From: Candidatus Methanoperedens sp.
GTDB lineage: Archaea; Halobacteriota; Methanosarcinia; Methanosarcinales; Methanoperedenaceae
Assembly: GCA_027460525.1 (NCBI GenBank)
Contig: JAPZAS010000019.1
Span: forward strand, 1-64,000
Length of the DNA: 64,000 nucleotides
Direction of reading: 5' to 3'
Shown here in pieces: positions 1 to 64,000 of the stretch. Both the position numbers and the translations under genes were made by a program. The notes beneath the pieces were generated by a model. That model saw only the letters and a program-made list of their open reading frames with translations. It was not told the origin of the DNA and did no database searches. The first letter of the stretch is position 1; each line of letters opens with the position of its first letter.

Positions 1-216
1 GTCAAGGCACGGCACGCACATGTTTCCTAGAGCACAAGACTTGCCAGATTCCGCCACCGGAATTCCAAGTCGGTTCAAAATCGCATAGATGTTTTCGCTA
101 TTCAATGCTACGAGGGCAATACTCCCAGGTGGTAGCTTTAGCAAAGCGTTCGCTATCGGATTTGCAGCTGCGTATCTTGTTGTTTCAAGACGGGCTCGGC
201 GATAAAATAACTTTTT
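1..216 (-). CDS. Unidentified partial reading frame at left edge
   Basis: A 72-codon open frame on the minus strand runs off the left end of the window. It follows a stop at 217-219. The translation looks protein-like, with an Ala/Leu-rich segment, then a stretch reading ALNSENIYAILNRLGIPV, and near the edge a cysteine cluster C-x5-C-x2-C. There is no ATG before the last few codons and no convincing GTG or TTG start, so it is either the inside of a broken gene or uses an unusual start. I do not recognise the family and propose no function. Confidence 0.35.
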
Positions 217-337
217 TTACGTGGTTGAGTTCTTCGTAAGTAGAGGCTCAGGAAAAGTTATAATGCGTTATTTTTCATATAATTGTTGTTGTTGAACCAA
301 AAAGGTTATACTCATTATCGTATAATAATCCATAATC

Positions 338-937
338 ATGCTCACAAAACCAGAAGGAGAATTAGCAGTCCACCTTGCCCGCGGAGCCATTGAAGAATGC
401 CTCAACAACGGAATAAAAATCAAGCCGGATAACCTCCCCGAAGTTTTTAGCGAAAAACGCGGCGTTTTTGTTACGTTAAATACGAGAAAGGAACTCCGGG
501 GATGCATAGGCAGACCATATCCCATTCTGCCACTCGGTGAAGCGATAATAGTATCAGCAATCAATGCCGCACGGGACGACCCGCGCTTTTCCCCTGTAAA
601 ACCTGAAGAAATAGAAGGGCTGACCATCGAGGTTACAGTGCTTACCATCCCGAGGCGCATTAATTCAAAACCCAGAGACCTTCCAGGCAAGATAGTAATC
701 GGGAGGGACGGGCTGATAGTTGCGACGGGCAGGAGTTCGGGTCTCCTGCTGCCGCAGGTGGCGGTGGAGCATGGCTTTGACAGCACGGAATTCCTGTGCC
801 AGACCTGCATGAAGGCAGGGCTCATGCCTGATGCATGGCTCAACGGCGCCGAGGTATATTCCTTTGAAGGCCAGATATTCCAGGAAATCGAACCTGGAGG
901 CGAGGTAAAAGAAAAGGAGCTCATGTACAGCGAATAG
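338..937 (+). CDS. AMMECR1 domain protein
   Basis: A 199-residue AMMECR1-family protein (TIGR00296 type). The family signature is visible around residues 45-60, where a [15 protein letters not shown] stretch carries the conserved LRGCIG, followed by a domain with DDPRFSPV and LTIEVTVL. The length matches the stand-alone archaeal family. The biochemical role is not settled, although the conserved LRGCIG motif has suggested an enzymatic or RNA-linked function. No good Shine-Dalgarno sequence precedes the ATG, and the upstream DNA is AT-rich, so the mRNA may be leaderless. The L40e and UbiA genes follow on the same strand. Confidence 0.9.
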
Positions 938-996
938 CGGATAGCAAAGTGTTAAATCTGATAACATTGTAGTAAGGAGACCCAGTGAGGTGAATT

Positions 997-1146
997 ATGG
1001 CAAGATTTCCAGAAGCGGAGAAGGTACTTCTGCACATGAAAATATGCATGAAATGCAATGCACGGAATTCAGTACGCGCAACCCGATGCAGAAAATGCGG
1101 ATATACCGGTCTTAGAATGAAATCAAAGGAATTGAAGGGAACGTAA
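997..1146 (+). CDS. rpl40e: 50S ribosomal protein L40e
   Basis: A 49-residue protein starting [20 protein letters not shown]. Two CxxC pairs (Cys17/Cys20 and Cys31/Cys34) form the zinc ribbon typical of archaeal L40e, and the basic tail ends KELKGT. A GTGAGGTGA Shine-Dalgarno sequence lies at about 985-993 just before the ATG. The size and zinc motif match the family. It lies between AMMECR1 and the UbiA prenyltransferase gene, whose proposed start follows this stop by one base. Confidence 0.93.
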
Positions 1147-1147
1147 T

Positions 1148-1987
1148 ATTCACCCATATATTTCCTTAAGCAGACCCCTGACTTCCTTAATGATCGGGCT
1201 GGCTGTATTTGCAGCGGCATTAATAGGGGCTGGCAGCGATGTAAAAGAATACGCCCTGCCCATTTTTCTTGGCTTTACCGTTGCATTTTTATTTGGCATC
1301 GCTGGAAATGCGATAAACGATTATCTGGATCGGGAGAATGATAAAATAAACCATCCCGACAGACCCATCCCGTCCGGGAAACTAAAACCCGGGCAGGCTC
1401 TCTTTTTTTCAATGGTCTTTTTCGCCATTTCCCTGCTGCTCGCTCTTTTCTTAAGTTTCATCGTGAAATCACTGCTGGTAGTTGTTATAGTTGTTATTGC
1501 ACTTGCATCCCAGATTGCCTATGAGAAAAAATTCAAGCATGAAAAAATCGTAGGAAACATGATAATAGGTACCCAGACCGCACTTGCATTCATATTTGGC
1601 GGGGTTATTGTGGGTAGAACCTTGATTACGGGAATAATAGCGATTGCAGTATTTTTATCCATTGTGGGGCGTGAGATAATAAAGGATATCGAGGATATTA
1701 AAGGGGATAAAGACAGGATTACCCTGCCCATGAAAATAGGAGTAAGGAACGCAGGTATTGTAGCTGCAGTGCTTATCATTCTTGCGGTTTTAATAAGCCC
1801 GCTGCCTTACTATCCTCTTCATCAATTCGGGTGGGAATATTTAGTGGTTGTTTTGCTCGCCGATATGCTATTTATCGGTTCATTGCCTTTAATTTTCAAA
1901 GATGCAAAGCTGGCACGGAGGATGCTTAAATTTGCAATGCTAATTGCTATAGTAGCTTTTATAGTAGGAAGTGTTTCCAGGGGATAG
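1148..1987 (+). CDS. Digeranylgeranylglyceryl phosphate synthase (UbiA family)
   Basis: A UbiA-superfamily membrane prenyltransferase. It probably adds the second geranylgeranyl chain to geranylgeranylglyceryl phosphate in archaeal ether-lipid synthesis. The first Asp-rich motif is NDYLDRENDKINHPDRPIP and the second is DIEDIKGDKDRITLP; several hydrophobic helices follow. The first ATG (1190) lies inside transmembrane helix 1. Upstream in frame the codons read HPYISLSRPLTSL, which matches the family N-terminus (x-PY-x-x-x-x-RP). No ATG, GTG or TTG exists between the in-frame stop at 1133-1135 and 1190, so ATT at 1148 is the best start, with a GAAGGGA sequence about 7 bases upstream. The start is inferred; the family call is firm. 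Confidence 0.88.
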   Translation: MHPYISLSRPLTSLMIGLAVFAAALIGAGSDVKEYALPIFLGFTVAFLFGIAGNAINDYLDRENDKINHPDRPIPSGKLKPGQALFFSMVFFAISLLLALFLSFIVKSLLVVVIVVIALASQIAYEKKFKHEKIVGNMIIGTQTALAFIFGGVIVGRTLITGIIAIAVFLSIVGREIIKDIEDIKGDKDRITLPMKIGVRNAGIVAAVLIILAVLISPLPYYPLHQFGWEYLVVVLLADMLFIGSLPLIFKDAKLARRMLKFAMLIAIVAFIVGSVSRG

Positions 1988-2009
1988 ATGCAAACTTCGA
2001 GCCTCTGAA

Positions 2010-2894
2010 TCAAAACTCGTAAATTTCAGGTCCGTAGGAGCTAAAAATAACAGCTCTTTTTTGAAATTTTGTTTCTGTTGACTTATCGTAAAAGGATTTA
2101 TGGATGAACGAAAGCTCGATTTCTCTTTTTTGCCTCACGGTGTCTTTTTCGTCCCCTTCGTATTTCTTGGACATATGGGTTCCTTTATTCAGCACCATGC
2201 TCCGGAGACATACCGCAATAAGCATAATTATCTGCCTGTCGCTCCAGTTGATGTTGGATGAACCATTCTGGGCATACACAAAGCTATTGCTATCCAGTTT
2301 TCCAAAAAGCCACATATCGCCGTTCACATAGCCCTTGGCATGCCTGAGAATCACATTTGCCTCAGGAAGGGTTTTAAAAAATTCTTTCCCCTCTTCTGCT
2401 GCCCATCTGGTAGAGAAGTTGATCATGAAATGCACAGTGTGCCCGGGGTCTATTACGGTTGCACCTTCGAGGTTTAACAGATCTTTTCTCAAATCGTAAT
2501 TGGTATCCTTCGGATCGATGCGGGTATCATATTTACCTACAAATCTTAACCTTACGTTATTCTTTTTGGAATATTCCCTGTACATTTCCACATGCCTGCG
2601 CATGCCTTCATATATATCCTTATAATTTACTCTTTCCTTGTGTCCCTCGTGGATGACATTGATATAGCTGTTTTTCGCACCCAGCACCTTCAGGAAATGA
2701 ATAAATCTCATAACAAAAAGCCCGCCATCGAAATATGCATCCGACCCTTCAAGATTTGTAGAGGTTCTTGTCCCATCGGTCATATCGTAGATGACCAGTC
2801 CTTCCATATTCTTTCTGGAGCCGTCGATTGCTAATTTTTCGCAGCAATTTCTAAATGCTGTGCGAATCTCTTCGTCCTGCGGCAGGGTAATCAT
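2010..2894 (-). CDS. Hypothetical protein, possibly a divergent cis-prenyltransferase
   Basis: A 294-residue soluble protein, convergent with the UbiA gene. Segments such as RRHVEMYREYSKKNN, VRLRFVGKY and HFMINFSTRWAAEE, followed by an ILRHAKGY stretch, recall in order the blocks of the undecaprenyl-diphosphate synthase superfamily. There a helix leads to a V-R-x-x-G strand, then a Leu/Asn-x-x-x-R strand, then a final Arg-containing block. The usual substrate-binding MDGNxR signature is not recognisable; its place reads IYDMTDGTR. The resemblance is weak and made by eye. Proximity to a lipid prenyltransferase makes an isoprenoid role attractive but unproven. Confidence 0.42.
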   Translation of the reverse strand: MITLPQDEEIRTAFRNCCEKLAIDGSRKNMEGLVIYDMTDGTRTSTNLEGSDAYFDGGLFVMRFIHFLKVLGAKNSYINVIHEGHKERVNYKDIYEGMRRHVEMYREYSKKNNVRLRFVGKYDTRIDPKDTNYDLRKDLLNLEGATVIDPGHTVHFMINFSTRWAAEEGKEFFKTLPEANVILRHAKGYVNGDMWLFGKLDSNSFVYAQNGSSNINWSDRQIIMLIAVCLRSMVLNKGTHMSKKYEGDEKDTVRQKREIELSFIHKSFYDKSTETKFQKRAVIFSSYGPEIYEF

Positions 2895-2963
2895 ACTGTT
2901 CTTCCTATAATAGCTGAAGTATATTATAAATATCTCCTCCCAGCTTGAGGTTAGTTATTATTC

Positions 2964-3716
2964 ATGACCATATTTGATTCACGACTCAAGGAACATCAAC
3001 GCCTTTTGGAGCAGAGAAGGATTCAGACGGTTGATCTCATTAGAGGTGTTGATATTGTGCTTATGATCCTGTTTAACTATTCTGTTACTTTGAGTTATTT
3101 TAGACTGATCAACATGCCCTCTAATTTTCTTTACTTGTTTGTCTTTCCCAGAGCCATAGCCTTGATTTTTATTTTCATATCCGGGGTTGCAGCCCATATC
3201 AGCTTTGAAAAAAATAAAGAAAATTTCAGCAAAAAATATTTAAAAAGAGGAGGAAAACTTCTAATTTTTGCAGCGTTTATAACCCTGTTTACTTACATAT
3301 TTGTACCAGAGGGGACAATATTTTTCGGTATACTGCATTTCTTTTCTGTCAGCTCTTTCCTCGTACCATTTTTCATCAGATATAATAAGCTAAACCTGAT
3401 AGGTGGTTTACTGATTATTTTATCCGGCTTTTACCTGCAGATAACACAATTCGATTTCTCCTATCTATTCTGGTTGGGATTTATGCCTAAAAACTTCTCC
3501 ACCTTCGATTATTTCCCTTTAATACCCTGGCTTGGGGTTCTTATGCTCGGCATATATTCGGGAAAATATTTTGTCAGGAGAACAACTGATCTAAAATTCG
3601 AAAGCAGATTTGCCGCCGCATTTATGTTTTTGGGTAAAAACTCTCTGACTATTTATTTAATCCACCAGCCTGTGCTTATCTTCCTTTTGATTGTACTGGG
3701 ATTTAAAATATTTTGA
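2964..3716 (+). CDS. DUF1624 / heparan-alpha-glucosaminide N-acetyltransferase-like membrane protein
   Basis: A 250-residue polytopic membrane protein. The N-terminal region contains R-x-x-x-VDLIRGVDIVLMILFNYS, the (E/D)-x-x-RG-x-x-(I/V)-x-x-M pattern of the HGSNAT catalytic family. About seven hydrophobic segments follow, ending in an NSLTIYLIHQPVLIFLL helix that resembles the last helix of membrane acyltransferases. It probably moves an acyl group across or at the membrane; the substrate is unknown. It is divergent from the preceding gene across a 69-bp AT-rich promoter region. Confidence 0.8.
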   Translation: MTIFDSRLKEHQRLLEQRRIQTVDLIRGVDIVLMILFNYSVTLSYFRLINMPSNFLYLFVFPRAIALIFIFISGVAAHISFEKNKENFSKKYLKRGGKLLIFAAFITLFTYIFVPEGTIFFGILHFFSVSSFLVPFFIRYNKLNLIGGLLIILSGFYLQITQFDFSYLFWLGFMPKNFSTFDYFPLIPWLGVLMLGIYSGKYFVRRTTDLKFESRFAAAFMFLGKNSLTIYLIHQPVLIFLLIVLGFKIF

Positions 3717-3723
3717 AATAACA

Positions 3724-4617
3724 CTACCTGTTGCTCGTTTCCGCGATTTTCCTGATACTTTCTTTAAATGAAAGAGGTTCAAACCAGAATATCGTTTTAA
3801 GGTCATTCGGTTCGCAAACCATGTTATTGTGCAGCGATTCTATAAGCCAGTAAATCACGTTTGGATTCACAGGTGCGAGTTTTCCCAGCATGACCGAGGA
3901 GAGCCAGTTCCATGAACCTGGAATCGACAAAAAAACCCTTTTTAGTCCCAGCTCCTTTGCATACTGCTGCATAAGTTCTCTATATGTAAAAACCTGTGAG
4001 CAGCCTATGTCATAGCATTTGTTTAAAGTCTCTTTTTTGTCCATGCATTCAACAAGATATCGTATCACATCGCCGATATAGATGGGCTGCACCCTTGTAT
4101 TTTGCCAGTTAAAAACCGGGATTATCGGGAATTTTCTGACAGCAGTGTCAAGAATCTCAAAAGCGGCGCCGCCCCTGCCGATTATGACAGAAGCCCTGAA
4201 AATCGTGTAATCGATGCCGCTGTTCTTGATCATCTCCTCCACTTCCTTCCTGCTCTCAAGGTGAGTCGAGAGCTTCTCCTGCCGGGGTCTTATGCCTGTG
4301 AGGTGAATAATCCTCTTGACGTCATTGATTTTACACGCTTTTACCATGTTGGTAATTGCAAGCCGATCGAGTATATCGAACCTTTTCTGTGCCTTCTGCG
4401 TACCCATCATGTGAATGAAGTAATATACAGTGTCCACCCCTTCTGTGGCTTTGACAAGTGAATCATAGTCAAGCACGTCGCTAATTACATAAGAGATGTT
4501 GGGTTTTTCTGAGCGCACGGGTTTCCTGACAAGACATCTGACCTGAACCTTCTTTTCCGATAATGCCCGCAGTACTCGTTCGCCTATGAAGCCTGTGGCG
4601 CCGGTGAGGAGAATCAT
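3724..4617 (-). CDS. NAD(P)-binding atypical SDR (NmrA/YbjT-like epimerase fold)
   Basis: A 297-residue Rossmann protein. The N-terminus has the dinucleotide motif TGATGFIG (residues 5-12), then the CLVRKP strand and the DVLDYDSL block typical of extended or atypical SDRs. LTGIRP and RASVIIGRGG follow the pattern of NDUFA9/YbjT-type proteins, which often lack the classical Tyr-x3-Lys pair; no clear YxxxK is seen here. It is probably a redox enzyme or NAD(P)-dependent chaperone-like factor acting near the membrane. It converges on the DUF1624 gene with a gap of only 7 bp. Confidence 0.82.
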   Translation of the reverse strand: MILLTGATGFIGERVLRALSEKKVQVRCLVRKPVRSEKPNISYVISDVLDYDSLVKATEGVDTVYYFIHMMGTQKAQKRFDILDRLAITNMVKACKINDVKRIIHLTGIRPRQEKLSTHLESRKEVEEMIKNSGIDYTIFRASVIIGRGGAAFEILDTAVRKFPIIPVFNWQNTRVQPIYIGDVIRYLVECMDKKETLNKCYDIGCSQVFTYRELMQQYAKELGLKRVFLSIPGSWNWLSSVMLGKLAPVNPNVIYWLIESLHNNMVCEPNDLKTIFWFEPLSFKESIRKIAETSNR

Positions 4618-4665
4618 AATCTATTTCTTGCGGCGAATTGTATTTAACTTATCAGGAGGAAAACA

Positions 4666-4855
4666 TTAATCCGGCACCAGTCCCTCCCCCTTGAATATCT
4701 TCCTCGCCTCCTCAAGCGAAATATCGGCAGGCGGTACAATTATTCTTGTCCCCTTTATTAACTATCTTCACAATATTATTATCTATTTTATTTATCTCAT
4801 CCATGTGCTTTTTATCGATCTCGAACTGCCCTTCGCCCATCAATCGAACGATCAT
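4666..4855 (-). pseudogene. pspAA: PspA-associated protein PspAA, frameshifted
   Basis: Directly downstream of pspA, and coupled to it by an ATGA overlap, is a short gene starting MIVRLMGEGQFEIDKKHMDE. This is the characteristic N-terminus of the small PspA-associated protein family found next to archaeal and actinobacterial pspA. The frame is lost at a run of four G (plus-strand CCCC at 4750-4753). With three G it would continue IIVPPADISLEEARKIF and end KGEGLVPD then TAA at 4666-4668, the normal family C-terminus. As written, translation stops at 4712-4714. It is either a recent single-base mutation or a homopolymer sequencing error. Confidence 0.78.
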
Positions 4856-5553
4856 TTTCCCATCTCCTTCTTCAGCGCTTCAAGCTGCGCATCCACATCG
4901 CCTTTTGACTTTATCTTCGAAAGCTCCCGGTCGATATCGTCCTTCGTACCGCCTGTAACATCCTCTAGCGTCCCTGCCTCCACAAGCTCATCCAGCGCCT
5001 CAGCCCGCGCCTTCATGGTCTCGGTCTTATCCTGCGCCCGCTGGACTGCCATGCCGATATCGCTCATCTCTTCCCCGATGCCGCTCACGGCTTCCGTGAC
5101 CTTGACCTGCGCCTCAGCCGCGCTGTACTGTGCTTTTATTGTTTCCTTTGTCGTGCGGAAGGCTTCTATCTTGGTTGAGAGGCGCTTTTCTGTTTCTATG
5201 AGTTTTCCCTGCTGATTGGCAACATCTGCAATCTGCTGGGTAAGGCTTGCGATTTCAGTCTGAGACGTGCTCTTTCTCTCAAGCGCAATCCGTGCAAGGT
5301 CCTCCCTGCCTGCCTTTACGGCTTCCCTTGATTGCTCGTCCAGTTTCTGAACATTCTGCTCAAGCTTTACTTTCTGAAGCTCGAGGCGTTTCTTCGATGT
5401 GGTAACCTCTGCCACTCCGCGCTTGACATTCTGCAAAAGTTCAATCTGCTTCTCATAAGAATAATCCAGAGTCTCTCTCGGGTCTTCGAATTTCCCTAAG
5501 ATCTTGTTTATTTTTGATTTGATGATTGTACTTGTTCTTTCTATAAGCCCCAT
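4852..5553 (-). CDS. pspA: PspA/IM30 family membrane-stress protein
   Basis: A 233-residue protein that is almost entirely helical and coiled-coil, beginning MGLIERTSTIIKSKINKIL (the amphipathic membrane-binding helix) and continuing EDPRETLDYSYEKQIELLQN, the PspA/Vipp1 signature. The family forms ESCRT-III-like assemblies on damaged or depolarised membranes. The length is typical. Its stop overlaps the start of the frameshifted pspAA gene, so the pair was translationally coupled. No regulator of the bacterial PspF type is nearby. Confidence 0.93.
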   Translation of the reverse strand: MGLIERTSTIIKSKINKILGKFEDPRETLDYSYEKQIELLQNVKRGVAEVTTSKKRLELQKVKLEQNVQKLDEQSREAVKAGREDLARIALERKSTSQTEIASLTQQIADVANQQGKLIETEKRLSTKIEAFRTTKETIKAQYSAAEAQVKVTEAVSGIGEEMSDIGMAVQRAQDKTETMKARAEALDELVEAGTLEDVTGGTKDDIDRELSKIKSKGDVDAQLEALKKEMGK

Positions 5554-5603
5554 ATTCTTACCTCATCATTCCAATTTCCTTCTACCGCTAAATAGTTTGT
5601 TCT

Positions 5604-5912
5604 TTACAGTGCTCTTTCAGGCTCTGGAACTTGATCAATAAAATAGTAGCCGCATGGCTGGTGCCCCTGTTCGCTTTTTGTCCTGGGGTATTTCCTGCAC
5701 ATAGGAGGTCTGATGCCGTGGATAGTGCATATTGCCTTGCGAGAATTATAATTTTCAAACCTGAGGAACGGACATTTATACAGGAACATGCAGCAAGAGC
5801 CACAATTTTTGCACTCCCCTGCTCTTTTCCCATCCACTGGCAGTATTAAACTTGTCGCTGCCCTCCTAATTTTCCCGGTCAAACCATTCATTCGTTGTTT
5901 AACCTGCTTCAA
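5604..5912 (-). CDS. YkgJ-type CxxCxxCC metal-cluster protein (short)
   Basis: A 102-residue protein with the CKNCGSCCMF motif at about residues 35-44 and a second half reading CTIHGIRPPMCRKYP. This is the arrangement of the YkgJ/UPF0153 zinc/iron-chelating family. The family normally has a final Cys near the C-terminus; here CGYYFI may supply it. The function is unknown; members probably bind an Fe-S cluster or zinc. A larger member of the same family lies at 57165-57746. Confidence 0.8.
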   Translation of the reverse strand: MKQVKQRMNGLTGKIRRAATSLILPVDGKRAGECKNCGSCCMFLYKCPFLRFENYNSRKAICTIHGIRPPMCRKYPRTKSEQGHQPCGYYFIDQVPEPERAL

Positions 5913-5984
5913 ATGATATAAATATTTTGATTTTATATATTTCCTTCATAACCCTTATGATAAAATAATGACGTTTATTAGCAT

Positions 5985-6659
5985 ATGGTGCGCATAGGAA
6001 GCCTGGAACTTAATAAATCAATAGTTGCATCCATAGGAAAAAATCCCATCGAATCTGCAATCAGGGCAAAACAGTTAGGGGCAGATATGCTGGAGCTTAG
6101 AATAGACCTCCTGGATGCGGACGCACTTAAAATCCTTCAAGCGCTAAAGAAGCTCAGCTTGCCGGTAATTATTACTAACCGGATGAAGCAGGAAGGAGGT
6201 GCATGGGAGGGAAGCGAAGACAAGCGCATTCAAAAATTATTATCTTTACTGCCGGGCGCAGATGCTGTTGACATTGAGTTATGCGCCCAAGAAAGAGACG
6301 CTGTTGTAGAAAAAGCCAGAAGCAATGGTAAGACTGTTATCATATCCACACACGATTTCCAGAGAACACCCGGGATTGATGTTATGCTTGGCGTTATTCG
6401 CGAATCTTTTGAAGCAGGGGGAGACATAGCCAAACTTGCCGTAATGCCGCACTCGTTCGAGGACGTTCTCCGTCTGCTTGAGGTTACCCTGCAGTCGAAG
6501 GGAAAAGTATGCACCATCGCTATGGGCAACATCGGCAGGCATTCACGCATTATTGCGCCGATTTATGGTTCTGTCATGACCTACGGATATGTGGATGCTC
6601 CCACAGGGCAGGGACAGTTTAAGGTAGATGAATTAAAATACGTGCTGAAACTACTCTGA
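5985..6659 (+). CDS. aroD: 3-dehydroquinate dehydratase, type I
   Basis: A 224-residue class I dehydroquinase that converts 3-dehydroquinate to 3-dehydroshikimate in aromatic amino-acid synthesis. The barrel motifs are ELRIDLLDAD (residues 37-46), the catalytic His123 in STHDF, and the Schiff-base Lys150 in IAKLAVMP. A conserved MGNIGRHSRI region follows, and the C-terminal TGQGQF loop closes the active site. The length agrees with archaeal AroD. It is a stand-alone gene with its own AT-rich upstream region. Confidence 0.95.
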   Translation: MVRIGSLELNKSIVASIGKNPIESAIRAKQLGADMLELRIDLLDADALKILQALKKLSLPVIITNRMKQEGGAWEGSEDKRIQKLLSLLPGADAVDIELCAQERDAVVEKARSNGKTVIISTHDFQRTPGIDVMLGVIRESFEAGGDIAKLAVMPHSFEDVLRLLEVTLQSKGKVCTIAMGNIGRHSRIIAPIYGSVMTYGYVDAPTGQGQFKVDELKYVLKLL

Positions 6660-6751
6660 CATATCCTTCACTCATTCTCATGAAAAATCCATAGTGCTAA
6701 ATATTGTAAAAACCTTTATAATTGAATGTATAATAAAGAGGGTACGATAAA

Positions 6752-8269
6752 ATGGAACTTAAAGTCCAACCACTTCAAATCAAAGCAGGCAAGTATAAAG
6801 TAGTCCTTAATCCACAGGATGCCAAGGAGCTCGGCGTACAGGGGGGAGACCGTGTCCAGTTAAAAGACCACAGCTACTTGACTGCAATCGTTGAGATTGG
6901 CGATATGATTCAAAAAGGTACAGTGGGAGTATACCAGGAATGCTGTGAAAAGCTTGGAAAAGTATGTCCCCTTACGATAGATATCATCCCGACTTTAAGA
7001 CCGAGTTCAGTTGGTTTTATTAAAAAATTTATGGACAAACAGAAGCTCACACAGGAGGAAATCTACCAGATAGTCCAGGATATTGTAAAGGATAACCTCA
7101 CAGAAATCGAGATGTCGGCCTTCGTTACCACCTCATACATCCATGGGATGAGCAGTGATGAGATAGAATGGCTGACAAGAGCAATGATCGACAGCGGCGA
7201 AAAAATCGAATTCGACACGCATCCGATTATGGATAAGCACAGCATAGGAGGCGTCCCCGGCAATAAAATATCGCTGCTTGTGGTTCCTATAATTGCTGCA
7301 AACGGTCTTCTCATACCCAAGACAAGTTCAAGGGCGATCACGGGCGCTGCAGGTACGGCAGACCTGATGGAAGTACTTGCGCCCGTAGAATTCTCGGCTG
7401 AAGAAATAAAGTCAATTACAGAGAAAGTCGGCGGCATAATAGCATGGGGAGGTGCTACAAATATCGCCCCAGCCGATGATAAGCTGATACATATCGAATA
7501 TCCTCTCTCCATAGACCCCCACAACCAGCTTCTGGCATCCATAATGGCAAAAAAGGGCGCTGTCGGGGCTGACTGTGTTGTTATAGACATACCCATAGGC
7601 AGCGGGACCAAGGTTCCTACCATGGATGACGGGAAAAAACTCGCAAGAGACTTAATCGAACTGGGGGAGCGGCTCGGGATGAATGTGGAATGCGCCATGA
7701 CCTACGGCGCATCGCCTGTGGGAAGAACTGTTGGACCGGCAATCGAGGTGAGGGAGGCGTTGAAGGTACTGGAAACAATGCAGGGACCAAACAGCCTTAT
7801 TGAAAAGAGTACGGGTCTTGCCGGAATTTTGCTTGAGATGGGAGGGGCTGCTGCTAAAGGTCACGGCAAGGAGCTTGCAATGGAGACGCTGCGTTCTGGC
7901 AAAGCGCTTGCGAAACTGAAGGAGATGATTGAAGCACAGGGCGGAAATCCGAAAGTAGTGCATACCGATATTAAACCCGGGGAGCATAGTGCAGAACTTG
8001 CATCCCCTGCGGACGGGTACGTCATTGAATTCGATAATAAGCGCATAGTCGAGATTGCAAGGATGGCTGGCGCGCCAAACGATACAGGGGCAGGGGTCTG
8101 GATTCATAAGAAAAAAGGTGAAATAGTTAAGAAAGGCGAGCCCCTGATTACAATTTTTGCTGATAAGAGCTGGAAGCTTACCAATGCTTTAAAAAGCGCG
8201 GAAAAGGATTATCCGATAATCGTGGAAGGCATGCTTCTTGAGAGAGTTCAGACGTTCAAGGTTTTTTAG
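6752..8269 (+). CDS. deoA: AMP phosphorylase (archaeal DeoA type)
   Basis: A 505-residue protein of the archaeal AMP phosphorylase family. It splits AMP with phosphate to adenine and ribose 1,5-bisphosphate. In archaea this feeds the AMP pathway toward ribulose 1,5-bisphosphate and type III RubisCO. Visible are the extra N-terminal domain of about 85 residues that separates the archaeal enzyme from bacterial thymidine phosphorylase, the KHSIGGVPGNK phosphate-binding loop, the SSRAITGAAGTAD block, and the C-terminal glycosyltransferase barrel-sandwich domain. No RubisCO or isomerase gene lies in this window. Confidence 0.93.
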   Translation: MELKVQPLQIKAGKYKVVLNPQDAKELGVQGGDRVQLKDHSYLTAIVEIGDMIQKGTVGVYQECCEKLGKVCPLTIDIIPTLRPSSVGFIKKFMDKQKLTQEEIYQIVQDIVKDNLTEIEMSAFVTTSYIHGMSSDEIEWLTRAMIDSGEKIEFDTHPIMDKHSIGGVPGNKISLLVVPIIAANGLLIPKTSSRAITGAAGTADLMEVLAPVEFSAEEIKSITEKVGGIIAWGGATNIAPADDKLIHIEYPLSIDPHNQLLASIMAKKGAVGADCVVIDIPIGSGTKVPTMDDGKKLARDLIELGERLGMNVECAMTYGASPVGRTVGPAIEVREALKVLETMQGPNSLIEKSTGLAGILLEMGGAAAKGHGKELAMETLRSGKALAKLKEMIEAQGGNPKVVHTDIKPGEHSAELASPADGYVIEFDNKRIVEIARMAGAPNDTGAGVWIHKKKGEIVKKGEPLITIFADKSWKLTNALKSAEKDYPIIVEGMLLERVQTFKVF

Positions 8270-8384
8270 ATTATAGATTCCTGCCTCACAAGAAAATTAC
8301 TCTGACAAAAACCAGCATAAAAATAGCTTTTCCGATTAATTATAGTTGTAATTTAGTTTTTACTTATAACATATAGTAAATACA

Positions 8385-8394
8385 TTTATACATA
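8385..8394 (+). promoter_or_regulatory. Candidate TATA box upstream of the cooS region
   Basis: A TTTATACATA sequence in an A/T-rich stretch lies 53 bp before a small peptide gene and about 180 bp before cooS. It fits the archaeal TATA-box consensus by eye. No BRE or start site can be assigned with confidence. Confidence 0.3.
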
Positions 8395-8437
8395 ATTGGA
8401 GGTTACTTGAATCATACCCAGATCGGAGGTAAAGTAA

Positions 8438-8524
8438 ATGGATTTGTTAAAGAAAATCGTAAATGAAAAGAGAATGGAAATGGGAACGTCTCGGGGGATA
8501 AATCACTTGTGGAAAGCCTTATAG
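8438..8524 (+). CDS. Possible 28-residue leader peptide upstream of cooS
   Basis: A short frame, MDLLKKIVNEKRMEMG then 12 more residues, is preceded by a strong GGAGGT Shine-Dalgarno sequence at about 8425-8430. It ends 39 bp before the cooS start. The peptide is basic and has no recognised family. It could be a regulatory leader peptide, a truncated gene or chance. The strong ribosome-binding site is the only real support. Confidence 0.35.
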   Translation: MDLLKKIVNEKRMEMGTSRGINHLWKAL

Positions 8525-8563
8525 TAAAGTAGATAAAAACAATTAGAAACGGAGTGATATTTT

Positions 8564-10441
8564 ATGGAAACAATTAGTGCACATAAGTCAGTAGTAGAAA
8601 TGTACGGTGTATTGAATAAAGACGGCATGACCAATACTTTTGATCGATTTGATGCTCAGGGAAACCGCTGCACGTTCTGCGACCTGGGTATAAGCTGTCA
8701 GCTATGCAGCAACGGTCCGTGCAGGATAAAAGCCGGGGCAGACCGCGGCGCATGCGGCATCGATGCAGACGGCATGGCGATGAGAAACATGCTATTCCTG
8801 AATACCATGGGAACGTCTACATACACCTTCCATGCCAAGGAGGTAGCAAAAACCCTCAGCGCTACAGCCATGGGGAAAACGCCTTTCCAGATAAAGGATG
8901 AGGCAAAACTCCGAAGTCTTGCAGAGAAGATGGGAATAAAAACAGGGCAGAGCATCAGTATTCTCGCTCCTGCAGTGGCTGATGCCATTATGGCAGGTAT
9001 CAATGCAGATTCGGATGAAGAGCTTCCAAATGTTCTCCTCTTTGCTCCGAAATCAAGGATAGAACTGTGGCGAAAACTCGGCATCATGCCAGGAGGACCT
9101 CTTCATGAAATTATGGATGCGGTTTCAAGCACACAGACCAATGTCGATGGTGATTATGTTTCACTTGCAAAGAAGGCTTTGCGTCTGGGTATTGCATGCA
9201 TCTACGGTTCCCAGATTCCGCTTGAAATGGTACAGGACGTACTTTTCGGAACGCCAAAACCTCATGAGGTTGCGGTGGACATTGGAATAATAGATCCTGC
9301 CTATGTGAATATAGCAGTGAACGGTCATGAGCCCTTCATCGGCGCGGCCCTCATCAAGGCAGCTCATGAGCCAAAAAACCAGGAAAAAGCAAAGAATGCA
9401 GGAGGCAGGGGGCTTCGTATCATTGGTTCGATCGAGACCGGGCAGGAGCTTGTCCAGAGATTTGAGACAGACAATGTATTCGTGGGCATGATCGGGAACT
9501 GGCTCTCCATCGAACCTGCGCTTGCAACAGGCGGCATCGATGTTTTTGCCATGGATATGAACTGTTCACCCCCGGGAATGGGAGCGTACCAGGATAAATA
9601 TAACACTACCCTTGTCTCAGTCTCAAAACTTGTTAACGTTCCGGGAATGAAAGACCAGATAGTGTATAAGCCTGAGGAGGTGGCATCCCAGGCACAGCGG
9701 CTTATAGATATTGCAATAGAGAACTTCAAGAAGCGAAAAGGAAAAATCACAAACAAGTCCAAAAGGAAACAAAACGCTGTTATCGGATTCTCTACAGAAG
9801 CATGCCTCGGCGCTCTTGGCGGCACTCTTGACCCCCTGCTCGATGTCATCAAGAAAGGAACTATTAAAGGTGTGGTGGCTCTTGTGAGCTGCACAACGCT
9901 GCGCGATGGCGGACAGGATATCAATACATTGAAAATGGCACGTGAACTTATCAAGCGCGACATTCTTGTCATAAGCGCAGGATGCGGCAATGCAGCCCTA
10001 CAGGTAGGAGGTCTTACCACTCTTGAGGCTAAGCAGGAAGCGGGCCCAGGTCTTAAGGCGGTATGCGAGCTTCTCAAAATCCCGCCTGTGCTGAGCTTTG
10101 GCACATGCACTGACACGGGAAGAATCACGCTCCTTGTCACTGCTGTTGCGGACGCTCTCGGAGTTGACCCGTCACAGCTTCCAGTTGCAGTTACAGCCCC
10201 GGAGTACATGGAGCAGAAAGCAACCATAGACGCCATCTTTGCCCTGGCTTTTGGTCTGTATACCCATGTGGCGCCCATGCCTCCAGTGGGTGGAGCGCCT
10301 CGGCTTGTGAAACTCCTCACAGAGGATATTGAAGGGCTGACCGGAGGAAAACTTGCTGTTCAGACCGATATGGTTGAAGGGGCAGATGGCATCGAGGCGC
10401 ATATCAACAAAAAGAGAAAAGCCCTTGGACTGCCGGTATGA
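8564..10441 (+). CDS. cooS: Anaerobic carbon monoxide dehydrogenase catalytic subunit
   Basis: A 625-residue Ni-Fe-S CO dehydrogenase of the CooS type, oxidising CO to CO2 or the reverse. The N-terminal cluster-binding region starts at Cys36 (RCTFC) and continues through Cys39, Cys45, Cys48 and Cys53 (CSNGPCR), giving the D- and B-cluster ligands. The C-cluster environment is seen later in NGHEPF, MNCSPPGMG, VALVSCTTL, SAGCGNAALQ and FGTCTDTG. The length is standard. It lies alone, without cooF or an energy-converting hydrogenase, and unlike the Cdh complex it is a single-gene form. A CooC-like nickel-insertion ATPase lies 48 kb away at 58638. A GGAGTGAT Shine-Dalgarno sequence precedes the ATG. 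Confidence 0.96.
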   Translation: METISAHKSVVEMYGVLNKDGMTNTFDRFDAQGNRCTFCDLGISCQLCSNGPCRIKAGADRGACGIDADGMAMRNMLFLNTMGTSTYTFHAKEVAKTLSATAMGKTPFQIKDEAKLRSLAEKMGIKTGQSISILAPAVADAIMAGINADSDEELPNVLLFAPKSRIELWRKLGIMPGGPLHEIMDAVSSTQTNVDGDYVSLAKKALRLGIACIYGSQIPLEMVQDVLFGTPKPHEVAVDIGIIDPAYVNIAVNGHEPFIGAALIKAAHEPKNQEKAKNAGGRGLRIIGSIETGQELVQRFETDNVFVGMIGNWLSIEPALATGGIDVFAMDMNCSPPGMGAYQDKYNTTLVSVSKLVNVPGMKDQIVYKPEEVASQAQRLIDIAIENFKKRKGKITNKSKRKQNAVIGFSTEACLGALGGTLDPLLDVIKKGTIKGVVALVSCTTLRDGGQDINTLKMARELIKRDILVISAGCGNAALQVGGLTTLEAKQEAGPGLKAVCELLKIPPVLSFGTCTDTGRITLLVTAVADALGVDPSQLPVAVTAPEYMEQKATIDAIFALAFGLYTHVAPMPPVGGAPRLVKLLTEDIEGLTGGKLAVQTDMVEGADGIEAHINKKRKALGLPV

Positions 10442-10499
10442 AGTGTTGAAAGCCAAATAACCTGAATGAAGATTAATTGCCGCAGTATTTAAAAAATCT

Positions 10500-10542
10500 C
10501 ACCTACTAATCGCTCATACTCGCAAAAGCGATTTAGTAGGTG
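10500..10542. terminator. Inverted repeat between convergent cooS and cupredoxin genes
   Basis: A near-perfect inverted repeat has arms CACCTACTAATCGCT (10500-10514) and AGCGATTTAGTAGGTG (10527-10542), differing by one extra T, with a 12-base loop. It lies between the cooS stop and the stop of the convergent cupredoxin gene. It most probably folds in both transcripts and marks or protects both 3' ends. Confidence 0.6.
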
Positions 10543-10551
10543 CAAAATAAT

Positions 10552-10995
10552 TTACGTCACGATTACTTTTCCGTGTACTATGGTGGGATGGATTGTACAA
10601 CTGTATTCAAATGTTCCGGCTTGATTAAATGTGTAGCTAAAAGTACCTCCCTGATTAATATTGCCTGAATCAAATTCACCCGATACAGATGTTACAGTAT
10701 GCGGAGCGGGGTCGCTGTTGGTCCAGGTGACGGTTGTTCCTGTAGAGATTGTTACGGTTGGCGGATTAAATGCGAAACCTTTAATCTCTACGGTTACCGC
10801 TACTGACGTCGGCTGTATTGTAGTTCCCACAGAAACATTCACGCCGACCCCCACGCCTTGCGTCTCTGTCGGCTGTGCCGTGGTTGTCGGAGCCGGTTGC
10901 GTCTGTGTTGGCTGCGGTGTTGTTGTTGGTGCAGAAGTGCAGCCGCTTATGAGGAGCACCATTGCTAATAGTCCAATAATCAATGTTTTTTTCAT
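10552..10995 (-). CDS. Secreted cupredoxin (plastocyanin-like) lipoprotein
   Basis: A 147-residue protein with a signal peptide ending in the lipobox LLISGC (Cys19), then a Thr/Pro/Gln-rich linker, then a cupredoxin domain. The copper ligands expected are His in DPAPHTVTS and Cys and His in YSCTIHP. The usual axial Met two residues after the Pro is not present: the segment reads CTIHPTIVHGKV, with Ile there and an extra His further on. It is probably an extracytoplasmic electron carrier or copper-binding protein, in keeping with the cytochrome-rich organism. Confidence 0.88.
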   Translation of the reverse strand: MKKTLIIGLLAMVLLISGCTSAPTTTPQPTQTQPAPTTTAQPTETQGVGVGVNVSVGTTIQPTSVAVTVEIKGFAFNPPTVTISTGTTVTWTNSDPAPHTVTSVSGEFDSGNINQGGTFSYTFNQAGTFEYSCTIHPTIVHGKVIVT

Positions 10996-11063
10996 TTTAA
11001 ACCTCCCATACTGGAATTATAGATACAATGATATATATCATTTTGGGATGACGCTTTTTTTCC

Positions 11064-11346
11064 AATAGTTTTGCTGCCATCGTGGCGCTTGTGGTAACGC
11101 TGAGTCTTGTTGCGGTGCAGCTTGCGGCGCAGTCATATTCAGCGAGAGTGATTGAAGTATTCAGGAGGGCACCTGACCTATGGATTCTTATTCTGATTTA
11201 TGGCATTGCGAATTATTATGGGCTGGGTGTGCTGAAGTTGATTGAGAAGGCGAATCCGGCGCTCAATAGTCTGTCGAATCTTGAGGGGTATGTGGCGATT
11301 TCTTATTATCTTGGCGTTTTTGCGTTTGTGGCGCTGGTGCCTTATA
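11064..11346 (+). pseudogene. DUF2254-like membrane protein fragment
   Basis: An open frame reading SFAAIVALVVTLSLVAVQLAAQ then SYSARVIEVFRR resembles the interior of DUF2254 membrane proteins. There is no start codon in a sensible place: the upstream sequence is the promoter region of the cupredoxin gene. The similarity stops near VALVPY at about 11346, where the reverse-strand gene begins to read well. It is therefore truncated at both ends. Its last 83 bases also encode the tail of the opposite-strand hypothetical protein. Confidence 0.6.
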
Positions 11347-11889
11347 AACCTTCACAAAAACGCTGTGCTCAGAGACGTGGCTCTCGGTTCTTGCACCGTA
11401 TGCCTTGAAAAGTTCCTCAATCCATGCTTTGTTTAGTTTCGAACCATTTAATGAAAGTGAATGGGCAAACTTGAGGCAGTAATATTCGCCCTTATCCCTG
11501 TAGCCTACCAGATCAAACCAGTTCGAAGCCATGCCTGCAAAGACGATTGCCTCCAGGATTTCTTTCAGATTGATTTTTTTCAGAGGCTTATTGCATTGAT
11601 CCTCAAGGCCATAAATCACCTCTCCGCGAGTCATTTGAAAGACACGCTCGATGTCAGAGTTCTCAAGCAATGCCCTGAGGGTATCCCTGGATACAGCGCA
11701 TATCCCGACTTCAGTACCGATGTGAACCCAGAACTTCGCTTCTGGAGATAGCGCCGTGCCTTGCCTGTTCTCCAACAGTTCTATGGCACGCTCGAGCGCT
11801 TTCTGCTGGGTCTCGAACATGTTCGCATGCTTTTTCAGGAGCTCCCAGTGCTTTCCTGATATTGTGGTGCTCAGGCGATGTTTTCTCAC
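11263..11889 (-). CDS. Hypothetical protein with N-terminal ribbon-helix-helix-like segment
   Basis: A 208-residue protein. The N-terminus, RKHRLSTTISGKHWELLKK, looks like a ribbon-helix-helix or short DNA-binding segment, followed by a helix and a mixed domain containing KFWVHIGTEVGICAVSRD. I recognise no family. The last 27 or so residues (from APAPQTQ on) are low-complexity and are encoded by DNA that on the other strand is the DUF2254 remnant. The original C-terminus was therefore probably lost and replaced by read-through after a rearrangement near 11346. Confidence 0.55.
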   Translation of the reverse strand: MRKHRLSTTISGKHWELLKKHANMFETQQKALERAIELLENRQGTALSPEAKFWVHIGTEVGICAVSRDTLRALLENSDIERVFQMTRGEVIYGLEDQCNKPLKKINLKEILEAIVFAGMASNWFDLVGYRDKGEYYCLKFAHSLSLNGSKLNKAWIEELFKAYGARTESHVSEHSVFVKVYKAPAPQTQKRQDNKKSPHTPQDSTDY

Positions 11890-12168
11890 ACCTATCCCTT
11901 ATGTGGGTTTTAAGCGGGATGCGCAGATAAGGCTTTCCGTACGCATGAGATGCGCATGCTGTGTGGGTAAGGTTATTATAGACGTGCATGGCTTTACAAA
12001 TATGGTACTGATTTTATATATTCAGGAAATGGTGGAAAAATGGAAAAGAAGGCAGGATACTATGGAGGGTGTGCCCTCGGAATAGCTTTTGGAATAAATA
12101 CGCAGTGGCCGTAAACACATAAGTCGTGCGGATTACAGTATCATTAAAAATTTAAGGATGTTATATAA

Positions 12169-12294
12169 ATGGAAGAATTACAAAGGGCAATAAATTGGAA
12201 AGCGAATAAAAAAGGAGAACCCAAAAAGAAGCATTTGAGGTTTTTGGTTATGGTGTCGCTCATTGCTTTACTATATAGAAAGTGGATTTCATAA
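12169..12294 (+). CDS. Possible 41-residue small protein
   Basis: A short frame starting MEELQRAINWKANKKGEPKK with a hydrophobic LRFLVMVSLIALLY end is preceded by AAGGA at about 12154. It lies 15 bp before the large NosD/PKD gene. It could be a small basic membrane peptide or chance. The rest of the 420-bp stretch 11890-12309 holds only another 24-codon frame near 12039 and A/T-rich promoter-like DNA. Confidence 0.3.
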   Translation: MEELQRAINWKANKKGEPKKKHLRFLVMVSLIALLYRKWIS

Positions 12295-12309
12295 TAGGAG
12301 GTTTGAAAA

Positions 12310-14775
12310 ATGAGAAAATCAGTAATGAAAAACATGTGCATGGGGCATACCCTCAGAATAGCTTCAGGAATAATGATGCTGGCATTATTGCTGCTTGGCA
12401 GCGCAGTTGCGGTAACGGAAATAGATTCCTGTCAGACGATTTCCGAACCAGGAGAATATGTGCTCAATACCAGCATACTGAATAGCGCTCCAAGCTGCAT
12501 CAATATCACCTCAAGCCATGTGATTTTCGATGGCGCCGGCCTTACGATTGATGGCACGAATTATCTCACTTATGGGGGGCTTGTATATGACTCAAACACT
12601 TACGGGGTGCATGTGTATAACTCAACAATGACACTAACAAATGTAACTGTTAAAAATCTTACAGTCACGGATTGGCTCGGCGGCATCTTTTATCAAGACT
12701 CAGAAAATGGAAGCATAGAAAATAACAATGTAAGCTCGAATTTTGAAGGAATCCTCCTCAACTCTTCCACCAACAACACCTTGTCCAATAACAATGCAAA
12801 CTCTAACAATTATGGCATCTTTCTGGATGCTTCAAGCAACAATAATCTGAGCTACAACAATGCTAACTGGAACACGTACTATGGCATCCTTCTGGAATTT
12901 TCTAGCGACAACAAATTGATGAATAATAATTTTTCGAATAATCGAGGAGGCATTAATCTATTTTGGCATCCAAATTCAACTTTTTCTACTTCAGGCAATA
13001 ACAATAACGTAATAAGCGGAAACATTGCAAGCTCGAATACTGAGTTTGGTATAAAGCTATACAAATCAAGCACTAACAGCATATACAACAACATTGCAAG
13101 CTCTAACAGCGCGGGAATCTATCTCGACTCTTCCAGTAACAATACTTTGACCAACAACGATGCAAGCTCTAACAGCGCGGGAATCTATCAGGAGGGAATC
13201 TTTCTCCAATCTTCCAGCAACAATAACACCTTGACAAACAACAATGCAAGCTCTAACAGCGTGGGAATATTTCTCCAATCTTCCAGCGGCAATAACACCC
13301 TGACAAACAACGTTGTAAGCCTGAATACTGATTTAGGCATAGGCATAGACAATTCATACACTAACACCATATACAACAACTACTTCAACAACTCGGAATA
13401 TGCATGGACAATCAATGCCTGGGATGATGGAAACAATATCTGGAATATAACAAAACAGGCAGGTACAAACATCATTGGAGGTCCTTATCTTGGCGGTAAT
13501 TACTGGTCAGATTATGCCGGTAACGATACCGATGGAGATGGTCTGGGTAATACGTCGATTCCCTACAATAGCTCCGGGAATATTATAAATGGAGGGGACT
13601 ATTTACCTCTTACGACAGAGAGCGTTACGCAATCGGTCAGCCCAGGCGATACAGTAGCTACAGGCGCTGGAACCACAGTATCTGACCCTGTAGAAACTTC
13701 AGTCACTACTCCCAATGCAGGCACAATAACCATTGAGGAAATGCCCGCCTCACAAACTTCTTCCTCTGCCTTCCAGTTAATAGGCCTGCAGATAGATATT
13801 ACTGCACCTAACGCCATGACCAAGGCGCCGCTTGTCATCGTGTTCCAGATTAACTCCTCAGCGATTCCTCCGCGAGAGGATCAGAATACGATTGAAATAT
13901 TTAAGAATGGTGTGCCTGTACCACCCTGCACTGGCAGTCCCGGTGAAGCATCACCTGACCCGTGCGTTTCCAGCAGAGCAGTTCTGACAAACGGTGATAT
14001 CGAGATAACTGTACTTACTTCAACAGCAAGCAGATGGAATGCTGCCGTACGAAAGAAATGGATTAGTTCTATCATGGCACCGATTGATCCGGTCAGAGTA
14101 GACACTCAGGTTGAGGCAAGCGCCTCATTCGCAGACCACGGCACTACTGGTACTCACTCTGCGGAATGGAATTGGGGTGACGGGACGAGTTTAGGAACAG
14201 TAATGGAGAGCGGCGGTGCTGGATCGGTCACTGGCAGCCATATATATAGAGCAGCAGGGGTTTACACAATTACATTGACTGTGGAAAGTGTTGGGTCGTC
14301 GGCATATCAGTTCATGGTTGTGTACGACCCGACCGGCGGGTTCGTAACAGGAGGCGGCTGGATTGACTCACCCGCAGGAGCCTACCAGGCAGATCCTTCG
14401 CTGGCTGGGCGAGCTAACTTCGGTTTCGTCTCAAAGTACAAACAAGGCGCTACAGTCCCGACCGGTCAAACTGAATTCCAGATCGAAAATCTTAACTTCC
14501 ACTCCACGAGCTATGACTGGCTTGTAATATCCGGTGCACGCGCGCAGTTCAGTGGCACAGGCACGATTAACGGTGCAGGCAACTACGGGTTCCTGCTGAC
14601 AGCTACTGATGGTGCAATCAACGGTGGCGGAAGCGTTGACAAATTCCGTATTAAGATCTGGGATAAGACCACGGACAATTTAGTCTACGACAACGTTCTC
14701 GGAGGATCTGATGATATCGAGGCTGCAAGTCCACAGGCTATTAGCGGGGGAAGCATCGTTATACATAAAGTATGA
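12310..14775 (+). CDS. Secreted NosD-like parallel beta-helix and PKD surface protein
   Basis: An 821-residue exported protein. A signal peptide spans about residues 1-34. Residues 50-420 form a right-handed beta-helix of NosD/CASH repeats, seen as many S-NN-TL-NN-A-SN-GI units; the segments at 13081-13330 are nearly identical tandem copies at DNA level. A region with APNAMTKAPLVIVFQIN and a PKD domain (EWNWGDGT and SHIYRAAGVYTITLTV) follows. The C-terminal GGFVTGGGWIDSP domain resembles domains found in many archaeal and bacterial surface proteins. No membrane anchor is seen at the end. A GGAGGT site sets the start. The role is probably surface or carbohydrate binding. Confidence 0.85.
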   Translation: MRKSVMKNMCMGHTLRIASGIMMLALLLLGSAVAVTEIDSCQTISEPGEYVLNTSILNSAPSCINITSSHVIFDGAGLTIDGTNYLTYGGLVYDSNTYGVHVYNSTMTLTNVTVKNLTVTDWLGGIFYQDSENGSIENNNVSSNFEGILLNSSTNNTLSNNNANSNNYGIFLDASSNNNLSYNNANWNTYYGILLEFSSDNKLMNNNFSNNRGGINLFWHPNSTFSTSGNNNNVISGNIASSNTEFGIKLYKSSTNSIYNNIASSNSAGIYLDSSSNNTLTNNDASSNSAGIYQEGIFLQSSSNNNTLTNNNASSNSVGIFLQSSSGNNTLTNNVVSLNTDLGIGIDNSYTNTIYNNYFNNSEYAWTINAWDDGNNIWNITKQAGTNIIGGPYLGGNYWSDYAGNDTDGDGLGNTSIPYNSSGNIINGGDYLPLTTESVTQSVSPGDTVATGAGTTVSDPVETSVTTPNAGTITIEEMPASQTSSSAFQLIGLQIDITAPNAMTKAPLVIVFQINSSAIPPREDQNTIEIFKNGVPVPPCTGSPGEASPDPCVSSRAVLTNGDIEITVLTSTASRWNAAVRKKWISSIMAPIDPVRVDTQVEASASFADHGTTGTHSAEWNWGDGTSLGTVMESGGAGSVTGSHIYRAAGVYTITLTVESVGSSAYQFMVVYDPTGGFVTGGGWIDSPAGAYQADPSLAGRANFGFVSKYKQGATVPTGQTEFQIENLNFHSTSYDWLVISGARAQFSGTGTINGAGNYGFLLTATDGAINGGGSVDKFRIKIWDKTTDNLVYDNVLGGSDDIEAASPQAISGGSIVIHKV

Positions 14776-14807
14776 GACGACCTAAGTAAAGTTGTCCTAA
14801 GTCAAAA

Positions 14808-14840
14808 TAAGAGGGCGCAAATCCCCTCTTTTATTTTTTT
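14808..14840 (+). terminator. Hairpin and T-run after the NosD/PKD gene
   Basis: Arms AAGAGGG and CCCTCTT flank a short CGCAAATC loop, followed by TTTATTTTTTT. It is placed 33 bp after the stop of the surface-protein gene and has the form of an intrinsic terminator. Confidence 0.65.
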
Positions 14841-14868
14841 GTTCTAGCAGGATTTATGGTTGTGAACA

Positions 14869-15012
14869 TCAAGTGAAGCCAGGCTTCGTGACGAATGAAC
14901 CTTCCGCCGCAGAACCATACAGAATGATAAACCTTACTTTTTCAAATCCATCGATGTTTTTTAGTCTCTGCACTGCCTCATTTACAATTTTATCAAGTTC
15001 ATCGGGTTTCAT
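14869..15012 (-). pseudogene. Truncated MNT-type nucleotidyltransferase
   Basis: A 47-codon frame starting MKPDELDKIVNEAVQRLKNI continues into VRFIILYGSAAEG, the G-S-x-x-x-G motif at the start of MNT/KNTase minimal nucleotidyltransferase domains. It ends abruptly after KPGF, before the D-x-D metal ligands that should follow. It is thus the first third of a nucleotidyltransferase (often the toxin partner of a HEPN protein). No HEPN gene remains nearby. Confidence 0.65.
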
Positions 15013-15134
15013 TCAAGTTCCACTTGTAATCCAATAGTAATACTAATATATAAATTATATATTTTTAAAATCTGTTCGTTAACTGAATAACCCATCTGCG
15101 TTTATCTGTGTTCATATGCGGTTAGATTACGTGC

Positions 15135-15171
15135 TCACTCCAGCCCGAAGTGCTTCACATTCCAGTCCGCA
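15135..15171 (-). repeat. Duplicated 3' end of porB (distal copy)
   Basis: These 37 bases repeat the last codons of porB (reading [10 protein letters not shown] then stop on the minus strand) with one mismatch to 16074-16110. The weak match goes on a few bases further. The copy is not attached to a gene. It lies about 940 bp from the intact porB end, with a toxin-antitoxin pair in between, like the outer direct repeat of an inserted cassette. Confidence 0.85.
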
Positions 15172-15261
15172 TATCGCCCCGGCATCGTTAATTTCCCTTG
15201 CTCCAAAAAGATCCAAACCACCAACAACCTTAAGTATACGTTATAATAAAACGTAATCATT

Positions 15262-15561
15262 ATGAAAACCATCTCCATCCGCCTTCCTGAGCAATACATA
15301 CAGGACATAGAAGAAGCCTGCAAACAGGAAGTTCTTGACAAAGGTACGATGCTGCGCAAGCTCATAGGCGATGCGCTTCGTGAATATCGGGTAAAGAAAG
15401 CCTTTGAATCCTACAGCGAGGGGAAAATCTCACTCTGGAAAGCAGCAAGTAAGGCTGGAATAACATACAGGGCAGCGCTCGAAGAATTAAAAAAGCGCAA
15501 AATTCCTTTCGGGTATGAGAAAGAAGACCTATATGCTGATATTAAGTGGGCTATGAAATAA
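15262..15561 (+). CDS. UPF0175 family antitoxin
   Basis: A 99-residue protein starting MKTISIRLPEQYIQDIEEA, a ribbon-helix-helix-like N-terminus. It is followed by YSEGKISLWKAASKAGITYR, the characteristic UPF0175 helix-turn-helix stretch, and ends KRKIPFGYEKEDL. In archaea this family pairs with PIN/DUF3368 toxins. One base separates it from the toxin gene, so the two form an operon. It probably binds its own promoter as well as the toxin. Confidence 0.88.
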   Translation: MKTISIRLPEQYIQDIEEACKQEVLDKGTMLRKLIGDALREYRVKKAFESYSEGKISLWKAASKAGITYRAALEELKKRKIPFGYEKEDLYADIKWAMK

Positions 15562-15562
15562 T

Positions 15563-16063
15563 ATGATTGTCAGCAACTCAGGACCGCTTATCCATCTTGC
15601 AAGAATAGACCGGCTGAAGCTACTCAAGGAACTGTTTGGAAAAGTGATGATTCCACAGGAGGTCAAAATAGAGGTCGTTGATAGGGGAAAAGAAGAAGGT
15701 GCATCCGATGCTTTTTTGATAGAGAGCGAGATAGAAAAAGGCTGGATAGTAATAGAAAAAAGCAAGAACGATACGTCAAAGAAAATCGCAGAGAGCGCAG
15801 GCATAGAAAACGGCGAAGCCTCTGCAATAATGCTTGCAAAGAGAAAAAAATTCCCGATACTTATTGATGATCTCGCAGCAAGGAGGTTCGCATTAGGATT
15901 AGGGCTTGAGGTTGTCGGTTCTCTGGGTGTGCTCATACGTTCTGCTAAGATTGGGAAAATATCGAAAAGTGAGGCACTGGATGCTCTGGATAAACTTGCA
16001 AGAGTAATGTGGCTCAGTGTAGATGTTTATGAGGACGCCAGAAAAGTTATTGAGGGACTATGA
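15563..16063 (+). CDS. DUF3368 PIN-domain toxin
   Basis: A 166-residue PIN-fold nuclease of the DUF3368 family. The N-terminus MIVSNSGPLIHLARIDRL carries the family's S-x-x-P-L-I-x-L form, in which Ser/Asn stand near the usual first Asp. GEASAIMLA gives the conserved Glu, and LIDDLAARRFA supplies the paired Asp residues. It is expected to cleave RNA when not held by the UPF0175 antitoxin just upstream. The pair lies between two copies of the porB 3' end. Confidence 0.88.
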   Translation: MIVSNSGPLIHLARIDRLKLLKELFGKVMIPQEVKIEVVDRGKEEGASDAFLIESEIEKGWIVIEKSKNDTSKKIAESAGIENGEASAIMLAKRKKFPILIDDLAARRFALGLGLEVVGSLGVLIRSAKIGKISKSEALDALDKLARVMWLSVDVYEDARKVIEGL

Positions 16064-16073
16064 AAAATGGCAT

Positions 16074-16110
16074 TCACTCCAGCCCGAAATGCTTCACATT
16101 CCAGTCCGCA
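16074..16110 (-). repeat. 3' end of porB (intact copy of the 37-bp repeat)
   Basis: This is the genuine end of porB and the partner of the repeat at 15135-15171 (36 of 37 bases identical, same orientation). It begins 11 bp after the toxin stop. Together the two copies bound a 900-bp segment containing little besides the toxin-antitoxin genes. Confidence 0.85.
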
Positions 16111-16949
16111 ATCGCCTGGATCTTCTTGATTTCCGCTGCGCCGCCTTCCAGGGTAAAGAGATGCTTGAACCTGCCCTGCGCCTTAAGATACTCTTCCACT
16201 GGCTTCCTGTTCTTCAGCTTCCTCACGTTCGTAACAGTGCCGTTCTCCATCTCATAGAGCGGCCACATCGCAGTCTCGACCGCAAGCCTCCCGACCTCGA
16301 TGGTCTTTGAGCTTTCAAACTTCCAGCCCGTGCAGCAGGGCGCATGCACATGAATATACGTGGGACCCTTGGTTTCTGCTGCCTTTTTGATCTTTCTCAT
16401 CATGTCAGGTGCATAAGCAATAGACGCCGTGGCAACATAGGGAGAACCGTGGGCTGCTATAATTGCAGGCATGTTCTTCTTATGCTGCGGATTCCCGAAT
16501 GAGGCTTTCCCAGCCGGGCTTGTGGTGGTGCTTGCGAACAGAGGCGTGGCGCCGCTTCTCTGTATGCCTGTGTTCATGTACGCCTCGTTATCCACGCAGA
16601 TATACGTAAAATCATGTCCCCGCTCAAATGCACCTGAGATTGCCTGCAAGCCAATATCCAGCGTAGCGCCATCGCCTCCGATTGCAATTATCTTAGTGTT
16701 GTTCTTTTTTCCCATGGATTTAAGCGCAGCCTCAACGCCAGAAGCAACTGCCGCTGCATTCTCAAACAGCGAATGTATCCAGGGCACGCCCCATGCAGAC
16801 TCAGGATATGGCGTGGTAAACACCTCAAGGCAGCCTGTAGGAGAAACAACGATGCAGTCCTCGCCAATGGCATCGAGCACGAACTTTCCTGCAAGGGCAT
16901 CGCAGCATCCCGCGCATCCTCTATGACCAGGAGCAAGAAGGCTCATCAA
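16074..16949 (-). CDS. porB: Pyruvate:ferredoxin oxidoreductase beta subunit
   Basis: A 291-residue thiamine-diphosphate-binding subunit of pyruvate synthase, which interconverts acetyl-CoA, CO2 and pyruvate. The N-terminal [12 protein letters not shown] carries cluster-ligand cysteines, [12 protein letters not shown] is the TPP-binding GDG motif, and [14 protein letters not shown] is the usual following block. It overlaps the end of porA by an ATGA. It is the last gene of the por operon, and its 3' end is duplicated beyond the neighbouring toxin-antitoxin pair. Confidence 0.95.
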
Positions 16950-18133
16950 ACCAGCTCCTCCCTCAAATCAGCGAATTCGCTCTCAACGAATATCCCCTTT
17001 TCCACTAACTTTGCTTTGGTGATTATTTTCTTAATCGTACTCATAGGAATATCACGCCCTCCATGCCCGAGCATGAAGCCGATAACAGGAACCCGGATAT
17101 CAGTGTTATGAAGGCACGCCTTTACCTCGGTGCACAGGGCGCCTTCGTTCTTGCCGACAGATATATTCTTATCAAGCGTTATAACTACCTTTGCTTTCTT
17201 CAGCGCCGCTCGAATAGCATCGGCTGGGAAAGGTCTGAACGACCTGACCTTGAGAAGACCCACGCTTTCGCCTTCGCTGCGCAGAACATCTATGGTATCC
17301 TTTATCGTGCCGATGACAGACCCCATTGCCATTATCACGATATCGGCGTCATCGAGCATATAGCCGTCGATGAGACCGCCGTAATATCGTCCATATACAT
17401 CCCTGAATTCGTTAGCAACTTCCTCTATCATCTTCAAAGCCACACCCATGGCTTTCTCCTGCTTGTACCGGAACTCTGTGTACGTGCTCGGGTCAGCAAA
17501 GGCACCAAAGGACATTGGGTTCTTGGGATCGAGCATGTTCTCCGGCGAATAAGCAGGCAGGAATTCGTCTGTTATGCTTTGCTCAAGTAAAATGACAGGC
17601 TCGTAAACATGGGAAAGAATGAACCCGTCCATGCATGACATGGCAGGCAGCATAACTTCAGCATCCTCAGCAATCTTATAAAGCTGTGGAACCATGTCCG
17701 CAGACTCCTGCACATCCTCTGCATACAATTGTATCCAGCCCGTATCACGCTGAGAGATGGAGTCCTGCTGGTCGTTCCAGATATTGATGGGAGCGCTCAA
17801 CGCCCTGTTCACCACGGTCATAACAATGGGCAACCTCATGCCTGAGGCATTGAACAGGGCTTCATGCATCAGCGCAAGTCCTTGAGATGTTGTCGAAGAA
17901 TACGTTCTCGCCCCTGCTGCGCTTGCTCCTATCAGAGCTGAGATGGCAGAGAACTCGGATTCTACATTCATGTACGCGCAGTTCATTTCGCCGTCAGCTG
18001 CGAACTGTGCTAAATCCTCCACGATATGCGTCTGCGGGGTTATAGGGTAGGCTGATATCACATTTGGCTTGCAGACCTTGACCGCGTGTGCTACTGCATA
18101 GGAACCTTCCACAACGACCATTCTCTTCCTCAT
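16946..18133 (-). CDS. porA: Pyruvate:ferredoxin oxidoreductase alpha subunit
   Basis: Carries the pyruvate-binding and TPP pyrimidine domains: [32 protein letters not shown], and [21 protein letters not shown] chose the ATG at 18133 ([10 protein letters not shown]) because it overlaps the porD stop as ATGA, like every other junction in this operon; a longer frame from 18172 would run 43 bp into porD. The protein is then 395 residues, the normal size. It acts in the cytoplasm with ferredoxin as electron carrier. Confidence 0.94.
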
Positions 18134-18390
18134 TTGCCCTCCAGCACCATTACTATTGCCTTCTTGGGACACTCATTCGCACAGATACCGCAGCCTTTAC
18201 AGTATTCATAGTCGGGTTCATAAAACCCGTTCTCCAATTTATACACGATTCCTTCCGGGCAGTACATTGCACAGATGCCGCATTTGCTGCACAGCTTGTG
18301 GTCAAAAACAGGCATGAATGAACGCCACGCTCCTGTCTTATTGACATTCGTACTTCCGGGTTTGGCTACTGTTTTAATTACCAGTTTCAT
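18130..18390 (-). CDS. porD: Pyruvate:ferredoxin oxidoreductase delta (ferredoxin) subunit
   Basis: An 86-residue two-[4Fe-4S] ferredoxin subunit with motifs [14 protein letters not shown] and [14 protein letters not shown]. The N-terminal [21 protein letters not shown] is typical of PorD. It overlaps porC before it and porA after it by 4 bp each. Confidence 0.95.
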
Positions 18391-18932
18391 CGCTGCGCCT
18401 CCATCAGGTCGTAGGCTGCCTGGATAGCTTTCGCATTGTTTTCTCCCACTTTTCCAGGGAAACGCTCCATAACAGCATTTTTTATGGATTCAGGTCTTAT
18501 AAGACCGCTCACGCCTGCAAATGCTCCTACCAGCGTGGTATTGACGATGGGTTTTCCTATTATATCCATCGCAAGCTTTGTGGCATCAAGTGTTTTAACT
18601 CTGGCTTTTGTATTCAGGTTGAAGGATTCCGGGCTTTTTTCGGTGTTTATGAGAATAATCCCTTCGGGTTTTGCCCCTGCGGCAACATTAACTACATCCA
18701 CGAGGGTGGCATCCTGGACTATCACATAGTCGGGTTCGTATATCTGGCTCCTTAAACGTATGGGCTTATCATTTAAGCGCACAAAAGCCATCACAGGAGC
18801 ACCTCTTCTTTCCACGCCAAATGCGGGGAAAGCCTGGCTGTATTTCCCATCCTCAAAGGCAGCCACTGCTAAAAGTTCAGCCGCTGTTACGGAACCCTGT
18901 CCGCCGCGGCCGTGTATTCGTATTTCCTTCAT
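18387..18932 (-). CDS. porC: Pyruvate:ferredoxin oxidoreductase gamma subunit
   Basis: A 181-residue gamma subunit, starting [20 protein letters not shown], the conserved family N-terminus. A longer frame begins at 18986, but the ATG at 18932 has a GGAG site a few bases upstream and matches the family start. Gene order is porC-porD-porA-porB, all linked by ATGA overlaps. A perfect 20-bp palindrome sits 18 bp upstream. Confidence 0.94.
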
Positions 18933-18949
18933 TTTTTCTCCGAGAAAGA

Positions 18950-18969
18950 CCCCGTATTTAAATACGGGG
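18950..18969. promoter_or_regulatory. Perfect 20-bp palindrome upstream of the por operon
   Basis: Each half is CCCCGTATTT or its complement AAATACGGGG. It lies 18 bp before the porC start codon. The same 20 bases occur at 29914-29933 inside the sugar-phosphate mutase gene. It could be an operator for por, a small mobile palindrome, or both. Confidence 0.55.
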
Positions 18970-19084
18970 AATATTTTAATAATCAATCGTGACGGATGTA
19001 TCCAAAAATTGCACTAAGGTATTTAATCTTTACTGAGAGCTTTAAAGTTTATTCATAAACTATATGTGATTTAGAAACGTAATA

Positions 19085-20368
19085 ATGAAGTTCAATATGA
19101 CAGATGACAAACTTTTAATCACCGAACTTGTGCTTACCGCGCACCTTTACAACCAGTCAGATAAGCTTGGCGTGGACGACCTCCCGCAGAAAATACGAAA
19201 GCACTACTGGGATGAGAAAGAGAAAACTGTAAAGCGTCCGATCTACGTCACCGAAGGCGATATAAGAAGTATCTATGGTCTTGAAAATGTAAAGAGCAGC
19301 ACAAAAACACTGCCCTTCCTCGAGTTCGAGGAGTTCGGCTCGCAAATAAAACTCACTGTTTTCGACCTCGCTGCAAAATGGCTTGCAAAGCATCCTGAGG
19401 CGATTGAAGACATCAATAAGAACCCTGTGCTGGCATCTTTTTTTGAGAGCTATGACTCGCTTCCCGTAAGCTATGAAAAAGCAAAAGCTACCAATACTCC
19501 GAAAGAAAGCGGAAGAGAGTGGATAATGTCCCTTATCAAGAGCATAGAATCCGAAAAGGGCTCAGAGGAGATGCTAAAGCTCGCTCATATCGTGGCACCC
19601 GAAGATATCAGGCAGAACCTGAAAGACCTTGTCCTCACAGAGGAACAGGAAAATGAGATTGAGAAAATCGCCAAGGCAATCCAGTACCGCGACTACCTGA
19701 AGCGGATAGGTCTTCGGGAGATTGGAAAACTCTTATTCGTAGGTCCCCCGGGTACGGGTAAAACCTCGGTTGCGCGAGCCCTTAGCGGGCGGCTTGGGAT
19801 TCCTATGGTCGAGGTAAAGCTCTCACAGATAGCAGACCAGTACCTCGGTGAAACAGCCAAGAACATCGACAGGGTTTTTGAGCTTGCAAAAAAGCTTAAC
19901 CCATGCATCCTTTTCATTGATGAGTTCGATTTCGTGGCAAAAGCCCGTGCTACGGATGAGCATGCTGCATTAAAGAGGGCTGTGAATACGCTGCTGAAAG
20001 CCATAGACGAAATAAGCCTTGTGGAGCACGGCGTTCTTCTTATCGGCGCAACGAACCATCCCACAATACTCGACCATGCCGCATGGAGGCGGTTTGATGA
20101 GATCGTGGAGTTCACCCTGCCTGATAAGGACATGAGGAAAAAGATACTTGATATCGTGATCCGTGATATCGAGGGCAGCTTTAATACAGAGGAGATTGCC
20201 TCGAAAACAGAGGGATACTCTGGTTCCGACCTGCGCATGATTGTAAGGGAAGCAGTGCTTAACGGGCTTATTACAGAGAGAACAATCCTGACACAGGAAG
20301 ATTTACTTCGCGGAATAACCGAGTTCAATAAAAGGATTCCGCTAAAGACGATGGATGAAACTAAATGA
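19085..20368 (+). CDS. AAA family ATPase
   Basis: A 427-residue protein with about 170 residues of unrecognised N-terminal domain and a single AAA module. Walker A is GPPGTGKT (residues 220-227), Walker B is LFIDEFDF (276-283), sensor 1 is GATNHP, and the arginine region is WRRFDEIVEF. A C-terminal helical lid reads TEGYSGSDLRMIVREA. The ATPase resembles proteasome-activating/Cdc48-like AAA proteins, but the N-terminal domain lacks the PAN coiled coil. It is probably a protein-remodelling ATPase with an unknown substrate. Its stop codon is followed at once by a hairpin array. Confidence 0.85.
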   Translation: MKFNMTDDKLLITELVLTAHLYNQSDKLGVDDLPQKIRKHYWDEKEKTVKRPIYVTEGDIRSIYGLENVKSSTKTLPFLEFEEFGSQIKLTVFDLAAKWLAKHPEAIEDINKNPVLASFFESYDSLPVSYEKAKATNTPKESGREWIMSLIKSIESEKGSEEMLKLAHIVAPEDIRQNLKDLVLTEEQENEIEKIAKAIQYRDYLKRIGLREIGKLLFVGPPGTGKTSVARALSGRLGIPMVEVKLSQIADQYLGETAKNIDRVFELAKKLNPCILFIDEFDFVAKARATDEHAALKRAVNTLLKAIDEISLVEHGVLLIGATNHPTILDHAAWRRFDEIVEFTLPDKDMRKKILDIVIRDIEGSFNTEEIASKTEGYSGSDLRMIVREAVLNGLITERTILTQEDLLRGITEFNKRIPLKTMDETK

Positions 20369-20707
20369 AAAACTTTAAGAAAGTTTTATCAAAAACTGTT
20401 GCGTCAGTTTACACCGCGCAACCGTCACGTCAGTTGACGCCGTACGACTGTCACGCCAGTCGATTGCGTATCCACGTATTGCTATGCAATACGTGTGTGC
20501 GCCCTCAAGGGGCGCGACCCTTGACGTATGGCTTCGCCATACGTAAACCTTTAAGAAAGGTTTATCAAACGACAGGTATGCTTCGCATACCTGAACACCA
20601 CGTAAACCGGGGTATCGGTTTACGTGGACACGCCCTCCCGAGGCGTGTCTCGGGACAGGTATGCGAAGCATACCTGAACACCGCATAAAGCGAGGTGTCG
20701 CTTTATG
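20369..20707 (+). repeat. Hairpin array A, ending on the ATG of the MBL hydrolase gene
   Basis: The array begins on the base after the AAA ATPase stop and ends on the next gene's ATG. In order it contains AAAACTTT/AAAGTTTT (20369-20387); several variable hairpins, including CGTATGGC/GCCATACG; AAACCTTT/AAAGGTTT (20545-20563); GGTATGC/GCATACC (20575-20591); CACGTAAACCG/CGGTTTACGTG (20599-20626); GACACGCC/GGCGTGTC (20627-20649); GGTATGC/GCATACC (20658-20674); and last CATAAAGCGA, loop GGTG, TCGCTTTATG (20684-20707). The last hairpin places GAGGTG at its loop and the start codon in its 3' arm. Confidence 0.85.
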
Positions 20708-21445
20708 AAAATAACGCTGCTCGGGACAGGCGATGCCGTGGGGACGCCAAAGCTTGGGTGTTCCTGTCCTGCATGCCTGGATGCACTGGCTGGAGGATTG
20801 AGTAGAAGGCTTCGTTTTTCCATACTGGTTGAATCGGAAAGCAAAAGAGTGCTGATCGATACAAGCCCCGACCTTCGATGGCAGCTTTTGAAAAAAGGCA
20901 TAAGCCGCGTTGATGGTGTGATCTGGACGCACCCTCATTACGACCATTATGCAGGTTTTGGGGATTTTCACCGGATACAGAATGGCGTGAATGTGTACGG
21001 TCTTAAAAATACACTTGACTATATATTGAACTACCTGTCTTTCATGAAGCCGAAAAGGCATGATGTACGATTCTATATTCCTTTTGAGCTGATCGGTATT
21101 AACATAACGCTGGTGGAAGTCAGGCACCCCCCGCTTCTCGAATCTGCCGGTGTTATTCTCACTGATGGGAAAAGCAAGATTGTGATAACAGGGGATACAG
21201 CCAGGGATATCCCGGAAAAAAGCATCGAACTGATGTTTAAACCTGACCTCCTTATTGCAGACGCCATAATCCCGCCGAGGGCAAGAATACCCAAACATAT
21301 GAATGCCAAAGAAGCGATGGAACTGGCGTCGGAATTGGAGGCGAAAAAAGTTGTGCTTACCCATTTAAGCCATCTTTTTCCACCCCATGATGAATCTGTT
21401 AAAGAATGGCCTCTGGGGTATGACGGGATGGAATTTGTGTTTTAA
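20705..21445 (+). CDS. PhnP-like metallo-beta-lactamase phosphodiesterase
   Basis: A 246-residue MBL-fold protein. The N-terminus, LLGTGDAVGTPKLGCSCPAC, has the cysteine pair and GTG-x-x-x-G-x-P motif of PhnP-type phosphoribosyl cyclic phosphate diesterases and their relatives. The metal motif is THPHYDHYAG, followed by GDTARD and THLSH. It is likely to hydrolyse a cyclic phosphate or other phosphodiester, with the substrate unknown; no phosphonate genes are nearby. Its start codon lies inside the last hairpin of array A, which suggests translational control. Confidence 0.85.
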   Translation: MKITLLGTGDAVGTPKLGCSCPACLDALAGGLSRRLRFSILVESESKRVLIDTSPDLRWQLLKKGISRVDGVIWTHPHYDHYAGFGDFHRIQNGVNVYGLKNTLDYILNYLSFMKPKRHDVRFYIPFELIGINITLVEVRHPPLLESAGVILTDGKSKIVITGDTARDIPEKSIELMFKPDLLIADAIIPPRARIPKHMNAKEAMELASELEAKKVVLTHLSHLFPPHDESVKEWPLGYDGMEFVF

Positions 21446-21566
21446 GATTGTTATGCAGAAACTATATTATATCCACCAACTATCTGGTTTATGCTTCTTC
21501 TAACTCAAAGAATGCGAATTAAGCTCTTGGGGAGGCAGGAAGTTAAAATCAAAGCAAGGTATTAAA

Positions 21567-22139
21567 ATGGAAACAACCCCTACAAATGAAACGCCTATAA
21601 ATGTCAATGTAAAGGATATGACAGAGAACTCAAAAAATGTTAATGCCACTCTAAAAGTGATCGAGATAGGAGAGGTAAAGGACATACAATCAAAATTCGG
21701 TGCCAAGCGGGTCTGTGAAGTAAAAGTTGCAGATGCAACCGCAAGTATCCTGTTATCGTTATGGGATGACCAGATTGGAAAAATAGCAGCCGGGGACACG
21801 ATTTCAATCCAGAACGGCTACATTTCGGTAGTCAGGAATTCTATGAGACTGAACATAGGAAAATACGGGAAGATGCTATTGTCCGAAGAGCCGATTACAG
21901 AAGTCAATACCGAAATCAATATGTCGGATAAGCATGTGGAGCAGCCTGAACGGAAACGCAGCGGCGGATTCGGGCGTGGTGGGGGAGGCGGAGGAGGCGG
22001 CGGATACGGCAGCATGTACGGCAGCGGAGAACGCGATTTCGGTTCATTCAGGCGCGGCGGATATGGAGGCGGAGGAGGAGGCGGACGCGGAGGCGGGCGA
22101 GATTCAAGGGACAAAAGAGGCGGGCGGGGAAGAAGGTAA
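21567..22139 (+). CDS. OB-fold single-stranded DNA/RNA-binding protein with RGG tail
   Basis: A 190-residue protein. Residues 10-105 form one OB fold of the archaeal SSB/SOSS-B type (VKDMTENSKNVNATLKVIEI, then ASILLSLWDDQIGKI and GDTISIQNGYISV). The remaining tail is rich in Gly and Arg, with GGGGG runs and RGG-like units, replacing the acidic tail of bacterial SSB. It probably binds single-stranded nucleic acid in repair or replication. The tail's repetitive DNA gives long meaningless frames on the other strand. Confidence 0.87.
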   Translation: METTPTNETPINVNVKDMTENSKNVNATLKVIEIGEVKDIQSKFGAKRVCEVKVADATASILLSLWDDQIGKIAAGDTISIQNGYISVVRNSMRLNIGKYGKMLLSEEPITEVNTEINMSDKHVEQPERKRSGGFGRGGGGGGGGGYGSMYGSGERDFGSFRRGGYGGGGGGGRGGGRDSRDKRGGRGRR

Positions 22140-22202
22140 AACCCTCTTTTCCTCTTTTTTTTATTAACGCTTTTTATAGTCAGCAGTAATATATAGTAAC
22201 TG

Positions 22203-23072
22203 ATGCTTGAAAGTATTTCAGATACATTTCTTTCCACCACAAACAAAGAATTTCGGGTTCTTATTGCCATCGAGAACAAAATGAAATTCTATGAATGGGT
22301 TCCGCTGGAAGAACTGGTCTGTTTTACAAATTACGACATAAAAGACGTTGAATACATCCTTTCCACTCTTGCAAAAAACAAACTTATCCACAGGAACATC
22401 CGTGCTTATGAAGGATACCGGATCTATTTTGAGGCTTATGACCTCTTAGCCCTGAACGCGTTTGTGAAACGCGGCACCATAAATGCAATGGGCGACGCAA
22501 TCGGGGCAGGGAAGGAATCGCATGTATACGAGGCTACAGGCGGCATAATTGACAGGCACGTTATAATAAAGTTCCACAGGGAAGGGAAGACGAGCTTCAA
22601 GCAGGTCAGGACAAAAAGGGAATATGTGGGGGAGAGAAAACATCTTTCATGGCTGTATGCCTCGCGCCTTGCAGCGAAAAGGGAACACGATGCCCTTAGC
22701 ACCCTTTATCCCGAAGTAAGCGTTCCGGAGCCTATTGATTATAACAGGCATGCCATCGTAATGTCGGTTGCAAAAGGGCAGCAGCTTGCCCACACTAAAA
22801 TAAACGAACCCGGCTGGTATCTGGATGAGATACTGGGCGAGGTAAGAAAAGCATACAAACTCGGCATAATACATGGAGACCTGAGCGAATTCAATATATT
22901 TGTAAGCCCCGAAGGCGCCGAGATTATAGACTGGCCGCAGTACATAACCCCTGCTCATATTAATGCCAGGGAGTTGCTCAGGCGAGACGTAGACAACGTC
23001 TTAAGTTTTTTTAACAGGAAATACAGGATTAAAAGAGATGCGCTGGAGGTAATGAACAACATAGTGACCTGA
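22203..23072 (+). CDS. rio2: RIO2 family serine kinase/ATPase
   Basis: A 289-residue RIO2 protein needed in small ribosomal subunit maturation. An N-terminal winged helix (about residues 1-90) precedes the kinase fold. The ATP loop is GAGKESHVYEA, the catalytic loop HGDLSEFNIFV and the metal-binding loop IIDWPQYI. All RIO2 marks are in place and the length is usual for archaea. DUF460 follows after 3 bp. Confidence 0.95.
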   Translation: MLESISDTFLSTTNKEFRVLIAIENKMKFYEWVPLEELVCFTNYDIKDVEYILSTLAKNKLIHRNIRAYEGYRIYFEAYDLLALNAFVKRGTINAMGDAIGAGKESHVYEATGGIIDRHVIIKFHREGKTSFKQVRTKREYVGERKHLSWLYASRLAAKREHDALSTLYPEVSVPEPIDYNRHAIVMSVAKGQQLAHTKINEPGWYLDEILGEVRKAYKLGIIHGDLSEFNIFVSPEGAEIIDWPQYITPAHINARELLRRDVDNVLSFFNRKYRIKRDALEVMNNIVT

Positions 23073-23075
23073 TTT

Positions 23076-25049
23076 ATGCCAGAAAAAGTGATTTTCGGGA
23101 TAGATATAGCAAAAGGCTCTCTCCGGGCAAAAGAAAAGCCTGGATATGCCGTTGTAATACTCAAGGGCGGCGAAGCCCTGCATCACCGCATGGTGAGCAT
23201 TCATAAATTCCTGAGGATGGCATGGAAAGAAAAACCTGCGTTAATCGCGGTTGATAATATTTTTGAGCTCGCCTCTGATAAGCACGACCTTGTTTCTTTC
23301 CTCCAGAAATTGCCCTCTGATACGAAACTGGTTCAGGTAACAGGAGGCGAGAAACTTGAGCCCCTTACAAAACTTGCAAAAGAGCACGGGCTCTCATTCG
23401 ACAGGTTCGACCCCAATGCAGAGGCGCTGGCTTGCGCTCAACTTGCCCAGATGGGTATAGGCTATGAAGTCTCTGCATTCGAGGATAAAACCATAATTAA
23501 AGTGAGCAGGGGGCGCTCCCTCGGGAGGGGAGGATGGAGCCAGAACAGGTACAGGCGCAAAGTGCACGGTCATGTAAGGCAGAAGGCAAGGGAAATAGAG
23601 GATTACCTGAATGAACAATCAAAGCTCAAAGGCTTCACATTCACGCAGAATGTAGTCGAGAGGTTCGGAGGTTACTCAAAATCCGAGTTCCTCGTTAATG
23701 CTCCACGCAGCCTGCTTCATATCGGTTCTGGAAAATATGGCGATGTGCAGGTGAGCGTCAAAAATATAGAACGCGATGCTCTCGTTTTTAAGCCTCTCAA
23801 ATCCAGGAAAAGGGATTATATAATCGTGGGTATAGACCCGGGCACAACAACGGCAGTAGCCGTGCTGACATTAGAGGGAGAGCTGCGGCTGCTTCACAGT
23901 TCAAGAACCATATCAATTCCCGATGTTATTGAAATGGTTGCAGAACAGGGAAGACCGCTTATCATAGCAAGCGATGTGTTCCCCACGCCGAACGCTGTAG
24001 AAAAAATCCGCCGAGCCTTCAACGCTGTATCAGGCTCACCTCAGGATGTGCTCACAGCCGAGGATAAAATTGAGTTTGCGACTCCTTACGGATATTCAAA
24101 CAACCATGAACGCGATGCCATAGCCGCTGCAGTATCTGTGTATCGCAAGAATAAGAATAAGTTCGAACAGATAAAGAAAAAAATACCTCCTGGTGTGGAT
24201 GCGGATGAAGTGATTGCACAGGTTGTGAGGGGTAAGTCTGTAGATGCTGTAATCTCTGGATTTACTAAGAAAGAGATAAAAGAGCCCGAAGTTGAAACAG
24301 TTTCTGAAAAAACCGATTATGAGGTTCTTCGTTTCAAGGAGCAGATTCGAAAATACGAAGAAAGTCTCGAAGGAATGAAAGAATATCAGGACGAATTGAA
24401 AAATGAACTCGCTCTAAAGGATAATAAAATCAGGAAATTAGAAGAACTTGTTGAGAAACAGCGGACTGAGGTATATAAGCAGCTTAAAAAAGAAAAAATA
24501 ATAAAAATCCGCAACAAAGAGATTATGGGTTTGCAGGGCAGGATCAGAGAGAGCAAAAAAATAATTTCAGAGCTCTCCGAGAGGATACATAGACTAAAAC
24601 ATATTCGCAGGCTTGAGATCAGCGGCAGAGTCCTTCCTGTAAAGATAATCTCTTCTTTTACAAAGGACAGCATCCTCAAGACGGAAGAACAGGTTGGAAT
24701 AAAAAAAGATGATATCATACTATTGCGGGATGCAAGCGGAGGCGGCGGCATTACTGCTAAAATGCTTGCCGACCTTGGGGTGGGAGCTGTGATTATCTGC
24801 AATGATATGTCCCATGCGGCAGAAGGGGAACTTTTCGACCTGGGCGTACCTGTTCTAAAAGTAAAGGACGTGAACATCCAGTTTGACGCATCTTTCGAGT
24901 TTGCAGTAATCGATCCTGAGGACATTAAGAATGCGATCGAAGACTGGAATAAAAAAGCGCAAGAACGCAGCATGGCTGCAAAAGAGAAGTGGCTGGAATC
25001 GCTTGTGGATGAGTACAGGAGTGAAAGAAAACGTGAGATAAAAGGATAA
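23076..25049 (+). CDS. DUF460 protein with RNase H-like domains
   Basis: A 657-residue archaeal DUF460 protein. The central region IIVGIDPGTTTAVAVL (about residues 249-264) is the RNase H/RuvC-like nucleotide or metal site, and the N-terminus FGIDIAKGSLRAKEKPGYAVV is a similar degenerate motif. Residues 420-520 form a long charged coiled coil. The function is unknown; the fold suggests a nuclease or nucleic-acid-linked role. It is probably co-transcribed with rio2. Confidence 0.88.
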   Translation: MPEKVIFGIDIAKGSLRAKEKPGYAVVILKGGEALHHRMVSIHKFLRMAWKEKPALIAVDNIFELASDKHDLVSFLQKLPSDTKLVQVTGGEKLEPLTKLAKEHGLSFDRFDPNAEALACAQLAQMGIGYEVSAFEDKTIIKVSRGRSLGRGGWSQNRYRRKVHGHVRQKAREIEDYLNEQSKLKGFTFTQNVVERFGGYSKSEFLVNAPRSLLHIGSGKYGDVQVSVKNIERDALVFKPLKSRKRDYIIVGIDPGTTTAVAVLTLEGELRLLHSSRTISIPDVIEMVAEQGRPLIIASDVFPTPNAVEKIRRAFNAVSGSPQDVLTAEDKIEFATPYGYSNNHERDAIAAAVSVYRKNKNKFEQIKKKIPPGVDADEVIAQVVRGKSVDAVISGFTKKEIKEPEVETVSEKTDYEVLRFKEQIRKYEESLEGMKEYQDELKNELALKDNKIRKLEELVEKQRTEVYKQLKKEKIIKIRNKEIMGLQGRIRESKKIISELSERIHRLKHIRRLEISGRVLPVKIISSFTKDSILKTEEQVGIKKDDIILLRDASGGGGITAKMLADLGVGAVIICNDMSHAAEGELFDLGVPVLKVKDVNIQFDASFEFAVIDPEDIKNAIEDWNKKAQERSMAAKEKWLESLVDEYRSERKREIKG

Positions 25050-25107
25050 ATTTAAGTATTCTGCTGATATGGGGGTAATATCATCATTAATGATAGGAGT
25101 ATTTCAT

Positions 25108-26082
25108 ATGAGATTCAAAAACGCTTCGATTATTGCTGGTATAGTTCTTGCGCTGGTAGCAATATCTTTCCTGCTGACATTGATTCAGCCTGCAATCGCA
25201 CAGGCACCAAATTTTCCTAACAACACCTGTGCTGACTGCCACCGAAGATTGCTTTTTGCGTCAGAGCCGCAAAGACAATTCATAGAAATACGTATCAAGC
25301 ATCTTGAAAGCGGCATTCCCTGTTCCATTGAGTGCCATGCGGATCAACTCAACAAGACCACATCCAGCACCTATGCGCTCTGGTCAATATCCACACACTT
25401 CCTTTTTGGTGTAACATGCGATAAATGTCATGGCGGGAACGCATCTGCGGTTTCAAAGCAAGAAGCACACGTCGGTATTTCAAATGCGAGCATTGCACGT
25501 GCCAATACTCCTGAAATGTGCGGAAAATGCCATGGCTCCCAGCTTGCTGAATTCAAGACCTCAAAGCATTTTGAGATATTAGAATCCACTGGTGAAATGT
25601 TGCCTGCTCCTGCATGTATAACGTGTCATCAGGCACACAGCGTTCACGTGCTGACGGCTTCTGAGATAGAAGATTTTTGCAGCAACTGCCATAATAATAT
25701 AACAGGAATCAACCCTGCTGTTCCCAAAAGAGCGGAAGCGGCATTATTCTCTGTAAATGATTTACAGGTTGAAATTTCAAAAGCCCAAAGCGAAGTCGTA
25801 TCTGCAAATGCATCAGGCAAGGACGTAACCAGAGCCATGGAGGATCTGAACACAGCAAAAGCTATTCTGAAAAATACTGCCTCGGTATGGCACAGATTTA
25901 ATTTGACTTACTTTGAAACCGAAGTCCAGAAAGGCATTGATGATGCCAAGAATGCAGAAAAGATAACGGCTGAAAGCCAAGCAACCCCTCTTCCCACAAA
26001 AGCACCGGGTTTTGAAGGAATCCTGCTTATATCCGGGCTCGTAATGGCATATTACCTGCGCATCCGGAGGAATTCACGGTAA
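25108..26082 (+). CDS. Exported multiheme c-type cytochrome with PGF-type anchor
   Basis: The start is placed at MRFKNASIIAG because a GGAG site lies 8 bases upstream; a longer frame opens at 25069. A signal peptide precedes five CxxCH heme sites (CADCH, CDKCH, CGKCH, CITCH, CSNCH) and one CSIECH, a CX3CH form. A helical region follows. The C-terminus has KAPGFEGILLISGLVMAYYL then basic residues, a PGF-CTERM-like sorting signal. It is the first gene of the respiratory operon and is likely to pass electrons outside the membrane. The next gene is a paralogue with the same layout. Confidence 0.9.
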   Translation: MRFKNASIIAGIVLALVAISFLLTLIQPAIAQAPNFPNNTCADCHRRLLFASEPQRQFIEIRIKHLESGIPCSIECHADQLNKTTSSTYALWSISTHFLFGVTCDKCHGGNASAVSKQEAHVGISNASIARANTPEMCGKCHGSQLAEFKTSKHFEILESTGEMLPAPACITCHQAHSVHVLTASEIEDFCSNCHNNITGINPAVPKRAEAALFSVNDLQVEISKAQSEVVSANASGKDVTRAMEDLNTAKAILKNTASVWHRFNLTYFETEVQKGIDDAKNAEKITAESQATPLPTKAPGFEGILLISGLVMAYYLRIRRNSR

Positions 26083-26124
26083 AATTTAAATGCCGGATTG
26101 ATTATGCAAGGAGCAGGTGATGGA

Positions 26125-27054
26125 ATGTTCTCTAAAAAAACGATTATATTAGGCGGTTTGATGTTATTATTTGTTCTTTTTATACCCGGTGTATCAGCAG
26201 ACAATTCATGCATAAATTGTCATAAAAATCTTTCAGCTTTTAATGAAACAGAGCAGCAATTTAACAAAATAAGACTTGAACATTTAGCAAGGGATGTACC
26301 TTGTTCTCTTCAATGCCATGTCACTGTCCTTAATAAGCTCGCAATAAATAACTACGACCAGTGGACTACATCTAAACATGCGCTGTTCAATGTTACATGT
26401 AATTTCTGCCATGGCGGCGACCCAAGCTCGGATATAAAAGAGAAAGCGCATACTGGAATCCTGCGAAGTTCGGATCCCAACAGTACTATCTTTTACAGGA
26501 ACGTCCCTGAAACCTGTGGAAAATGCCATACCAATGAACTAAAGCAGTTCATGGATTCCCTGCACTACCAGAGATTAAAGGCAGACCAGCAGGCTCCGAC
26601 GTGTGATACCTGCCATCGGCCTCATGTATTCCAGGTTCTGAACATCAGCGAATTCCATAATGTATGCAGCAACTGCCATAATCCTGAAACGAAAGTCGCT
26701 CCGCCCGATGTGCCAGACAGGGCGATTACGGCGCTTAAAAATGCGGAAAAGTTGACATACGAGATAAACACAGCTAATGATTACATCGCACAGGCAAAAC
26801 TGGAGGGTAAGAGCGTTTCGGCTGCGCAGAAGGATCTTGATACTGCCGTGTCAATCCGTAACAGCCTTCCAGTGCTGTGGCACAGGTTTGATCTGTCAAC
26901 CTTCCAGAACGAAATAACCAACGGGATTAATTCTGCCCAGAAAGCACAACAGGAGTCTGGAATCCCTCCCCAACCCACGCCATCTGCGCCTGGATTTGAG
27001 ATAATATTTTCACTGGCTGGAGTTATTGCCGTATACCTGTTGAGCAGAAGATAA
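26125..27054 (+). CDS. Second exported multiheme c-type cytochrome (paralogue)
   Basis: The same architecture as the previous gene: a signal peptide (MFSKKTIILGG on), heme sites CINCH, CNFCH, CGKCH, CDTCH, CSNCH, and CSLQCH as CX3CH at the same relative place. A helical segment then contains LWHRFDLSTFQNEI (the neighbour reads VWHRFNLTYFETEV). It ends in APGFEIIFSLAGVIAVYLL then RR. The ATG at 26125 with GGTGA before it is preferred over 26098. The pair looks like a tandem duplication that has diverged. Confidence 0.9.
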   Translation: MFSKKTIILGGLMLLFVLFIPGVSADNSCINCHKNLSAFNETEQQFNKIRLEHLARDVPCSLQCHVTVLNKLAINNYDQWTTSKHALFNVTCNFCHGGDPSSDIKEKAHTGILRSSDPNSTIFYRNVPETCGKCHTNELKQFMDSLHYQRLKADQQAPTCDTCHRPHVFQVLNISEFHNVCSNCHNPETKVAPPDVPDRAITALKNAEKLTYEINTANDYIAQAKLEGKSVSAAQKDLDTAVSIRNSLPVLWHRFDLSTFQNEITNGINSAQKAQQESGIPPQPTPSAPGFEIIFSLAGVIAVYLLSRR

Positions 27055-27070
27055 GTGAGGTACGAATAGC

Positions 27071-27418
27071 ATGAATAAAAAACATATAAACCAAATCATT
27101 TTACTGCTGGTAATAGTATTCCTGATATATGCCCCCTCTCTGACTTCTGCAAGGCCAGAATATGCTGTTAAAGAAGGTAAAAATTGCCCGGTATGTCACT
27201 CAAGGGACGGACCTCCGCAGCTAAACGAGATAGGTGTTTATTATGGAACGCATAATCATTCGTTAGCAGGTTATATCCCTCCGCCGAAAGTAACACCCAC
27301 ACCTGAATCCACCCAACAAATAGAAATAGGTGTGCATATGAATACATGGGATGTGGGTTTGCGGGCGATGGCTACTATTTTGCTTATACTTGCTGTGGTT
27401 TACGTTATACGATTATGA
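27071..27418 (+). CDS. Membrane-anchored monoheme c-type cytochrome-like protein
   Basis: A 115-residue protein with an N-terminal signal or anchor helix, one heme site NCPVCHSRDGPPQLNEIG, a Pro/Thr-rich stretch, and a C-terminal transmembrane helix ending VVYVIRL. It faces outside if both helices insert. It lies between the multiheme cytochromes and the Rieske genes, and may link them. Confidence 0.8.
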   Translation: MNKKHINQIILLLVIVFLIYAPSLTSARPEYAVKEGKNCPVCHSRDGPPQLNEIGVYYGTHNHSLAGYIPPPKVTPTPESTQQIEIGVHMNTWDVGLRAMATILLILAVVYVIRL

Positions 27419-27426
27419 GGTGAATC

Positions 27427-27702
27427 ATGCACATAGAGAAAATCGAATACGGACCAGAAAAAGCAGGGCTGTGGTCAAACCTTGCTTTTATCCTGATAGT
27501 TCTATTGACATTGTTAGCCGCCGGGATAAGCGGCATGATCGTCTGGAAAATCATATCCAGCGACCCTTCAGTTGCCTCTACACAGCAGTTCATAGAATAT
27601 CTCGGAAAGTTATTTGCGTATCTGCTGTTTGTCCTTGCAGCTATCATATATCTGTATGTGAAGGGACTGCTGCAGGATGAATACGTTACAACACTGGAGT
27701 GA
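27427..27702 (+). CDS. Small two-helix membrane protein of the Rieske/cytochrome b operon
   Basis: A 91-residue protein with hydrophobic helices at about residues 18-40 (NLAFILIVLLTLLAAGISGM) and 62-80 (LFAYLLFVLAAIIYLYV). No known domain is recognised. It is spaced tightly between the monoheme protein and the Rieske gene, so it is probably a subunit or assembly factor of the complex. Confidence 0.75.
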   Translation: MHIEKIEYGPEKAGLWSNLAFILIVLLTLLAAGISGMIVWKIISSDPSVASTQQFIEYLGKLFAYLLFVLAAIIYLYVKGLLQDEYVTTLE

Positions 27703-27706
27703 GAAC

Positions 27707-28201
27707 ATGAATGATAAAATTACTATTACACTCACAAGAAGAAGGCTGACTGAAATTTTAATTGGTCTGGTTGCATTATTTTTAACGTCGGGTGTGGTTG
27801 CCGCGATATTGAAATATTTATGGCCGAAGACAGCCCCTGTTAGTGAAGCGAGCGAGGTAAGAATAGCTGCGGTAGATGATGTACCGACAGGAAGTGCAAA
27901 AAATTTTGTGTTTAATGGCAAAGCTGCCCTGCTTTTACACATGCCGGCAGGTTGGAGGGCATTCGGGGCTGTATGTACGCACCTTGGATGTATAGCTCTA
28001 TGGAAGAGTGATGAGAATGATATCCTCTGCCCGTGCCATCTTGGCAGATACGACCCGAATACAGGTGCAGTGATTTCAGGACCACCCCCATCTCCTTTAC
28101 CAGCCATTGATATTGCAGTAAGAGAGGGAGCAGTCTATGCGCTCAATTGGAAGGACCCTAATTACGTGAAATCCATTTCGTTCTATGCAGGAGCGGCGTG
28201 A
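27707..28201 (+). CDS. Rieske iron-sulfur protein
   Basis: The start at MNDKITITLTRRR (27707) has GGAGTGA just upstream and gives a Tat-like N-terminal anchor (two or three Arg before a hydrophobic helix). The [2Fe-2S] ligands are Cys90/His92 in CTHLGC and Cys108/His111 in CPCHLG, with Cys95 and Cys110 placed for the disulfide. It is the high-potential arm of a quinol-oxidising cytochrome b complex with the next two genes. Confidence 0.95.
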   Translation: MNDKITITLTRRRLTEILIGLVALFLTSGVVAAILKYLWPKTAPVSEASEVRIAAVDDVPTGSAKNFVFNGKAALLLHMPAGWRAFGAVCTHLGCIALWKSDENDILCPCHLGRYDPNTGAVISGPPPSPLPAIDIAVREGAVYALNWKDPNYVKSISFYAGAA

Positions 28202-28208
28202 GGTGTCC

Positions 28209-28871
28209 ATGTCCCTGATTGATAAGATATACAAATGGCTTGATGACAGGTTCAAACTTGAAGAACTGCTGTCGCCGATAGTCAAACATCCCGCACCGAC
28301 AAATGTGGTATCCAATCCGCTTTATTGCCTTGGCGGGACTGCTTTCATGTGCTTCTTGATTCTTGTTCTTACAGGAATATTCCTTGCGATGTACTACAAA
28401 CCCACGCCAGATGCGGCATATAAGAGCGTCCAGACTATAATGACAACAGTTCCTTTGGGAAGCCTGATCCGAAGTACGCACCACTGGGCTGCAAACACCA
28501 TGATCGCGGCGGTGATGCTTCACATGATTCGAATTTACTTCATGGGTGCCTATAAGAAGCCGCGCGAGTTGAACTGGGTCGTGGGCATACTCCTGCTTCT
28601 GATTACCACGACCTTCGGTTTCTCAGGGTATCTGCTCCCGTGGGACCAGCTTTCATTCTGGGCTACGAAGATAGGAACAGGTATAGCCGGCTCCATGCCA
28701 GTTATAGGTGGATACATCTCCTTAATCCTGATGGGGGGGAACGATATCGGTGCCGAGACCCTCACGCGGTTCTTTGCCATCCATGTATTGATTCTTCCTG
28801 CAACTATTGCAATTGTTCTGGGACTGCATTTCCTGATGGTCAGGATACAGGGTATTTCAGGGAGGCTTTAA
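28209..28871 (+). CDS. Cytochrome b6-type N-terminal subunit
   Basis: A 221-residue four-helix cytochrome b from the ATG at 28209 (GTGAGGTG upstream). The heme b ligands are His91/His105 and His192/His207; the 14-residue spacing in the second pair is the b6 pattern. PLYCLGGTAFMCFL matches the b6 segment whose Cys (here Cys40) holds heme ci. FGFSGYLLPWDQ is the Qo-side motif. It is split from the C-terminal half, as in b6/subunit IV systems. It probably oxidises menaquinol or methanophenazine-type quinols. Confidence 0.94.
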   Translation: MSLIDKIYKWLDDRFKLEELLSPIVKHPAPTNVVSNPLYCLGGTAFMCFLILVLTGIFLAMYYKPTPDAAYKSVQTIMTTVPLGSLIRSTHHWAANTMIAAVMLHMIRIYFMGAYKKPRELNWVVGILLLLITTTFGFSGYLLPWDQLSFWATKIGTGIAGSMPVIGGYISLILMGGNDIGAETLTRFFAIHVLILPATIAIVLGLHFLMVRIQGISGRL

Positions 28872-28872
28872 T

Positions 28873-29334
28873 ATGGCAATAATAGAAGTTGAAAAAAATG
28901 AAGTCGAGGAACAGAAACAGGAACCTGTAAGGGTACGCGGACTTCCTTTCTTCCCGCATTTTCTACTTCGAGAAGTAGTGGTGATGTGCCTTATTGCAGG
29001 AAGCCTGATACTGCTGGCATCGCTATACCCGGCAAGCCTGCTCAAGCCGGCTGATCCATTTACTACGCCAACCCCGATATATCCTGAATGGTATTTCCTG
29101 TATGTCTTCGGCTTCCTGAAATTCTGGACTTTTGATATCGGGCCCATACCTGCAAAGATTATCGGCGTGACCGCGCCCATGGTGCTGTGGTATGGTCTTC
29201 TGATACTTGTGCCGTTTATTGACAGGAACCCGTCAACTGAATTAAGGAATAGAAAGGTTGCGGTTGCCCTCGGGATTATTGCCCTTCTGGGTGTAGTGTT
29301 TTTCACATACTACGGCATTGTACACGGCGAATGA
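28873..29334 (+). CDS. Cytochrome b C-terminal subunit (subunit IV-like)
   Basis: A 153-residue protein with three hydrophobic helices. TPTPIYPEWYFLYVFGFLKF contains the PEW(Y/F) motif of the Qo site in subunit IV/cytochrome b. FIDRNPSTELRNRKVAV is the usual loop between the last two helices. It follows the b6-like gene after one base and completes the split cytochrome b. Confidence 0.93.
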   Translation: MAIIEVEKNEVEEQKQEPVRVRGLPFFPHFLLREVVVMCLIAGSLILLASLYPASLLKPADPFTTPTPIYPEWYFLYVFGFLKFWTFDIGPIPAKIIGVTAPMVLWYGLLILVPFIDRNPSTELRNRKVAVALGIIALLGVVFFTYYGIVHGE

Positions 29335-29510
29335 AACTGTCCAAGTCAGGATACGAGAGAATAGATGCAGTATCAAAGATCGCAGGATTGGTATTGCTGG
29401 CAGTAGGTGTGGATAACGTAACAAAGGGCAATTATTTTATTGCCCTTGCCCTTTTTGGTCTTGGCGGGATAATAAGTATAGTGCCTGTATTTATTGAGGT
29501 TAAGACCTGA
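29331..29510 (+). CDS. Small 59-residue membrane protein at operon end
   Basis: It starts by ATGA overlap with the cytochrome b C-terminal subunit. The sequence begins MKLSKSGYERIDAVSKIAGL and has two hydrophobic segments (about residues 15-27 and 35-54). No family is recognised; the overlap makes it a likely small subunit of the cytochrome complex. It overlaps the convergent glutaredoxin-like gene by 11 bp. Confidence 0.65.
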   Translation: MKLSKSGYERIDAVSKIAGLVLLAVGVDNVTKGNYFIALALFGLGGIISIVPVFIEVKT

Positions 29511-29742
29511 GTGTGAGCAGACGTTTTAATTCTATTTCATTTATCCTGTAGGTGAATATTTCTTCGCCGTCTATTTCGAGCACGGGTATCAGATATTTGT
29601 ATTTTTCAAACGCATTTTCATCCTTTTCGATATCTATTTCAGTCAGCGAAAAAGGAAATTCTTTCTGGAGCTTTAGAAGTGTCTCCTTTGCGATATCGCA
29701 TAAATGGCAGTCTTTTTTGGAGTAAAGGGTTATATTTACCAT
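29500..29742 (-). CDS. Glutaredoxin-like thiol protein
   Basis: An 80-residue protein starting MVNITLYSKKDCHLCDIAKE, with the active-site pair CHLC at the end of strand 1, and LIPVLEIDGEEIFTYRI, which gives the cis-Pro strand of the thioredoxin fold. It resembles the short DUF836 glutaredoxin family. It probably acts in thiol-disulfide exchange and may serve cytochrome maturation, given its place. Confidence 0.85.
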   Translation of the reverse strand: MVNITLYSKKDCHLCDIAKETLLKLQKEFPFSLTEIDIEKDENAFEKYKYLIPVLEIDGEEIFTYRINEIELKRLLTLRS

Positions 29743-29801
29743 AAAGGGAATAATCGATTATTTAGTTATCCTTTAATACATCAAAAACCTATCCGAATGC
29801 T

Positions 29802-31256
29802 ATGCCCTGCGAAGAGTTCACCAAAAAAATTGATGAATATAAAAACATCCGCAGACAAAAAAAGCTATTCGGGACATTCGGTTTCCGGGGCGTCGTAGAG
29901 ACCCCGTATTCGACCCCGTATTTAAATACGGGGATTAGGGGGACTAATGAGAGAATCGGGGCTGAAAAAGCAAAAAGGGTGGGCGGCTCAATAGCGGCAT
30001 ATCTGGGGGGAGGAAAAACAATAGCGATAGGAAAAGACCCCAGAATCTCCTCACCCATGCTTGAGGAAGCGATTATCAAGGGGATAATAGAGAATGGTTG
30101 CAATGCTCTGACACTCGGGATAATCACGCCGAACACACTCTCGCTTGAAGTTTCAAGACAGGCGGATGCCGGCGTGATGATCACAGCTTCGCATAACCCT
30201 CCAGAATATAACGGCATAAAGTGTTTGAGTAAAAGAGGCATGGGCTTTTCTCCGGAGGAAGACCTTGCTCTTGAGAAAATATATTTCGGTGAATTAAAGA
30301 AGACAGCTAAAAAGGGGAAAAGACTGGATGACAGCGGGGCGAGTGAAAGATACCGCGCCCACATAGTGCAGTATGTCAAAAAGTTTTTTCCTGCAAAGCC
30401 TATGAAAATCGCAGTTGATGGCGGCGGAGGCTCAGCGTCGTCTGTGACTCCTGAAATCCTTGAAAGATTGGGGCACAAAGCAGTGAGGTTCAACTGCGAA
30501 TATGACGGATTGTTCAGGGAAAGAAATCCTGAGCCTACAGATGCCAACCTTGAAAAACTAAAAAAGCTTGTAGATACGGAAAATGCGGATTTTGGTGTGG
30601 CGCATGACGGCGATGGCGACAGGACAGCATTCGTGGACGAGAACGGGAAGTTCATCCAGGGCGACATTTCTGCTACTATAATCGCAGACCATGTATTGAG
30701 GCAGGGTAAGGACAAAAAAAAGTACATCGCTGTGACGATTGCTTTCTCCAATATCATAAAAGACGTTGCAACAACGCTTGGCGCCGAGGTTATCTATACG
30801 CCTGTTGGCGAGCCGTATCTTGCGCAGGCAAAACTCCTATGCGGCGCGCAGGTCGGGCTTGAGGAGCATGGCTCGGTGCTGCTTGAGTGGAGCCGTGAAG
30901 GTCCGATGCTCGCAGGGGTGATGGCAGGGATACTTGCGAAGGAAGGGATGACGCTTTCAGAGCTTGTTACCTCGTATCCGAAATATTACCAGATAAAGGA
31001 TGCAAAGACGCTTCCTGCAGATACGGATACCCAGGCGATTCTGGATAGGCTGAAGCAGGAGATTCCCCAGGATTATGAACGGTTCTCAGACATGGACGGT
31101 GTGCGCGTGGACTACACTGACGGCTGGTTCCTTGTGAGGGCGAGCGGGACAGAGCCAAAGGTAAGGGTATTTTCAGAAGGGAAGAACGAGGAGAGGGCGC
31201 GGCGGTTGAACAGGGTTGCGATGGAGGGGCTGGAGAGGGCGATGGGGTATGAATGA
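29802..31256 (+). CDS. Phosphoglucosamine/phosphomannomutase family protein
   Basis: A 484-residue alpha-D-phosphohexomutase. The catalytic Ser130 is in TASHNPP, the metal loop DGDGDR is at residues 269-274, EEHGSVLLEW is the sugar-binding loop, and RASGTEPKVRV is the phosphate-binding end. The N-terminal substrate motif is odd: LFGTFG at 22-27 is separated from IRGT at 45-48 by 17 residues. Removing these restores FGTFGIRGTNERIG, the family form. A 20-bp palindrome shared with the por promoter lies within the extra DNA. The enzyme probably isomerises hexose or hexosamine phosphates; whether the insertion is tolerated is unknown. Confidence 0.88.
   Translation: MPCEEFTKKIDEYKNIRRQKKLFGTFGFRGVVETPYSTPYLNTGIRGTNERIGAEKAKRVGGSIAAYLGGGKTIAIGKDPRISSPMLEEAIIKGIIENGCNALTLGIITPNTLSLEVSRQADAGVMITASHNPPEYNGIKCLSKRGMGFSPEEDLALEKIYFGELKKTAKKGKRLDDSGASERYRAHIVQYVKKFFPAKPMKIAVDGGGGSASSVTPEILERLGHKAVRFNCEYDGLFRERNPEPTDANLEKLKKLVDTENADFGVAHDGDGDRTAFVDENGKFIQGDISATIIADHVLRQGKDKKKYIAVTIAFSNIIKDVATTLGAEVIYTPVGEPYLAQAKLLCGAQVGLEEHGSVLLEWSREGPMLAGVMAGILAKEGMTLSELVTSYPKYYQIKDAKTLPADTDTQAILDRLKQEIPQDYERFSDMDGVRVDYTDGWFLVRASGTEPKVRVFSEGKNEERARRLNRVAMEGLERAMGYE
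29914..29933. repeat. 20-bp palindrome inside the mutase gene
   Basis: Identical to the palindrome upstream of porC (18950-18969), with a partial extra copy (CCCCGTATTCG) just before it at 29902. It encodes part of the 17-residue insertion in the mutase N-terminal motif. Confidence 0.7.
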
Positions 31257-32013
31257 TAAAAAAATAGTTCTGGCGATATCCGGTTCTTTAAGAAAACCTT
31301 CTTTTACTGAAAAAATGCTGGATCTATGTATAGAAGGGATGGGGGAAAATGTTGAAGTGAGAAAGTTTTACCCTCACAAAATGAAAATCGGGCCATGCAC
31401 AAGCTGCTGGTCTTGTTGGGGGAAGAAAAATCCTGGAGTGTGCGCCCAGAAAGATGATTTCCAGGAAATCCTTGAAATTTATAAACAGGCAGATTATTTT
31501 CTCCTGGCAGCGCCTCTTTATTTATTCAGTTTCCCGGCTACAGTGAAAAATGTCCTGGACAGGTTTTTTGTTATTCTGGAACCTGCTCAGGTGGAATCTC
31601 CAAGAGGAGGCACGGAACATCCCAAACGATTTGACAGCCATCCGAAAACCGTACTGATATCTTCCTGCGGATTTCCCGAGATCGAAAATTTCGATTTTCT
31701 CAAGCAATATTTTCACAAAATTTGTTCTGAATTCGGTTGGAGCTGGTCCGGAGAAATACTCATCCCGGCTTCAGGAGTTGCACATGCGCCAAAATTATTT
31801 GACAAAAAATATGAACTTATTAAAAAGGCGGGAGCTGAATTAGTGGGAGGTTGCATAAGCAAAGAAACGATGGATGGAATCGCTGCGCCGGTTATGTCAG
31901 CAGAAGATTACAGGACGATGGCTAACGCGAGTTTTTCAGGCGGAATAATGGGTAAAATTAAAACAGTATCGATTGCCCTGAAAGCTATGCATGAAGCAGG
32001 AAAGAAAAGCTAG
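31249..32013 (+). CDS. NADPH-dependent FMN reductase / flavodoxin-fold protein
   Basis: The start is taken at MNDKKIVLAISGSLRKPSFT, overlapping the mutase stop by 8 bp. The SGSLRKPSFT loop binds FMN phosphate, and GPCTSCWSCWGKKNPGVC gives the Cys-rich segment of iron-sulfur flavoproteins. AAPLYLFSFPATVKNVLDR is the second FMN-contact region. The length, about 254 residues, agrees with this family. It may reduce a quinone or move electrons from ferredoxin; the real partner is unknown. Confidence 0.82.
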   Translation: MNDKKIVLAISGSLRKPSFTEKMLDLCIEGMGENVEVRKFYPHKMKIGPCTSCWSCWGKKNPGVCAQKDDFQEILEIYKQADYFLLAAPLYLFSFPATVKNVLDRFFVILEPAQVESPRGGTEHPKRFDSHPKTVLISSCGFPEIENFDFLKQYFHKICSEFGWSWSGEILIPASGVAHAPKLFDKKYELIKKAGAELVGGCISKETMDGIAAPVMSAEDYRTMANASFSGGIMGKIKTVSIALKAMHEAGKKS

Positions 32014-32027
32014 AACGGCTATTCACA

Positions 32028-32429
32028 TCAGATTTCAGAAAATTTTACTGTTTTTATCCCGTTCTCCCACACATACGCCCTCATCCCATCGGCGCCTGCG
32101 ATAAGCCACACTAAAGTATCATTTTGCATAGTTTCCCTGTCCCACAGCGAAGGGACGGCTGACGAAACGGGATGCGTGTGATAAACCCCGACAATCTCCG
32201 TGCCGCTTTTTTCAGCTTCGTTCCATGCATCGTAGAACCGCTTCGGGTCAAGCTCGAAGCTCGTCCTTGTGCGCTTTGCATTGGTAACAGGCAGCGCTTT
32301 CTCCACAAGCGCAGTGCTGCCGTTGATGGTACCCACGAGCACACCGCAGGCTTCGTAGGGCTTGTTGGATTCGAGTTCAGCCTGTATAAGCTCAATATCG
32401 CGGCGGAAGATTTTGAGTTCAGCTATCAT
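32028..32429 (-). CDS. JAMM/MPN-domain metalloprotease
   Basis: A 133-residue JAMM protein with the complete zinc motif: Glu26, His84 and His86 in VYHTHPVSS, and Asp97 in PSLWD. It has the size of archaeal AfJAMM-like desampylases, which remove ubiquitin-like SAMP modifiers, or cysteine-releasing JAMM enzymes. No sulfur-carrier gene is nearby to choose between them. Confidence 0.88.
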   Translation of the reverse strand: MIAELKIFRRDIELIQAELESNKPYEACGVLVGTINGSTALVEKALPVTNAKRTRTSFELDPKRFYDAWNEAEKSGTEIVGVYHTHPVSSAVPSLWDRETMQNDTLVWLIAGADGMRAYVWENGIKTVKFSEI

Positions 32430-32444
32430 AATATAAATTTATTC

Positions 32445-32505
32445 ACCGCAGAGACGCCAAGGGCGCAAAGATAAATCCCCTTTGCGTTCTCTGCGCCTTT
32501 GCGGT
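32445..32505. repeat. Imperfect 61-bp inverted repeat
   Basis: The arms begin and end ACCGCA and TGCGGT, with inner blocks CGCAAAG and CTTTGCG around ATAAATCCC. It lies between the JAMM and radical SAM genes. Similar ACCGCAGAGACGC-type sequences are widespread intergenic repeats in environmental genomes, from memory. A partly related TCTGCG/CATATGCGG stretch lies at about 15095-15121. Confidence 0.55.
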
Positions 32506-32513
32506 AAGTTAGC

Positions 32514-33494
32514 TCAAAGATCGACATGCGGATTCAAATCACACCCAGTACAAGGCAAGCACATGGTCTTTGCCACACTTGCGTCAAGCCCGTATTTGTC
32601 AAGAATTCTTCGCGCCATCTTCGCAAGCTTAAGCAGCCTCTCCTTCGTGGGACGCTCAGCTTCAAGTTCCCCGAAGCGCAGAGGATGAACACCCACGGCT
32701 CTTATTATCGGGATAACGCCCATTCCAGCCAGTTCTTCGTAGTATTTTTCCACGGTTTCATCCGTCTCTCCCAATCCCACGATGAAGTTCGTGAATACAC
32801 GGTTTTTCCCGAATATCTTTACTGCGTCCTTCAGGCACTCAAGCGTGAAATCAAGCGGCGGCTTCTTGCAGTATTTATCGTAAATCTCCCTGTCCATGGT
32901 CTCCACATTGTATTTTATTTCACTTGCCCCGGCCTCTTTCAACAGGCGTGACGAGTCTTTCGTGGGATACACCGATACGCCTATTGGAACCTTATATTTC
33001 CCCAAAGCCCTGACCAGTTCTGCCGCCCTTTCCACTTCTTTTTCAGGCGACACTTCTACCCCTGAAGTTATCGAGATTCCTTTCATCTTCCCGAGCCTGT
33101 GCGCTTCTTCCACAAGCGCCAGCAGTTCTTCTGTGGATTTTACCCTGCCCTTAAGTTTCGGTACAGGGCAGAACTTGCAGTCATAGATGCAGCGCTCGCT
33201 CATGGTTATGTATGCCTGCTCAGGACAGTGGATGAGCTCTTCCTCGATTCTTCCCCTCACAAGCTCCTTCCCGCCTTTCAATATTACAATCTCGCCGTTA
33301 TCCCTGACAGCACGCAGAGGAGAGCCTTCATCCACCACCAGCCTTACCCTGTGTTTTCCAGACCTGAAGAAAAAAGCCTTGCCGCCGGCGCCAGGTCCTG
33401 CTGTGGGAATTGTTATCCTTCCAAGCAGGGAGGTATCGATATCGATGGCACCGATGGAAATCAGTTCGGCTTTGATCTGTGCATTCATTTTCAT
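32514..33494 (-). CDS. Radical SAM protein, biotin-synthase-like
   Basis: A 326-residue radical SAM enzyme with the cluster motif CIYDCKFC (Cys102, Cys106, Cys109). The sequence GISITSGVEVSP and IKYNVETMDREIYDKYC follow the TIM-barrel pattern of the BioB/LipS-like group. About 90 N-terminal residues form an extra domain, and a second Cys group, CLPCTGC, lies near the C-terminus. It could hold an auxiliary cluster. The substrate is not known. Confidence 0.82.
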   Translation of the reverse strand: MKMNAQIKAELISIGAIDIDTSLLGRITIPTAGPGAGGKAFFFRSGKHRVRLVVDEGSPLRAVRDNGEIVILKGGKELVRGRIEEELIHCPEQAYITMSERCIYDCKFCPVPKLKGRVKSTEELLALVEEAHRLGKMKGISITSGVEVSPEKEVERAAELVRALGKYKVPIGVSVYPTKDSSRLLKEAGASEIKYNVETMDREIYDKYCKKPPLDFTLECLKDAVKIFGKNRVFTNFIVGLGETDETVEKYYEELAGMGVIPIIRAVGVHPLRFGELEAERPTKERLLKLAKMARRILDKYGLDASVAKTMCLPCTGCDLNPHVDL

Positions 33495-33592
33495 ATTCTT
33501 AAATCAAAATACTTTTTAAACACATAAATACTTGTGGAACACTTTCACCATGCTCTCATCAGCTTTAATATTGCGGCAGCTAACTATTATTC

Positions 33593-34693
33593 ATGCGTAC
33601 AGGCATCGTAAGCCTTCCTCTCCACGGCGGAAAAGCGCCAGCGTGGCTCTTTAAGAGAATGGTGAAGTTAGCCGGCGGTATTACCGAGGCGCTCATTTAC
33701 GAATACGGTCAGGATGAATTTTTAAAGCGGCTGTCAGACCCTTACTGGTTCCAGGCGCTCTCCTGCGTGCTGGGCTTTGACTCGCATTCCTCCGGAACCA
33801 CAACGACCACATGCGGGGCGCTGAAAATGGCGCTATTGCCAGAGGTACACGGCATTGCTGTCGCCGGAGGTAAGGGCGCAGCGTCGCGAAAAGCACCTGA
33901 GGAGATTGAGAAAAGCGGTGAAATTTTTTCATTTTCCTCTGATAAGATAGAGAGGTTGAAATACTCAAGCAGGATGTCTGCCAGGGTGGACAACTCCTGC
34001 ATCCAGGATGGCTACCAGTTATACCATCACTGCTTTTTCCTCACCGAAAAGGGTGACTGGGCTGTGGTGCAGCAGGGTATGGGCGGCGACTATGCACGAA
34101 GATATCACTGGCTTTCCGATTCGGTGAAGGGCTTCATCGAGCCTCATGGGATATGCTGCGACAGGAAAGAAGCTACGGTTCTGGACATGACTGCAAACGA
34201 GAGCGAATCCACCCGCATGATAAGTCTTGACCTTGTAAAGGACAATCCCGAACATCTCAGGAAATACCTGAAACCTTCGAAACAGAGGATGCTGGCTGAT
34301 TTTGAAACCGGGTTCGGGCTTCCTTCCCACCACCCTGTTCTGGATATCGATATCAGTGAGCGGGGGATGGAGGTGCTGAAAAGGGCATATGAACTGCAGC
34401 CTTCAAACTACGAGGAGTTGGTATCGCTTGGCGGCATGGGACCTAAAAAAATTCGGGCGCTTGCGCTCATATCCGATTTAGTATACGGAAGCACGCCGAG
34501 CTGGCGCGATCCTGTGAAGTACAGTTTCACGCATGGTGGAAAGGATGGTTTTCCGTACCCTGTGGACAGGGAAGTCTATGATAATTCCATTCAGGTATTG
34601 CAGGAATCGCTGGACAGCGCCAGATTTGACAGGAAAGAGAAATACAATGCGATAAAAAGATTGGGGGAGTTCGTTATGGTATCAAATTGTTAG
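33593..34693 (+). CDS. DUF763 protein
   Basis: A 366-residue DUF763 protein starting MRTGIVSLPLHGGKAPAWLF, the family signature. VDNSCIQDGYQLYHHCFFL and WAVVQQGM are conserved central blocks. The C-terminal part contains a helix-hairpin-helix-like LVSLGGMGPKKIRALALISD stretch. The function is unknown; nucleic-acid binding is plausible. The final 400 bp plus about 55 bp of downstream DNA are repeated at 37467-37918. Confidence 0.92.
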   Translation: MRTGIVSLPLHGGKAPAWLFKRMVKLAGGITEALIYEYGQDEFLKRLSDPYWFQALSCVLGFDSHSSGTTTTTCGALKMALLPEVHGIAVAGGKGAASRKAPEEIEKSGEIFSFSSDKIERLKYSSRMSARVDNSCIQDGYQLYHHCFFLTEKGDWAVVQQGMGGDYARRYHWLSDSVKGFIEPHGICCDRKEATVLDMTANESESTRMISLDLVKDNPEHLRKYLKPSKQRMLADFETGFGLPSHHPVLDIDISERGMEVLKRAYELQPSNYEELVSLGGMGPKKIRALALISDLVYGSTPSWRDPVKYSFTHGGKDGFPYPVDREVYDNSIQVLQESLDSARFDRKEKYNAIKRLGEFVMVSNC

Positions 34694-34748
34694 ACTGCCA
34701 TGATTTGGGCGGGTATTACAGCTATCTGTTCTATGGTTTTTACGAGTG
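34295..34748 (+). repeat. Direct repeat, copy 1 (DUF763 3' end)
   Basis: This stretch (end of DUF763 and about 55 bp beyond its stop) matches 37467-37918 in the same orientation, at high identity judged by eye, including the post-stop TGGGCGGGTATTACAGCTAT. The pair encloses an S53 peptidase and a VapBC-like pair. Confidence 0.85.
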
Positions 34749-34904
34749 TAACGGACGCCGGAATGAATTCCAGCGCATTCAAAATCAATATTTTTACCGT
34801 TTGATTTTTAGGTCGTGTATGTCTATAATCGAAATGCTATTGTAAAAAATTACAAAGGGGACTCCAGTGTACTATGATGGGTTATCCTCGCTTCATTTTC
34901 GGAG

Positions 34905-36383
34905 TTAACCCCATCTGCGTCTTACTGTTACAGTGGTTGAACCTGAAGTATAACCTGACTTTGATGCTGTTATTCTTGCTGTTCCAGTTGCTGATGATCT
35001 AAAAATAACAGAACATTTTCCTGTCGAGTCTGAAGTGCAACTGGGAGAATTAAATGAGCCCAGAGATGTAACGAAGTTGATTATAACACCAGATTGACCA
35101 TCCGATGTTGAAGCAGTTATTGTTGATCTTTGGGTTGTAGTTATAGTGGATGGGTTGGCTGATACTGACAAGGATGGCGCTGGGGTTGGAGTTGCTGTTG
35201 GGGTTGGATTATAATTGATTGTGAGAGGACTGCCTAAACCTGTTACATAATCATAACCTGTCCCTGCAGTGCAGTAAAATCCGCAAACTCCATTCGAGCC
35301 ACTTGTAATATCTCTAAAGTAAGATGGATAATTTACTGATTTTGCATCTTGATAAAAGTTATTATTTGATGTAGAAAGTCCTAGAGATTGGATTGCTGCC
35401 CATTGAGGTGCGCCCGCGCTTGTTCCACCAACCGCCAACCACCCTGGGTAACCAAATGTATCATACACCCACACTGGTGAATTCTGATAGTCAGCATTGT
35501 ACGAAACATCAGGAACAGCACGCATGAGACCTGCACCTGACACACTGTATTTTACTTGATATTGCGGCTCAGTTTCATATACGCTCAAGCCTCCTCCACT
35601 TCCGCTCCAGGCAGTCTCCGAAACAAGCGAGCCACCGCTGAAAGTGAGAGTGGTTCCACCAACTCCGACTACGTTTGATGAGACTGAAGGCCACGAAACA
35701 CCATGTCCACCATCTCCAGAGGAGGCAAAGAAGATTGCTCCGTAAGTGCTGGTAAAATGATAATCTAAACTGGACTCTCCGGAAAACTCTGACCCACCCC
35801 AGCTCATTGATATTGCCTCAACATCCGAGCGGCCTCGAGCATAATCAACGGCAGCGAGTAAATCATTTCCGCTGTTGCTATTTGCCTCAACCAGAAGTAT
35901 CTTTGCATTAGGTGCAATTGCATGAGCCCATTGGGTATCAAGTGATATCTCAAGTCCCCAACCACTTTCTGTAGCGATGCTTGACGACATCATATGTTTT
36001 TCAAAACAGCCATTCGCAGTCGTGCATGGAAGCAGACCGAATTGACTACTGAAGATACCTAAGTCACTTTCAACGTTCGGATTATCAAAGGCATCAATAA
36101 TTGCAATTGTTCCGCTGCCACCTGTTGAAGGAAGATTATATACAGTTTTAATTTGCGCTGGAGAAAGAGGTGAAGAGATTGCTGGGGCAAGACCACGAAC
36201 ATGGACTGGCGGTTGCGCTGACCAATTATGTGGAAACGCATCTATCCATGGGGTTTCAGCATCTCCTTTTGAATGACTTTCCGACGCTGTAACAATTGGC
36301 ACTCCTGCAATAAGTACTTGTAATATAAACGATACCGCGATGAAAACAGTGAACACTCGTGTATGAATTTTTGTTTTTAACAT
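34905..36383 (-). CDS. S53 (sedolisin/kumamolisin-type) secreted serine peptidase
   Basis: A 492-residue secreted peptidase. A signal peptide is at about residues 1-34. Catalytic residues are Glu145 and Asp149 in GLEISLDTQWAHAIAP, the oxyanion Asp224 in SSGDGG, and Ser322 in GGTSAGAPQW. DITSGSNGVCGFYCTAG is the calcium-site region. A Pro/Thr linker (TPTATPTPAP) leads to an Ig-like (Big-type) domain of about 90 residues. The large N-terminal propeptide usual in S53 enzymes is absent; the catalytic domain starts at about residue 70. It is probably an extracellular acid-type protease or adhesin. Confidence 0.9.
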   Translation of the reverse strand: MLKTKIHTRVFTVFIAVSFILQVLIAGVPIVTASESHSKGDAETPWIDAFPHNWSAQPPVHVRGLAPAISSPLSPAQIKTVYNLPSTGGSGTIAIIDAFDNPNVESDLGIFSSQFGLLPCTTANGCFEKHMMSSSIATESGWGLEISLDTQWAHAIAPNAKILLVEANSNSGNDLLAAVDYARGRSDVEAISMSWGGSEFSGESSLDYHFTSTYGAIFFASSGDGGHGVSWPSVSSNVVGVGGTTLTFSGGSLVSETAWSGSGGGLSVYETEPQYQVKYSVSGAGLMRAVPDVSYNADYQNSPVWVYDTFGYPGWLAVGGTSAGAPQWAAIQSLGLSTSNNNFYQDAKSVNYPSYFRDITSGSNGVCGFYCTAGTGYDYVTGLGSPLTINYNPTPTATPTPAPSLSVSANPSTITTTQRSTITASTSDGQSGVIINFVTSLGSFNSPSCTSDSTGKCSVIFRSSATGTARITASKSGYTSGSTTVTVRRRWG

Positions 36384-36733
36384 TGTTTTTCTAACCTGCC
36401 AAAAGTATATAACCGCTTATTTGCTATATATATATTTCCAGTCAGATGGAATGCTGAATTGTTGTATTGAACTATAATTTTTCTAATTTGTTAATAACTA
36501 ATGATATTAAAGCTTTTATGATGATGACAATGTGCACCTAATTATGGATTTTGAAAATAAATCTGATTCTATCACCTTTAGTGAGCATTTAAATCCATAT
36601 CGCCTTCAATCACCCACCCCGCAATGAAATTTGCAGGGCATCAGCGCTTATGCTCAAGGCTCTGGCATTTCCATCAGTTCTCTTGTGTTCTACGTTTTGA
36701 TACAGGCGCAGGATTACGAGTTAAAAATTCGTT
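36384..36733. other. Gene-poor stretch between the S53 peptidase and the PIN toxin
   Basis: The first 200 bp are very AT-rich, with TATATATATA at about 36425, and probably hold the peptidase promoter. From 36610 to 36711 the minus strand has a short stop-ended open stretch (VEHKRTDGNARALS then 12 residues) that could be the last codons of a TnpB-like transposon protein; this is weak. Nothing else is seen. Confidence 0.3.
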
Positions 36734-37144
36734 TTAAATAATCTCCAAAAGTTCCTTGGTAGTATATATCTTAACGTGGTTTTGCTGTTGGAATCCTTTA
36801 TCCTCGCTCCATATCCCATCAACTTTGGTTTTCATAGCAAGCGCCAAAAAAGGGGCATCATCAGGATCAATATCCTTCATGATTTGTTTAGCCTGAACAT
36901 AGCAATCGGCATATTCATCTTTTGGATAGATGGCAATTCGTGAAAATAGCATATCCATCACATATTGCAGGTCCTTAGATGCGAGTTTTGACTTCTTTTT
37001 GATTATATCGGCATGCTTTAAAATCTCAGTAAAAGTGAATTCCGGTGCTATGAACTCAATATTTGAATTCATCAGAATATAGCGCCGTATGGAGTTGGAT
37101 ATAAGAGAGGATATTATAATATTGGTGTCTATCACCAGTCTCAT
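36734..37144 (-). CDS. PIN-domain nuclease (VapC-like toxin)
   Basis: A 136-residue PIN protein. Asp6 in MRLVIDTNIIISSLI, Glu in FTFTEILKH, and the acidic pair in DIDPDDAPFLALAM plus DGIWSEDKGF give a full PIN catalytic set. It lies 9 bp downstream of a small VapB-like gene, making an ordinary toxin-antitoxin operon. It is located between two copies of the DUF763 end. Confidence 0.88.
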   Translation of the reverse strand: MRLVIDTNIIISSLISNSIRRYILMNSNIEFIAPEFTFTEILKHADIIKKKSKLASKDLQYVMDMLFSRIAIYPKDEYADCYVQAKQIMKDIDPDDAPFLALAMKTKVDGIWSEDKGFQQQNHVKIYTTKELLEII

Positions 37145-37153
37145 TTTTCCAAC

Positions 37154-37378
37154 TCACTTGATGTCATGCTGTTCTCGTATGGACTTTTTTATAAGTTTCC
37201 CGATCTCCGCAGCATCCTTTTCTGTCAATTGACTTTTTTCCAGTATGCTATCTACTAACTGGATTTTTCGGGCATACTCCCACATCGCATTTCTAGCGAT
37301 GACGCTCCATTTTATTTCATTGTGATGTTTGATGACTGCGTAGAGGTCGTCTGGAACGGATAGAGTCATAGTTGGCAT
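37154..37378 (-). CDS. VapB-like antitoxin
   Basis: A 74-residue protein starting MPTMTLSVPDDLYAVIKHHN, a ribbon-helix-helix N-terminus, followed by a helical charged C-terminus (EKSQLTEKDAAEIGKLIKKS) that would bind the toxin. It is first in the operon with the PIN gene. Confidence 0.85.
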   Translation of the reverse strand: MPTMTLSVPDDLYAVIKHHNEIKWSVIARNAMWEYARKIQLVDSILEKSQLTEKDAAEIGKLIKKSIREQHDIK

Positions 37379-37466
37379 ATGTCATTATATGTGTCTACAC
37401 ATATTTATGTATTGCCATATGCCATAGGTTACGCCAGGAATGAGGATCGATTTATCTATAATTTTC

Positions 37467-37918
37467 GCTGATTTTGAAACCGGGTTCGGCTTCCTCCTCA
37501 TCACCCTGTACTGGATATCGATATAGACGAGCGGGGAATGGATGTGATGAAAAAAGCATATGAACTTCAGCCTTCAAGCTACGAGGAGCTGGTTTCGCTT
37601 GGCGGCATGGGACCGAAAAAGATTCGGGCGCTTGCGCTCATATCCGACCTTGTGTACGGGAGCGCACCGAGCTGGCGCGATCCTGTGAAGTACAGTTTCA
37701 CACATGGTGGAAAGGATGGTTTTCCGTATCCTGTGGACAGGGAAGTCTATGATAATTCCATTCAGGTATTGCGGGAATCGCTGGACAGCGCCAGCTTGAC
37801 AGGAAAGAGAAATACAATGCGATAAAAAGGCTGGGGGAGTTCGTTGTGGGAGCGGATTTTTAGAGTGCGATGATATGGGCGGGTATTACAGCTATCTGCT
37901 CTATGGTTTTTACGAGGG
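37467..37918 (+). pseudogene. DUF763 3' fragment (direct repeat, copy 2)
   Basis: A second, broken copy of the last third of DUF763. It lacks one G in the TTCGGCTTCC region and one base in CGCCAGCTTGAC compared with copy 1, so the frame is lost twice. The helix-hairpin-helix-like VSLGGMGPKKIRALALISD is still readable. The match extends about 55 bp past the stop and then ends, as in copy 1. Confidence 0.88.
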
Positions 37919-38108
37919 TGAACCCGGGTTTCTCGCGGTCACGAACCGGCCGAAATAGAATTCCTGGGCATCAAATGTGATGCTCAGTCTAATGCTTTAG
38001 TTTTTCTAATGTATCTCTGAAATTCATCCAGGCGCTGGGCATAGCATAGAATAGAGATAAGATGATTTCATAATTAATCGAATAATATAAGACAAATAGA
38101 CAAAGATA

Positions 38109-38585
38109 ATGGGTATAAATGTTGGTATAAAAAGGACTGATGTGATGAATGGAGAAACTGAAAGGGTCGAAAAAGGTGAAAAACTTTTGGAAGTGAAAGC
38201 AAGCATGAGCGAGGATAAGAGTTTCAGGCTTGCTTTGCTTTTATTATTTGTCCTTTTCATGATACCGATTGGAATAACAATACTCAATTGGCTCGGCGGG
38301 AAAAGTATTGAAATCTGGTTATTTTTTAGCTGGGTCTGGATTCCTGGATTTATTATCCTCTGGTTCATGAAAAGAACCTATGAAATTTATGAGAACGGTA
38401 TCAAAATAATGGTGAGATTTTACCCATGGAACATTTTTAAGGGCTACACTGTAAAGAATGGACAGGTTTTGATATATTATCGGTCGTTTTGGAGCGGAAG
38501 AGTCGTTCTGCCAGATAAAGATGGAAGAGTCGAAAAAGTAATAATGGAATATTTGGAACCTTATCAACCAGGTTTATTGGATTGA
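38109..38585 (+). CDS. Hypothetical membrane protein
   Basis: A 158-residue protein (or 146 from the ATG at 38145). A charged N-terminal region is followed by two transmembrane helices (LALLLLFVLFMIPIGITIL and IWLFFSWVWIPGFIILWF). A C-terminal soluble domain with YEIYENGIKIMVRFYPW resembles bacterial PH-like/YdbS-type folds. The family is not recognised firmly. It stands alone between the DUF763 remnant and nrpR. Confidence 0.6.
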   Translation: MGINVGIKRTDVMNGETERVEKGEKLLEVKASMSEDKSFRLALLLLFVLFMIPIGITILNWLGGKSIEIWLFFSWVWIPGFIILWFMKRTYEIYENGIKIMVRFYPWNIFKGYTVKNGQVLIYYRSFWSGRVVLPDKDGRVEKVIMEYLEPYQPGLLD

Positions 38586-38774
38586 GTAAAGAGTGCGCCT
38601 TTTTTGAATTCCAATAAGGATGCTCTAAAATCTATATTCGCTATCCGAACATTAACTTGCCAATTCGGTAGAGTCACAAACCCCGTACGATGCACGATGC
38701 CAGTATCTAGCGTTATCAGGAACATACAGGATTATTCCCTGTTATGTCATAATAATTCGCATTTCAAAAAAAAC

Positions 38775-39764
38775 TTACACCTTCTTCAATTCTTTGAAAT
38801 CCATAATCGTAGAAATCGGATAAGTTGTGACATTGATCCCGCTCTCTTCCACTGCCGCCATCGCATTCGTTCCGGCATACACCACAACGCCCACTTTTCC
38901 TGTATCGATAGGCGCATTGAGCACGGACTTCCCGGGTTTCCCGATCTCGGCTATGCTCACCAACCTTGCATCCATCACGGATTCCAGCACCTTTTCAGCC
39001 TCCGGAATAGCCGACCCCGGAATCTCACGCAGGTTGGCAAGAAGCCTGCCCGAACCCGTATCCACAGCATCCAGAACCCTCGTCATCTTCTTGGACATAA
39101 AAATCCGCATCGGGTCAATGGTAGTACCGTTATAGACAATGAGTTCATCAAAATGCGTGGGTTTCCTGTCCTTCACTTCCAGCAGTCCCCCGTATTTAGG
39201 ATTGACCGGAATCCCGTTTTTCAGCAGAATCCCGTCGATCGTTATGCTGCACATGGTAGCTATTCCCATTTTACCTTCCGGGATTTTAATGTCCGAAGTG
39301 AAAGTGCCCTCCTCCAGCGACTTAATATACGGACTGATGGAATAACCGTCATAAATCACATGCCTGAGCACTTCCATGGTTTTATCAAAATCATTCTTGT
39401 CTATTATTGACGTATTGATTATTACCTTGCCCTCTCCGGTTTTAAGGTCGAAAGATGTATCATAGATGAGCTTTTCTATCCTTGTTATGATGAAGCCCAC
39501 CCTGTCCCCTACCAGTGCATCGTTAAGCTCGTTAATTCCAGGCTCCGTGATTACCCTGCCGTCATATCCATGGCGTTCGGTGAGACCCCGTTCATCCAGG
39601 ATGCGAAGGTGATACCGCACCCCCCGCTCTCCGATTGGGTATCCGCGTTCGTTCATTCTGTCGGCTATCAACCGCGCCCCTATCGGGTCGTTGTTCTCAT
39701 AGAGTATCCTGAGGATCTCTATGAGTTTTCTCTGCACCTGCGATTCAATAGTCGTTGTTGTCAT
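38775..39764 (-). CDS. nrpR: NrpR family transcriptional repressor
   Basis: A 329-residue regulator with an N-terminal winged helix (RKLIEILRILYENNDPIGAR and GERGVRYHLRILDERGL) and one NrpR/DUF128 regulatory domain (residues 90-329). In methanogens NrpR represses nitrogen fixation and glutamine synthetase genes and responds to 2-oxoglutarate. Only one regulatory domain is present, as in the shorter NrpR types. No nif or gln genes lie in this window. Confidence 0.93.
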   Translation of the reverse strand: MTTTTIESQVQRKLIEILRILYENNDPIGARLIADRMNERGYPIGERGVRYHLRILDERGLTERHGYDGRVITEPGINELNDALVGDRVGFIITRIEKLIYDTSFDLKTGEGKVIINTSIIDKNDFDKTMEVLRHVIYDGYSISPYIKSLEEGTFTSDIKIPEGKMGIATMCSITIDGILLKNGIPVNPKYGGLLEVKDRKPTHFDELIVYNGTTIDPMRIFMSKKMTRVLDAVDTGSGRLLANLREIPGSAIPEAEKVLESVMDARLVSIAEIGKPGKSVLNAPIDTGKVGVVVYAGTNAMAAVEESGINVTTYPISTIMDFKELKKV

Positions 39765-39811
39765 TTCTTTTATTCAAACCTTCGAATGCATCACATATAA
39801 TATTATCGGTC

Positions 39812-40366
39812 TTATGCCCCTTCTTTCAGCCACCGCGCAAATTCCACCAGCGCCCGATACCTGTGGGATAACCTGTTTTTCTCCTCTTCTTTCATCTCCC
39901 CAAAAGTCACACCTCCTACCTCGAATATCGGGTCGTAGCCAAAACCCGCGCTTCCGCGGATACCCTTTGCTATCTCCCCATTCACTTCCCCTGAAAAAAC
40001 AATTGCCTCTTCCCCTGGTCGGCAGTATCCGATTACGCATTTAAAAACAGCGCTCCTGTTTTTTTCTCCTTCCATGAGTTTAAGTATTCTCTCATTTCCG
40101 AGGGTATCAAAAACATACGCAGAATAAGGTCCTGGAAACCCACCAAGTGCCTCTATGAAAAGCCCCGAATCATCCACCATGACCTCCTGATTCAAATTCT
40201 TTGCAGCCCACTGCGCCCCGAATTTTGCTATGGCTTCAAGGTTATCTTCCTGCAATTCAGGATACCCGCAGTTGTTTTGTTCCACGGTTATTCCGAGGGG
40301 CGAAAGAATATCGCCTGCTTCCTTTACTTTATGGGCATTGCCTGTCACGAAGACTATTTTTCTCAT
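39812..40366 (-). CDS. XTP/dITP diphosphatase (RdgB/HAM1)
   Basis: A 184-residue Ham1-family pyrophosphatase that removes non-canonical purine NTPs. VFVTGNAHKVKEA is the N-terminal substrate loop, VDDSGLFIEALGGFPGPYSAY the catalytic and binding region, and GSAGFGYDPIFEV and SHRYRAL are the later conserved blocks. The start overlaps the end of a small membrane-protein gene by 38 bp. Confidence 0.95.
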   Translation of the reverse strand: MRKIVFVTGNAHKVKEAGDILSPLGITVEQNNCGYPELQEDNLEAIAKFGAQWAAKNLNQEVMVDDSGLFIEALGGFPGPYSAYVFDTLGNERILKLMEGEKNRSAVFKCVIGYCRPGEEAIVFSGEVNGEIAKGIRGSAGFGYDPIFEVGGVTFGEMKEEEKNRLSHRYRALVEFARWLKEGA

Positions 40367-40559
40367 GATATTGTTTTCTCAGTTTCTTCTGCATTAGCGA
40401 CCTTTTTATGAATTCCCTGTATTCAGGCTTAAATTTCATCAGTATCAACAATATAGGATAGCGCAGGAACAATATAAACGATGTAATCCCGATTGCAAGA
40501 CCTGCGAGAAGGATTATTTTCGGGCCAAGAGGCAGGCTATGGATATCAAGCATAGGCAA
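40329..40559 (-). CDS. Small membrane protein upstream of RdgB
   Basis: A 76-residue frame (start MPMLDIHSL, or two residues later) with two adjoining hydrophobic helices (IILLAGLAIGITSFILFL and YPILLILMKF) and a basic C-terminus. It ends within the rdgB start. No family is recognised. It begins 3 bp after the aspartate kinase stop. Confidence 0.6.
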   Translation of the reverse strand: MPMLDIHSLPLGPKIILLAGLAIGITSFILFLRYPILLILMKFKPEYREFIKRSLMQKKLRKQYHEKNSLRDRQCP

Positions 40560-40562
40560 AGC

Positions 40563-41963
40563 TCATTTCTGGTGTTCCAGATCGAACTCCTTATGCAGCA
40601 CCGCGATTGCCTTTTTTGCACTTTCGGCGCTTACTGCGAAGGAGATATTGTGCTGCGATGAGCCTTGCGAGATCATTATTACATTGACAGCGGCTTTCCC
40701 GAGCGCCCCGAAAACACGTCCAGCTACACCCGGGGTATTTGCCATGCCAGCCCCCACGACAGCCACCACAGATATATTCCTGTCATGCGTTACTTCCTTG
40801 ATTATACCGTTCTTGAATTCAGCCTTTATCGATTTCACTGCCTTATCAAGATGAGCCTCATCAACCACGATGGAAATATTCGCCTCCGAGGAGCCCTGCG
40901 AGATCATCACGATATTAACACCTGCATTTGCAAGCGTGGTGAACACGCGCGCTGCCACGCCTATTGTACCGACCATCCCTGCACCCGAGATGTTGATAAG
41001 TGCGACTTTTTTTATCACGGTCACAGCTTTCACTATATCCCTGCTCTTTTTCTCATCCTTCACCACCAACGTTCCCGGAAGCTCGGGATGGAATGTGTTC
41101 TTGACGCGCACAGGTATGCCGTGCCTTATGGCAGGCTCAATGGCTCTGGGGTGGAGCACCTTGGCGCCGAAATACGAAAGTTCCATGGCTTCGATATAAG
41201 AGATTATCGGTATCGGTCTGGCTTCAGGCACGATGACAGGGTCTGTTGTCATGATGCCGTCCACCTCTTTCCAGAGCCATATCTCGTTGGCTTTCAGTGC
41301 GGCTCCGATTATGGATGCTGTGAAATCAGAACCACCTCTCCCGAGAGTGGTGATAATCCCAGCTTCGTTCTCTGCAATGAAACCGCACACTACAGGGACA
41401 CAATCATTTAAAAGGGGCTCGAGCCTTTCCTTCACAAGGGAATACGTTACTTCAAGGGGTTTGGCATTGCCGTATTCATCCGTGGTTATTATTCCTGCTT
41501 CGCCTCCCGTGAATGAGCGGGAGCTTACTCCAAGTGAGTTCAGCGAACCGCAGAGTATGGGTGCAGCCAATCGCTCGCCGTAGGATGAAATATAATCGAT
41601 TGATCTCGCTGTGAGTTCACCGAGGTAACATATGCCGATGAGCGCTTTCTCAAGTTCTTCTATGCGCAGGTCAAGCTCTGCGGTTACTTTTTCTAAAATT
41701 ACGGTCTTATCTATGGCTTCGTGGACTGCTTTGTGGTGCTGCTTTGTGAGGTCAGCGATGAATTCTTTTACCGCAGAGGTTTTTCCCGTTTCTGAGGCAT
41801 CCCTGGCATTTTTTAGGAGCGCATCTGTGATGCCGCTGAACGCGGAAGTCACAAGAACAATTTCATTCCCTCCATTGCGATATTCCTTTGCAAGCTCTGC
41901 GACATGCCTCATGCGGACGCCGTCCCCCACCGACGTGCCTCCGAATTTCATCACAAGTCTCAT
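40563..41963 (-). CDS. Aspartate kinase
   Basis: A 466-residue aspartokinase, the first step of Lys/Thr/Met synthesis. KFGGTSVGDG is the N-terminal ATP motif; SYGERLAAPIL and TLGRGGSDFTA are the catalytic blocks. Two ACT domains occupy residues 315-460, each with an NI-x-MISQGSS stretch, the usual allosteric site. It is the first gene of a cluster with the small membrane protein and rdgB. Confidence 0.95.
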   Translation of the reverse strand: MRLVMKFGGTSVGDGVRMRHVAELAKEYRNGGNEIVLVTSAFSGITDALLKNARDASETGKTSAVKEFIADLTKQHHKAVHEAIDKTVILEKVTAELDLRIEELEKALIGICYLGELTARSIDYISSYGERLAAPILCGSLNSLGVSSRSFTGGEAGIITTDEYGNAKPLEVTYSLVKERLEPLLNDCVPVVCGFIAENEAGIITTLGRGGSDFTASIIGAALKANEIWLWKEVDGIMTTDPVIVPEARPIPIISYIEAMELSYFGAKVLHPRAIEPAIRHGIPVRVKNTFHPELPGTLVVKDEKKSRDIVKAVTVIKKVALINISGAGMVGTIGVAARVFTTLANAGVNIVMISQGSSEANISIVVDEAHLDKAVKSIKAEFKNGIIKEVTHDRNISVVAVVGAGMANTPGVAGRVFGALGKAAVNVIMISQGSSQHNISFAVSAESAKKAIAVLHKEFDLEHQK

Positions 41964-42106
41964 ACGGGCTTTTCAATCGTTGGGTGGTGTATTAAAGATT
42001 ATGGAAATGATACCCGGAATTAGTAAAATTTGGCTTTGGCCTTATCATAAAAGGTAAAGAGCAAAGAGACGGGGCGTTATGGTGCCCCTGACCACATCCG
42101 ATAAAG

Positions 42107-42192
42107 CGCCGGGAATGGGATTCGAACCCATGTGGATCGGATGAACCATCGGTTCTTAAGACCAGCGCATTAGGCCGCTCTGCCATCCCGGC
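42107..42192 (-). tRNA. tRNA-Leu (anticodon UAA)
   Basis: The minus-strand RNA starts GCCGGGA and ends TCCCGGC plus one discriminator base, giving a 7-bp acceptor stem. The T arm is ATGGG, loop TTCGAAT, CCCAT. The anticodon loop is CTTAAGA, anticodon UAA. A long variable arm containing GATG-GTT-CATC makes it class II, as leucine tRNAs are. CCA is not encoded. Confidence 0.92.
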
Positions 42193-42381
42193 ACACTTAA
42201 GGGAATCCTTCAAGGGATATATGTGCGAGCCAAGAGCGGCGTGAAAGTAATCCCCGCTACACATCCAGAGGGCCCTTCAAGGCTAATATGGTTTTTGATG
42301 GAAGGTTTTATGTAGTTCACTGTAAATTATTAACTTGGATGAACTATAGGTTTTAAGATCGGGTACGGCTATGCCGTCCCT
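42193..42381. other. Non-coding stretch next to tRNA-Leu
   Basis: No good reading frame is seen here or in the continuation to the terminator at 42382-42418. It probably includes the tRNA promoter. A GGG-T-ACGGC/GCCGT-CCC hairpin is at 42361-42380. A small RNA is possible but there is no direct support. Confidence 0.3.
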
Positions 42382-42418
42382 AAAAGGGATACATGGTTTG
42401 GCTGTGTATCCCTTTTTA
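42382..42418 (+). terminator. Strong hairpin with T-run
   Basis: Arms AAAAGGGATACA (42382-42393) and TGTATCCCTTTT (42405-42416) pair perfectly across an 11-base loop and run into TTTATT. It has the shape of an intrinsic terminator, although no gene is recognised just upstream on this strand. It may end a small transcript. Confidence 0.55.
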
Positions 42419-42450
42419 TTTTAACATAATCTTTTTTTGTTGTTTGCGGG

Positions 42451-42606
42451 ATGGATTTTATTTTTTATGGTTATAGTAGCGTAGAAGAGAAAAAGGACAT
42501 CACGGGCTTACTAAAATTCTGCGAAGAGTTTAAAACCCGGGGGCTGGTCATAACAAAAGACCTCTTGAGAAACAGGGGAACATTATACCAGCATGGCTAT
42601 TTGTGA
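42451..42606 (+). pseudogene. C-terminal fragment resembling a DUF4143-type ATPase
   Basis: A 51-codon frame contains KKDITGLLKFCEEFKTRGLV and then ITKDLL. The pattern of a lysine-rich segment followed by G-L-x-x-F and a V-I-T-x-D end is like the C-termini of archaeal DUF4143 ATPases. Nothing upstream encodes the rest. It is probably a relic. Confidence 0.5.
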
Positions 42607-42636
42607 TAATAATTTAGTGATCTTCTCATTTTACTC

Positions 42637-43305
42637 TTATTTTTCCCCCAACTCTGCCTTAATCACCTTCATCACACCAAAATCCCCCCTCCATAGCTTC
42701 TCAACCTCAAGCAGGTTAATCCTCTTCCTGTAATACGGCGCATCAAGCACCAGCGTTTCATACTCGCCGCCCTCGCCAGCGATATGAATCCTGTACTTCC
42801 TGTGCAAGGCTTTCAGGTCTTCTATCAGCCTTTCATTAAAGCGCCGCCCGAGCCATGAGCCGTCCATGCCCGCCGCAGCTACCTTGACCATCCGGATATC
42901 CATACACGTAATCATCTCGCGAAGCAAACTCTCAGGCTCACAATGCCATAATGGCGCATACATCGCAAGCCCGAGCTCTTCGCAGATATGCCGAACACGG
43001 GAAGCCTGATATTCCGACTCGATGGCACCTGCAACGACGCCCTCAACTTTTACCTGCTGCAAAGCCTTTTTCAGGTCATCGAGTTCCTTTTCCTTCTCTC
43101 CTGAAGAGGACATGGAAGTCAGCGGTATCCCGCACGCCTGCGAAATCATTTCAGTAAGATGTATGTTTGCAGAATGGAACATGTATGAATCCTCATACTC
43201 CGGCTTTATCGTGACAAGGTCTGTAACCTCATGACCTTCCTGCAGTGCCTTATAAATTGCAAAGGTCGAATCCTTGCCGCCGGAAATAAGCGCTGCCAGC
43301 TTCAT
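42637..43305 (-). CDS. Diphthine-ammonia ligase family protein (Dph6-like)
   Basis: A 222-residue ATP pyrophosphatase. [15 protein letters not shown] is the PP-loop, and [15 protein letters not shown] with GAIESEYQ are the Dph6/MJ0570 family motifs. It probably carries out the last amidation step making diphthamide on elongation factor 2. It overlaps the DUF555 gene by ATGA. Confidence 0.92.
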
Positions 43306-43691
43306 TTTTCTTCTGCCGGTAGTTTCTTCTTTTCTTTCTTTTCCTTCCCGCCCTCAAACTCTTCAACTTCAACAACATTGAGCGGGGTGTTTCTCAGTGC
43401 CTTGCCTATGGTTGATTTTGCAATCCTTGCCGCATGCTCCTCGCTTTCAGCGTCATACACCTTCATTTCAAGCAGGATACCAACAAGCGCAGTGCCTGCC
43501 GCCATGAAAACGCTGTCAAAAGCCTCGCCGCATGCGGGACAGCTTGTGGTTCCCACCTCGATTTCCACGAAGTTCAAATCAGGATTGAGCAGTTTTCCGA
43601 CCTCTGAGATCGCTATATTCATCGCATCTTCTACGCTTTCCACACTCTTCACAAGCCATGCGGCTTCAAGTGTAACAATATAATTTGCCAT
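43302..43691 (-). CDS. DUF555 protein
   Basis: A 129-residue archaeal protein of the DUF555 family: [20 protein letters not shown] at the start and the [13 protein letters not shown] segment with a CxxC pair. The function is unknown. It lies in a compact cluster DUF357-DUF555-Dph6 on one strand. Confidence 0.92.
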
Positions 43692-43705
43692 TTATTATTC
43701 CTCTT

Positions 43706-43993
43706 TCAAATCGTAAACAGGTCTTCATCACTCACTTTAAATACGCCCAGTTTAACGCCAGCATCCAGCCACGCATGCCCGTAGCTGAAGCACACAAGCG
43801 CGTTCACCATATCCCGTTCTTCAAGGAATTGCACGCCGTCATCGTAATATGAGCCTGCCATATTGGAAAAATCATCCGCAACTTTTCTTAAATGAGAATT
43901 TTCCTGGGGCGCAACCTCAAAGGCCTTGAGCGCTTTGTGCAAAAGCTCTTCGTATTTCTTTACTTTTTCCTCAAGGACTGCATGCGGTTTCAT
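43706..43993 (-). CDS. DUF357 protein
   Basis: A 95-residue helical protein with the DUF357 pattern: a first coil (EEKVKKYEELLHKALKAFEV), then MAGSYYDDGVQFLEERDMVN and ALVCFSYGHAWLDAGV. It resembles HEPN/TPR-like helical bundles. The role is unknown. It is first gene of the cluster with DUF555 and Dph6. Confidence 0.9.
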   Translation of the reverse strand: MKPHAVLEEKVKKYEELLHKALKAFEVAPQENSHLRKVADDFSNMAGSYYDDGVQFLEERDMVNALVCFSYGHAWLDAGVKLGVFKVSDEDLFTI

Positions 43994-44231
43994 TTGCTCG
44001 TATTATTCTGGCAAAGATATGTAAAGGTTTGTAATATCTGTGAAACTTTCAGAATTAATAAAAAAAGGTAGAGGATTTTCAAGATTTCATGGATAGATTT
44101 GTGGATAGGATAGGAAGTGAATCTTGATAATTGTTATTTATCCTCTACAGAATGTCTTCATGTTTCACTATATAATAGTATTTTTCCAGAATTATATCCA
44201 AATTTACTCCAAATCATGAAAAACTGGTTTC

Positions 44232-45413
44232 CTAGAAATCGGTCATTATCCTGTACTGGTCTATCTCAGGCTGCTTGATTTCTTCCAGGAATTGCTCTGT
44301 CATGGAGCGCACATCCTTGGCTTTGGTGATTGCCCGTCCTACAACTATGATGTCGGCACCCGATTTGAGCGCTTCCTTGACCGTCTCCACGCGAATGCCG
44401 CCTGCGACAGCCACCAGCATTCTTTCCGACAGCTTCTTCATGGCTGGTATGTCGCCCCAGGCATATTCTGTTTTGTTTTCCACGTCAATTGCCCTGTGAA
44501 GCTCCACCACATCGGGTTTCACCGTCAGAGCCTTCAGCACCGAAATCGGTTTTTCAACATTGAGCATGTCGATCACAGCATAGATGCCGGTCTTTTTGGC
44601 TTCCTTTATAGCTTTCTCGATAGTGGAAACAGGCGCAAGCCCTGATATCACGATAGCGTCTGCGGTTGCATCTGCCACCATGCGCGCCTCGAGGTTGCCT
44701 GTATCAAGCGTCTTTAAATCCGCAACCACAAAGGCATTGGGGCGTACCTCTCTTATGGAGTGAACCACATCCACGCCGTATCTTTTAATTAGCGGGGTTC
44801 CAGCCTCGAAAATCAGGTGGTCGCTCTGCGGAACCTGTTTTATTATGTTCTTGACCGCCTCGATATCGGGTATGTCGATGGCAACCTGCAGATAGGGCGG
44901 ATTCCATAACCTCACAACCTTGAATCCCATTATGGGGTGCATGGTTCTGTCCTTCTCGTACATGAGGGTCTTGCTGTCGGGGAAGCCCTGCATCGCCCTC
45001 TCGATCGCAAGTTTCGTGGCGCCGTAGTTGTATCGGTATATCTTATTGTAATCCTTTGCCTGGGGATGGATAAATACGCTCACCACGATGGCGATGTCTT
45101 CCAGTTGTTCTTCAGGGATGACGCCTTCCTGCACGGAATCCGCCACCGCCCTTGCCACCGCTGTCTGCGCAGGTCCGAATATCTGGGCTGCCTGAGCCAT
45201 GTTTTTGACCGTTACCTTTGGCACGATGAGCGTGGCGGGTTTGGTGAGCAGGTTTGGTCTTATGACGGAGAGAAGAGGGGTGTGCCCCACTGACAACTGC
45301 GTGAAACCGTTCGCAAATGCCAGTCCGACAGGTCCTGTTTTCTCTCCGATAATCAAATCAATATGAGCCAGTTCCGGTTCCTCGCCGATTAAAGCCTCGC
45401 CTACTAAAAACAT
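44232..45413 (-). CDS. fae-hps: Bifunctional formaldehyde-activating enzyme / 3-hexulose-6-phosphate synthase
   Basis: A 393-residue fusion. The Fae domain (about residues 1-165, [20 protein letters not shown] on) condenses formaldehyde with tetrahydromethanopterin. The Hps domain (170-393; [40 protein letters not shown]) joins formaldehyde and ribulose 5-phosphate. In methanogens the fusion works in the reverse direction to make ribose phosphates. A broken second copy lies at 47070-47399, beyond an AbiE pair. Confidence 0.95.
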
Positions 45414-45506
45414 CTTATCGTACCTCAGGGCTTAAATTGGTAGTTTGGTATTTATGTATTTCTGCAAGATGGTTCTCCGTCTCCTTGCCTCTCAACTACC
45501 TCCGAA

Positions 45507-46259
45507 TTAAGAGAACGCCTCCAAAATTTCCTTAGCAGTCTTTTCAAAATCGGGAATAAAACTGACCAGAGGTTTAAGCTCTCTCTCCCATATTCTATTT
45601 TTATCCATTAGACTTGTTGTAAACGCAACCAAATCAAAAACCATATCGTAATACTCAAGCTTTTTATTTATGAGTTCGGGATTAAAAGGGATTTTCTTTT
45701 TAATCAAAAACCACGTATCATAGACATCTCTGGCTTTATTCCTTGTCATGATAGCCCTGACCTTTTCAGATAAAATCTCTTCAAGATTCATCATAGTAAG
45801 AAGGTACGGCTGGAGATCCGGGTAAACAGGAACCACCTCATGGATTTCTTCTTTCAGGATAACTTTCTCCCTCTGACTCACTTCCACCCTTTGCACAGCC
45901 ATGCTTCTTGGAGTTCCATCGTAAAGAGGACCTTTTATACTGTAAACGATTACTTCGCTTACATTCTCCATCCTGTTTATTTTCAATTCATTTTCAAGTC
46001 CGAATGTGGCTAAATCAGTCCTGATCCCATAGGCTATATCTTCAATATCCTCTTTTTTGGATGTAAAATCCAGGTCGTCGCTGAACCTGTTAAGCCCGTA
46101 TGCTTTTTGCAGGGCAGTGCCCCCTTTAAGAACCAGCCAGTTGCCTGCGCGCCTTGACAGGAAGAGAAGCAAAATGTGCTGGAGGTAGTCGCTTTCTACC
46201 TGACCCAGGTTATAGCCCAGAATTGATTTCATTGATTCAAGATTTTTTCTACTGAGCAT
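45507..46259 (-). CDS. AbiEii/AbiGii family nucleotidyltransferase toxin
   Basis: A 250-residue protein. VLKGGTALQKAYGLNRFSDDLDF is the G-[GS]-x(n)-D-x-D nucleotidyltransferase motif of AbiEii, and MNLEEILSEKVRAIMTRNKARDVYDTWFL gives the E-K-x-x-A-x-x-x-R-x-x-x-R-D-x-x-D block. In the type IV AbiE system this toxin stops growth after phage infection. It follows the AbiEi-like gene with an 11-bp overlap. Confidence 0.92.
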   Translation of the reverse strand: MLSRKNLESMKSILGYNLGQVESDYLQHILLLFLSRRAGNWLVLKGGTALQKAYGLNRFSDDLDFTSKKEDIEDIAYGIRTDLATFGLENELKINRMENVSEVIVYSIKGPLYDGTPRSMAVQRVEVSQREKVILKEEIHEVVPVYPDLQPYLLTMMNLEEILSEKVRAIMTRNKARDVYDTWFLIKKKIPFNPELINKKLEYYDMVFDLVAFTTSLMDKNRIWERELKPLVSFIPDFEKTAKEILEAFS

Positions 46260-46974
46260 CGGAAAACACCTCGTTTATGATAAGTCTCCATTTAATGTTT
46301 TTCTCTCCTTTTTTCGGAAGAAGGGGATTAAGAAGGTCGTATTTCCTGTTAAGTCGATGTTTCAATTGCTCATAGACATCTATCCCTCTTTTTTCAAGAA
46401 GATAGCCAAGCCTCTTAATTGTCACAACCGAATCCATTCTAAGACCATACTCCACGAGGATATCTGTACTTAGCTTTTCATCTTCCATGGCATTGTAAAT
46501 CTCATCAACAGGACAATACCTGGGAAGAAATAAGGAATCTACGATGAGTTTTTCTTTTTCTGCCACAAATATGAATTTGCCCTGAAATCTTTCTCTGGTG
46601 TATCCGAAAAATCTTTCCTTCTTTAATTTGATAAACTCCAGCGAGTATCCCTTCAGGGTAAGGCTCTTTTTTGACCTGGTGGAAGCGATGTAAATAATTC
46701 CAGGTATCTGGGTTGTTGCTCCGTAATAATAAAGAGCCGTTAAAAAAGACATGTACGATGGAAACACAAGATTGGTGGCTGCAACATAAGGATGGGTACC
46801 TGCGAGGACGTATTTGTCACGCTCCACCGCCTCCACCACACCCTTAGCCTTTAACCTGTTGAGGTAAACGCGGGTGTATTTTTTATCGGCATCGATAACC
46901 TTTGATACATCGTTGACTGTGAAGACAGGCTTTTCGTATGCTTCAAGGGTTCTGATAAAGTCCAGGAGTTTCAT
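46249..46974 (-). CDS. AbiEi-like antitoxin/regulator
   Basis: A 241-residue protein with an N-terminal winged helix (VNDVSKVIDADKKYTRVYLN and RLKAKGVVEAVERDKYVLAG) and a larger AbiEi-type C-terminal domain (NLVFPSYMSFLTALYYYGA). It is expected to repress the operon and neutralise the toxin. It lies upstream of the AbiEii gene in the same operon. Confidence 0.88.
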   Translation of the reverse strand: MKLLDFIRTLEAYEKPVFTVNDVSKVIDADKKYTRVYLNRLKAKGVVEAVERDKYVLAGTHPYVAATNLVFPSYMSFLTALYYYGATTQIPGIIYIASTRSKKSLTLKGYSLEFIKLKKERFFGYTRERFQGKFIFVAEKEKLIVDSLFLPRYCPVDEIYNAMEDEKLSTDILVEYGLRMDSVVTIKRLGYLLEKRGIDVYEQLKHRLNRKYDLLNPLLPKKGEKNIKWRLIINEVFSDAQ

Positions 46975-47069
46975 ATGCTTTAATGAAACTTTTGTTTATT
47001 TAAAATTATCGTTTTTGATAATTATACGTAATCGAAAGTTCAAAAATAAGATAGTCCACAAGCAAGATA

Positions 47070-47399
47070 ACCTCCCCACTACGATTACGCCAGCGCCTGA
47101 TTTAGCGCTTCCTTGGCAGTCTCAACCCGGATGCCTCATGCCACCGCTGTTTGCGCAGGTCCGAATATCTGCGCCGCCTGCGCCATGTTTTTGACCGTTA
47201 CCTTTGGCACGATGAGCGTGGCGGGTTTGGTGAGCAGGTTTGGTCTTATGACCGAGAGAAGAGGGGTGTGCCCCATGGAAAGCTGCGTGAAACCGTTCGC
47301 AAATGCCTGTCCGACAGGTCCTGTTTTCTCTTCAATAATCAAATCAATATGAGCCAGTTCCGGTTCCTCGCCGATTAAAGCCTCGCCTACTAAAAACAT
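47070..47399 (-). pseudogene. Decayed second copy of fae-hps
   Basis: Starts with a near-identical Fae N-terminus (87 codons, [20 protein letters not shown] on). After TAVA it hits a stop, then in the same frame reads IRVETAKEALN, the end of the Hps domain, before the frame fails. The join is at a shared GTGGC-type sequence, so about 260 codons were deleted between short homologies. The promoter side (47400-47450) also matches that of the intact gene. Confidence 0.9.
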
Positions 47400-47516
47400 C
47401 TTATCGTACCTCTCTGCTTAAATTGATAGTTTGGTAGTTATGTATTTCTGCAAAAAGAGAGAACCCAAAAGAGAGAGTGTAAGATTAATATAGAAGTTAG
47501 TTAAAAGGAGGAGATA

Positions 47517-48920
47517 ATGAGGGAAGATGTTCGACCAGAGGGATGTATATGCGAACCCTGTTCGGATATATCGACAAATTGGGAGGATATACGAACCAAG
47601 TTCAGATATGAACGAGTTAGGCGAAATATGCCCCATTACAAAAAGGTGAGCAAATATGAGTTTGAAAAAATTCCTGTAAGTCCGGAGTGGTGTTTTAAAA
47701 ATATCCGTTCAACAGAACAATGGACACACGGTTATCACAGGTATCCTGCTAAGTTTTTACCAAACCTTGTAAAAAAAATTATTGAAGATTACACTCAGCC
47801 AACTGATTTGGTGGTGGACTTCTTTGCCGGTTGCGGAACGACTTTAGTTGAAGCGAAAGTTCACGGCAGACAATCAATAGGAGTTGACATAAATCCTGTT
47901 GCAGAGTTAATTACAAAAGCAAAAATAAATCCGATTGACTCAACGAAACTTGAAACTGAGTTTGAAAACCTCGTTAAAACGTTTGATGACTTTGAACCGA
48001 ATGACTATTCTAAAATTAGCTTACATAACAGAATAGATTATTGGTTTTCTCCAAAACACAAATACAAAATTGCTTTTCTCTACGAGAAAATTTTATCAGT
48101 GCATGATAAAACTGCAAAAGAATTTTTCTTGGTTTCACTATCACACATAATGAAGAATTGCTCTAAATGGTTACAGTCGAGCACCAAACCACAAATTGAT
48201 CCAGACAAAAATCCAACAGACCCTTTCATTGCTTTTAAAACACATACAAAAAAGATGATAAAAAAGAATAATGACTTTTTTAATCAACTCGAAAAAGATA
48301 AATATTTGCAAACATCTTGTGAAATTCGTCTGGAAGATGCACGAAAAACTTCTTTGCAATCTAACTCTGTTGGAGCAATTATTACATCTCCACCATATGT
48401 AACATCATACGAGTATGCAGACATACATCAACTCACAGCATATTGGTATAATTATATCACAGACCTACAAAGTTTCAGAAAAAATTTCATTGGAACATTT
48501 TATTCATTAAATCAAGAAACAAAAGTCGATTCTGAAGTTGGACAAAAAATCGTTAATCAGCTTTTAAAAAAAGATAAACGCAAGGCAAAAGAAGTTGCCA
48601 ACTATTTTAATGATATGCAAGATGTAGCAAGAGAAATGCACCGTGTTTTAAAAGTAGGCGGACATGTTTGTTTAGTAATCGGCAACACAACTTTTTTAGG
48701 GGTGAAAGTAAAATCAGCGGAAGTATTTGCCGAAATTTTAGAATCGTTAGGTTTCAATTTCGTTGACATAATTAAGAGAAGCATTCCCTCTAAGTTGATT
48801 CCAACCATCAGAGACAAACAGACAGGAAAATTTTCAAAACTTGAAAACAAGAACAGCAAATTGGTTTATCCGGAAGAATATATTTTAATCGCAAAAAAGG
48901 TAGAATATGAACATAGATAA
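47517..48920 (+). CDS. Type II DNA methyltransferase (TSPPY, probable N4-cytosine)
   Basis: A 467-residue DNA methyltransferase. The SAM motif DFFAGCGTTLVEA (from residue 101) precedes the catalytic TSPPY (residues 290-294), which favours N4-methylcytosine. An N-terminal stretch (TEQWTHGYHRYPAKF) is typical of this group. Two starts are possible: ATG 47517 with a strong GGAGGAG, or ATG 47628 (MPHYKKVSKYEF), which would leave two palindromes upstream as operator. The gene is AT-rich compared with its neighbours and overlaps the ATPase-nuclease gene by 14 bp. It probably protects host DNA. Confidence 0.9.
   Translation: MREDVRPEGCICEPCSDISTNWEDIRTKFRYERVRRNMPHYKKVSKYEFEKIPVSPEWCFKNIRSTEQWTHGYHRYPAKFLPNLVKKIIEDYTQPTDLVVDFFAGCGTTLVEAKVHGRQSIGVDINPVAELITKAKINPIDSTKLETEFENLVKTFDDFEPNDYSKISLHNRIDYWFSPKHKYKIAFLYEKILSVHDKTAKEFFLVSLSHIMKNCSKWLQSSTKPQIDPDKNPTDPFIAFKTHTKKMIKKNNDFFNQLEKDKYLQTSCEIRLEDARKTSLQSNSVGAIITSPPYVTSYEYADIHQLTAYWYNYITDLQSFRKNFIGTFYSLNQETKVDSEVGQKIVNQLLKKDKRKAKEVANYFNDMQDVAREMHRVLKVGGHVCLVIGNTTFLGVKVKSAEVFAEILESLGFNFVDIIKRSIPSKLIPTIRDKQTGKFSKLENKNSKLVYPEEYILIAKKVEYEHR
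47553..47603. promoter_or_regulatory. Pair of GAAC-N3-GTTC palindromes near the methyltransferase start
   Basis: GAACCCTGTTC (47553-47563) and GAACCAAGTTC (47593-47603) are centred 40 bp apart, about four helical turns. They are set in similar ATAT-x-CGAACC ... GATAT contexts. They look like paired operator sites, although they lie inside the longer possible reading frame. Confidence 0.45.
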
Positions 48921-51360
48921 TGTAGGAACTGTAATAGACAGCATACCCGTAACAATAAGCTATAAAATAATAGAACTTTTTTCTGCTGGACTCTATTCCA
49001 GTCCAAATAAAGCATTTGAAGAATTAGTCAGTAACTCGTATGATGCCGGAGCTTCACAAGTGTCGGTTTATGTTCCGCTTGACAAGAGTTTACCTGAATC
49101 AATTATTTGGGTTGCTGATAACGGTTCTTCAATGAATAAAGCGGAATTAAAACAATTTTGGAAAATTGGAGAATCAGATAAAAGAATAAATGAAAATCAA
49201 GACAGAATGCCAATTGGAAAATTCGGTATCGGAAAACTTGCTACATATGTTCTTACACACAAATTGACTTTGCTTTGCAAAGCAAATGATGGCAAGTATT
49301 ACGCGACAACAATGAATTATTCAAACATTAACAAAGATTCAAGTGAAACTATTTCTCTCGATGAAAAACAATTAACATTAGAAGAAGTGAAAAGCATTTT
49401 ATCTCCATTGATAAAAAAAGGACAGCAAGATTTACTTAAATTTAAACTTTGGGGAGACGATGCCGCAACAACATGGACTTTCGCAATACTATCAGAATTA
49501 AAAACGAAAGCAACAGAAATTAAAGAGGGAAGATTGAAATGGATTCTTAGCACAGCGTTACCACTCAATCCGGGTTTTAATTTAAGTTTTAATGGTGCGG
49601 CAATTCAGTCAAGCAAAGGTGGTATTGAGCCATGGAAAACATGGGTATTCGGAAAAGATGATGAAGTGGCGACTAAGTTTCAATATAGTGTCGGCAGTTA
49701 TAAAGAAAAACCATGTGTTCATTTACCTAATTTAAATAATGTAACAGGACAAATAGATTTATATAGAGATTCGCTTTTAACAGGAAAATCAGCAGATACA
49801 GGACGGAGCAATGGAATTTTTCTCAATGTTAGAGGAAGGCTTGTAAATATTGACGACCCATTAATAGGAATGCCAGCGCTTTCTCATGGTGTATTTAATC
49901 GTGCGAGAATAATAGTTAACGCTGATGAGTTAGATGATTATATTACTTCAACAAGGGAATCAATAAAATCATCAGCAGCACTTGAGAACCTAAGAGAATA
50001 CATACAAAGAAAATTCACTCAAGCAAAAGACTGGTATTTTGCTTCAATGGAAGATGAAGAAAAAAAGAATAGAGCAGCATATAAAATTTCTTATGCTTCT
50101 GCAAGTTTATCAAGAAGACCTTTAATAGTAGTTGCTAAAAAATTTCTTGACGGTGAAATAGGAGATTTAGTTTTAACTGAAATTCCTAATAATTTATCAA
50201 TACAAGAAAAGACAAATTTTATTACAAAACTTGAAGCAGATCTAACAACTGATAAAGGTATAATACAGAATGTACAATGGGTGAATCTGAATCCGGAAGA
50301 TCCAATTGCAAAACTTGAACTTGTAAGTGGTTTTGCTAAAATTAATTTGATGCATCCTTTTTTCGCCAACTTTTTAGAGGAGGTGAAATCGACTTTACCT
50401 TTTGAATTGATTGCGCTAACTGAAATTCTTACGGAATGCCTTTTACTTGATAGTGGCATTAATCAAGACGAAGTAAGAGAGATAATGTTTAAGCGGGATT
50501 CAATTTTAAGGGAACTCACTTTTAGCGACAAACCCAATGCACCATTTGTTGCTTCGCTATTACAAGCATCATTAGGAGATTCAACAGGACTGGAAAAAGG
50601 AGTTACCTATGCTTTCAACTCGTTAGGCTATGAAACTACACATATAGGCGGACCTGGTAAACCTGATGGCAAAGCGGTTGCTTATTTGGGACCATTAAAC
50701 TCACTGGAGAATTACTCCATAACATTTGATGCAAAAAGCACTTTAAAAAATAAGATTAAGGCAACTACTACTCATATAACTGGAGTTGATAGACACAGAG
50801 ATAATTACAAATCTAATTATGCGTGTGTTGTTGCAATTGATTATGAAGGAGCAGACGAACCTAATTCAGCAGTTAATACTGAAGCAAAAAAACATAAGAT
50901 AAATCTTATCAGAGCAAAAGATCTAATGGTACTTGTATTAATATCCAGTCCGAAGCAAATCGGACCAAAACAATTAAGAAACTTTTTTGAAAATTGTCAT
51001 ACAGTAATTGAAACAACAAAATGGATTCAAGAACTGAGAACGAAAGAAGTAGCAAGAGGGCCTATTAAAGAGCTATTAGAAGAAGCATTTAAATCAAATA
51101 AAACCGATACAGAACCATCAAATCTTTATGCTTTAAGAAAAAGTAATCCAGAGTTAATGAAACATTCTTTTGAAAGCTTAAAATCCTTAGTGCAAAGTAT
51201 TGAAAGACTTGTTCCGAACTATATTAGTATTTCACACGATAATATTGTGAGCCTTTCAGCTCCACCGGAGAAAATTTTGAATGCAATTCACCAAACATTA
51301 CCAACGGAAGTTCCGCTTGAGTTTCGTGATATTTATATAAATGCTTTTTCATCAAAATAA
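48907..51360 (+). CDS. GHKL (Hsp90/MutL-like) ATPase fused to a PD-(D/E)XK nuclease
   Basis: An 817-residue protein. Residues 1-350 are a GHKL ATPase: the N-box EELVSNSYDAGAS (Glu39, Asn43), VADNGSSM (Asp71) and GKFGIGKLA (104-112). A second MutL/Hsp90-like middle region follows. Near the C-terminus, E564, GKPDGK (Asp588), and ITFDAKS (Asp609, Lys611) form a complete PD-(D/E)XK nuclease core. INLIRAKDLMVLV follows, like the end of other restriction nucleases. It is the likely restriction subunit for the methyltransferase it overlaps. The DNA is AT-rich and looks acquired. Confidence 0.85.
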   Translation: MNIDNVGTVIDSIPVTISYKIIELFSAGLYSSPNKAFEELVSNSYDAGASQVSVYVPLDKSLPESIIWVADNGSSMNKAELKQFWKIGESDKRINENQDRMPIGKFGIGKLATYVLTHKLTLLCKANDGKYYATTMNYSNINKDSSETISLDEKQLTLEEVKSILSPLIKKGQQDLLKFKLWGDDAATTWTFAILSELKTKATEIKEGRLKWILSTALPLNPGFNLSFNGAAIQSSKGGIEPWKTWVFGKDDEVATKFQYSVGSYKEKPCVHLPNLNNVTGQIDLYRDSLLTGKSADTGRSNGIFLNVRGRLVNIDDPLIGMPALSHGVFNRARIIVNADELDDYITSTRESIKSSAALENLREYIQRKFTQAKDWYFASMEDEEKKNRAAYKISYASASLSRRPLIVVAKKFLDGEIGDLVLTEIPNNLSIQEKTNFITKLEADLTTDKGIIQNVQWVNLNPEDPIAKLELVSGFAKINLMHPFFANFLEEVKSTLPFELIALTEILTECLLLDSGINQDEVREIMFKRDSILRELTFSDKPNAPFVASLLQASLGDSTGLEKGVTYAFNSLGYETTHIGGPGKPDGKAVAYLGPLNSLENYSITFDAKSTLKNKIKATTTHITGVDRHRDNYKSNYACVVAIDYEGADEPNSAVNTEAKKHKINLIRAKDLMVLVLISSPKQIGPKQLRNFFENCHTVIETTKWIQELRTKEVARGPIKELLEEAFKSNKTDTEPSNLYALRKSNPELMKHSFESLKSLVQSIERLVPNYISISHDNIVSLSAPPEKILNAIHQTLPTEVPLEFRDIYINAFSSK

Positions 51361-51521
51361 GATGCCATTGCACAAAAAAATATACTCTTGCAAGCCAAAT
51401 AAAACCAATGCAAGACCAAAGCTTGTAAGAGAGTATTTTTTCTACAGCCCAAAAAGTTCCGATGATTTCCTTCTTAATGGATAGAATTTATAACATCCCG
51501 ATGCCATCTTAGCCTAAAAAT

Positions 51522-54500
51522 ATGCCAAAAAGACCCGACATCAAGAAAGTGCTGCTGATAGGCTCTGGTCCCATAATGATAGGTCAGGCAGCAGAGTTTG
51601 ATTTTTCAGGCAGCCAGGCATGCCGCTCACTGCGAGAGGAGGGCATCAAAGTCGTGCTTGTCAACAGCAACCCAGCAACTATAATGACAGACACCGACAT
51701 GGCGGATGCCATCTACATCGAGCCGCTTGAGCCTGAGATTGTGGCTAAAATCATAGAAAAAGAGCGCCCAGACGGCATTATTGCAGGGCTTGGAGGTCAG
51801 ACCGGTCTTAATATCACAACCGAACTTGCAGAGATGGGGGTGCTGGACAAATTCGGGGTTGAGCTTCTTGGCACATCATTGCAGGCAATCAAGGATTCTG
51901 AAGACCGGGATTTATTCAAGAAGAAAATGTTAAGCATCGGAGAAAAGGTGCCGCGTTCAAAGGCTGTGAAATCACTTGAGGAAGCTGAGGCGCTGATCGA
52001 AGAGCTCGGGCTTCCGCTCATCATACGCCCCGCATACACCCTCGGCGGCGCAGGCGGCGGCATAGCCCATACGCGGGAAGAGCTCCTTGAAATCACAGAG
52101 CTCGGGCTTGAACGCTCAAGGATTCACCAGGTACTCGTAGAAGAGAGCATTATCGGGTGGAAGGAATTCGAGTACGAGGTGATGCGAGACAAGAACGACA
52201 CCTGCATCGTTATATGCAATATGGAGAACTTCGACCCAATGGGCATACACACTGGCGAGTCTATTGTCATAACGCCTTCACAGACCCTGTCCGATGCAGA
52301 CCACCAGAGGCTGCGCAGCACATCCATAAAGATAATAAGGGCGCTCGGAATCGAAGGGGGGTGCAATATCCAGTTTGCCGTTCTCGAAGACGAAGTCCGG
52401 ATTGTTGAGGTTAACCCCAGGGTTTCCCGCTCCTCAGCACTGGCGTCAAAAGCCACAGGTTATCCCATAGCAAGAGTCACTGCAAAAATCGCAATCGGCA
52501 TGACGCTTGATGAGATCACCAATGATATCACCAAGAAAACCCCTGCCTCTTTTGAACCCACCATCGATTACACGGTCGTCAAAATCCCGCGCTGGCCTTT
52601 TGATAAATTCGTCACCGCAGATAAGCATCTCACCACTGCGATGAAGAGCACAGGCGAAGTGATGGCCATCGGCAGGACAATTGAGGAAGCCCTGCAGAAA
52701 GCGGTCAGGTCGCTTGAAGTGGACATGCACTTCGGATACAAGGAGTGGAGCAGCGAGGAAATATTGGACATCCTGCGCAACCCAACGCATGAGCGCCTCT
52801 TCGTCATATACCAGGCACTGCAAAACGGCATGACGATCGATGAGATTTCAGGGCTCACAGATATCGACCCTTTCTTCATAAGGAAAATCAGGAATATCAT
52901 CGATATCGAGGATACGGTAAAAGAAGAGCTTTCCATCGAGAACCTGCGGAGGGCAAAACGCATGGGGTTGAGCGATGATAGAATAGCGTTTTTGTGCGGG
53001 AAAACGAGGGAAGAGATAAACGACATGCGAAGACTGCACGGCATCATTCCCACCTATAAGATGGTGGATACATGCGCGGCTGAATTTGCTGCTGCCACAC
53101 CTTACTATTATTCCACGTACGAGGACCAGTGCGAGGCTTCACCTACCAACAAGAAAAAAGTGCTCATCATAGGCTCAGGTCCTATCCGCATAGGGCAGGG
53201 CATCGAGTTTGATTACTGCACCGTCCATGCGGTTACAGCGCTTCGTGAAGAAGGCATCGAGACCCATATAATAAATAATAACCCTGAGACCGTTTCCACT
53301 GACTACGATACCTCGGACAAACTCTTTTTTGAGCCCCTGACGCTTGAGGATGTCATGAACGTGATAGACAGGGAACGCCCTTATGGCGTGATGGTGCAGT
53401 TCGGAGGGCAGACCTCCGTGAACCTTGCAATTCCGCTCAAAAAGGAACTTGATAGAAGAGCCGACCTGAATACCGTTATCCTGGGAACAACGCCTGACGA
53501 CATGGATATTGCCGAGGACAGGGGACGCTTTAACAGCATGATGAAAAAGCTTGGCATACTTCAGCCAGAGGCAGGGTGCGCCACCAATTACAGCGAAGCG
53601 TTCAACGAGGCAAGAAGAATAGGATACCCTGTGCTTGTCCGTCCCTCCTATGTGCTGGGGGGAAGGGCGATGGAGATCGTGTACGATGAAAGGGACCTTG
53701 AGCGATACCTGAAAGAGGCTGTGAAGGTCTCCAACGAGCATCCGGTGCTCATCGATGATTTCCTGGATAATGCAGTGGAGATCGATGTGGATGCCATATG
53801 CGACGGCAGGGATGTGTTCATCGGGGCAATAATGGAGCACATAGAGGAGGCTGGAATACACTCAGGAGATTCAGCCTGCGTCATTCCCCCGCAGTCCCTG
53901 AAGCCGGAGATACTTGCTGCGGTTCGCGATTATGTAAAAAAGATAGCCCTGGCTCTTCGCGTGGTCGGCGTAATCAACATACAGATGGCAACCAAGAACG
54001 GGTTGGTTTACGTGCTTGAGGCTAACCCAAGGTCAAGCCGCACCATTCCGTTTGTCAGTAAAGCTGTCGGGCTTCCGCTTGCCAAAATAGCTGCCAGGGT
54101 TATGGCAGGGCATACGTTGAAGGAGCTCGGGTACACGAGCGATCCTGTAACGAAGCATGTTTCTGTCAAGGAAGTACTGCTGCCTTTTGATAAACTCCCG
54201 GGCGCCGACCCCGTGCTCGGACCTGAGATGAAAAGCACTGGCGAAGTGATGGGTATAGATTACGATTTCGGAAGGGCCTTTTTCAAGGCAGAGTGGGCTG
54301 GCGATAATAAGCTTCCTCTTTGCGGCACGGTTTTCATGTCAATACGCGATGAAGACAAAGCGCTCATCGTAAAGGTGGCTAAAAAAATGGCTGCTGCCGG
54401 TCTTCGCCTTCTGGGTACGCGGGGCACTGCAGCGTTTTTATCTCGAAACGGGATCAGGATGGAGGTAATAAACAAGGTGAGCGAGGGCAAACCTAACGTG

Positions 54501-54722
54501 GTAGACCTTATCCATAAAAAGGAAGTGGACCTGATAATAAATACCCCAATAAGCAAGCAGACGGTGAAGGACGGTTATCACATACGAAGGGCTGCAGTTG
54601 ACTTCAGCGTTCCCTACATCACCACGATACAGGCTGCGCTTGCTGCTGCCGATGCGATTGAAGCCATGAAGAACGGCGAGATCACGATCAAGTCTCTGGG
54701 CGAATATCACGCAGACCGATGA
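51522..54722 (+). CDS. carB: Carbamoyl-phosphate synthase large subunit
   Basis: A 1066-residue CarB with both synthetase halves. Each begins with an IGSGP-x-x-IGQ-x-x-EFD motif (residues about 13-30 and 550-570), and a C-terminal MGS-like allosteric domain follows. The protein makes carbamoyl phosphate for pyrimidine and arginine synthesis. The small subunit gene is not adjacent. The 3' end overlaps the P-type ATPase gene by ATGA. Confidence 0.96.
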   Translation: MPKRPDIKKVLLIGSGPIMIGQAAEFDFSGSQACRSLREEGIKVVLVNSNPATIMTDTDMADAIYIEPLEPEIVAKIIEKERPDGIIAGLGGQTGLNITTELAEMGVLDKFGVELLGTSLQAIKDSEDRDLFKKKMLSIGEKVPRSKAVKSLEEAEALIEELGLPLIIRPAYTLGGAGGGIAHTREELLEITELGLERSRIHQVLVEESIIGWKEFEYEVMRDKNDTCIVICNMENFDPMGIHTGESIVITPSQTLSDADHQRLRSTSIKIIRALGIEGGCNIQFAVLEDEVRIVEVNPRVSRSSALASKATGYPIARVTAKIAIGMTLDEITNDITKKTPASFEPTIDYTVVKIPRWPFDKFVTADKHLTTAMKSTGEVMAIGRTIEEALQKAVRSLEVDMHFGYKEWSSEEILDILRNPTHERLFVIYQALQNGMTIDEISGLTDIDPFFIRKIRNIIDIEDTVKEELSIENLRRAKRMGLSDDRIAFLCGKTREEINDMRRLHGIIPTYKMVDTCAAEFAAATPYYYSTYEDQCEASPTNKKKVLIIGSGPIRIGQGIEFDYCTVHAVTALREEGIETHIINNNPETVSTDYDTSDKLFFEPLTLEDVMNVIDRERPYGVMVQFGGQTSVNLAIPLKKELDRRADLNTVILGTTPDDMDIAEDRGRFNSMMKKLGILQPEAGCATNYSEAFNEARRIGYPVLVRPSYVLGGRAMEIVYDERDLERYLKEAVKVSNEHPVLIDDFLDNAVEIDVDAICDGRDVFIGAIMEHIEEAGIHSGDSACVIPPQSLKPEILAAVRDYVKKIALALRVVGVINIQMATKNGLVYVLEANPRSSRTIPFVSKAVGLPLAKIAARVMAGHTLKELGYTSDPVTKHVSVKEVLLPFDKLPGADPVLGPEMKSTGEVMGIDYDFGRAFFKAEWAGDNKLPLCGTVFMSIRDEDKALIVKVAKKMAAAGLRLLGTRGTAAFLSRNGIRMEVINKVSEGKPNVVDLIHKKEVDLIINTPISKQTVKDGYHIRRAAVDFSVPYITTIQAALAAADAIEAMKNGEITIKSLGEYHADR

Positions 54723-57160
54723 TGGCGATTGAAAAGGCAAGCACAGGGCTGAGTTCAGGCGAAGCTCAGGATAAACTTTTAAAATTCGGTCCCAACCAGA
54801 TTTTTAAACCAGCCAGAGTCAGTTTCTTCGGGATTGCCAGGCATGAAGTTACAGAGCCCATGATTCTTCTTTTACTGGTCGTAGGCTTTTTTTATAGCGT
54901 ATGGGGAAAACTTGAAGACGCGGTTACCATCTTTGTTGTAATTGTTTTATTAGTTTTAGCCGAAGTTTATAACGAATTCCGCGCCAAAAAAGCAATTGCT
55001 TCTTTAGAAAAAATAGCAGCGCCCAGAACAAGAGTGTTAAGGGATGGAAAGGTCACTGAAATTGACTCAGAGAATGTCGTACCCGATGACATTTTAATTT
55101 TAACTCCAGGAACTAAAATTGCCGCTGATGCAAAAATAGAACGCTCTGCAGGCGTGCAGCTTGATGAATCCGCCTTGACAGGCGAGTCTTTTCCTCAGGA
55201 CAAAAATATTGGGGATGGGATTTATGCCGGCACAGTAGTCCTCTCAGGCGAAGGATTAGCTTGGGTTTTTGCCACGGGCAAGAATACCAGACTTGGTAAA
55301 ATTGCTGCCACTTCCAAGGAAATTAAACCGCCCAAAACCCCGCTGCAACTGGCGATGAAGTCTTTAGCGGGCAAACTGGTTTTTGTGGCTCTGTTTTTTT
55401 CCGTCATTATTCCCGTTATAGGAATTTTAAAAGGGCAGGATATAAAAACGATGATTTTAACGGGTCTGTCTCTTTCTTTTGCTACTATTCCCGAGGAACT
55501 TCCGATTATTATTACGATGGTTTTGGGGCTGGGGGCTTATACTCTCTCTAAAAATAAATTTTTAGTTAAAAGAATAAAAGCCGCTGAGACTTTAGGCAAT
55601 GCCACCGTTATCGTTACCGACAAAACCGGGACCATCACTGAAAGTCTGATGAAAATTGTTTCATTTTATCCTGAGAATAAAGAGAAAGAAATTCTTGAAA
55701 AAGCCCTTGGTTCTCTAACAGAATATTCTTTATCCCCTCTGGAGCAGGAGATTAAAAATAAAGCGGGTGAGTTGGAGATAGGTACGATGCTGCCACGGGT
55801 GGTTCGCGGAAGAAATCTTGGCGAGGGCAGGAAAACAAAAGCAGTTATAAGGAAAAATGAGCTGGATTACGAATTGTTTTTGAGCGGTGCGCCAGAGGAA
55901 ATTTTTGGAAGTTGTTCTGGTATAAGCGATGATATAAAAAATGCATTAGCAAGAGAAGCGGAAAAAGGCAGAAGGGTAATCGCTATTGCTTATAAGAAAT
56001 TAACACCCCGGGAGATGAGCCTTGATTTTACTGACATCGAAAAGGAAATGGATTTTGCGGGACTTATAAGCTTTGAAGACCCGCCGAGAGAGGGAGTTAA
56101 AGAAACTATTGCCTTGGCAACGAAGGCTGGCATCAGGACAATCATGGTTACCGGTGACCATCCTCTGACAGCTCTTTTTATTGCCAGGGAGGTTGGTATT
56201 TTGACTCCTGATAATAAAGTGTTGACAGGCGAAGATTTAGGTCATTTAACGGACGAGGAATTGCAGAACACGGTGAAAGAATTTTCCGTTTTTGCCAGGA
56301 CTACCCCCGAACATAAATACCGGATTGTCAAAGCATTACAAAAGAACGGGGAAGTAGTAGCTGTGACCGGCGATGGAATTAACGATGCGCTGGCTCTGAA
56401 AGGTGCGGATATCGGTATAGCGATGGGAATCAGGGGAACGGATGTAGCCAGGGAAGCAGCGGAAGTTGTGGTGGCGGATGATAACTATATCACTATTGCT
56501 CAGGGTATTTTTGAAGGCAGGAAGTTTTTTGATAACCTGCAAAAAGGAATTAAATATTATCTTTCGGTGAAGGTTGCTTTGGTATTAATTTTCCTCCTGC
56601 CTGTTCTTTTAGATATGCCTATGCCTTTCGCCCCTATTCAGATAATCCTCCTGGAATTATTTATGGATTTAGCCGCATCTGCCGGTTTTGTCGCCGAGGC
56701 AAAAGAAAAAAATATTTATTCCAGACCGCCTCGCAATCCCAGGGAAAACATATTCAATAATCAGGTAATCAAAGACTTTTTAACCAAGGGAATAGTCCTT
56801 TTTGCGGCGGTTATTTCTGTGTATTTTTATGCCCGAAGCCAGAGTTTAAGTCTTAGAGAGACGCAAACCTTTGCTTTTTCAGCATGGATTTTTGGTCATA
56901 TAGTTCTGGCTTTTATTTCTCGCTCTGACAAAGAATCCATTTTCTCTCTGGGAGTATTTGCTAATAAGGTTATTGACCTCTGGGCAGTGGTGGCAGTCAC
57001 CTTTCTTGTTTTGGGAATTTATATCCCGTTTTTGAACGACAGATTTAATCTCGTAGCGATCAACTTTACTCAGCTAATACTCATTGCCTTAGCGATGATA
57101 TTCATTATCGGTTTGTTGGAGATGAAAAAAATATTGTCGAAGCAGAATAGAGTTAATTGA
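54719..57160 (+). CDS. P-type cation-transporting ATPase (Ca2+-type)
   Basis: An 813-residue P-type ATPase. TGES at 154-157 (A domain), IPEELP at 257-262 (transmembrane ion site), DKTGT with phosphorylated Asp301, and the GDGINDALALKGADIGIA hinge are all present. The PEE-L-P ion site and lack of heavy-metal CxxC motifs fit the P2 calcium/sodium type. It starts by ATGA overlap with carB, a surprising operon partner. The codons and base composition are a little more AT-rich than carB. Confidence 0.93.
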   Translation: MMAIEKASTGLSSGEAQDKLLKFGPNQIFKPARVSFFGIARHEVTEPMILLLLVVGFFYSVWGKLEDAVTIFVVIVLLVLAEVYNEFRAKKAIASLEKIAAPRTRVLRDGKVTEIDSENVVPDDILILTPGTKIAADAKIERSAGVQLDESALTGESFPQDKNIGDGIYAGTVVLSGEGLAWVFATGKNTRLGKIAATSKEIKPPKTPLQLAMKSLAGKLVFVALFFSVIIPVIGILKGQDIKTMILTGLSLSFATIPEELPIIITMVLGLGAYTLSKNKFLVKRIKAAETLGNATVIVTDKTGTITESLMKIVSFYPENKEKEILEKALGSLTEYSLSPLEQEIKNKAGELEIGTMLPRVVRGRNLGEGRKTKAVIRKNELDYELFLSGAPEEIFGSCSGISDDIKNALAREAEKGRRVIAIAYKKLTPREMSLDFTDIEKEMDFAGLISFEDPPREGVKETIALATKAGIRTIMVTGDHPLTALFIAREVGILTPDNKVLTGEDLGHLTDEELQNTVKEFSVFARTTPEHKYRIVKALQKNGEVVAVTGDGINDALALKGADIGIAMGIRGTDVAREAAEVVVADDNYITIAQGIFEGRKFFDNLQKGIKYYLSVKVALVLIFLLPVLLDMPMPFAPIQIILLELFMDLAASAGFVAEAKEKNIYSRPPRNPRENIFNNQVIKDFLTKGIVLFAAVISVYFYARSQSLSLRETQTFAFSAWIFGHIVLAFISRSDKESIFSLGVFANKVIDLWAVVAVTFLVLGIYIPFLNDRFNLVAINFTQLILIALAMIFIIGLLEMKKILSKQNRVN

Positions 57161-57164
57161 TTCG

Positions 57165-57746
57165 ATGAAAGAAGCAAAAATCATCAATCTGAAGAAAACA
57201 CTTGATGAAGCCCTCAAAATAGACGAAGCAGCGCTTGGCGAGAAGATAAAAGCCATCGGCTTTAAATGCCGAAAATGCGCGCGGTGCTGCCGGGCGGAGC
57301 ACGGCGATAACACGGTATTCATCTTTCCTTTTGAAATAAGGCGCATCTGTGAAAAAACAGGGCTTCGAAGGGACGATTTCGCGATTCCAACGCCTTCGCA
57401 GGACAGGGATGCGAAAGGAAATATCCACACCTTTGAATGGGTGCTGGGGAAACACAAGGACTGCATTTTCCTGAAAGAGGGCTTGTGCGGGATATACGAA
57501 GTCAGACCTTATATCTGCAAGACCTACCCTTTCTATTTACTGGATGGGAACCTTATGGTTTCAGAGTGCGAGGGACTGGGAGGCGAGATGAGCGGCGAAG
57601 AAAGCCGCAAGCTGGCTGCGCTGCTGAAAGAAAGGTATATCTCAGAGATTAAAGAATCGGCTGCGCTCCTTGAGAGGTTTGAGGGCTTCAAACCAAGAGG
57701 TACAGGAATCTGCGTGCACGACAGCGAAGGTGAGCACTGGGTTTGA
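57165..57746 (+). CDS. YkgJ-type CxxCxxCC metal-cluster protein
   Basis: A 193-residue protein with CRKCARCCRAEHGDNT and CIFLKEGLCGIYEVRPYICKTYPF, the two-part Cys pattern of the YkgJ family, probably binding an Fe-S cluster or zinc. A final Cys lies near the C-terminus in GTGICVHD. The function is unknown. It starts 4 bp after the P-type ATPase stop. Confidence 0.88.
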   Translation: MKEAKIINLKKTLDEALKIDEAALGEKIKAIGFKCRKCARCCRAEHGDNTVFIFPFEIRRICEKTGLRRDDFAIPTPSQDRDAKGNIHTFEWVLGKHKDCIFLKEGLCGIYEVRPYICKTYPFYLLDGNLMVSECEGLGGEMSGEESRKLAALLKERYISEIKESAALLERFEGFKPRGTGICVHDSEGEHWV

Positions 57747-57785
57747 CACATTACAATTATAAACCTTGAACTATTATTACGTTAC

Positions 57786-58412
57786 ATGAAACTGCTCGCA
57801 TTATCAGATCTTCACGGCGATTACTCCCATGTCGAATCCATTCGCGACCAGGCAGGGGATTTTGATGTTGTGATTATCGCAGGCGACATAACGAATTTCG
57901 GACCAGATGAGCGTGCGCTTGAGCTTCTGAAAATGTTTGCCGAGCCTGTACTTGCCATACCGGGTAATTGCGATAACCCCTCGATTCTGAAGCTCCTGGA
58001 TGAGAATACCATAAACCTCCATAATTCAGTCCATACCATGGAAGGATTGACTTTTTTAGGGCTTGGAGGCTCGAACCCAACGCCTTTCAATACCCCGTTT
58101 GAACTCTCGGAAAAGAAGATAGGTGAATATGTGGGCATATTATTGAGCAGATTGAACGGAAGGACGGTTCTGTTATCGCACGCTCCCCCGCTCAATACAA
58201 CCGACAGGGTGCAGCGGGGGAATGTGGGCAGCGAGGCACTGACAAGATTCCTTGGGCGAATCGAGCTTATTGTTTGCGGGCACATACATGAAGCCCGCGG
58301 TTGTGTGTGTGTGAAAGGCACCCATGTGGTGAATCCCGGTGCAGCCTCGAAAGGACACGGCGCCCTGATTACGATAAAAGATGACATAAGCGTAGAGTTT
58401 ATTGATGTTTAA
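57786..58412 (+). CDS. Calcineurin-like metallophosphoesterase
   Basis: A 208-residue phosphoesterase. SDLHGD (residues 7-12), AGDITNFG, PGNCDN, LSHAPP and CGHIHEARG form the full two-metal site. It resembles YfcE/MJ0936-type phosphodiesterases. The substrate is not known. Its stop codon is followed immediately by hairpin array B. Confidence 0.92.
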   Translation: MKLLALSDLHGDYSHVESIRDQAGDFDVVIIAGDITNFGPDERALELLKMFAEPVLAIPGNCDNPSILKLLDENTINLHNSVHTMEGLTFLGLGGSNPTPFNTPFELSEKKIGEYVGILLSRLNGRTVLLSHAPPLNTTDRVQRGNVGSEALTRFLGRIELIVCGHIHEARGCVCVKGTHVVNPGAASKGHGALITIKDDISVEFIDV

Positions 58413-58640
58413 AAAACTTTGGGAAAGTTTTATCAAAAGAAGGGTATGCTTTGCATACCCTGTCCGCATAAAGCGAGGTGTCGCTAAAACTTTAAGAAAG
58501 TTTTATCAAACGAGGGGTATGCAAAGCATACCCCAACACCGGGTAAAGCGAGGTGTCGCTAAAACTTTAAGAAAGTTTTATCAAACGAGGGGTATGCAAA
58601 GCATACCCCAACACCGGGTAAAGCGAGGTGTCGCTTTATG
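58413..58640 (+). repeat. Hairpin array B, three tandem units ending on the CooC-like ATG
   Basis: Three tandem units of 73, 75 and 75 bp (58413-58485, 58486-58560, 58561-58635). Each has AAAACTTT/AAAGTTTT (unit 1 with a changed loop), then GGGGTATGC/GCATACCCC (unit 1: GGGTATGC/GCATACCC), then AGCGA, GGTG, TCGCT. The last unit continues as TTATG so that TAAAGCGA/TCGCTTTA (58619-58638) ends on the A of the start codon. The array exactly fills the gap between stop and start. Confidence 0.9.
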
Positions 58641-59396
58641 AAAATCGCAATCTCTGGGAAAGGCGGGGTGGGAAAGACCACGCTTGCCGGCACACTTTCG
58701 AGGCTTTTTGCAAGAAAAGGTTACGATGTTCTGGCAATCGATGCAGACCCCAGCATGAACCTCGCCACTGCGCTTGGAATAAAAAACCCCCCGAAGCCTC
58801 TCACCGAATTCAGGGAACTCATCGATGAAAGGGCTGGAGGTCCGGCAGGTTTTTTCAAAATAAACCCGAAGGTGGATGACATCGTTGAAAAATTCGGGGT
58901 AACAGGACCGGACAATGTGAAACTGCTGGTTATGGGAACGGTTGAAAGGGGAGGGAGCGGATGCATGTGCCCTGCAAGCTCTTTTTTGAAGGCGCTCCTT
59001 AGGCATGTGATTCTGAAGCTCAACAGCGTTGTTATCCTGGACATGGAGGCAGGAGTTGAGCACCTCGGGCGCGGCACAACAAAAGGAATGGATTATATGC
59101 TTATAGTAGTTGAACCCGGCGCAAGGTCGATAGAGACTGCGGGGAGAATTGCAGAACTTGCGCGCCAGATCGGTATCAGCAAATTCGGGGCTGTCATCAA
59201 CAAAGCCGGGGATGAAGTAGCGGGAATCGAGGAAAGGCTTAAGGAATACCGTCTGCCTGTAATAGGTGTAATACCGTATGATGCTGCCCTTGTTCGGGCA
59301 GACATGGATAATGTTGCGCCCATTGACAGCAGCGGAGCAGCGCTATCGGCTATAAAAGAGATTTTTGAGAAGATATCCGAGGGACAGGTGTCATGA
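58638..59396 (+). CDS. cooC: CooC-like nickel-insertion ATPase
   Basis: A 252-residue MinD/ParA-family ATPase. GKGGVGKTTLAG (residues 7-18) is the deviant Walker A, ILDMEAGVEHLGRG the Walker B region, and GSGCMCP carries the CxC pair that binds nickel in CooC dimers. It probably matures the C-cluster of CooS, encoded at 8564. The start codon sits in the final hairpin of array B. It overlaps radB by ATGA. Confidence 0.93.
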   Translation: MKIAISGKGGVGKTTLAGTLSRLFARKGYDVLAIDADPSMNLATALGIKNPPKPLTEFRELIDERAGGPAGFFKINPKVDDIVEKFGVTGPDNVKLLVMGTVERGGSGCMCPASSFLKALLRHVILKLNSVVILDMEAGVEHLGRGTTKGMDYMLIVVEPGARSIETAGRIAELARQIGISKFGAVINKAGDEVAGIEERLKEYRLPVIGVIPYDAALVRADMDNVAPIDSSGAALSAIKEIFEKISEGQVS

Positions 59397-60076
59397 AAAA
59401 ACCGGAAAGGCTTCCATGCGGATGCAAATGCATCGACGAGATGCTAGGCGGTGGGTTTGAGTGCGGCATTGTTACCCAGTTATACGGCGCTTCTGGTACG
59501 GGTAAGACCAATATCTGCATCCAGCTTGCCGTGGAAACCGTAAAGCTTGGGAAGAAGGCGATTTTCATAGACACAGAAGGATTCTCAGCTGAGCGGTTCA
59601 GGCAGATAGCCGGCGATAATGCAAAAAAAATAGCTGGCGATATAATCATATACGAGCCCGCAAGCTTTGAGCAGCAGTACTCTGCAATTACGGATATTGA
59701 AAAGTTGATGAACGAGAAAATCGGGCTGATAATCCTGGATTCTGCAGCGCTTTTCTACAGGCTGGGGCTGACGCAGGATGATTCTGAAGAACAAAACGTG
59801 GGGCTGCGGCGCGAGCTTGTGAACCAGATAGGGATACTCCACGGAATAGCGAGAAAGTACAGCGTGGCTGTGGTGATCACAAACCAGGTCTTTAAAGATG
59901 TTACCACTGGCGAACTCTGTCCAGTGGGAGGGAATGCGCTGGAGCACCTCTCGAAGACGATTATCCTGCTTGAGAAGACAGGTATGAGCAAGCGAAGAGC
60001 CATGCTGCGGAAGCACAGGTCAAGAAGCGAGGGGGTTTACTGCGATTTCGTGCTGACGGAGAGCGGCGTGGAATAG
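59393..60076 (+). CDS. radB: DNA repair and recombination protein RadB
   Basis: A 227-residue RecA-fold protein without the N-terminal helix-hairpin-helix domain of RadA, as RadB should be. Walker A is GASGTGKT (residues 32-39), Walker B LIILDSAAL, and VVITNQVF and EHLSKTIILLEK follow. It modulates RadA. It is translationally coupled to the CooC-like gene. Confidence 0.94.
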   Translation: MKKPERLPCGCKCIDEMLGGGFECGIVTQLYGASGTGKTNICIQLAVETVKLGKKAIFIDTEGFSAERFRQIAGDNAKKIAGDIIIYEPASFEQQYSAITDIEKLMNEKIGLIILDSAALFYRLGLTQDDSEEQNVGLRRELVNQIGILHGIARKYSVAVVITNQVFKDVTTGELCPVGGNALEHLSKTIILLEKTGMSKRRAMLRKHRSRSEGVYCDFVLTESGVE

Positions 60077-60175
60077 AGTTGAGAAACTCCTGCTCCGCGA
60101 AAGGAGTGCGTTCATAATTCTGTTGCGGTGATTATACGAAAAACGATAAATAAAGGTATAAAGATAACGAGGATA

Positions 60176-60640
60176 ATGATGGAAAAGACATTGGGAGTAA
60201 AATTTTTAAAAGCTTCATTGATATATTTTGTCATAGGAGTTACAACGGGAGCTATTATGACCATAGGACCGGTCTATGATTTTATAGTATTATCAAAACT
60301 ATTTGAAAGAGCTCATGCTCATATAAACCTTATTGGATGGGTAAGTCTCTCAATAATAGGGTTTATATATTATTTTATATTAGGAAACCTTGACAGACCT
60401 TTATACAGCGAAAAGCTGGGAAATATGGGTTTCTGGCTCATTAATATCGGTATATCTTCAGAGTTCCTTGTATTACTCATAGGGGGATATGTACAAGCAT
60501 CTTCGTTCCAGGCGGGAGATTTCGCAATGGCACATATGAGTACTGTGCCTTACACGATGTTTACAATAATATTCGCCTTTGTAATTATGGTAGGAGTTTA
60601 TCTGTCTATATATAACATATATAGGACATTAAGTCGCTGA
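60176..60640 (+). CDS. Short heme-copper oxidase subunit I-like membrane protein
   Basis: A protein of about 154 residues from the ATG at 60176 (GAGGATA just before it). It has four or five transmembrane helices. FERAHAHINLIGWVSLSIIG and FIYYFIL resemble the AHxHxx-x-GW helix of subunit I/nitric-oxide-reductase relatives, but the protein is less than a third of the oxidase length and lacks the copper His set. It might bind heme as a sensor or electron carrier. Confidence 0.6.
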   Translation: MMEKTLGVKFLKASLIYFVIGVTTGAIMTIGPVYDFIVLSKLFERAHAHINLIGWVSLSIIGFIYYFILGNLDRPLYSEKLGNMGFWLINIGISSEFLVLLIGGYVQASSFQAGDFAMAHMSTVPYTMFTIIFAFVIMVGVYLSIYNIYRTLSR

Positions 60641-60714
60641 ATTCGTTAGGGAATTTTAGAGGGTTTAATATCGTTGTATCTTTGCGCTTTTAACAACGAA
60701 CAACACCTTTTGAT

Positions 60715-61953
60715 TCATATATATATCCTATCCCCATTGGCTGGAGCTTTCGATTCCACATCGAGCTCTTCCCCTATCCATTCCGCAAAGCCCTGGGTAT
60801 TTTCCCCGTGCACCGCAAAAACAGTTTCCGTGCCATTATCTGCGAATTTCTTCACCACTTCCTTTAATTCCTTATCCCCGCAGTGAGCAGAGAAATCGTA
60901 CTGCTCAAGCCTGCAATTGAGCTTCAGCGTATCCCTTCCATCCTCAATATACCCGCTTTGCAGCGCCCTTCTCCCGTTTGTATCCTCTGCCTGGTAGCCT
61001 GTGAGATGGAGCTTCGATTTCGGGTCGTCGTGTATTTCCCTCAGGTAATAAAGCACAGGACCCCCGTTCAGCATGCCTGCGCTGGTCACGATGATGCATG
61101 GTTCTTTGATGATAGCCGCCCGCTCTTCCGGCTTTACTATACTGGAACTGCTGAATGCCTTTTCAAGTTTATTCATGTCACGAACAGATTGCGGCTTTCT
61201 TTTTATGATGTCGAAGACATCCACACCCATGCCGTCCACGTACGCATGGAGCCCGTGTTTTTTCAGTATCAGCATCATCTCCTGCGTCCTTCCTATGCTG
61301 AAAGCGGGAATTATTGCTTTTCCACCGCTCTCAATGGTCTCGCTTATGGATTCTATAAACCGCTCCTCCAGTATCTTCCTTGGAGTATGGTTTTTCCCAA
61401 AGTACGTACTCTCTATCATCAGTACATCGCTCTCTGGATATTCCGTGTCAGCGCCTCTTTGCAGCTCTGTCTCGATTGTGTTTATGTCCCCAGTATAGAA
61501 CAGGCTCTGCTTATCCTTTTCAATATAAACCGAGGATGAGCCGGGAATATGCCCCGCATCAAAGAGGCATGCAGAATAGCCTGAGGTTTCGAACTCCTCC
61601 CTGTATTCGATTGCTTTTGCCTTTCGCTCGAATTCCTGAATCTCGTCGATGTAATAAGGAATTACATGCCCTTTATTTTCTGCTATCTTCAATGTGTCCC
61701 TTGCAAGAAGAGCTGACAGCTTTGCGGTCAAGGATGTGCAGTATATCTCTGGCTCAAGATCCATGAGATTAGGCACAAGTCCGCAGTGGTCAAGGTGTCC
61801 GTGGGAGATTATCAGGGTTTTTGGTCGAAGCCCGTTTGAAGGATATGTGGGCGGGTCGGTGGGTTTGATTCCGTAATCGAGGAGAAGCTCTTCGTTTATA
61901 AGAACGGCAGACCTTCCTACTTCACGTGCTCCTCCCAGGAATCGTAGATTTAT
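60715..61953 (-). CDS. Beta-CASP metallo-beta-lactamase ribonuclease
   Basis: A 412-residue archaeal CPSF-like protein without KH domains. From the proposed start the N-terminus reads INLRFLGGAREVGRSAVLI with the metal motif SHGHLDHCG, then ESTYFG, IPAFSIGRTQEMM, SAGMLNGGP, and the C-terminal HGE. The first ATG/GTG starts are inside the gene after the metal motif. Extending upstream gives the full domain, but no ATG, GTG or TTG is available before the stop. The best start is ATA at 61951-61953, with GAGG about 7 bases before it. It probably processes RNA 5' ends. Confidence 0.87.
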   Translation of the reverse strand: MNLRFLGGAREVGRSAVLINEELLLDYGIKPTDPPTYPSNGLRPKTLIISHGHLDHCGLVPNLMDLEPEIYCTSLTAKLSALLARDTLKIAENKGHVIPYYIDEIQEFERKAKAIEYREEFETSGYSACLFDAGHIPGSSSVYIEKDKQSLFYTGDINTIETELQRGADTEYPESDVLMIESTYFGKNHTPRKILEERFIESISETIESGGKAIIPAFSIGRTQEMMLILKKHGLHAYVDGMGVDVFDIIKRKPQSVRDMNKLEKAFSSSSIVKPEERAAIIKEPCIIVTSAGMLNGGPVLYYLREIHDDPKSKLHLTGYQAEDTNGRRALQSGYIEDGRDTLKLNCRLEQYDFSAHCGDKELKEVVKKFADNGTETVFAVHGENTQGFAEWIGEELDVESKAPANGDRIYI

Positions 61954-62070
61954 GTTATCGCCTCTGATTATCCATTACTACGGAGGATGGCGTAAAATCT
62001 TTCGGTATGGATGTATTTTTCAAATCGAAAACTTTATCTTAGAATAGTGATATTGAACTCTTGGGTTAAT

Positions 62071-62583
62071 ATGGTACAATTTAAATCTATTACTCTCATA
62101 ACTGCCATTGGGCTGGTAATTTTATTTTCGGGATGTGTAGGTAACCAAACAGGCACACCAACTCCCACACCAACAGAAACATCCACACCAATAATGACAT
62201 CCACCCCTACAGTAACATCCACACCAACTGTAATGGTAACAACACCTCAACCAATAGCGACGACCCCCAGCGTACTGTTATACGGCGCTCTCTATGTGGA
62301 TGCACGAATGAAGAAACTTTCGACTTGGGGAAATGGCACGTATGAATTTACTTCATTACAAGCCAAAATAACTGATGTAATAAACATTCCTATCTCAATA
62401 AAAGCACAAATAGTGAGTGATGGACAAATTCTTGAAGAAAATTCGTTCACTCTCGAAAGTGGTAGCAGTTATACCCTTGCAAATAAAGGATCACATTTAA
62501 TCAATAGCACCAATGTCAGTCTGTGGCTGTTGGCTGAAGGTTATCAGCCAACCGAGTATAAAATCACGACAATATATTCCTAA
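62071..62583 (+). CDS. Secreted lipoprotein with Thr/Pro linker
   Basis: From the ATG at 62071 the protein has a signal peptide with the lipobox LFSGC, a long TPTPTPTE-type linker, and a C-terminal beta-rich domain of about 100 residues (GALYVDARMKKLSTWGNGTY and on). No family is recognised. A longer frame from 62011 is less likely because it puts 20 polar residues before the signal peptide. Confidence 0.7.
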   Translation: MVQFKSITLITAIGLVILFSGCVGNQTGTPTPTPTETSTPIMTSTPTVTSTPTVMVTTPQPIATTPSVLLYGALYVDARMKKLSTWGNGTYEFTSLQAKITDVINIPISIKAQIVSDGQILEENSFTLESGSSYTLANKGSHLINSTNVSLWLLAEGYQPTEYKITTIYS

Positions 62584-62754
62584 GACTGATTGAGAGTATT
62601 TTGGGCATTTTTTATCATTTTACATTACACCAGCTATTTTCATAACCGAAACATATAAAAATCTATAAGCCTTATTTCTGCTGTTTTAGGTAAATCCTAA
62701 GAATGTATTGTAAATTAAAACAACTATTGACATGAATTAAAGAGAATTTATGAA

Positions 62755-62910
62755 AAAACTTTATGAAAGTTTTATCAAAAGAAGGGGTATGCGCAGCATA
62801 CCCCTATACCGCATAAAGCGAGGTGTCGCTAAAACTTTAGGAAAGTTTTATCAAACGACAGGTATGCGAAGCATACCTGAACACCGGGTAAAGCGAGGTG
62901 TCGCTTTATG
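62755..62910 (+). repeat. Hairpin array C, two tandem units ending on the argH ATG
   Basis: Two units (62755-62830, 62831-62905) with AAAACTTT/AAAGTTTT (ATG and AGG loops), GGGGTATGC/GCATACCCC with CGCA changes in unit 1 and GGTATGC/GCATACC in unit 2, then AAGCGA, GGTG, TCGCT. The last hairpin, TAAAGCGA/TCGCTTTA (62889-62908), ends on the A of the argH start codon. The array starts 171 bp after the lipoprotein stop. Confidence 0.88.
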
Positions 62911-64000
62911 AATATATTAAGACGAGGGCGGCTGTCGGCAGAATCGAGTGAAGACATCATGCGCTTCACTTCCTCTATGGAAACGGATAAGCGCATATTC
63001 GATGCTGATATCGAGGTGGACAGAGCCCATGTTGTCATGCTCAAAGAGCAGGGCATCATCAGTGCCAGGGATTGTTCTGCTATCCTTTCAGGGCTGGATA
63101 AAATACAGAAGGAGGGGATTTCAGCCCTTGATAACAAATACGAGGATGTCCACATAGCTCTTGAGGCAAGGCTCATAGAGCTGGTGGGCGAGGATACAGG
63201 CGGCAGAATGCATTCGGGGCGTTCACGTAATGATGAGGTCACAGCATGCATCAGGCTCACGCTGCGCAAGGAACTTTTAAACCTCTTGGAAGAAGTCCAT
63301 GAACTGGTTACAACCTTCCTTAACGTTGCGGGAAAACATCATGAAACCATTATGCCGGGCTACACCCATACCCAGCATGCCCAGCCCACGACGCTTGCTC
63401 ATCATCTTCTGGCGCATGCGAATGCTCACCTTCGCGACATTGAAAGAATAAAAGGAGCCTGTGCCCGAACAAACCAGAATCCCCTCGGGGCTGCCGCATT
63501 TGCTTCTACAGGATTTCCAATAAACAGGGAAAGGACAAGTGAACTGCTTGGCTTCGATTCTGCGATCGAGAATTCCATGGATGCCGTGAGCACGCGCGAC
63601 TTTATGATCGAAAGCATAAGCTGTTTTGCCGGTATAATGACAAACCTAAGCCGCCTTGCAGAAGAACTCATCCTGTGGAGCACCTCAGAATTCGGCTTTA
63701 TCGAACTGGATGATAAGTATTCGTCCACTTCATCTATAATGCCGCAGAAGAAAAACCCGGACATCGCAGAACTCATGCGCGGGAAAACGGGAACCGTTCA
63801 CGGTGCGCTCATCTCGGTACTCACGATATGCAAGGCTCTTCCGTACAGCTACAACCGCGACCTGCAGGAGGCTACACCACACCTCTGGCGCGCTGTGGAT
63901 ACGGCGAGGTCCTGCGTGCGTATGGCAGAGGGCATGCTCGACACGATGAAGGTCAAAAAAGAAAGGATGAAAGAGGCATCGTATATCGGGTTCACGACAG
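62908..64000 (+). CDS. argH: Argininosuccinate lyase (partial, runs off right edge)
   Basis: 364 codons are present and the frame is still open. LRRGRLSAES at the start, RMHSGRSRNDEV (substrate loop), PGYTHTQHAQPTT (catalytic His region) and SSIMPQKKNPDIAEL (the fumarase-superfamily signature) are all present. It cleaves argininosuccinate to arginine and fumarate. The start codon lies at the end of the last hairpin of array C, with GAGGTG in the loop. Confidence 0.95.
   Translation, partial: MNILRRGRLSAESSEDIMRFTSSMETDKRIFDADIEVDRAHVVMLKEQGIISARDCSAILSGLDKIQKEGISALDNKYEDVHIALEARLIELVGEDTGGRMHSGRSRNDEVTACIRLTLRKELLNLLEEVHELVTTFLNVAGKHHETIMPGYTHTQHAQPTTLAHHLLAHANAHLRDIERIKGACARTNQNPLGAAAFASTGFPINRERTSELLGFDSAIENSMDAVSTRDFMIESISCFAGIMTNLSRLAEELILWSTSEFGFIELDDKYSSTSSIMPQKKNPDIAELMRGKTGTVHGALISVLTICKALPYSYNRDLQEATPHLWRAVDTARSCVRMAEGMLDTMKVKKERMKEASYIGFTT

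Follow-up and report, generated by a model that had tools for sequence, protein, structure and literature searches.

The window, a stretch of 64,000 nucleotides from the methane-metabolising archaeon Candidatus Methanoperedens sp., carries a two-gene unit that is probably (at roughly 0.7) a type II-like restriction-modification (R-M) system whose nuclease is gated by ATP. The first gene (47517..48920, forward strand) encodes a DNA methyltransferase (MTase) of the TSPPY type. The second gene (48907..51360, forward strand) encodes a protein of 817 amino acids in which a GHKL ATPase is fused to a PD-(D/E)XK nuclease, as judged from the open reading frame, Pfam, structural models and Foldseek. Both frames were present with the 14-bp overlap (48907-48920) given in a preliminary description of this DNA. 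The MTase matched Pfam N6_N4_Mtase (9e-28) and PADLOC MTase_II (4e-59), and its motif order is X-I-...-IV. Its relatives are annotated as N4-cytosine or PspGI-like enzymes, or adjoin genes of MvaI/BcnI-family enzymes, as in L075 and L077. It is probably of the N4-cytosine type. The ATG at 47517 is a plausible start because a strong Shine-Dalgarno-like AGGAGG (47506..47511, forward strand) lies 5 nt before it. Residues 1-37 (47517-47627) form an extension without a counterpart in any homologue, and this ATG has the best ribosome-binding site. The PADLOC models of type II restriction enzymes matched the GHKL-nuclease weakly, in its N-terminal part.

The GHKL (Bergerat) ATPase domain occupies residues 31-157 (48997..49377, forward strand), with E39, N43, D71 and the G104-K110 loop. 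The profile match predicted for residues 1-350 was obtained there with HATPase_c_3 (3.7e-19). The motifs pointed out earlier (EELVSNSYDAG, DNGSSM, and GKFGIGK) are not a chance likeness, since E39, N43, D71, G73, and the G104-x-FG segment are invariant in the 17 aligned sequences, as is R350 further along. An S5/Hsp90-middle-like transducer region, containing R350, follows at residues 158-400 (49378..50106, forward strand). The full protein was modelled from an alignment of ten sequences (mean pLDDT 78.6, pTM 0.44). The best solved-structure matches of the model in Foldseek were TRAP1/Hsp90 (3.7e-14) and SMCHD1 (2.9e-11). Because these were the top fold matches, an Hsp90/MORC-like ATPase with a transducer is the description that best fits residues 1-400 of the model. 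Of the Hsp90/MutL-like ATPase first proposed, the GHKL assignment and the Hsp90 side held and the MutL side did not. MutL matches were weak and confined to the N-terminus, and MutL orthology was rejected. The global TM-scores against TRAP1 were low (0.28/0.37), and the domain arrangement differs. The pLDDT of the model fell below 50 near R350 and in parts of the lid. When PDB sequences were searched with a profile of the middle region, only chance matches and no sequence-level match to Hsp90 came up. Therefore, the proposal of R350 as a candidate catalytic arginine is drawn from the model and from conservation. R350 sits in TSTRES, which we take to resemble the middle-domain arginine motif of Hsp90. 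The model is poor there, and this likeness is put forward tentatively.

A FokI-like PD-(D/E)XK nuclease core was predicted at residues 562-669 (50590..50913, forward strand), with E563, P586-D587-G588, and D608-A-K610. Residues 528-817 were modelled separately (pLDDT 79.9), and the fold matches in Foldseek were FokI first (5.6e-5), then HindIII, AspBHI, MspJI, and the BspD6I nickase. The modelled core runs in the order of helix 562-572, strands 576-579, 588-592 and 603-610, helix 624-633, and strand 638-643. In the model, the order of elements across residues 562-643 is that of a PD-(D/E)XK core, with E563, D587, D608, and K610 placed as expected. The nuclease core proposed from the motifs GKPDGK and DAK is thus borne out by the fold, with FokI as the best PDB match; the idea was to be given up if residues 540-700 had no predicted nuclease fold, and one was predicted. 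The fold search was needed to see the nuclease because a profile search of this part against PDB sequences gave nothing significant. The anticipated profile match of residues 540-700 to PD-(D/E)XK families failed, and Pfam does not recognise the nuclease. The FokI cleavage domain, FokI_cleav_dom (PF09254), stayed below threshold (E = 0.096; 12.6 bits vs a gathering score of 25). A Pfam match to GDC-P was under the cut-off and was dismissed as chance. E563, the PDG at 587 and the D/E-x-K at 608 and 610 are kept in nearly all of the 17 aligned sequences, the exceptions being L024 (ADG, DAR), L022 (PEG), and L035 (SDA). Towards the C-terminus (residues 740-783; 51124..51255, forward strand), the models showed helices and a hairpin, a helical region that includes a winged-helix-like segment. 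In Foldseek, this part weakly matched MepR/CymR (E about 0.3), and it possibly binds DNA.

Seventeen full-length homologues outside the window were collected (L001-L006, L020-L022, L023, L024, L031-L035, and L073). They were picked by the nuclease gene alone; therefore, linkage to an MTase was not selected for. A DNA MTase gene directly adjoins the GHKL-nuclease gene in 15 of the 17. It lies immediately upstream, mostly overlapping, in 12 (L001-L006, L020, L023, and L031-L034, with L033 ending at a contig edge) and downstream in L021, L022, and L035. Within about 7 kb of the L024 relative (7484-9895), the one with the motifs altered to ADG and DAR, no MTase was found. L073 is without an adjoining MTase, the closest one annotated being several genes upstream. 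The neighbourhood survey suggested for the pair thus found it conserved, and homologues that never stand beside a methyltransferase are not what was seen. The homologues come from Bacteroidota, Fibrobacterota, several archaeal families, and viral contigs. The system was present in 6 of 345 genomes of the window's phylum, in two of the 31 genomes of the genus, in 2 of 297 genomes of the L005 phylum (one being the query's own), and in one of 168 in the L002 phylum. It is sparse but widespread across phyla. In plasmid and phage records, the nuclease gene was matched in its N-terminal GHKL part only. A four-gene version consists of the MTase, the GHKL-nuclease, a Z1-domain helicase-like protein (about 620 aa) and a RecU-like protein (about 155 aa); it was found in L001 (10484-12819), L003 (7613-9927), and L004 (10472-12792). 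The L004 record is labelled Williamsia (Actinomycetota), its locus is closest to the Bacteroidota copies, and the contig is possibly mis-binned. On the viral contig L020 (8856-11939), the pair adjoins a C5 MTase, a FokI cleavage domain protein (6e-17), and a Vsr-like gene, so that several restriction units are stacked on one element.

It is known that FokI needs dimerisation and that GHKL domains dimerise on ATP. In the mechanism that we propose, the MTase would modify some host DNA sequence, probably by methylating cytosine at N4, and thereby mark self. The GHKL-nuclease would act as a dimer. Its two Hsp90/MORC-like ATPase modules would close upon ATP binding and clamp the DNA at or after an unmethylated site. 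Clamping would bring together two FokI-like nuclease domains, whose pairing would be required for cutting both strands. We infer restriction activity, dimerisation, ATP gating, and methylation as the self mark, and likewise the clamp or DNA-state-sensing role of the GHKL ATPase. The R-M operons of paraMORCs are a precedent (PMC2292703), and defence by VcSduA is lost both with mutations intended to block ATP hydrolysis and with those intended to block the nuclease (PMC12137116). The R-M reading is favoured by the MTase linkage, by the retention of ATPase and nuclease motifs in different phyla, and by the TRAP1 and FokI fold matches. It is also favoured by L024, in which the lack of a nearby MTase coincides with altered nuclease motifs, and by the island context beside AbiE in the variable fae-carB slot. 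The low pLDDT near R350, the lack of a middle-region sequence match to Hsp90, the failure of the nuclease to pass any Pfam threshold, and L073 count against it. The trees of the MTase and nuclease also count against it, since they disagree, unlike those of a strictly co-evolving pair.

The disagreement between the trees has support. The nucleases of the window, L001, and L002 form one clade (99/100) with 74-77% identity and no local dip. The L002 MTase is window-like (67% identical). L001 pairs a nuclease 77% identical to that of the window with an MTase that is merely 31% identical and groups with the MTases of L020, L023, L032, and L034 (99/99). The MTase tree has long branches, and the pairwise identities agree with it. 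L031 carries a third MTase type. Besides the MvaI/BcnI neighbours, MTase relatives in L074 (3576-8262) and L076 (764-5620) precede genes for a dual-ATPase protein (HATPase_c_3 plus HATPase_c) and a receiver-like protein of 400-450 aa. A gene pair of the same kind lies 3' of the GHKL-nuclease in L006 (10496-13951). This suggests that one MTase family is used with alternative effectors. Because closely related nucleases pair with diverged MTases and MTase relatives adjoin other enzymes, the MTase is, on these sequence comparisons, an exchangeable module. A further reading, somewhat doubtful at present, is that the family forms an R-M class of its own. Control of the FokI-type nuclease would lie with an Hsp90-type ATP clamp instead of a helicase, and exchangeable MTases would set or share the specificity, one nuclease body being reused with different MTases.

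The same exchange could also mean that the MTase is the specificity subunit as well. The GHKL-nuclease would then have no recognition of its own and would be guided to DNA in a complex with the MTase, as in type I, type III or BcgI-like enzymes, and a swap of the MTase would change the target. The supported conflict over an evenly conserved nuclease and the third MTase type in L031 point in this direction, and the overlapping genes favour a complex. However, the same MTase family adjoins unrelated enzymes (the MvaI/BcnI family and the HEF_HK/receiver-like pairs) and thus works without the GHKL-nuclease. In addition, two diverged MTases could still have one common target, and the winged-helix-like region could recognise DNA. 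The MTase is considered unlikely to be the specificity subunit.

Less probable still is a Shedu-like or DNA-state-sensing nuclease that responds to ends, structures or supercoils, with methylation not serving as the self mark and the MTase being a frequent but separate neighbour. Standalone GHKL-nuclease relatives do exist, namely L024, VcSduA, and many paraMORC3 proteins (PMC12137116, PMC2292703). However, a mere neighbour does not agree well with the linkage in 15 of 17 homologues by short gaps or overlaps, or with altered nuclease residues in the sole relative without any nearby MTase. A decayed or silent passenger, for which the recent acquisition speaks, is very improbable because the frames are open at full length, all catalytic motifs are intact and the ribosome-binding site is good.

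The type II-like R-M reading, in which an MTase gene stands beside a restriction nuclease gene, was compared with known systems. The paraMORCs, described in 2008, are GHKL-type restriction proteins (PMC2292703). The MORC/paraMORC R-M operons of that survey (Iyer et al. 2008) also combine a GHKL+S5 module, a nuclease and a methylase with high lateral mobility. The window protein likewise has GHKL motifs and, after them, an S5-like domain containing a basic residue, R350, and its model matched SMCHD1 and TRAP1 in fold. Most MORC operons in the survey include an SFII helicase (PMC2292703), whereas the window system has none and, unlike its four-gene relatives, lacks the Z1-helicase and RecU-like genes. 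The pair falls within the wide GHKL/paraMORC restriction class put forward in 2008 (PMC2292703), as a family whose nuclease differs and whose partner MTase is of the N4/N6 type. VcSduA (Shedu type I-D, paraMORC3; PMC12137116, PMC2292703) likewise joins a GHKL ATPase and a C-terminal PD-(D/E)XK nuclease in one protein and was antiviral in 2025 tests (PMC12137116). However, its nuclease is DUF4263 and it was presented as a single-gene system. Membership in Shedu/paraMORC3 was rejected, with no DUF4263 Pfam match in the window protein up to E=1 and FokI at the top in Foldseek. In the BbrUII/HgiDII family (NCBIfam NF050001), a type II restriction enzyme directly beside its MTase carries the same GHKL ATPase at its N-terminus. 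The window protein reached 68.7 bits vs a cut-off of 550, the match was confined to residues 16-387, and membership was rejected. A BbrUII-like protein, L072, matched NF050001 almost end to end with 336 bits, which is under the cut-off, and is alignable with the GHKL-nuclease family at residues 12-151 only. The MTase type also speaks against membership: the BbrUII/HgiDII family pairs with a 5mC MTase, its characterised target being GTCGAC (PMC5867850), whereas the window partner is of the N6_N4_Mtase, TSPPY type. The FokI, AspBHI, and MspJI cleavage domains have the same predicted nuclease fold and PDG...D-x-K motif; the GHKL-nuclease is without the FokI recognition domains and has an Hsp90-like ATPase fused instead. 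With Hsp90 chaperones, it has the N-terminal plus middle domain fold in common. Full-length Hsp90-family membership was rejected (37.7 bits vs a cut-off of 455), the C-terminus being a nuclease, not a dimerisation domain. The MZA system was also rejected (MzaB, 26.3 vs 850 bits; no Z1 protein in the window genome). The genes beside the MTase relatives in L074 and L076, and the pair in L006, are similar to the HEF_HK + Response_reg_2 elements beside R-M genes (PMC8011034), an assignment by architecture only; no nuclease domain was detected in their ATPase protein, and mainly C5 MTases are found in PMC8011034.

In the openly searchable literature (subscription papers and REBASE being outside this scope), no paper describing the GHKL-FokI-like family was found, and this branch of ATPase-linked restriction systems is apparently undescribed. 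The preliminary description had taken the class as not wholly new and the fusion and gene pair as worth describing. The novelty is narrower than this implied, given the earlier paraMORCs, BbrUII/HgiDII, and VcSduA. The recurrence of GHKL ATPases in restriction systems has lacked an explanation since 2008. This compact two-gene system makes the clamp-and-dimerise idea directly testable because its nuclease resembles FokI. The natural methylase swap between L001 and the window is a ready-made experiment on the seat of specificity.

The pair lies in an inserted block of about 6 kb (45468..51518) between fae-hps (44232-45413) and carB (51522-54722), delimited by comparison with the congener G007 (L068), in which the block is absent and the flanks are 90 bp apart. 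The same block contains an AbiEi-AbiEii toxin-antitoxin pair (45507..46974, reverse strand; PADLOC AbiEii 7e-93, AbiEi 3e-57). BLASTN of the window against itself revealed a second copy, of 315 bp, of the fae 5' end and its upstream DNA (47139..47453, reverse strand), which is 94.6% identical to 45153-45467. The two copies flank the AbiE block, and the repeat marks the boundary between the AbiE and R-M blocks. Because of this duplication, integration of the block via recombination at fae is suggested, and the congener L066 (3654-3799) retains remnants of a similar event. The GC content is 33-37% in 48-52 kb vs about 45% around, and the window nuclease groups with the bacterial copies (74-77% identity), not with that of the congener G001 (47%). 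The earlier view that AT-rich DNA reflects transfer is thus backed by composition, phylogeny, and the empty site, and the R-M pair was acquired as part of a mobile defence block. By its grouping, it probably moved from a bacterium to an archaeon, which would make the locus a documented case of a defence unit entering a mapped hotspot. Cargo of other kinds fills this gap in further congeners, namely a Fic-like gene, a protease-like gene, or a methyltransferase with a GNAT-like gene (identities by eye), and the gap is an integration hotspot in the genus (L066-L068 and L070 vs the window). The window genome also encodes MCR alpha.
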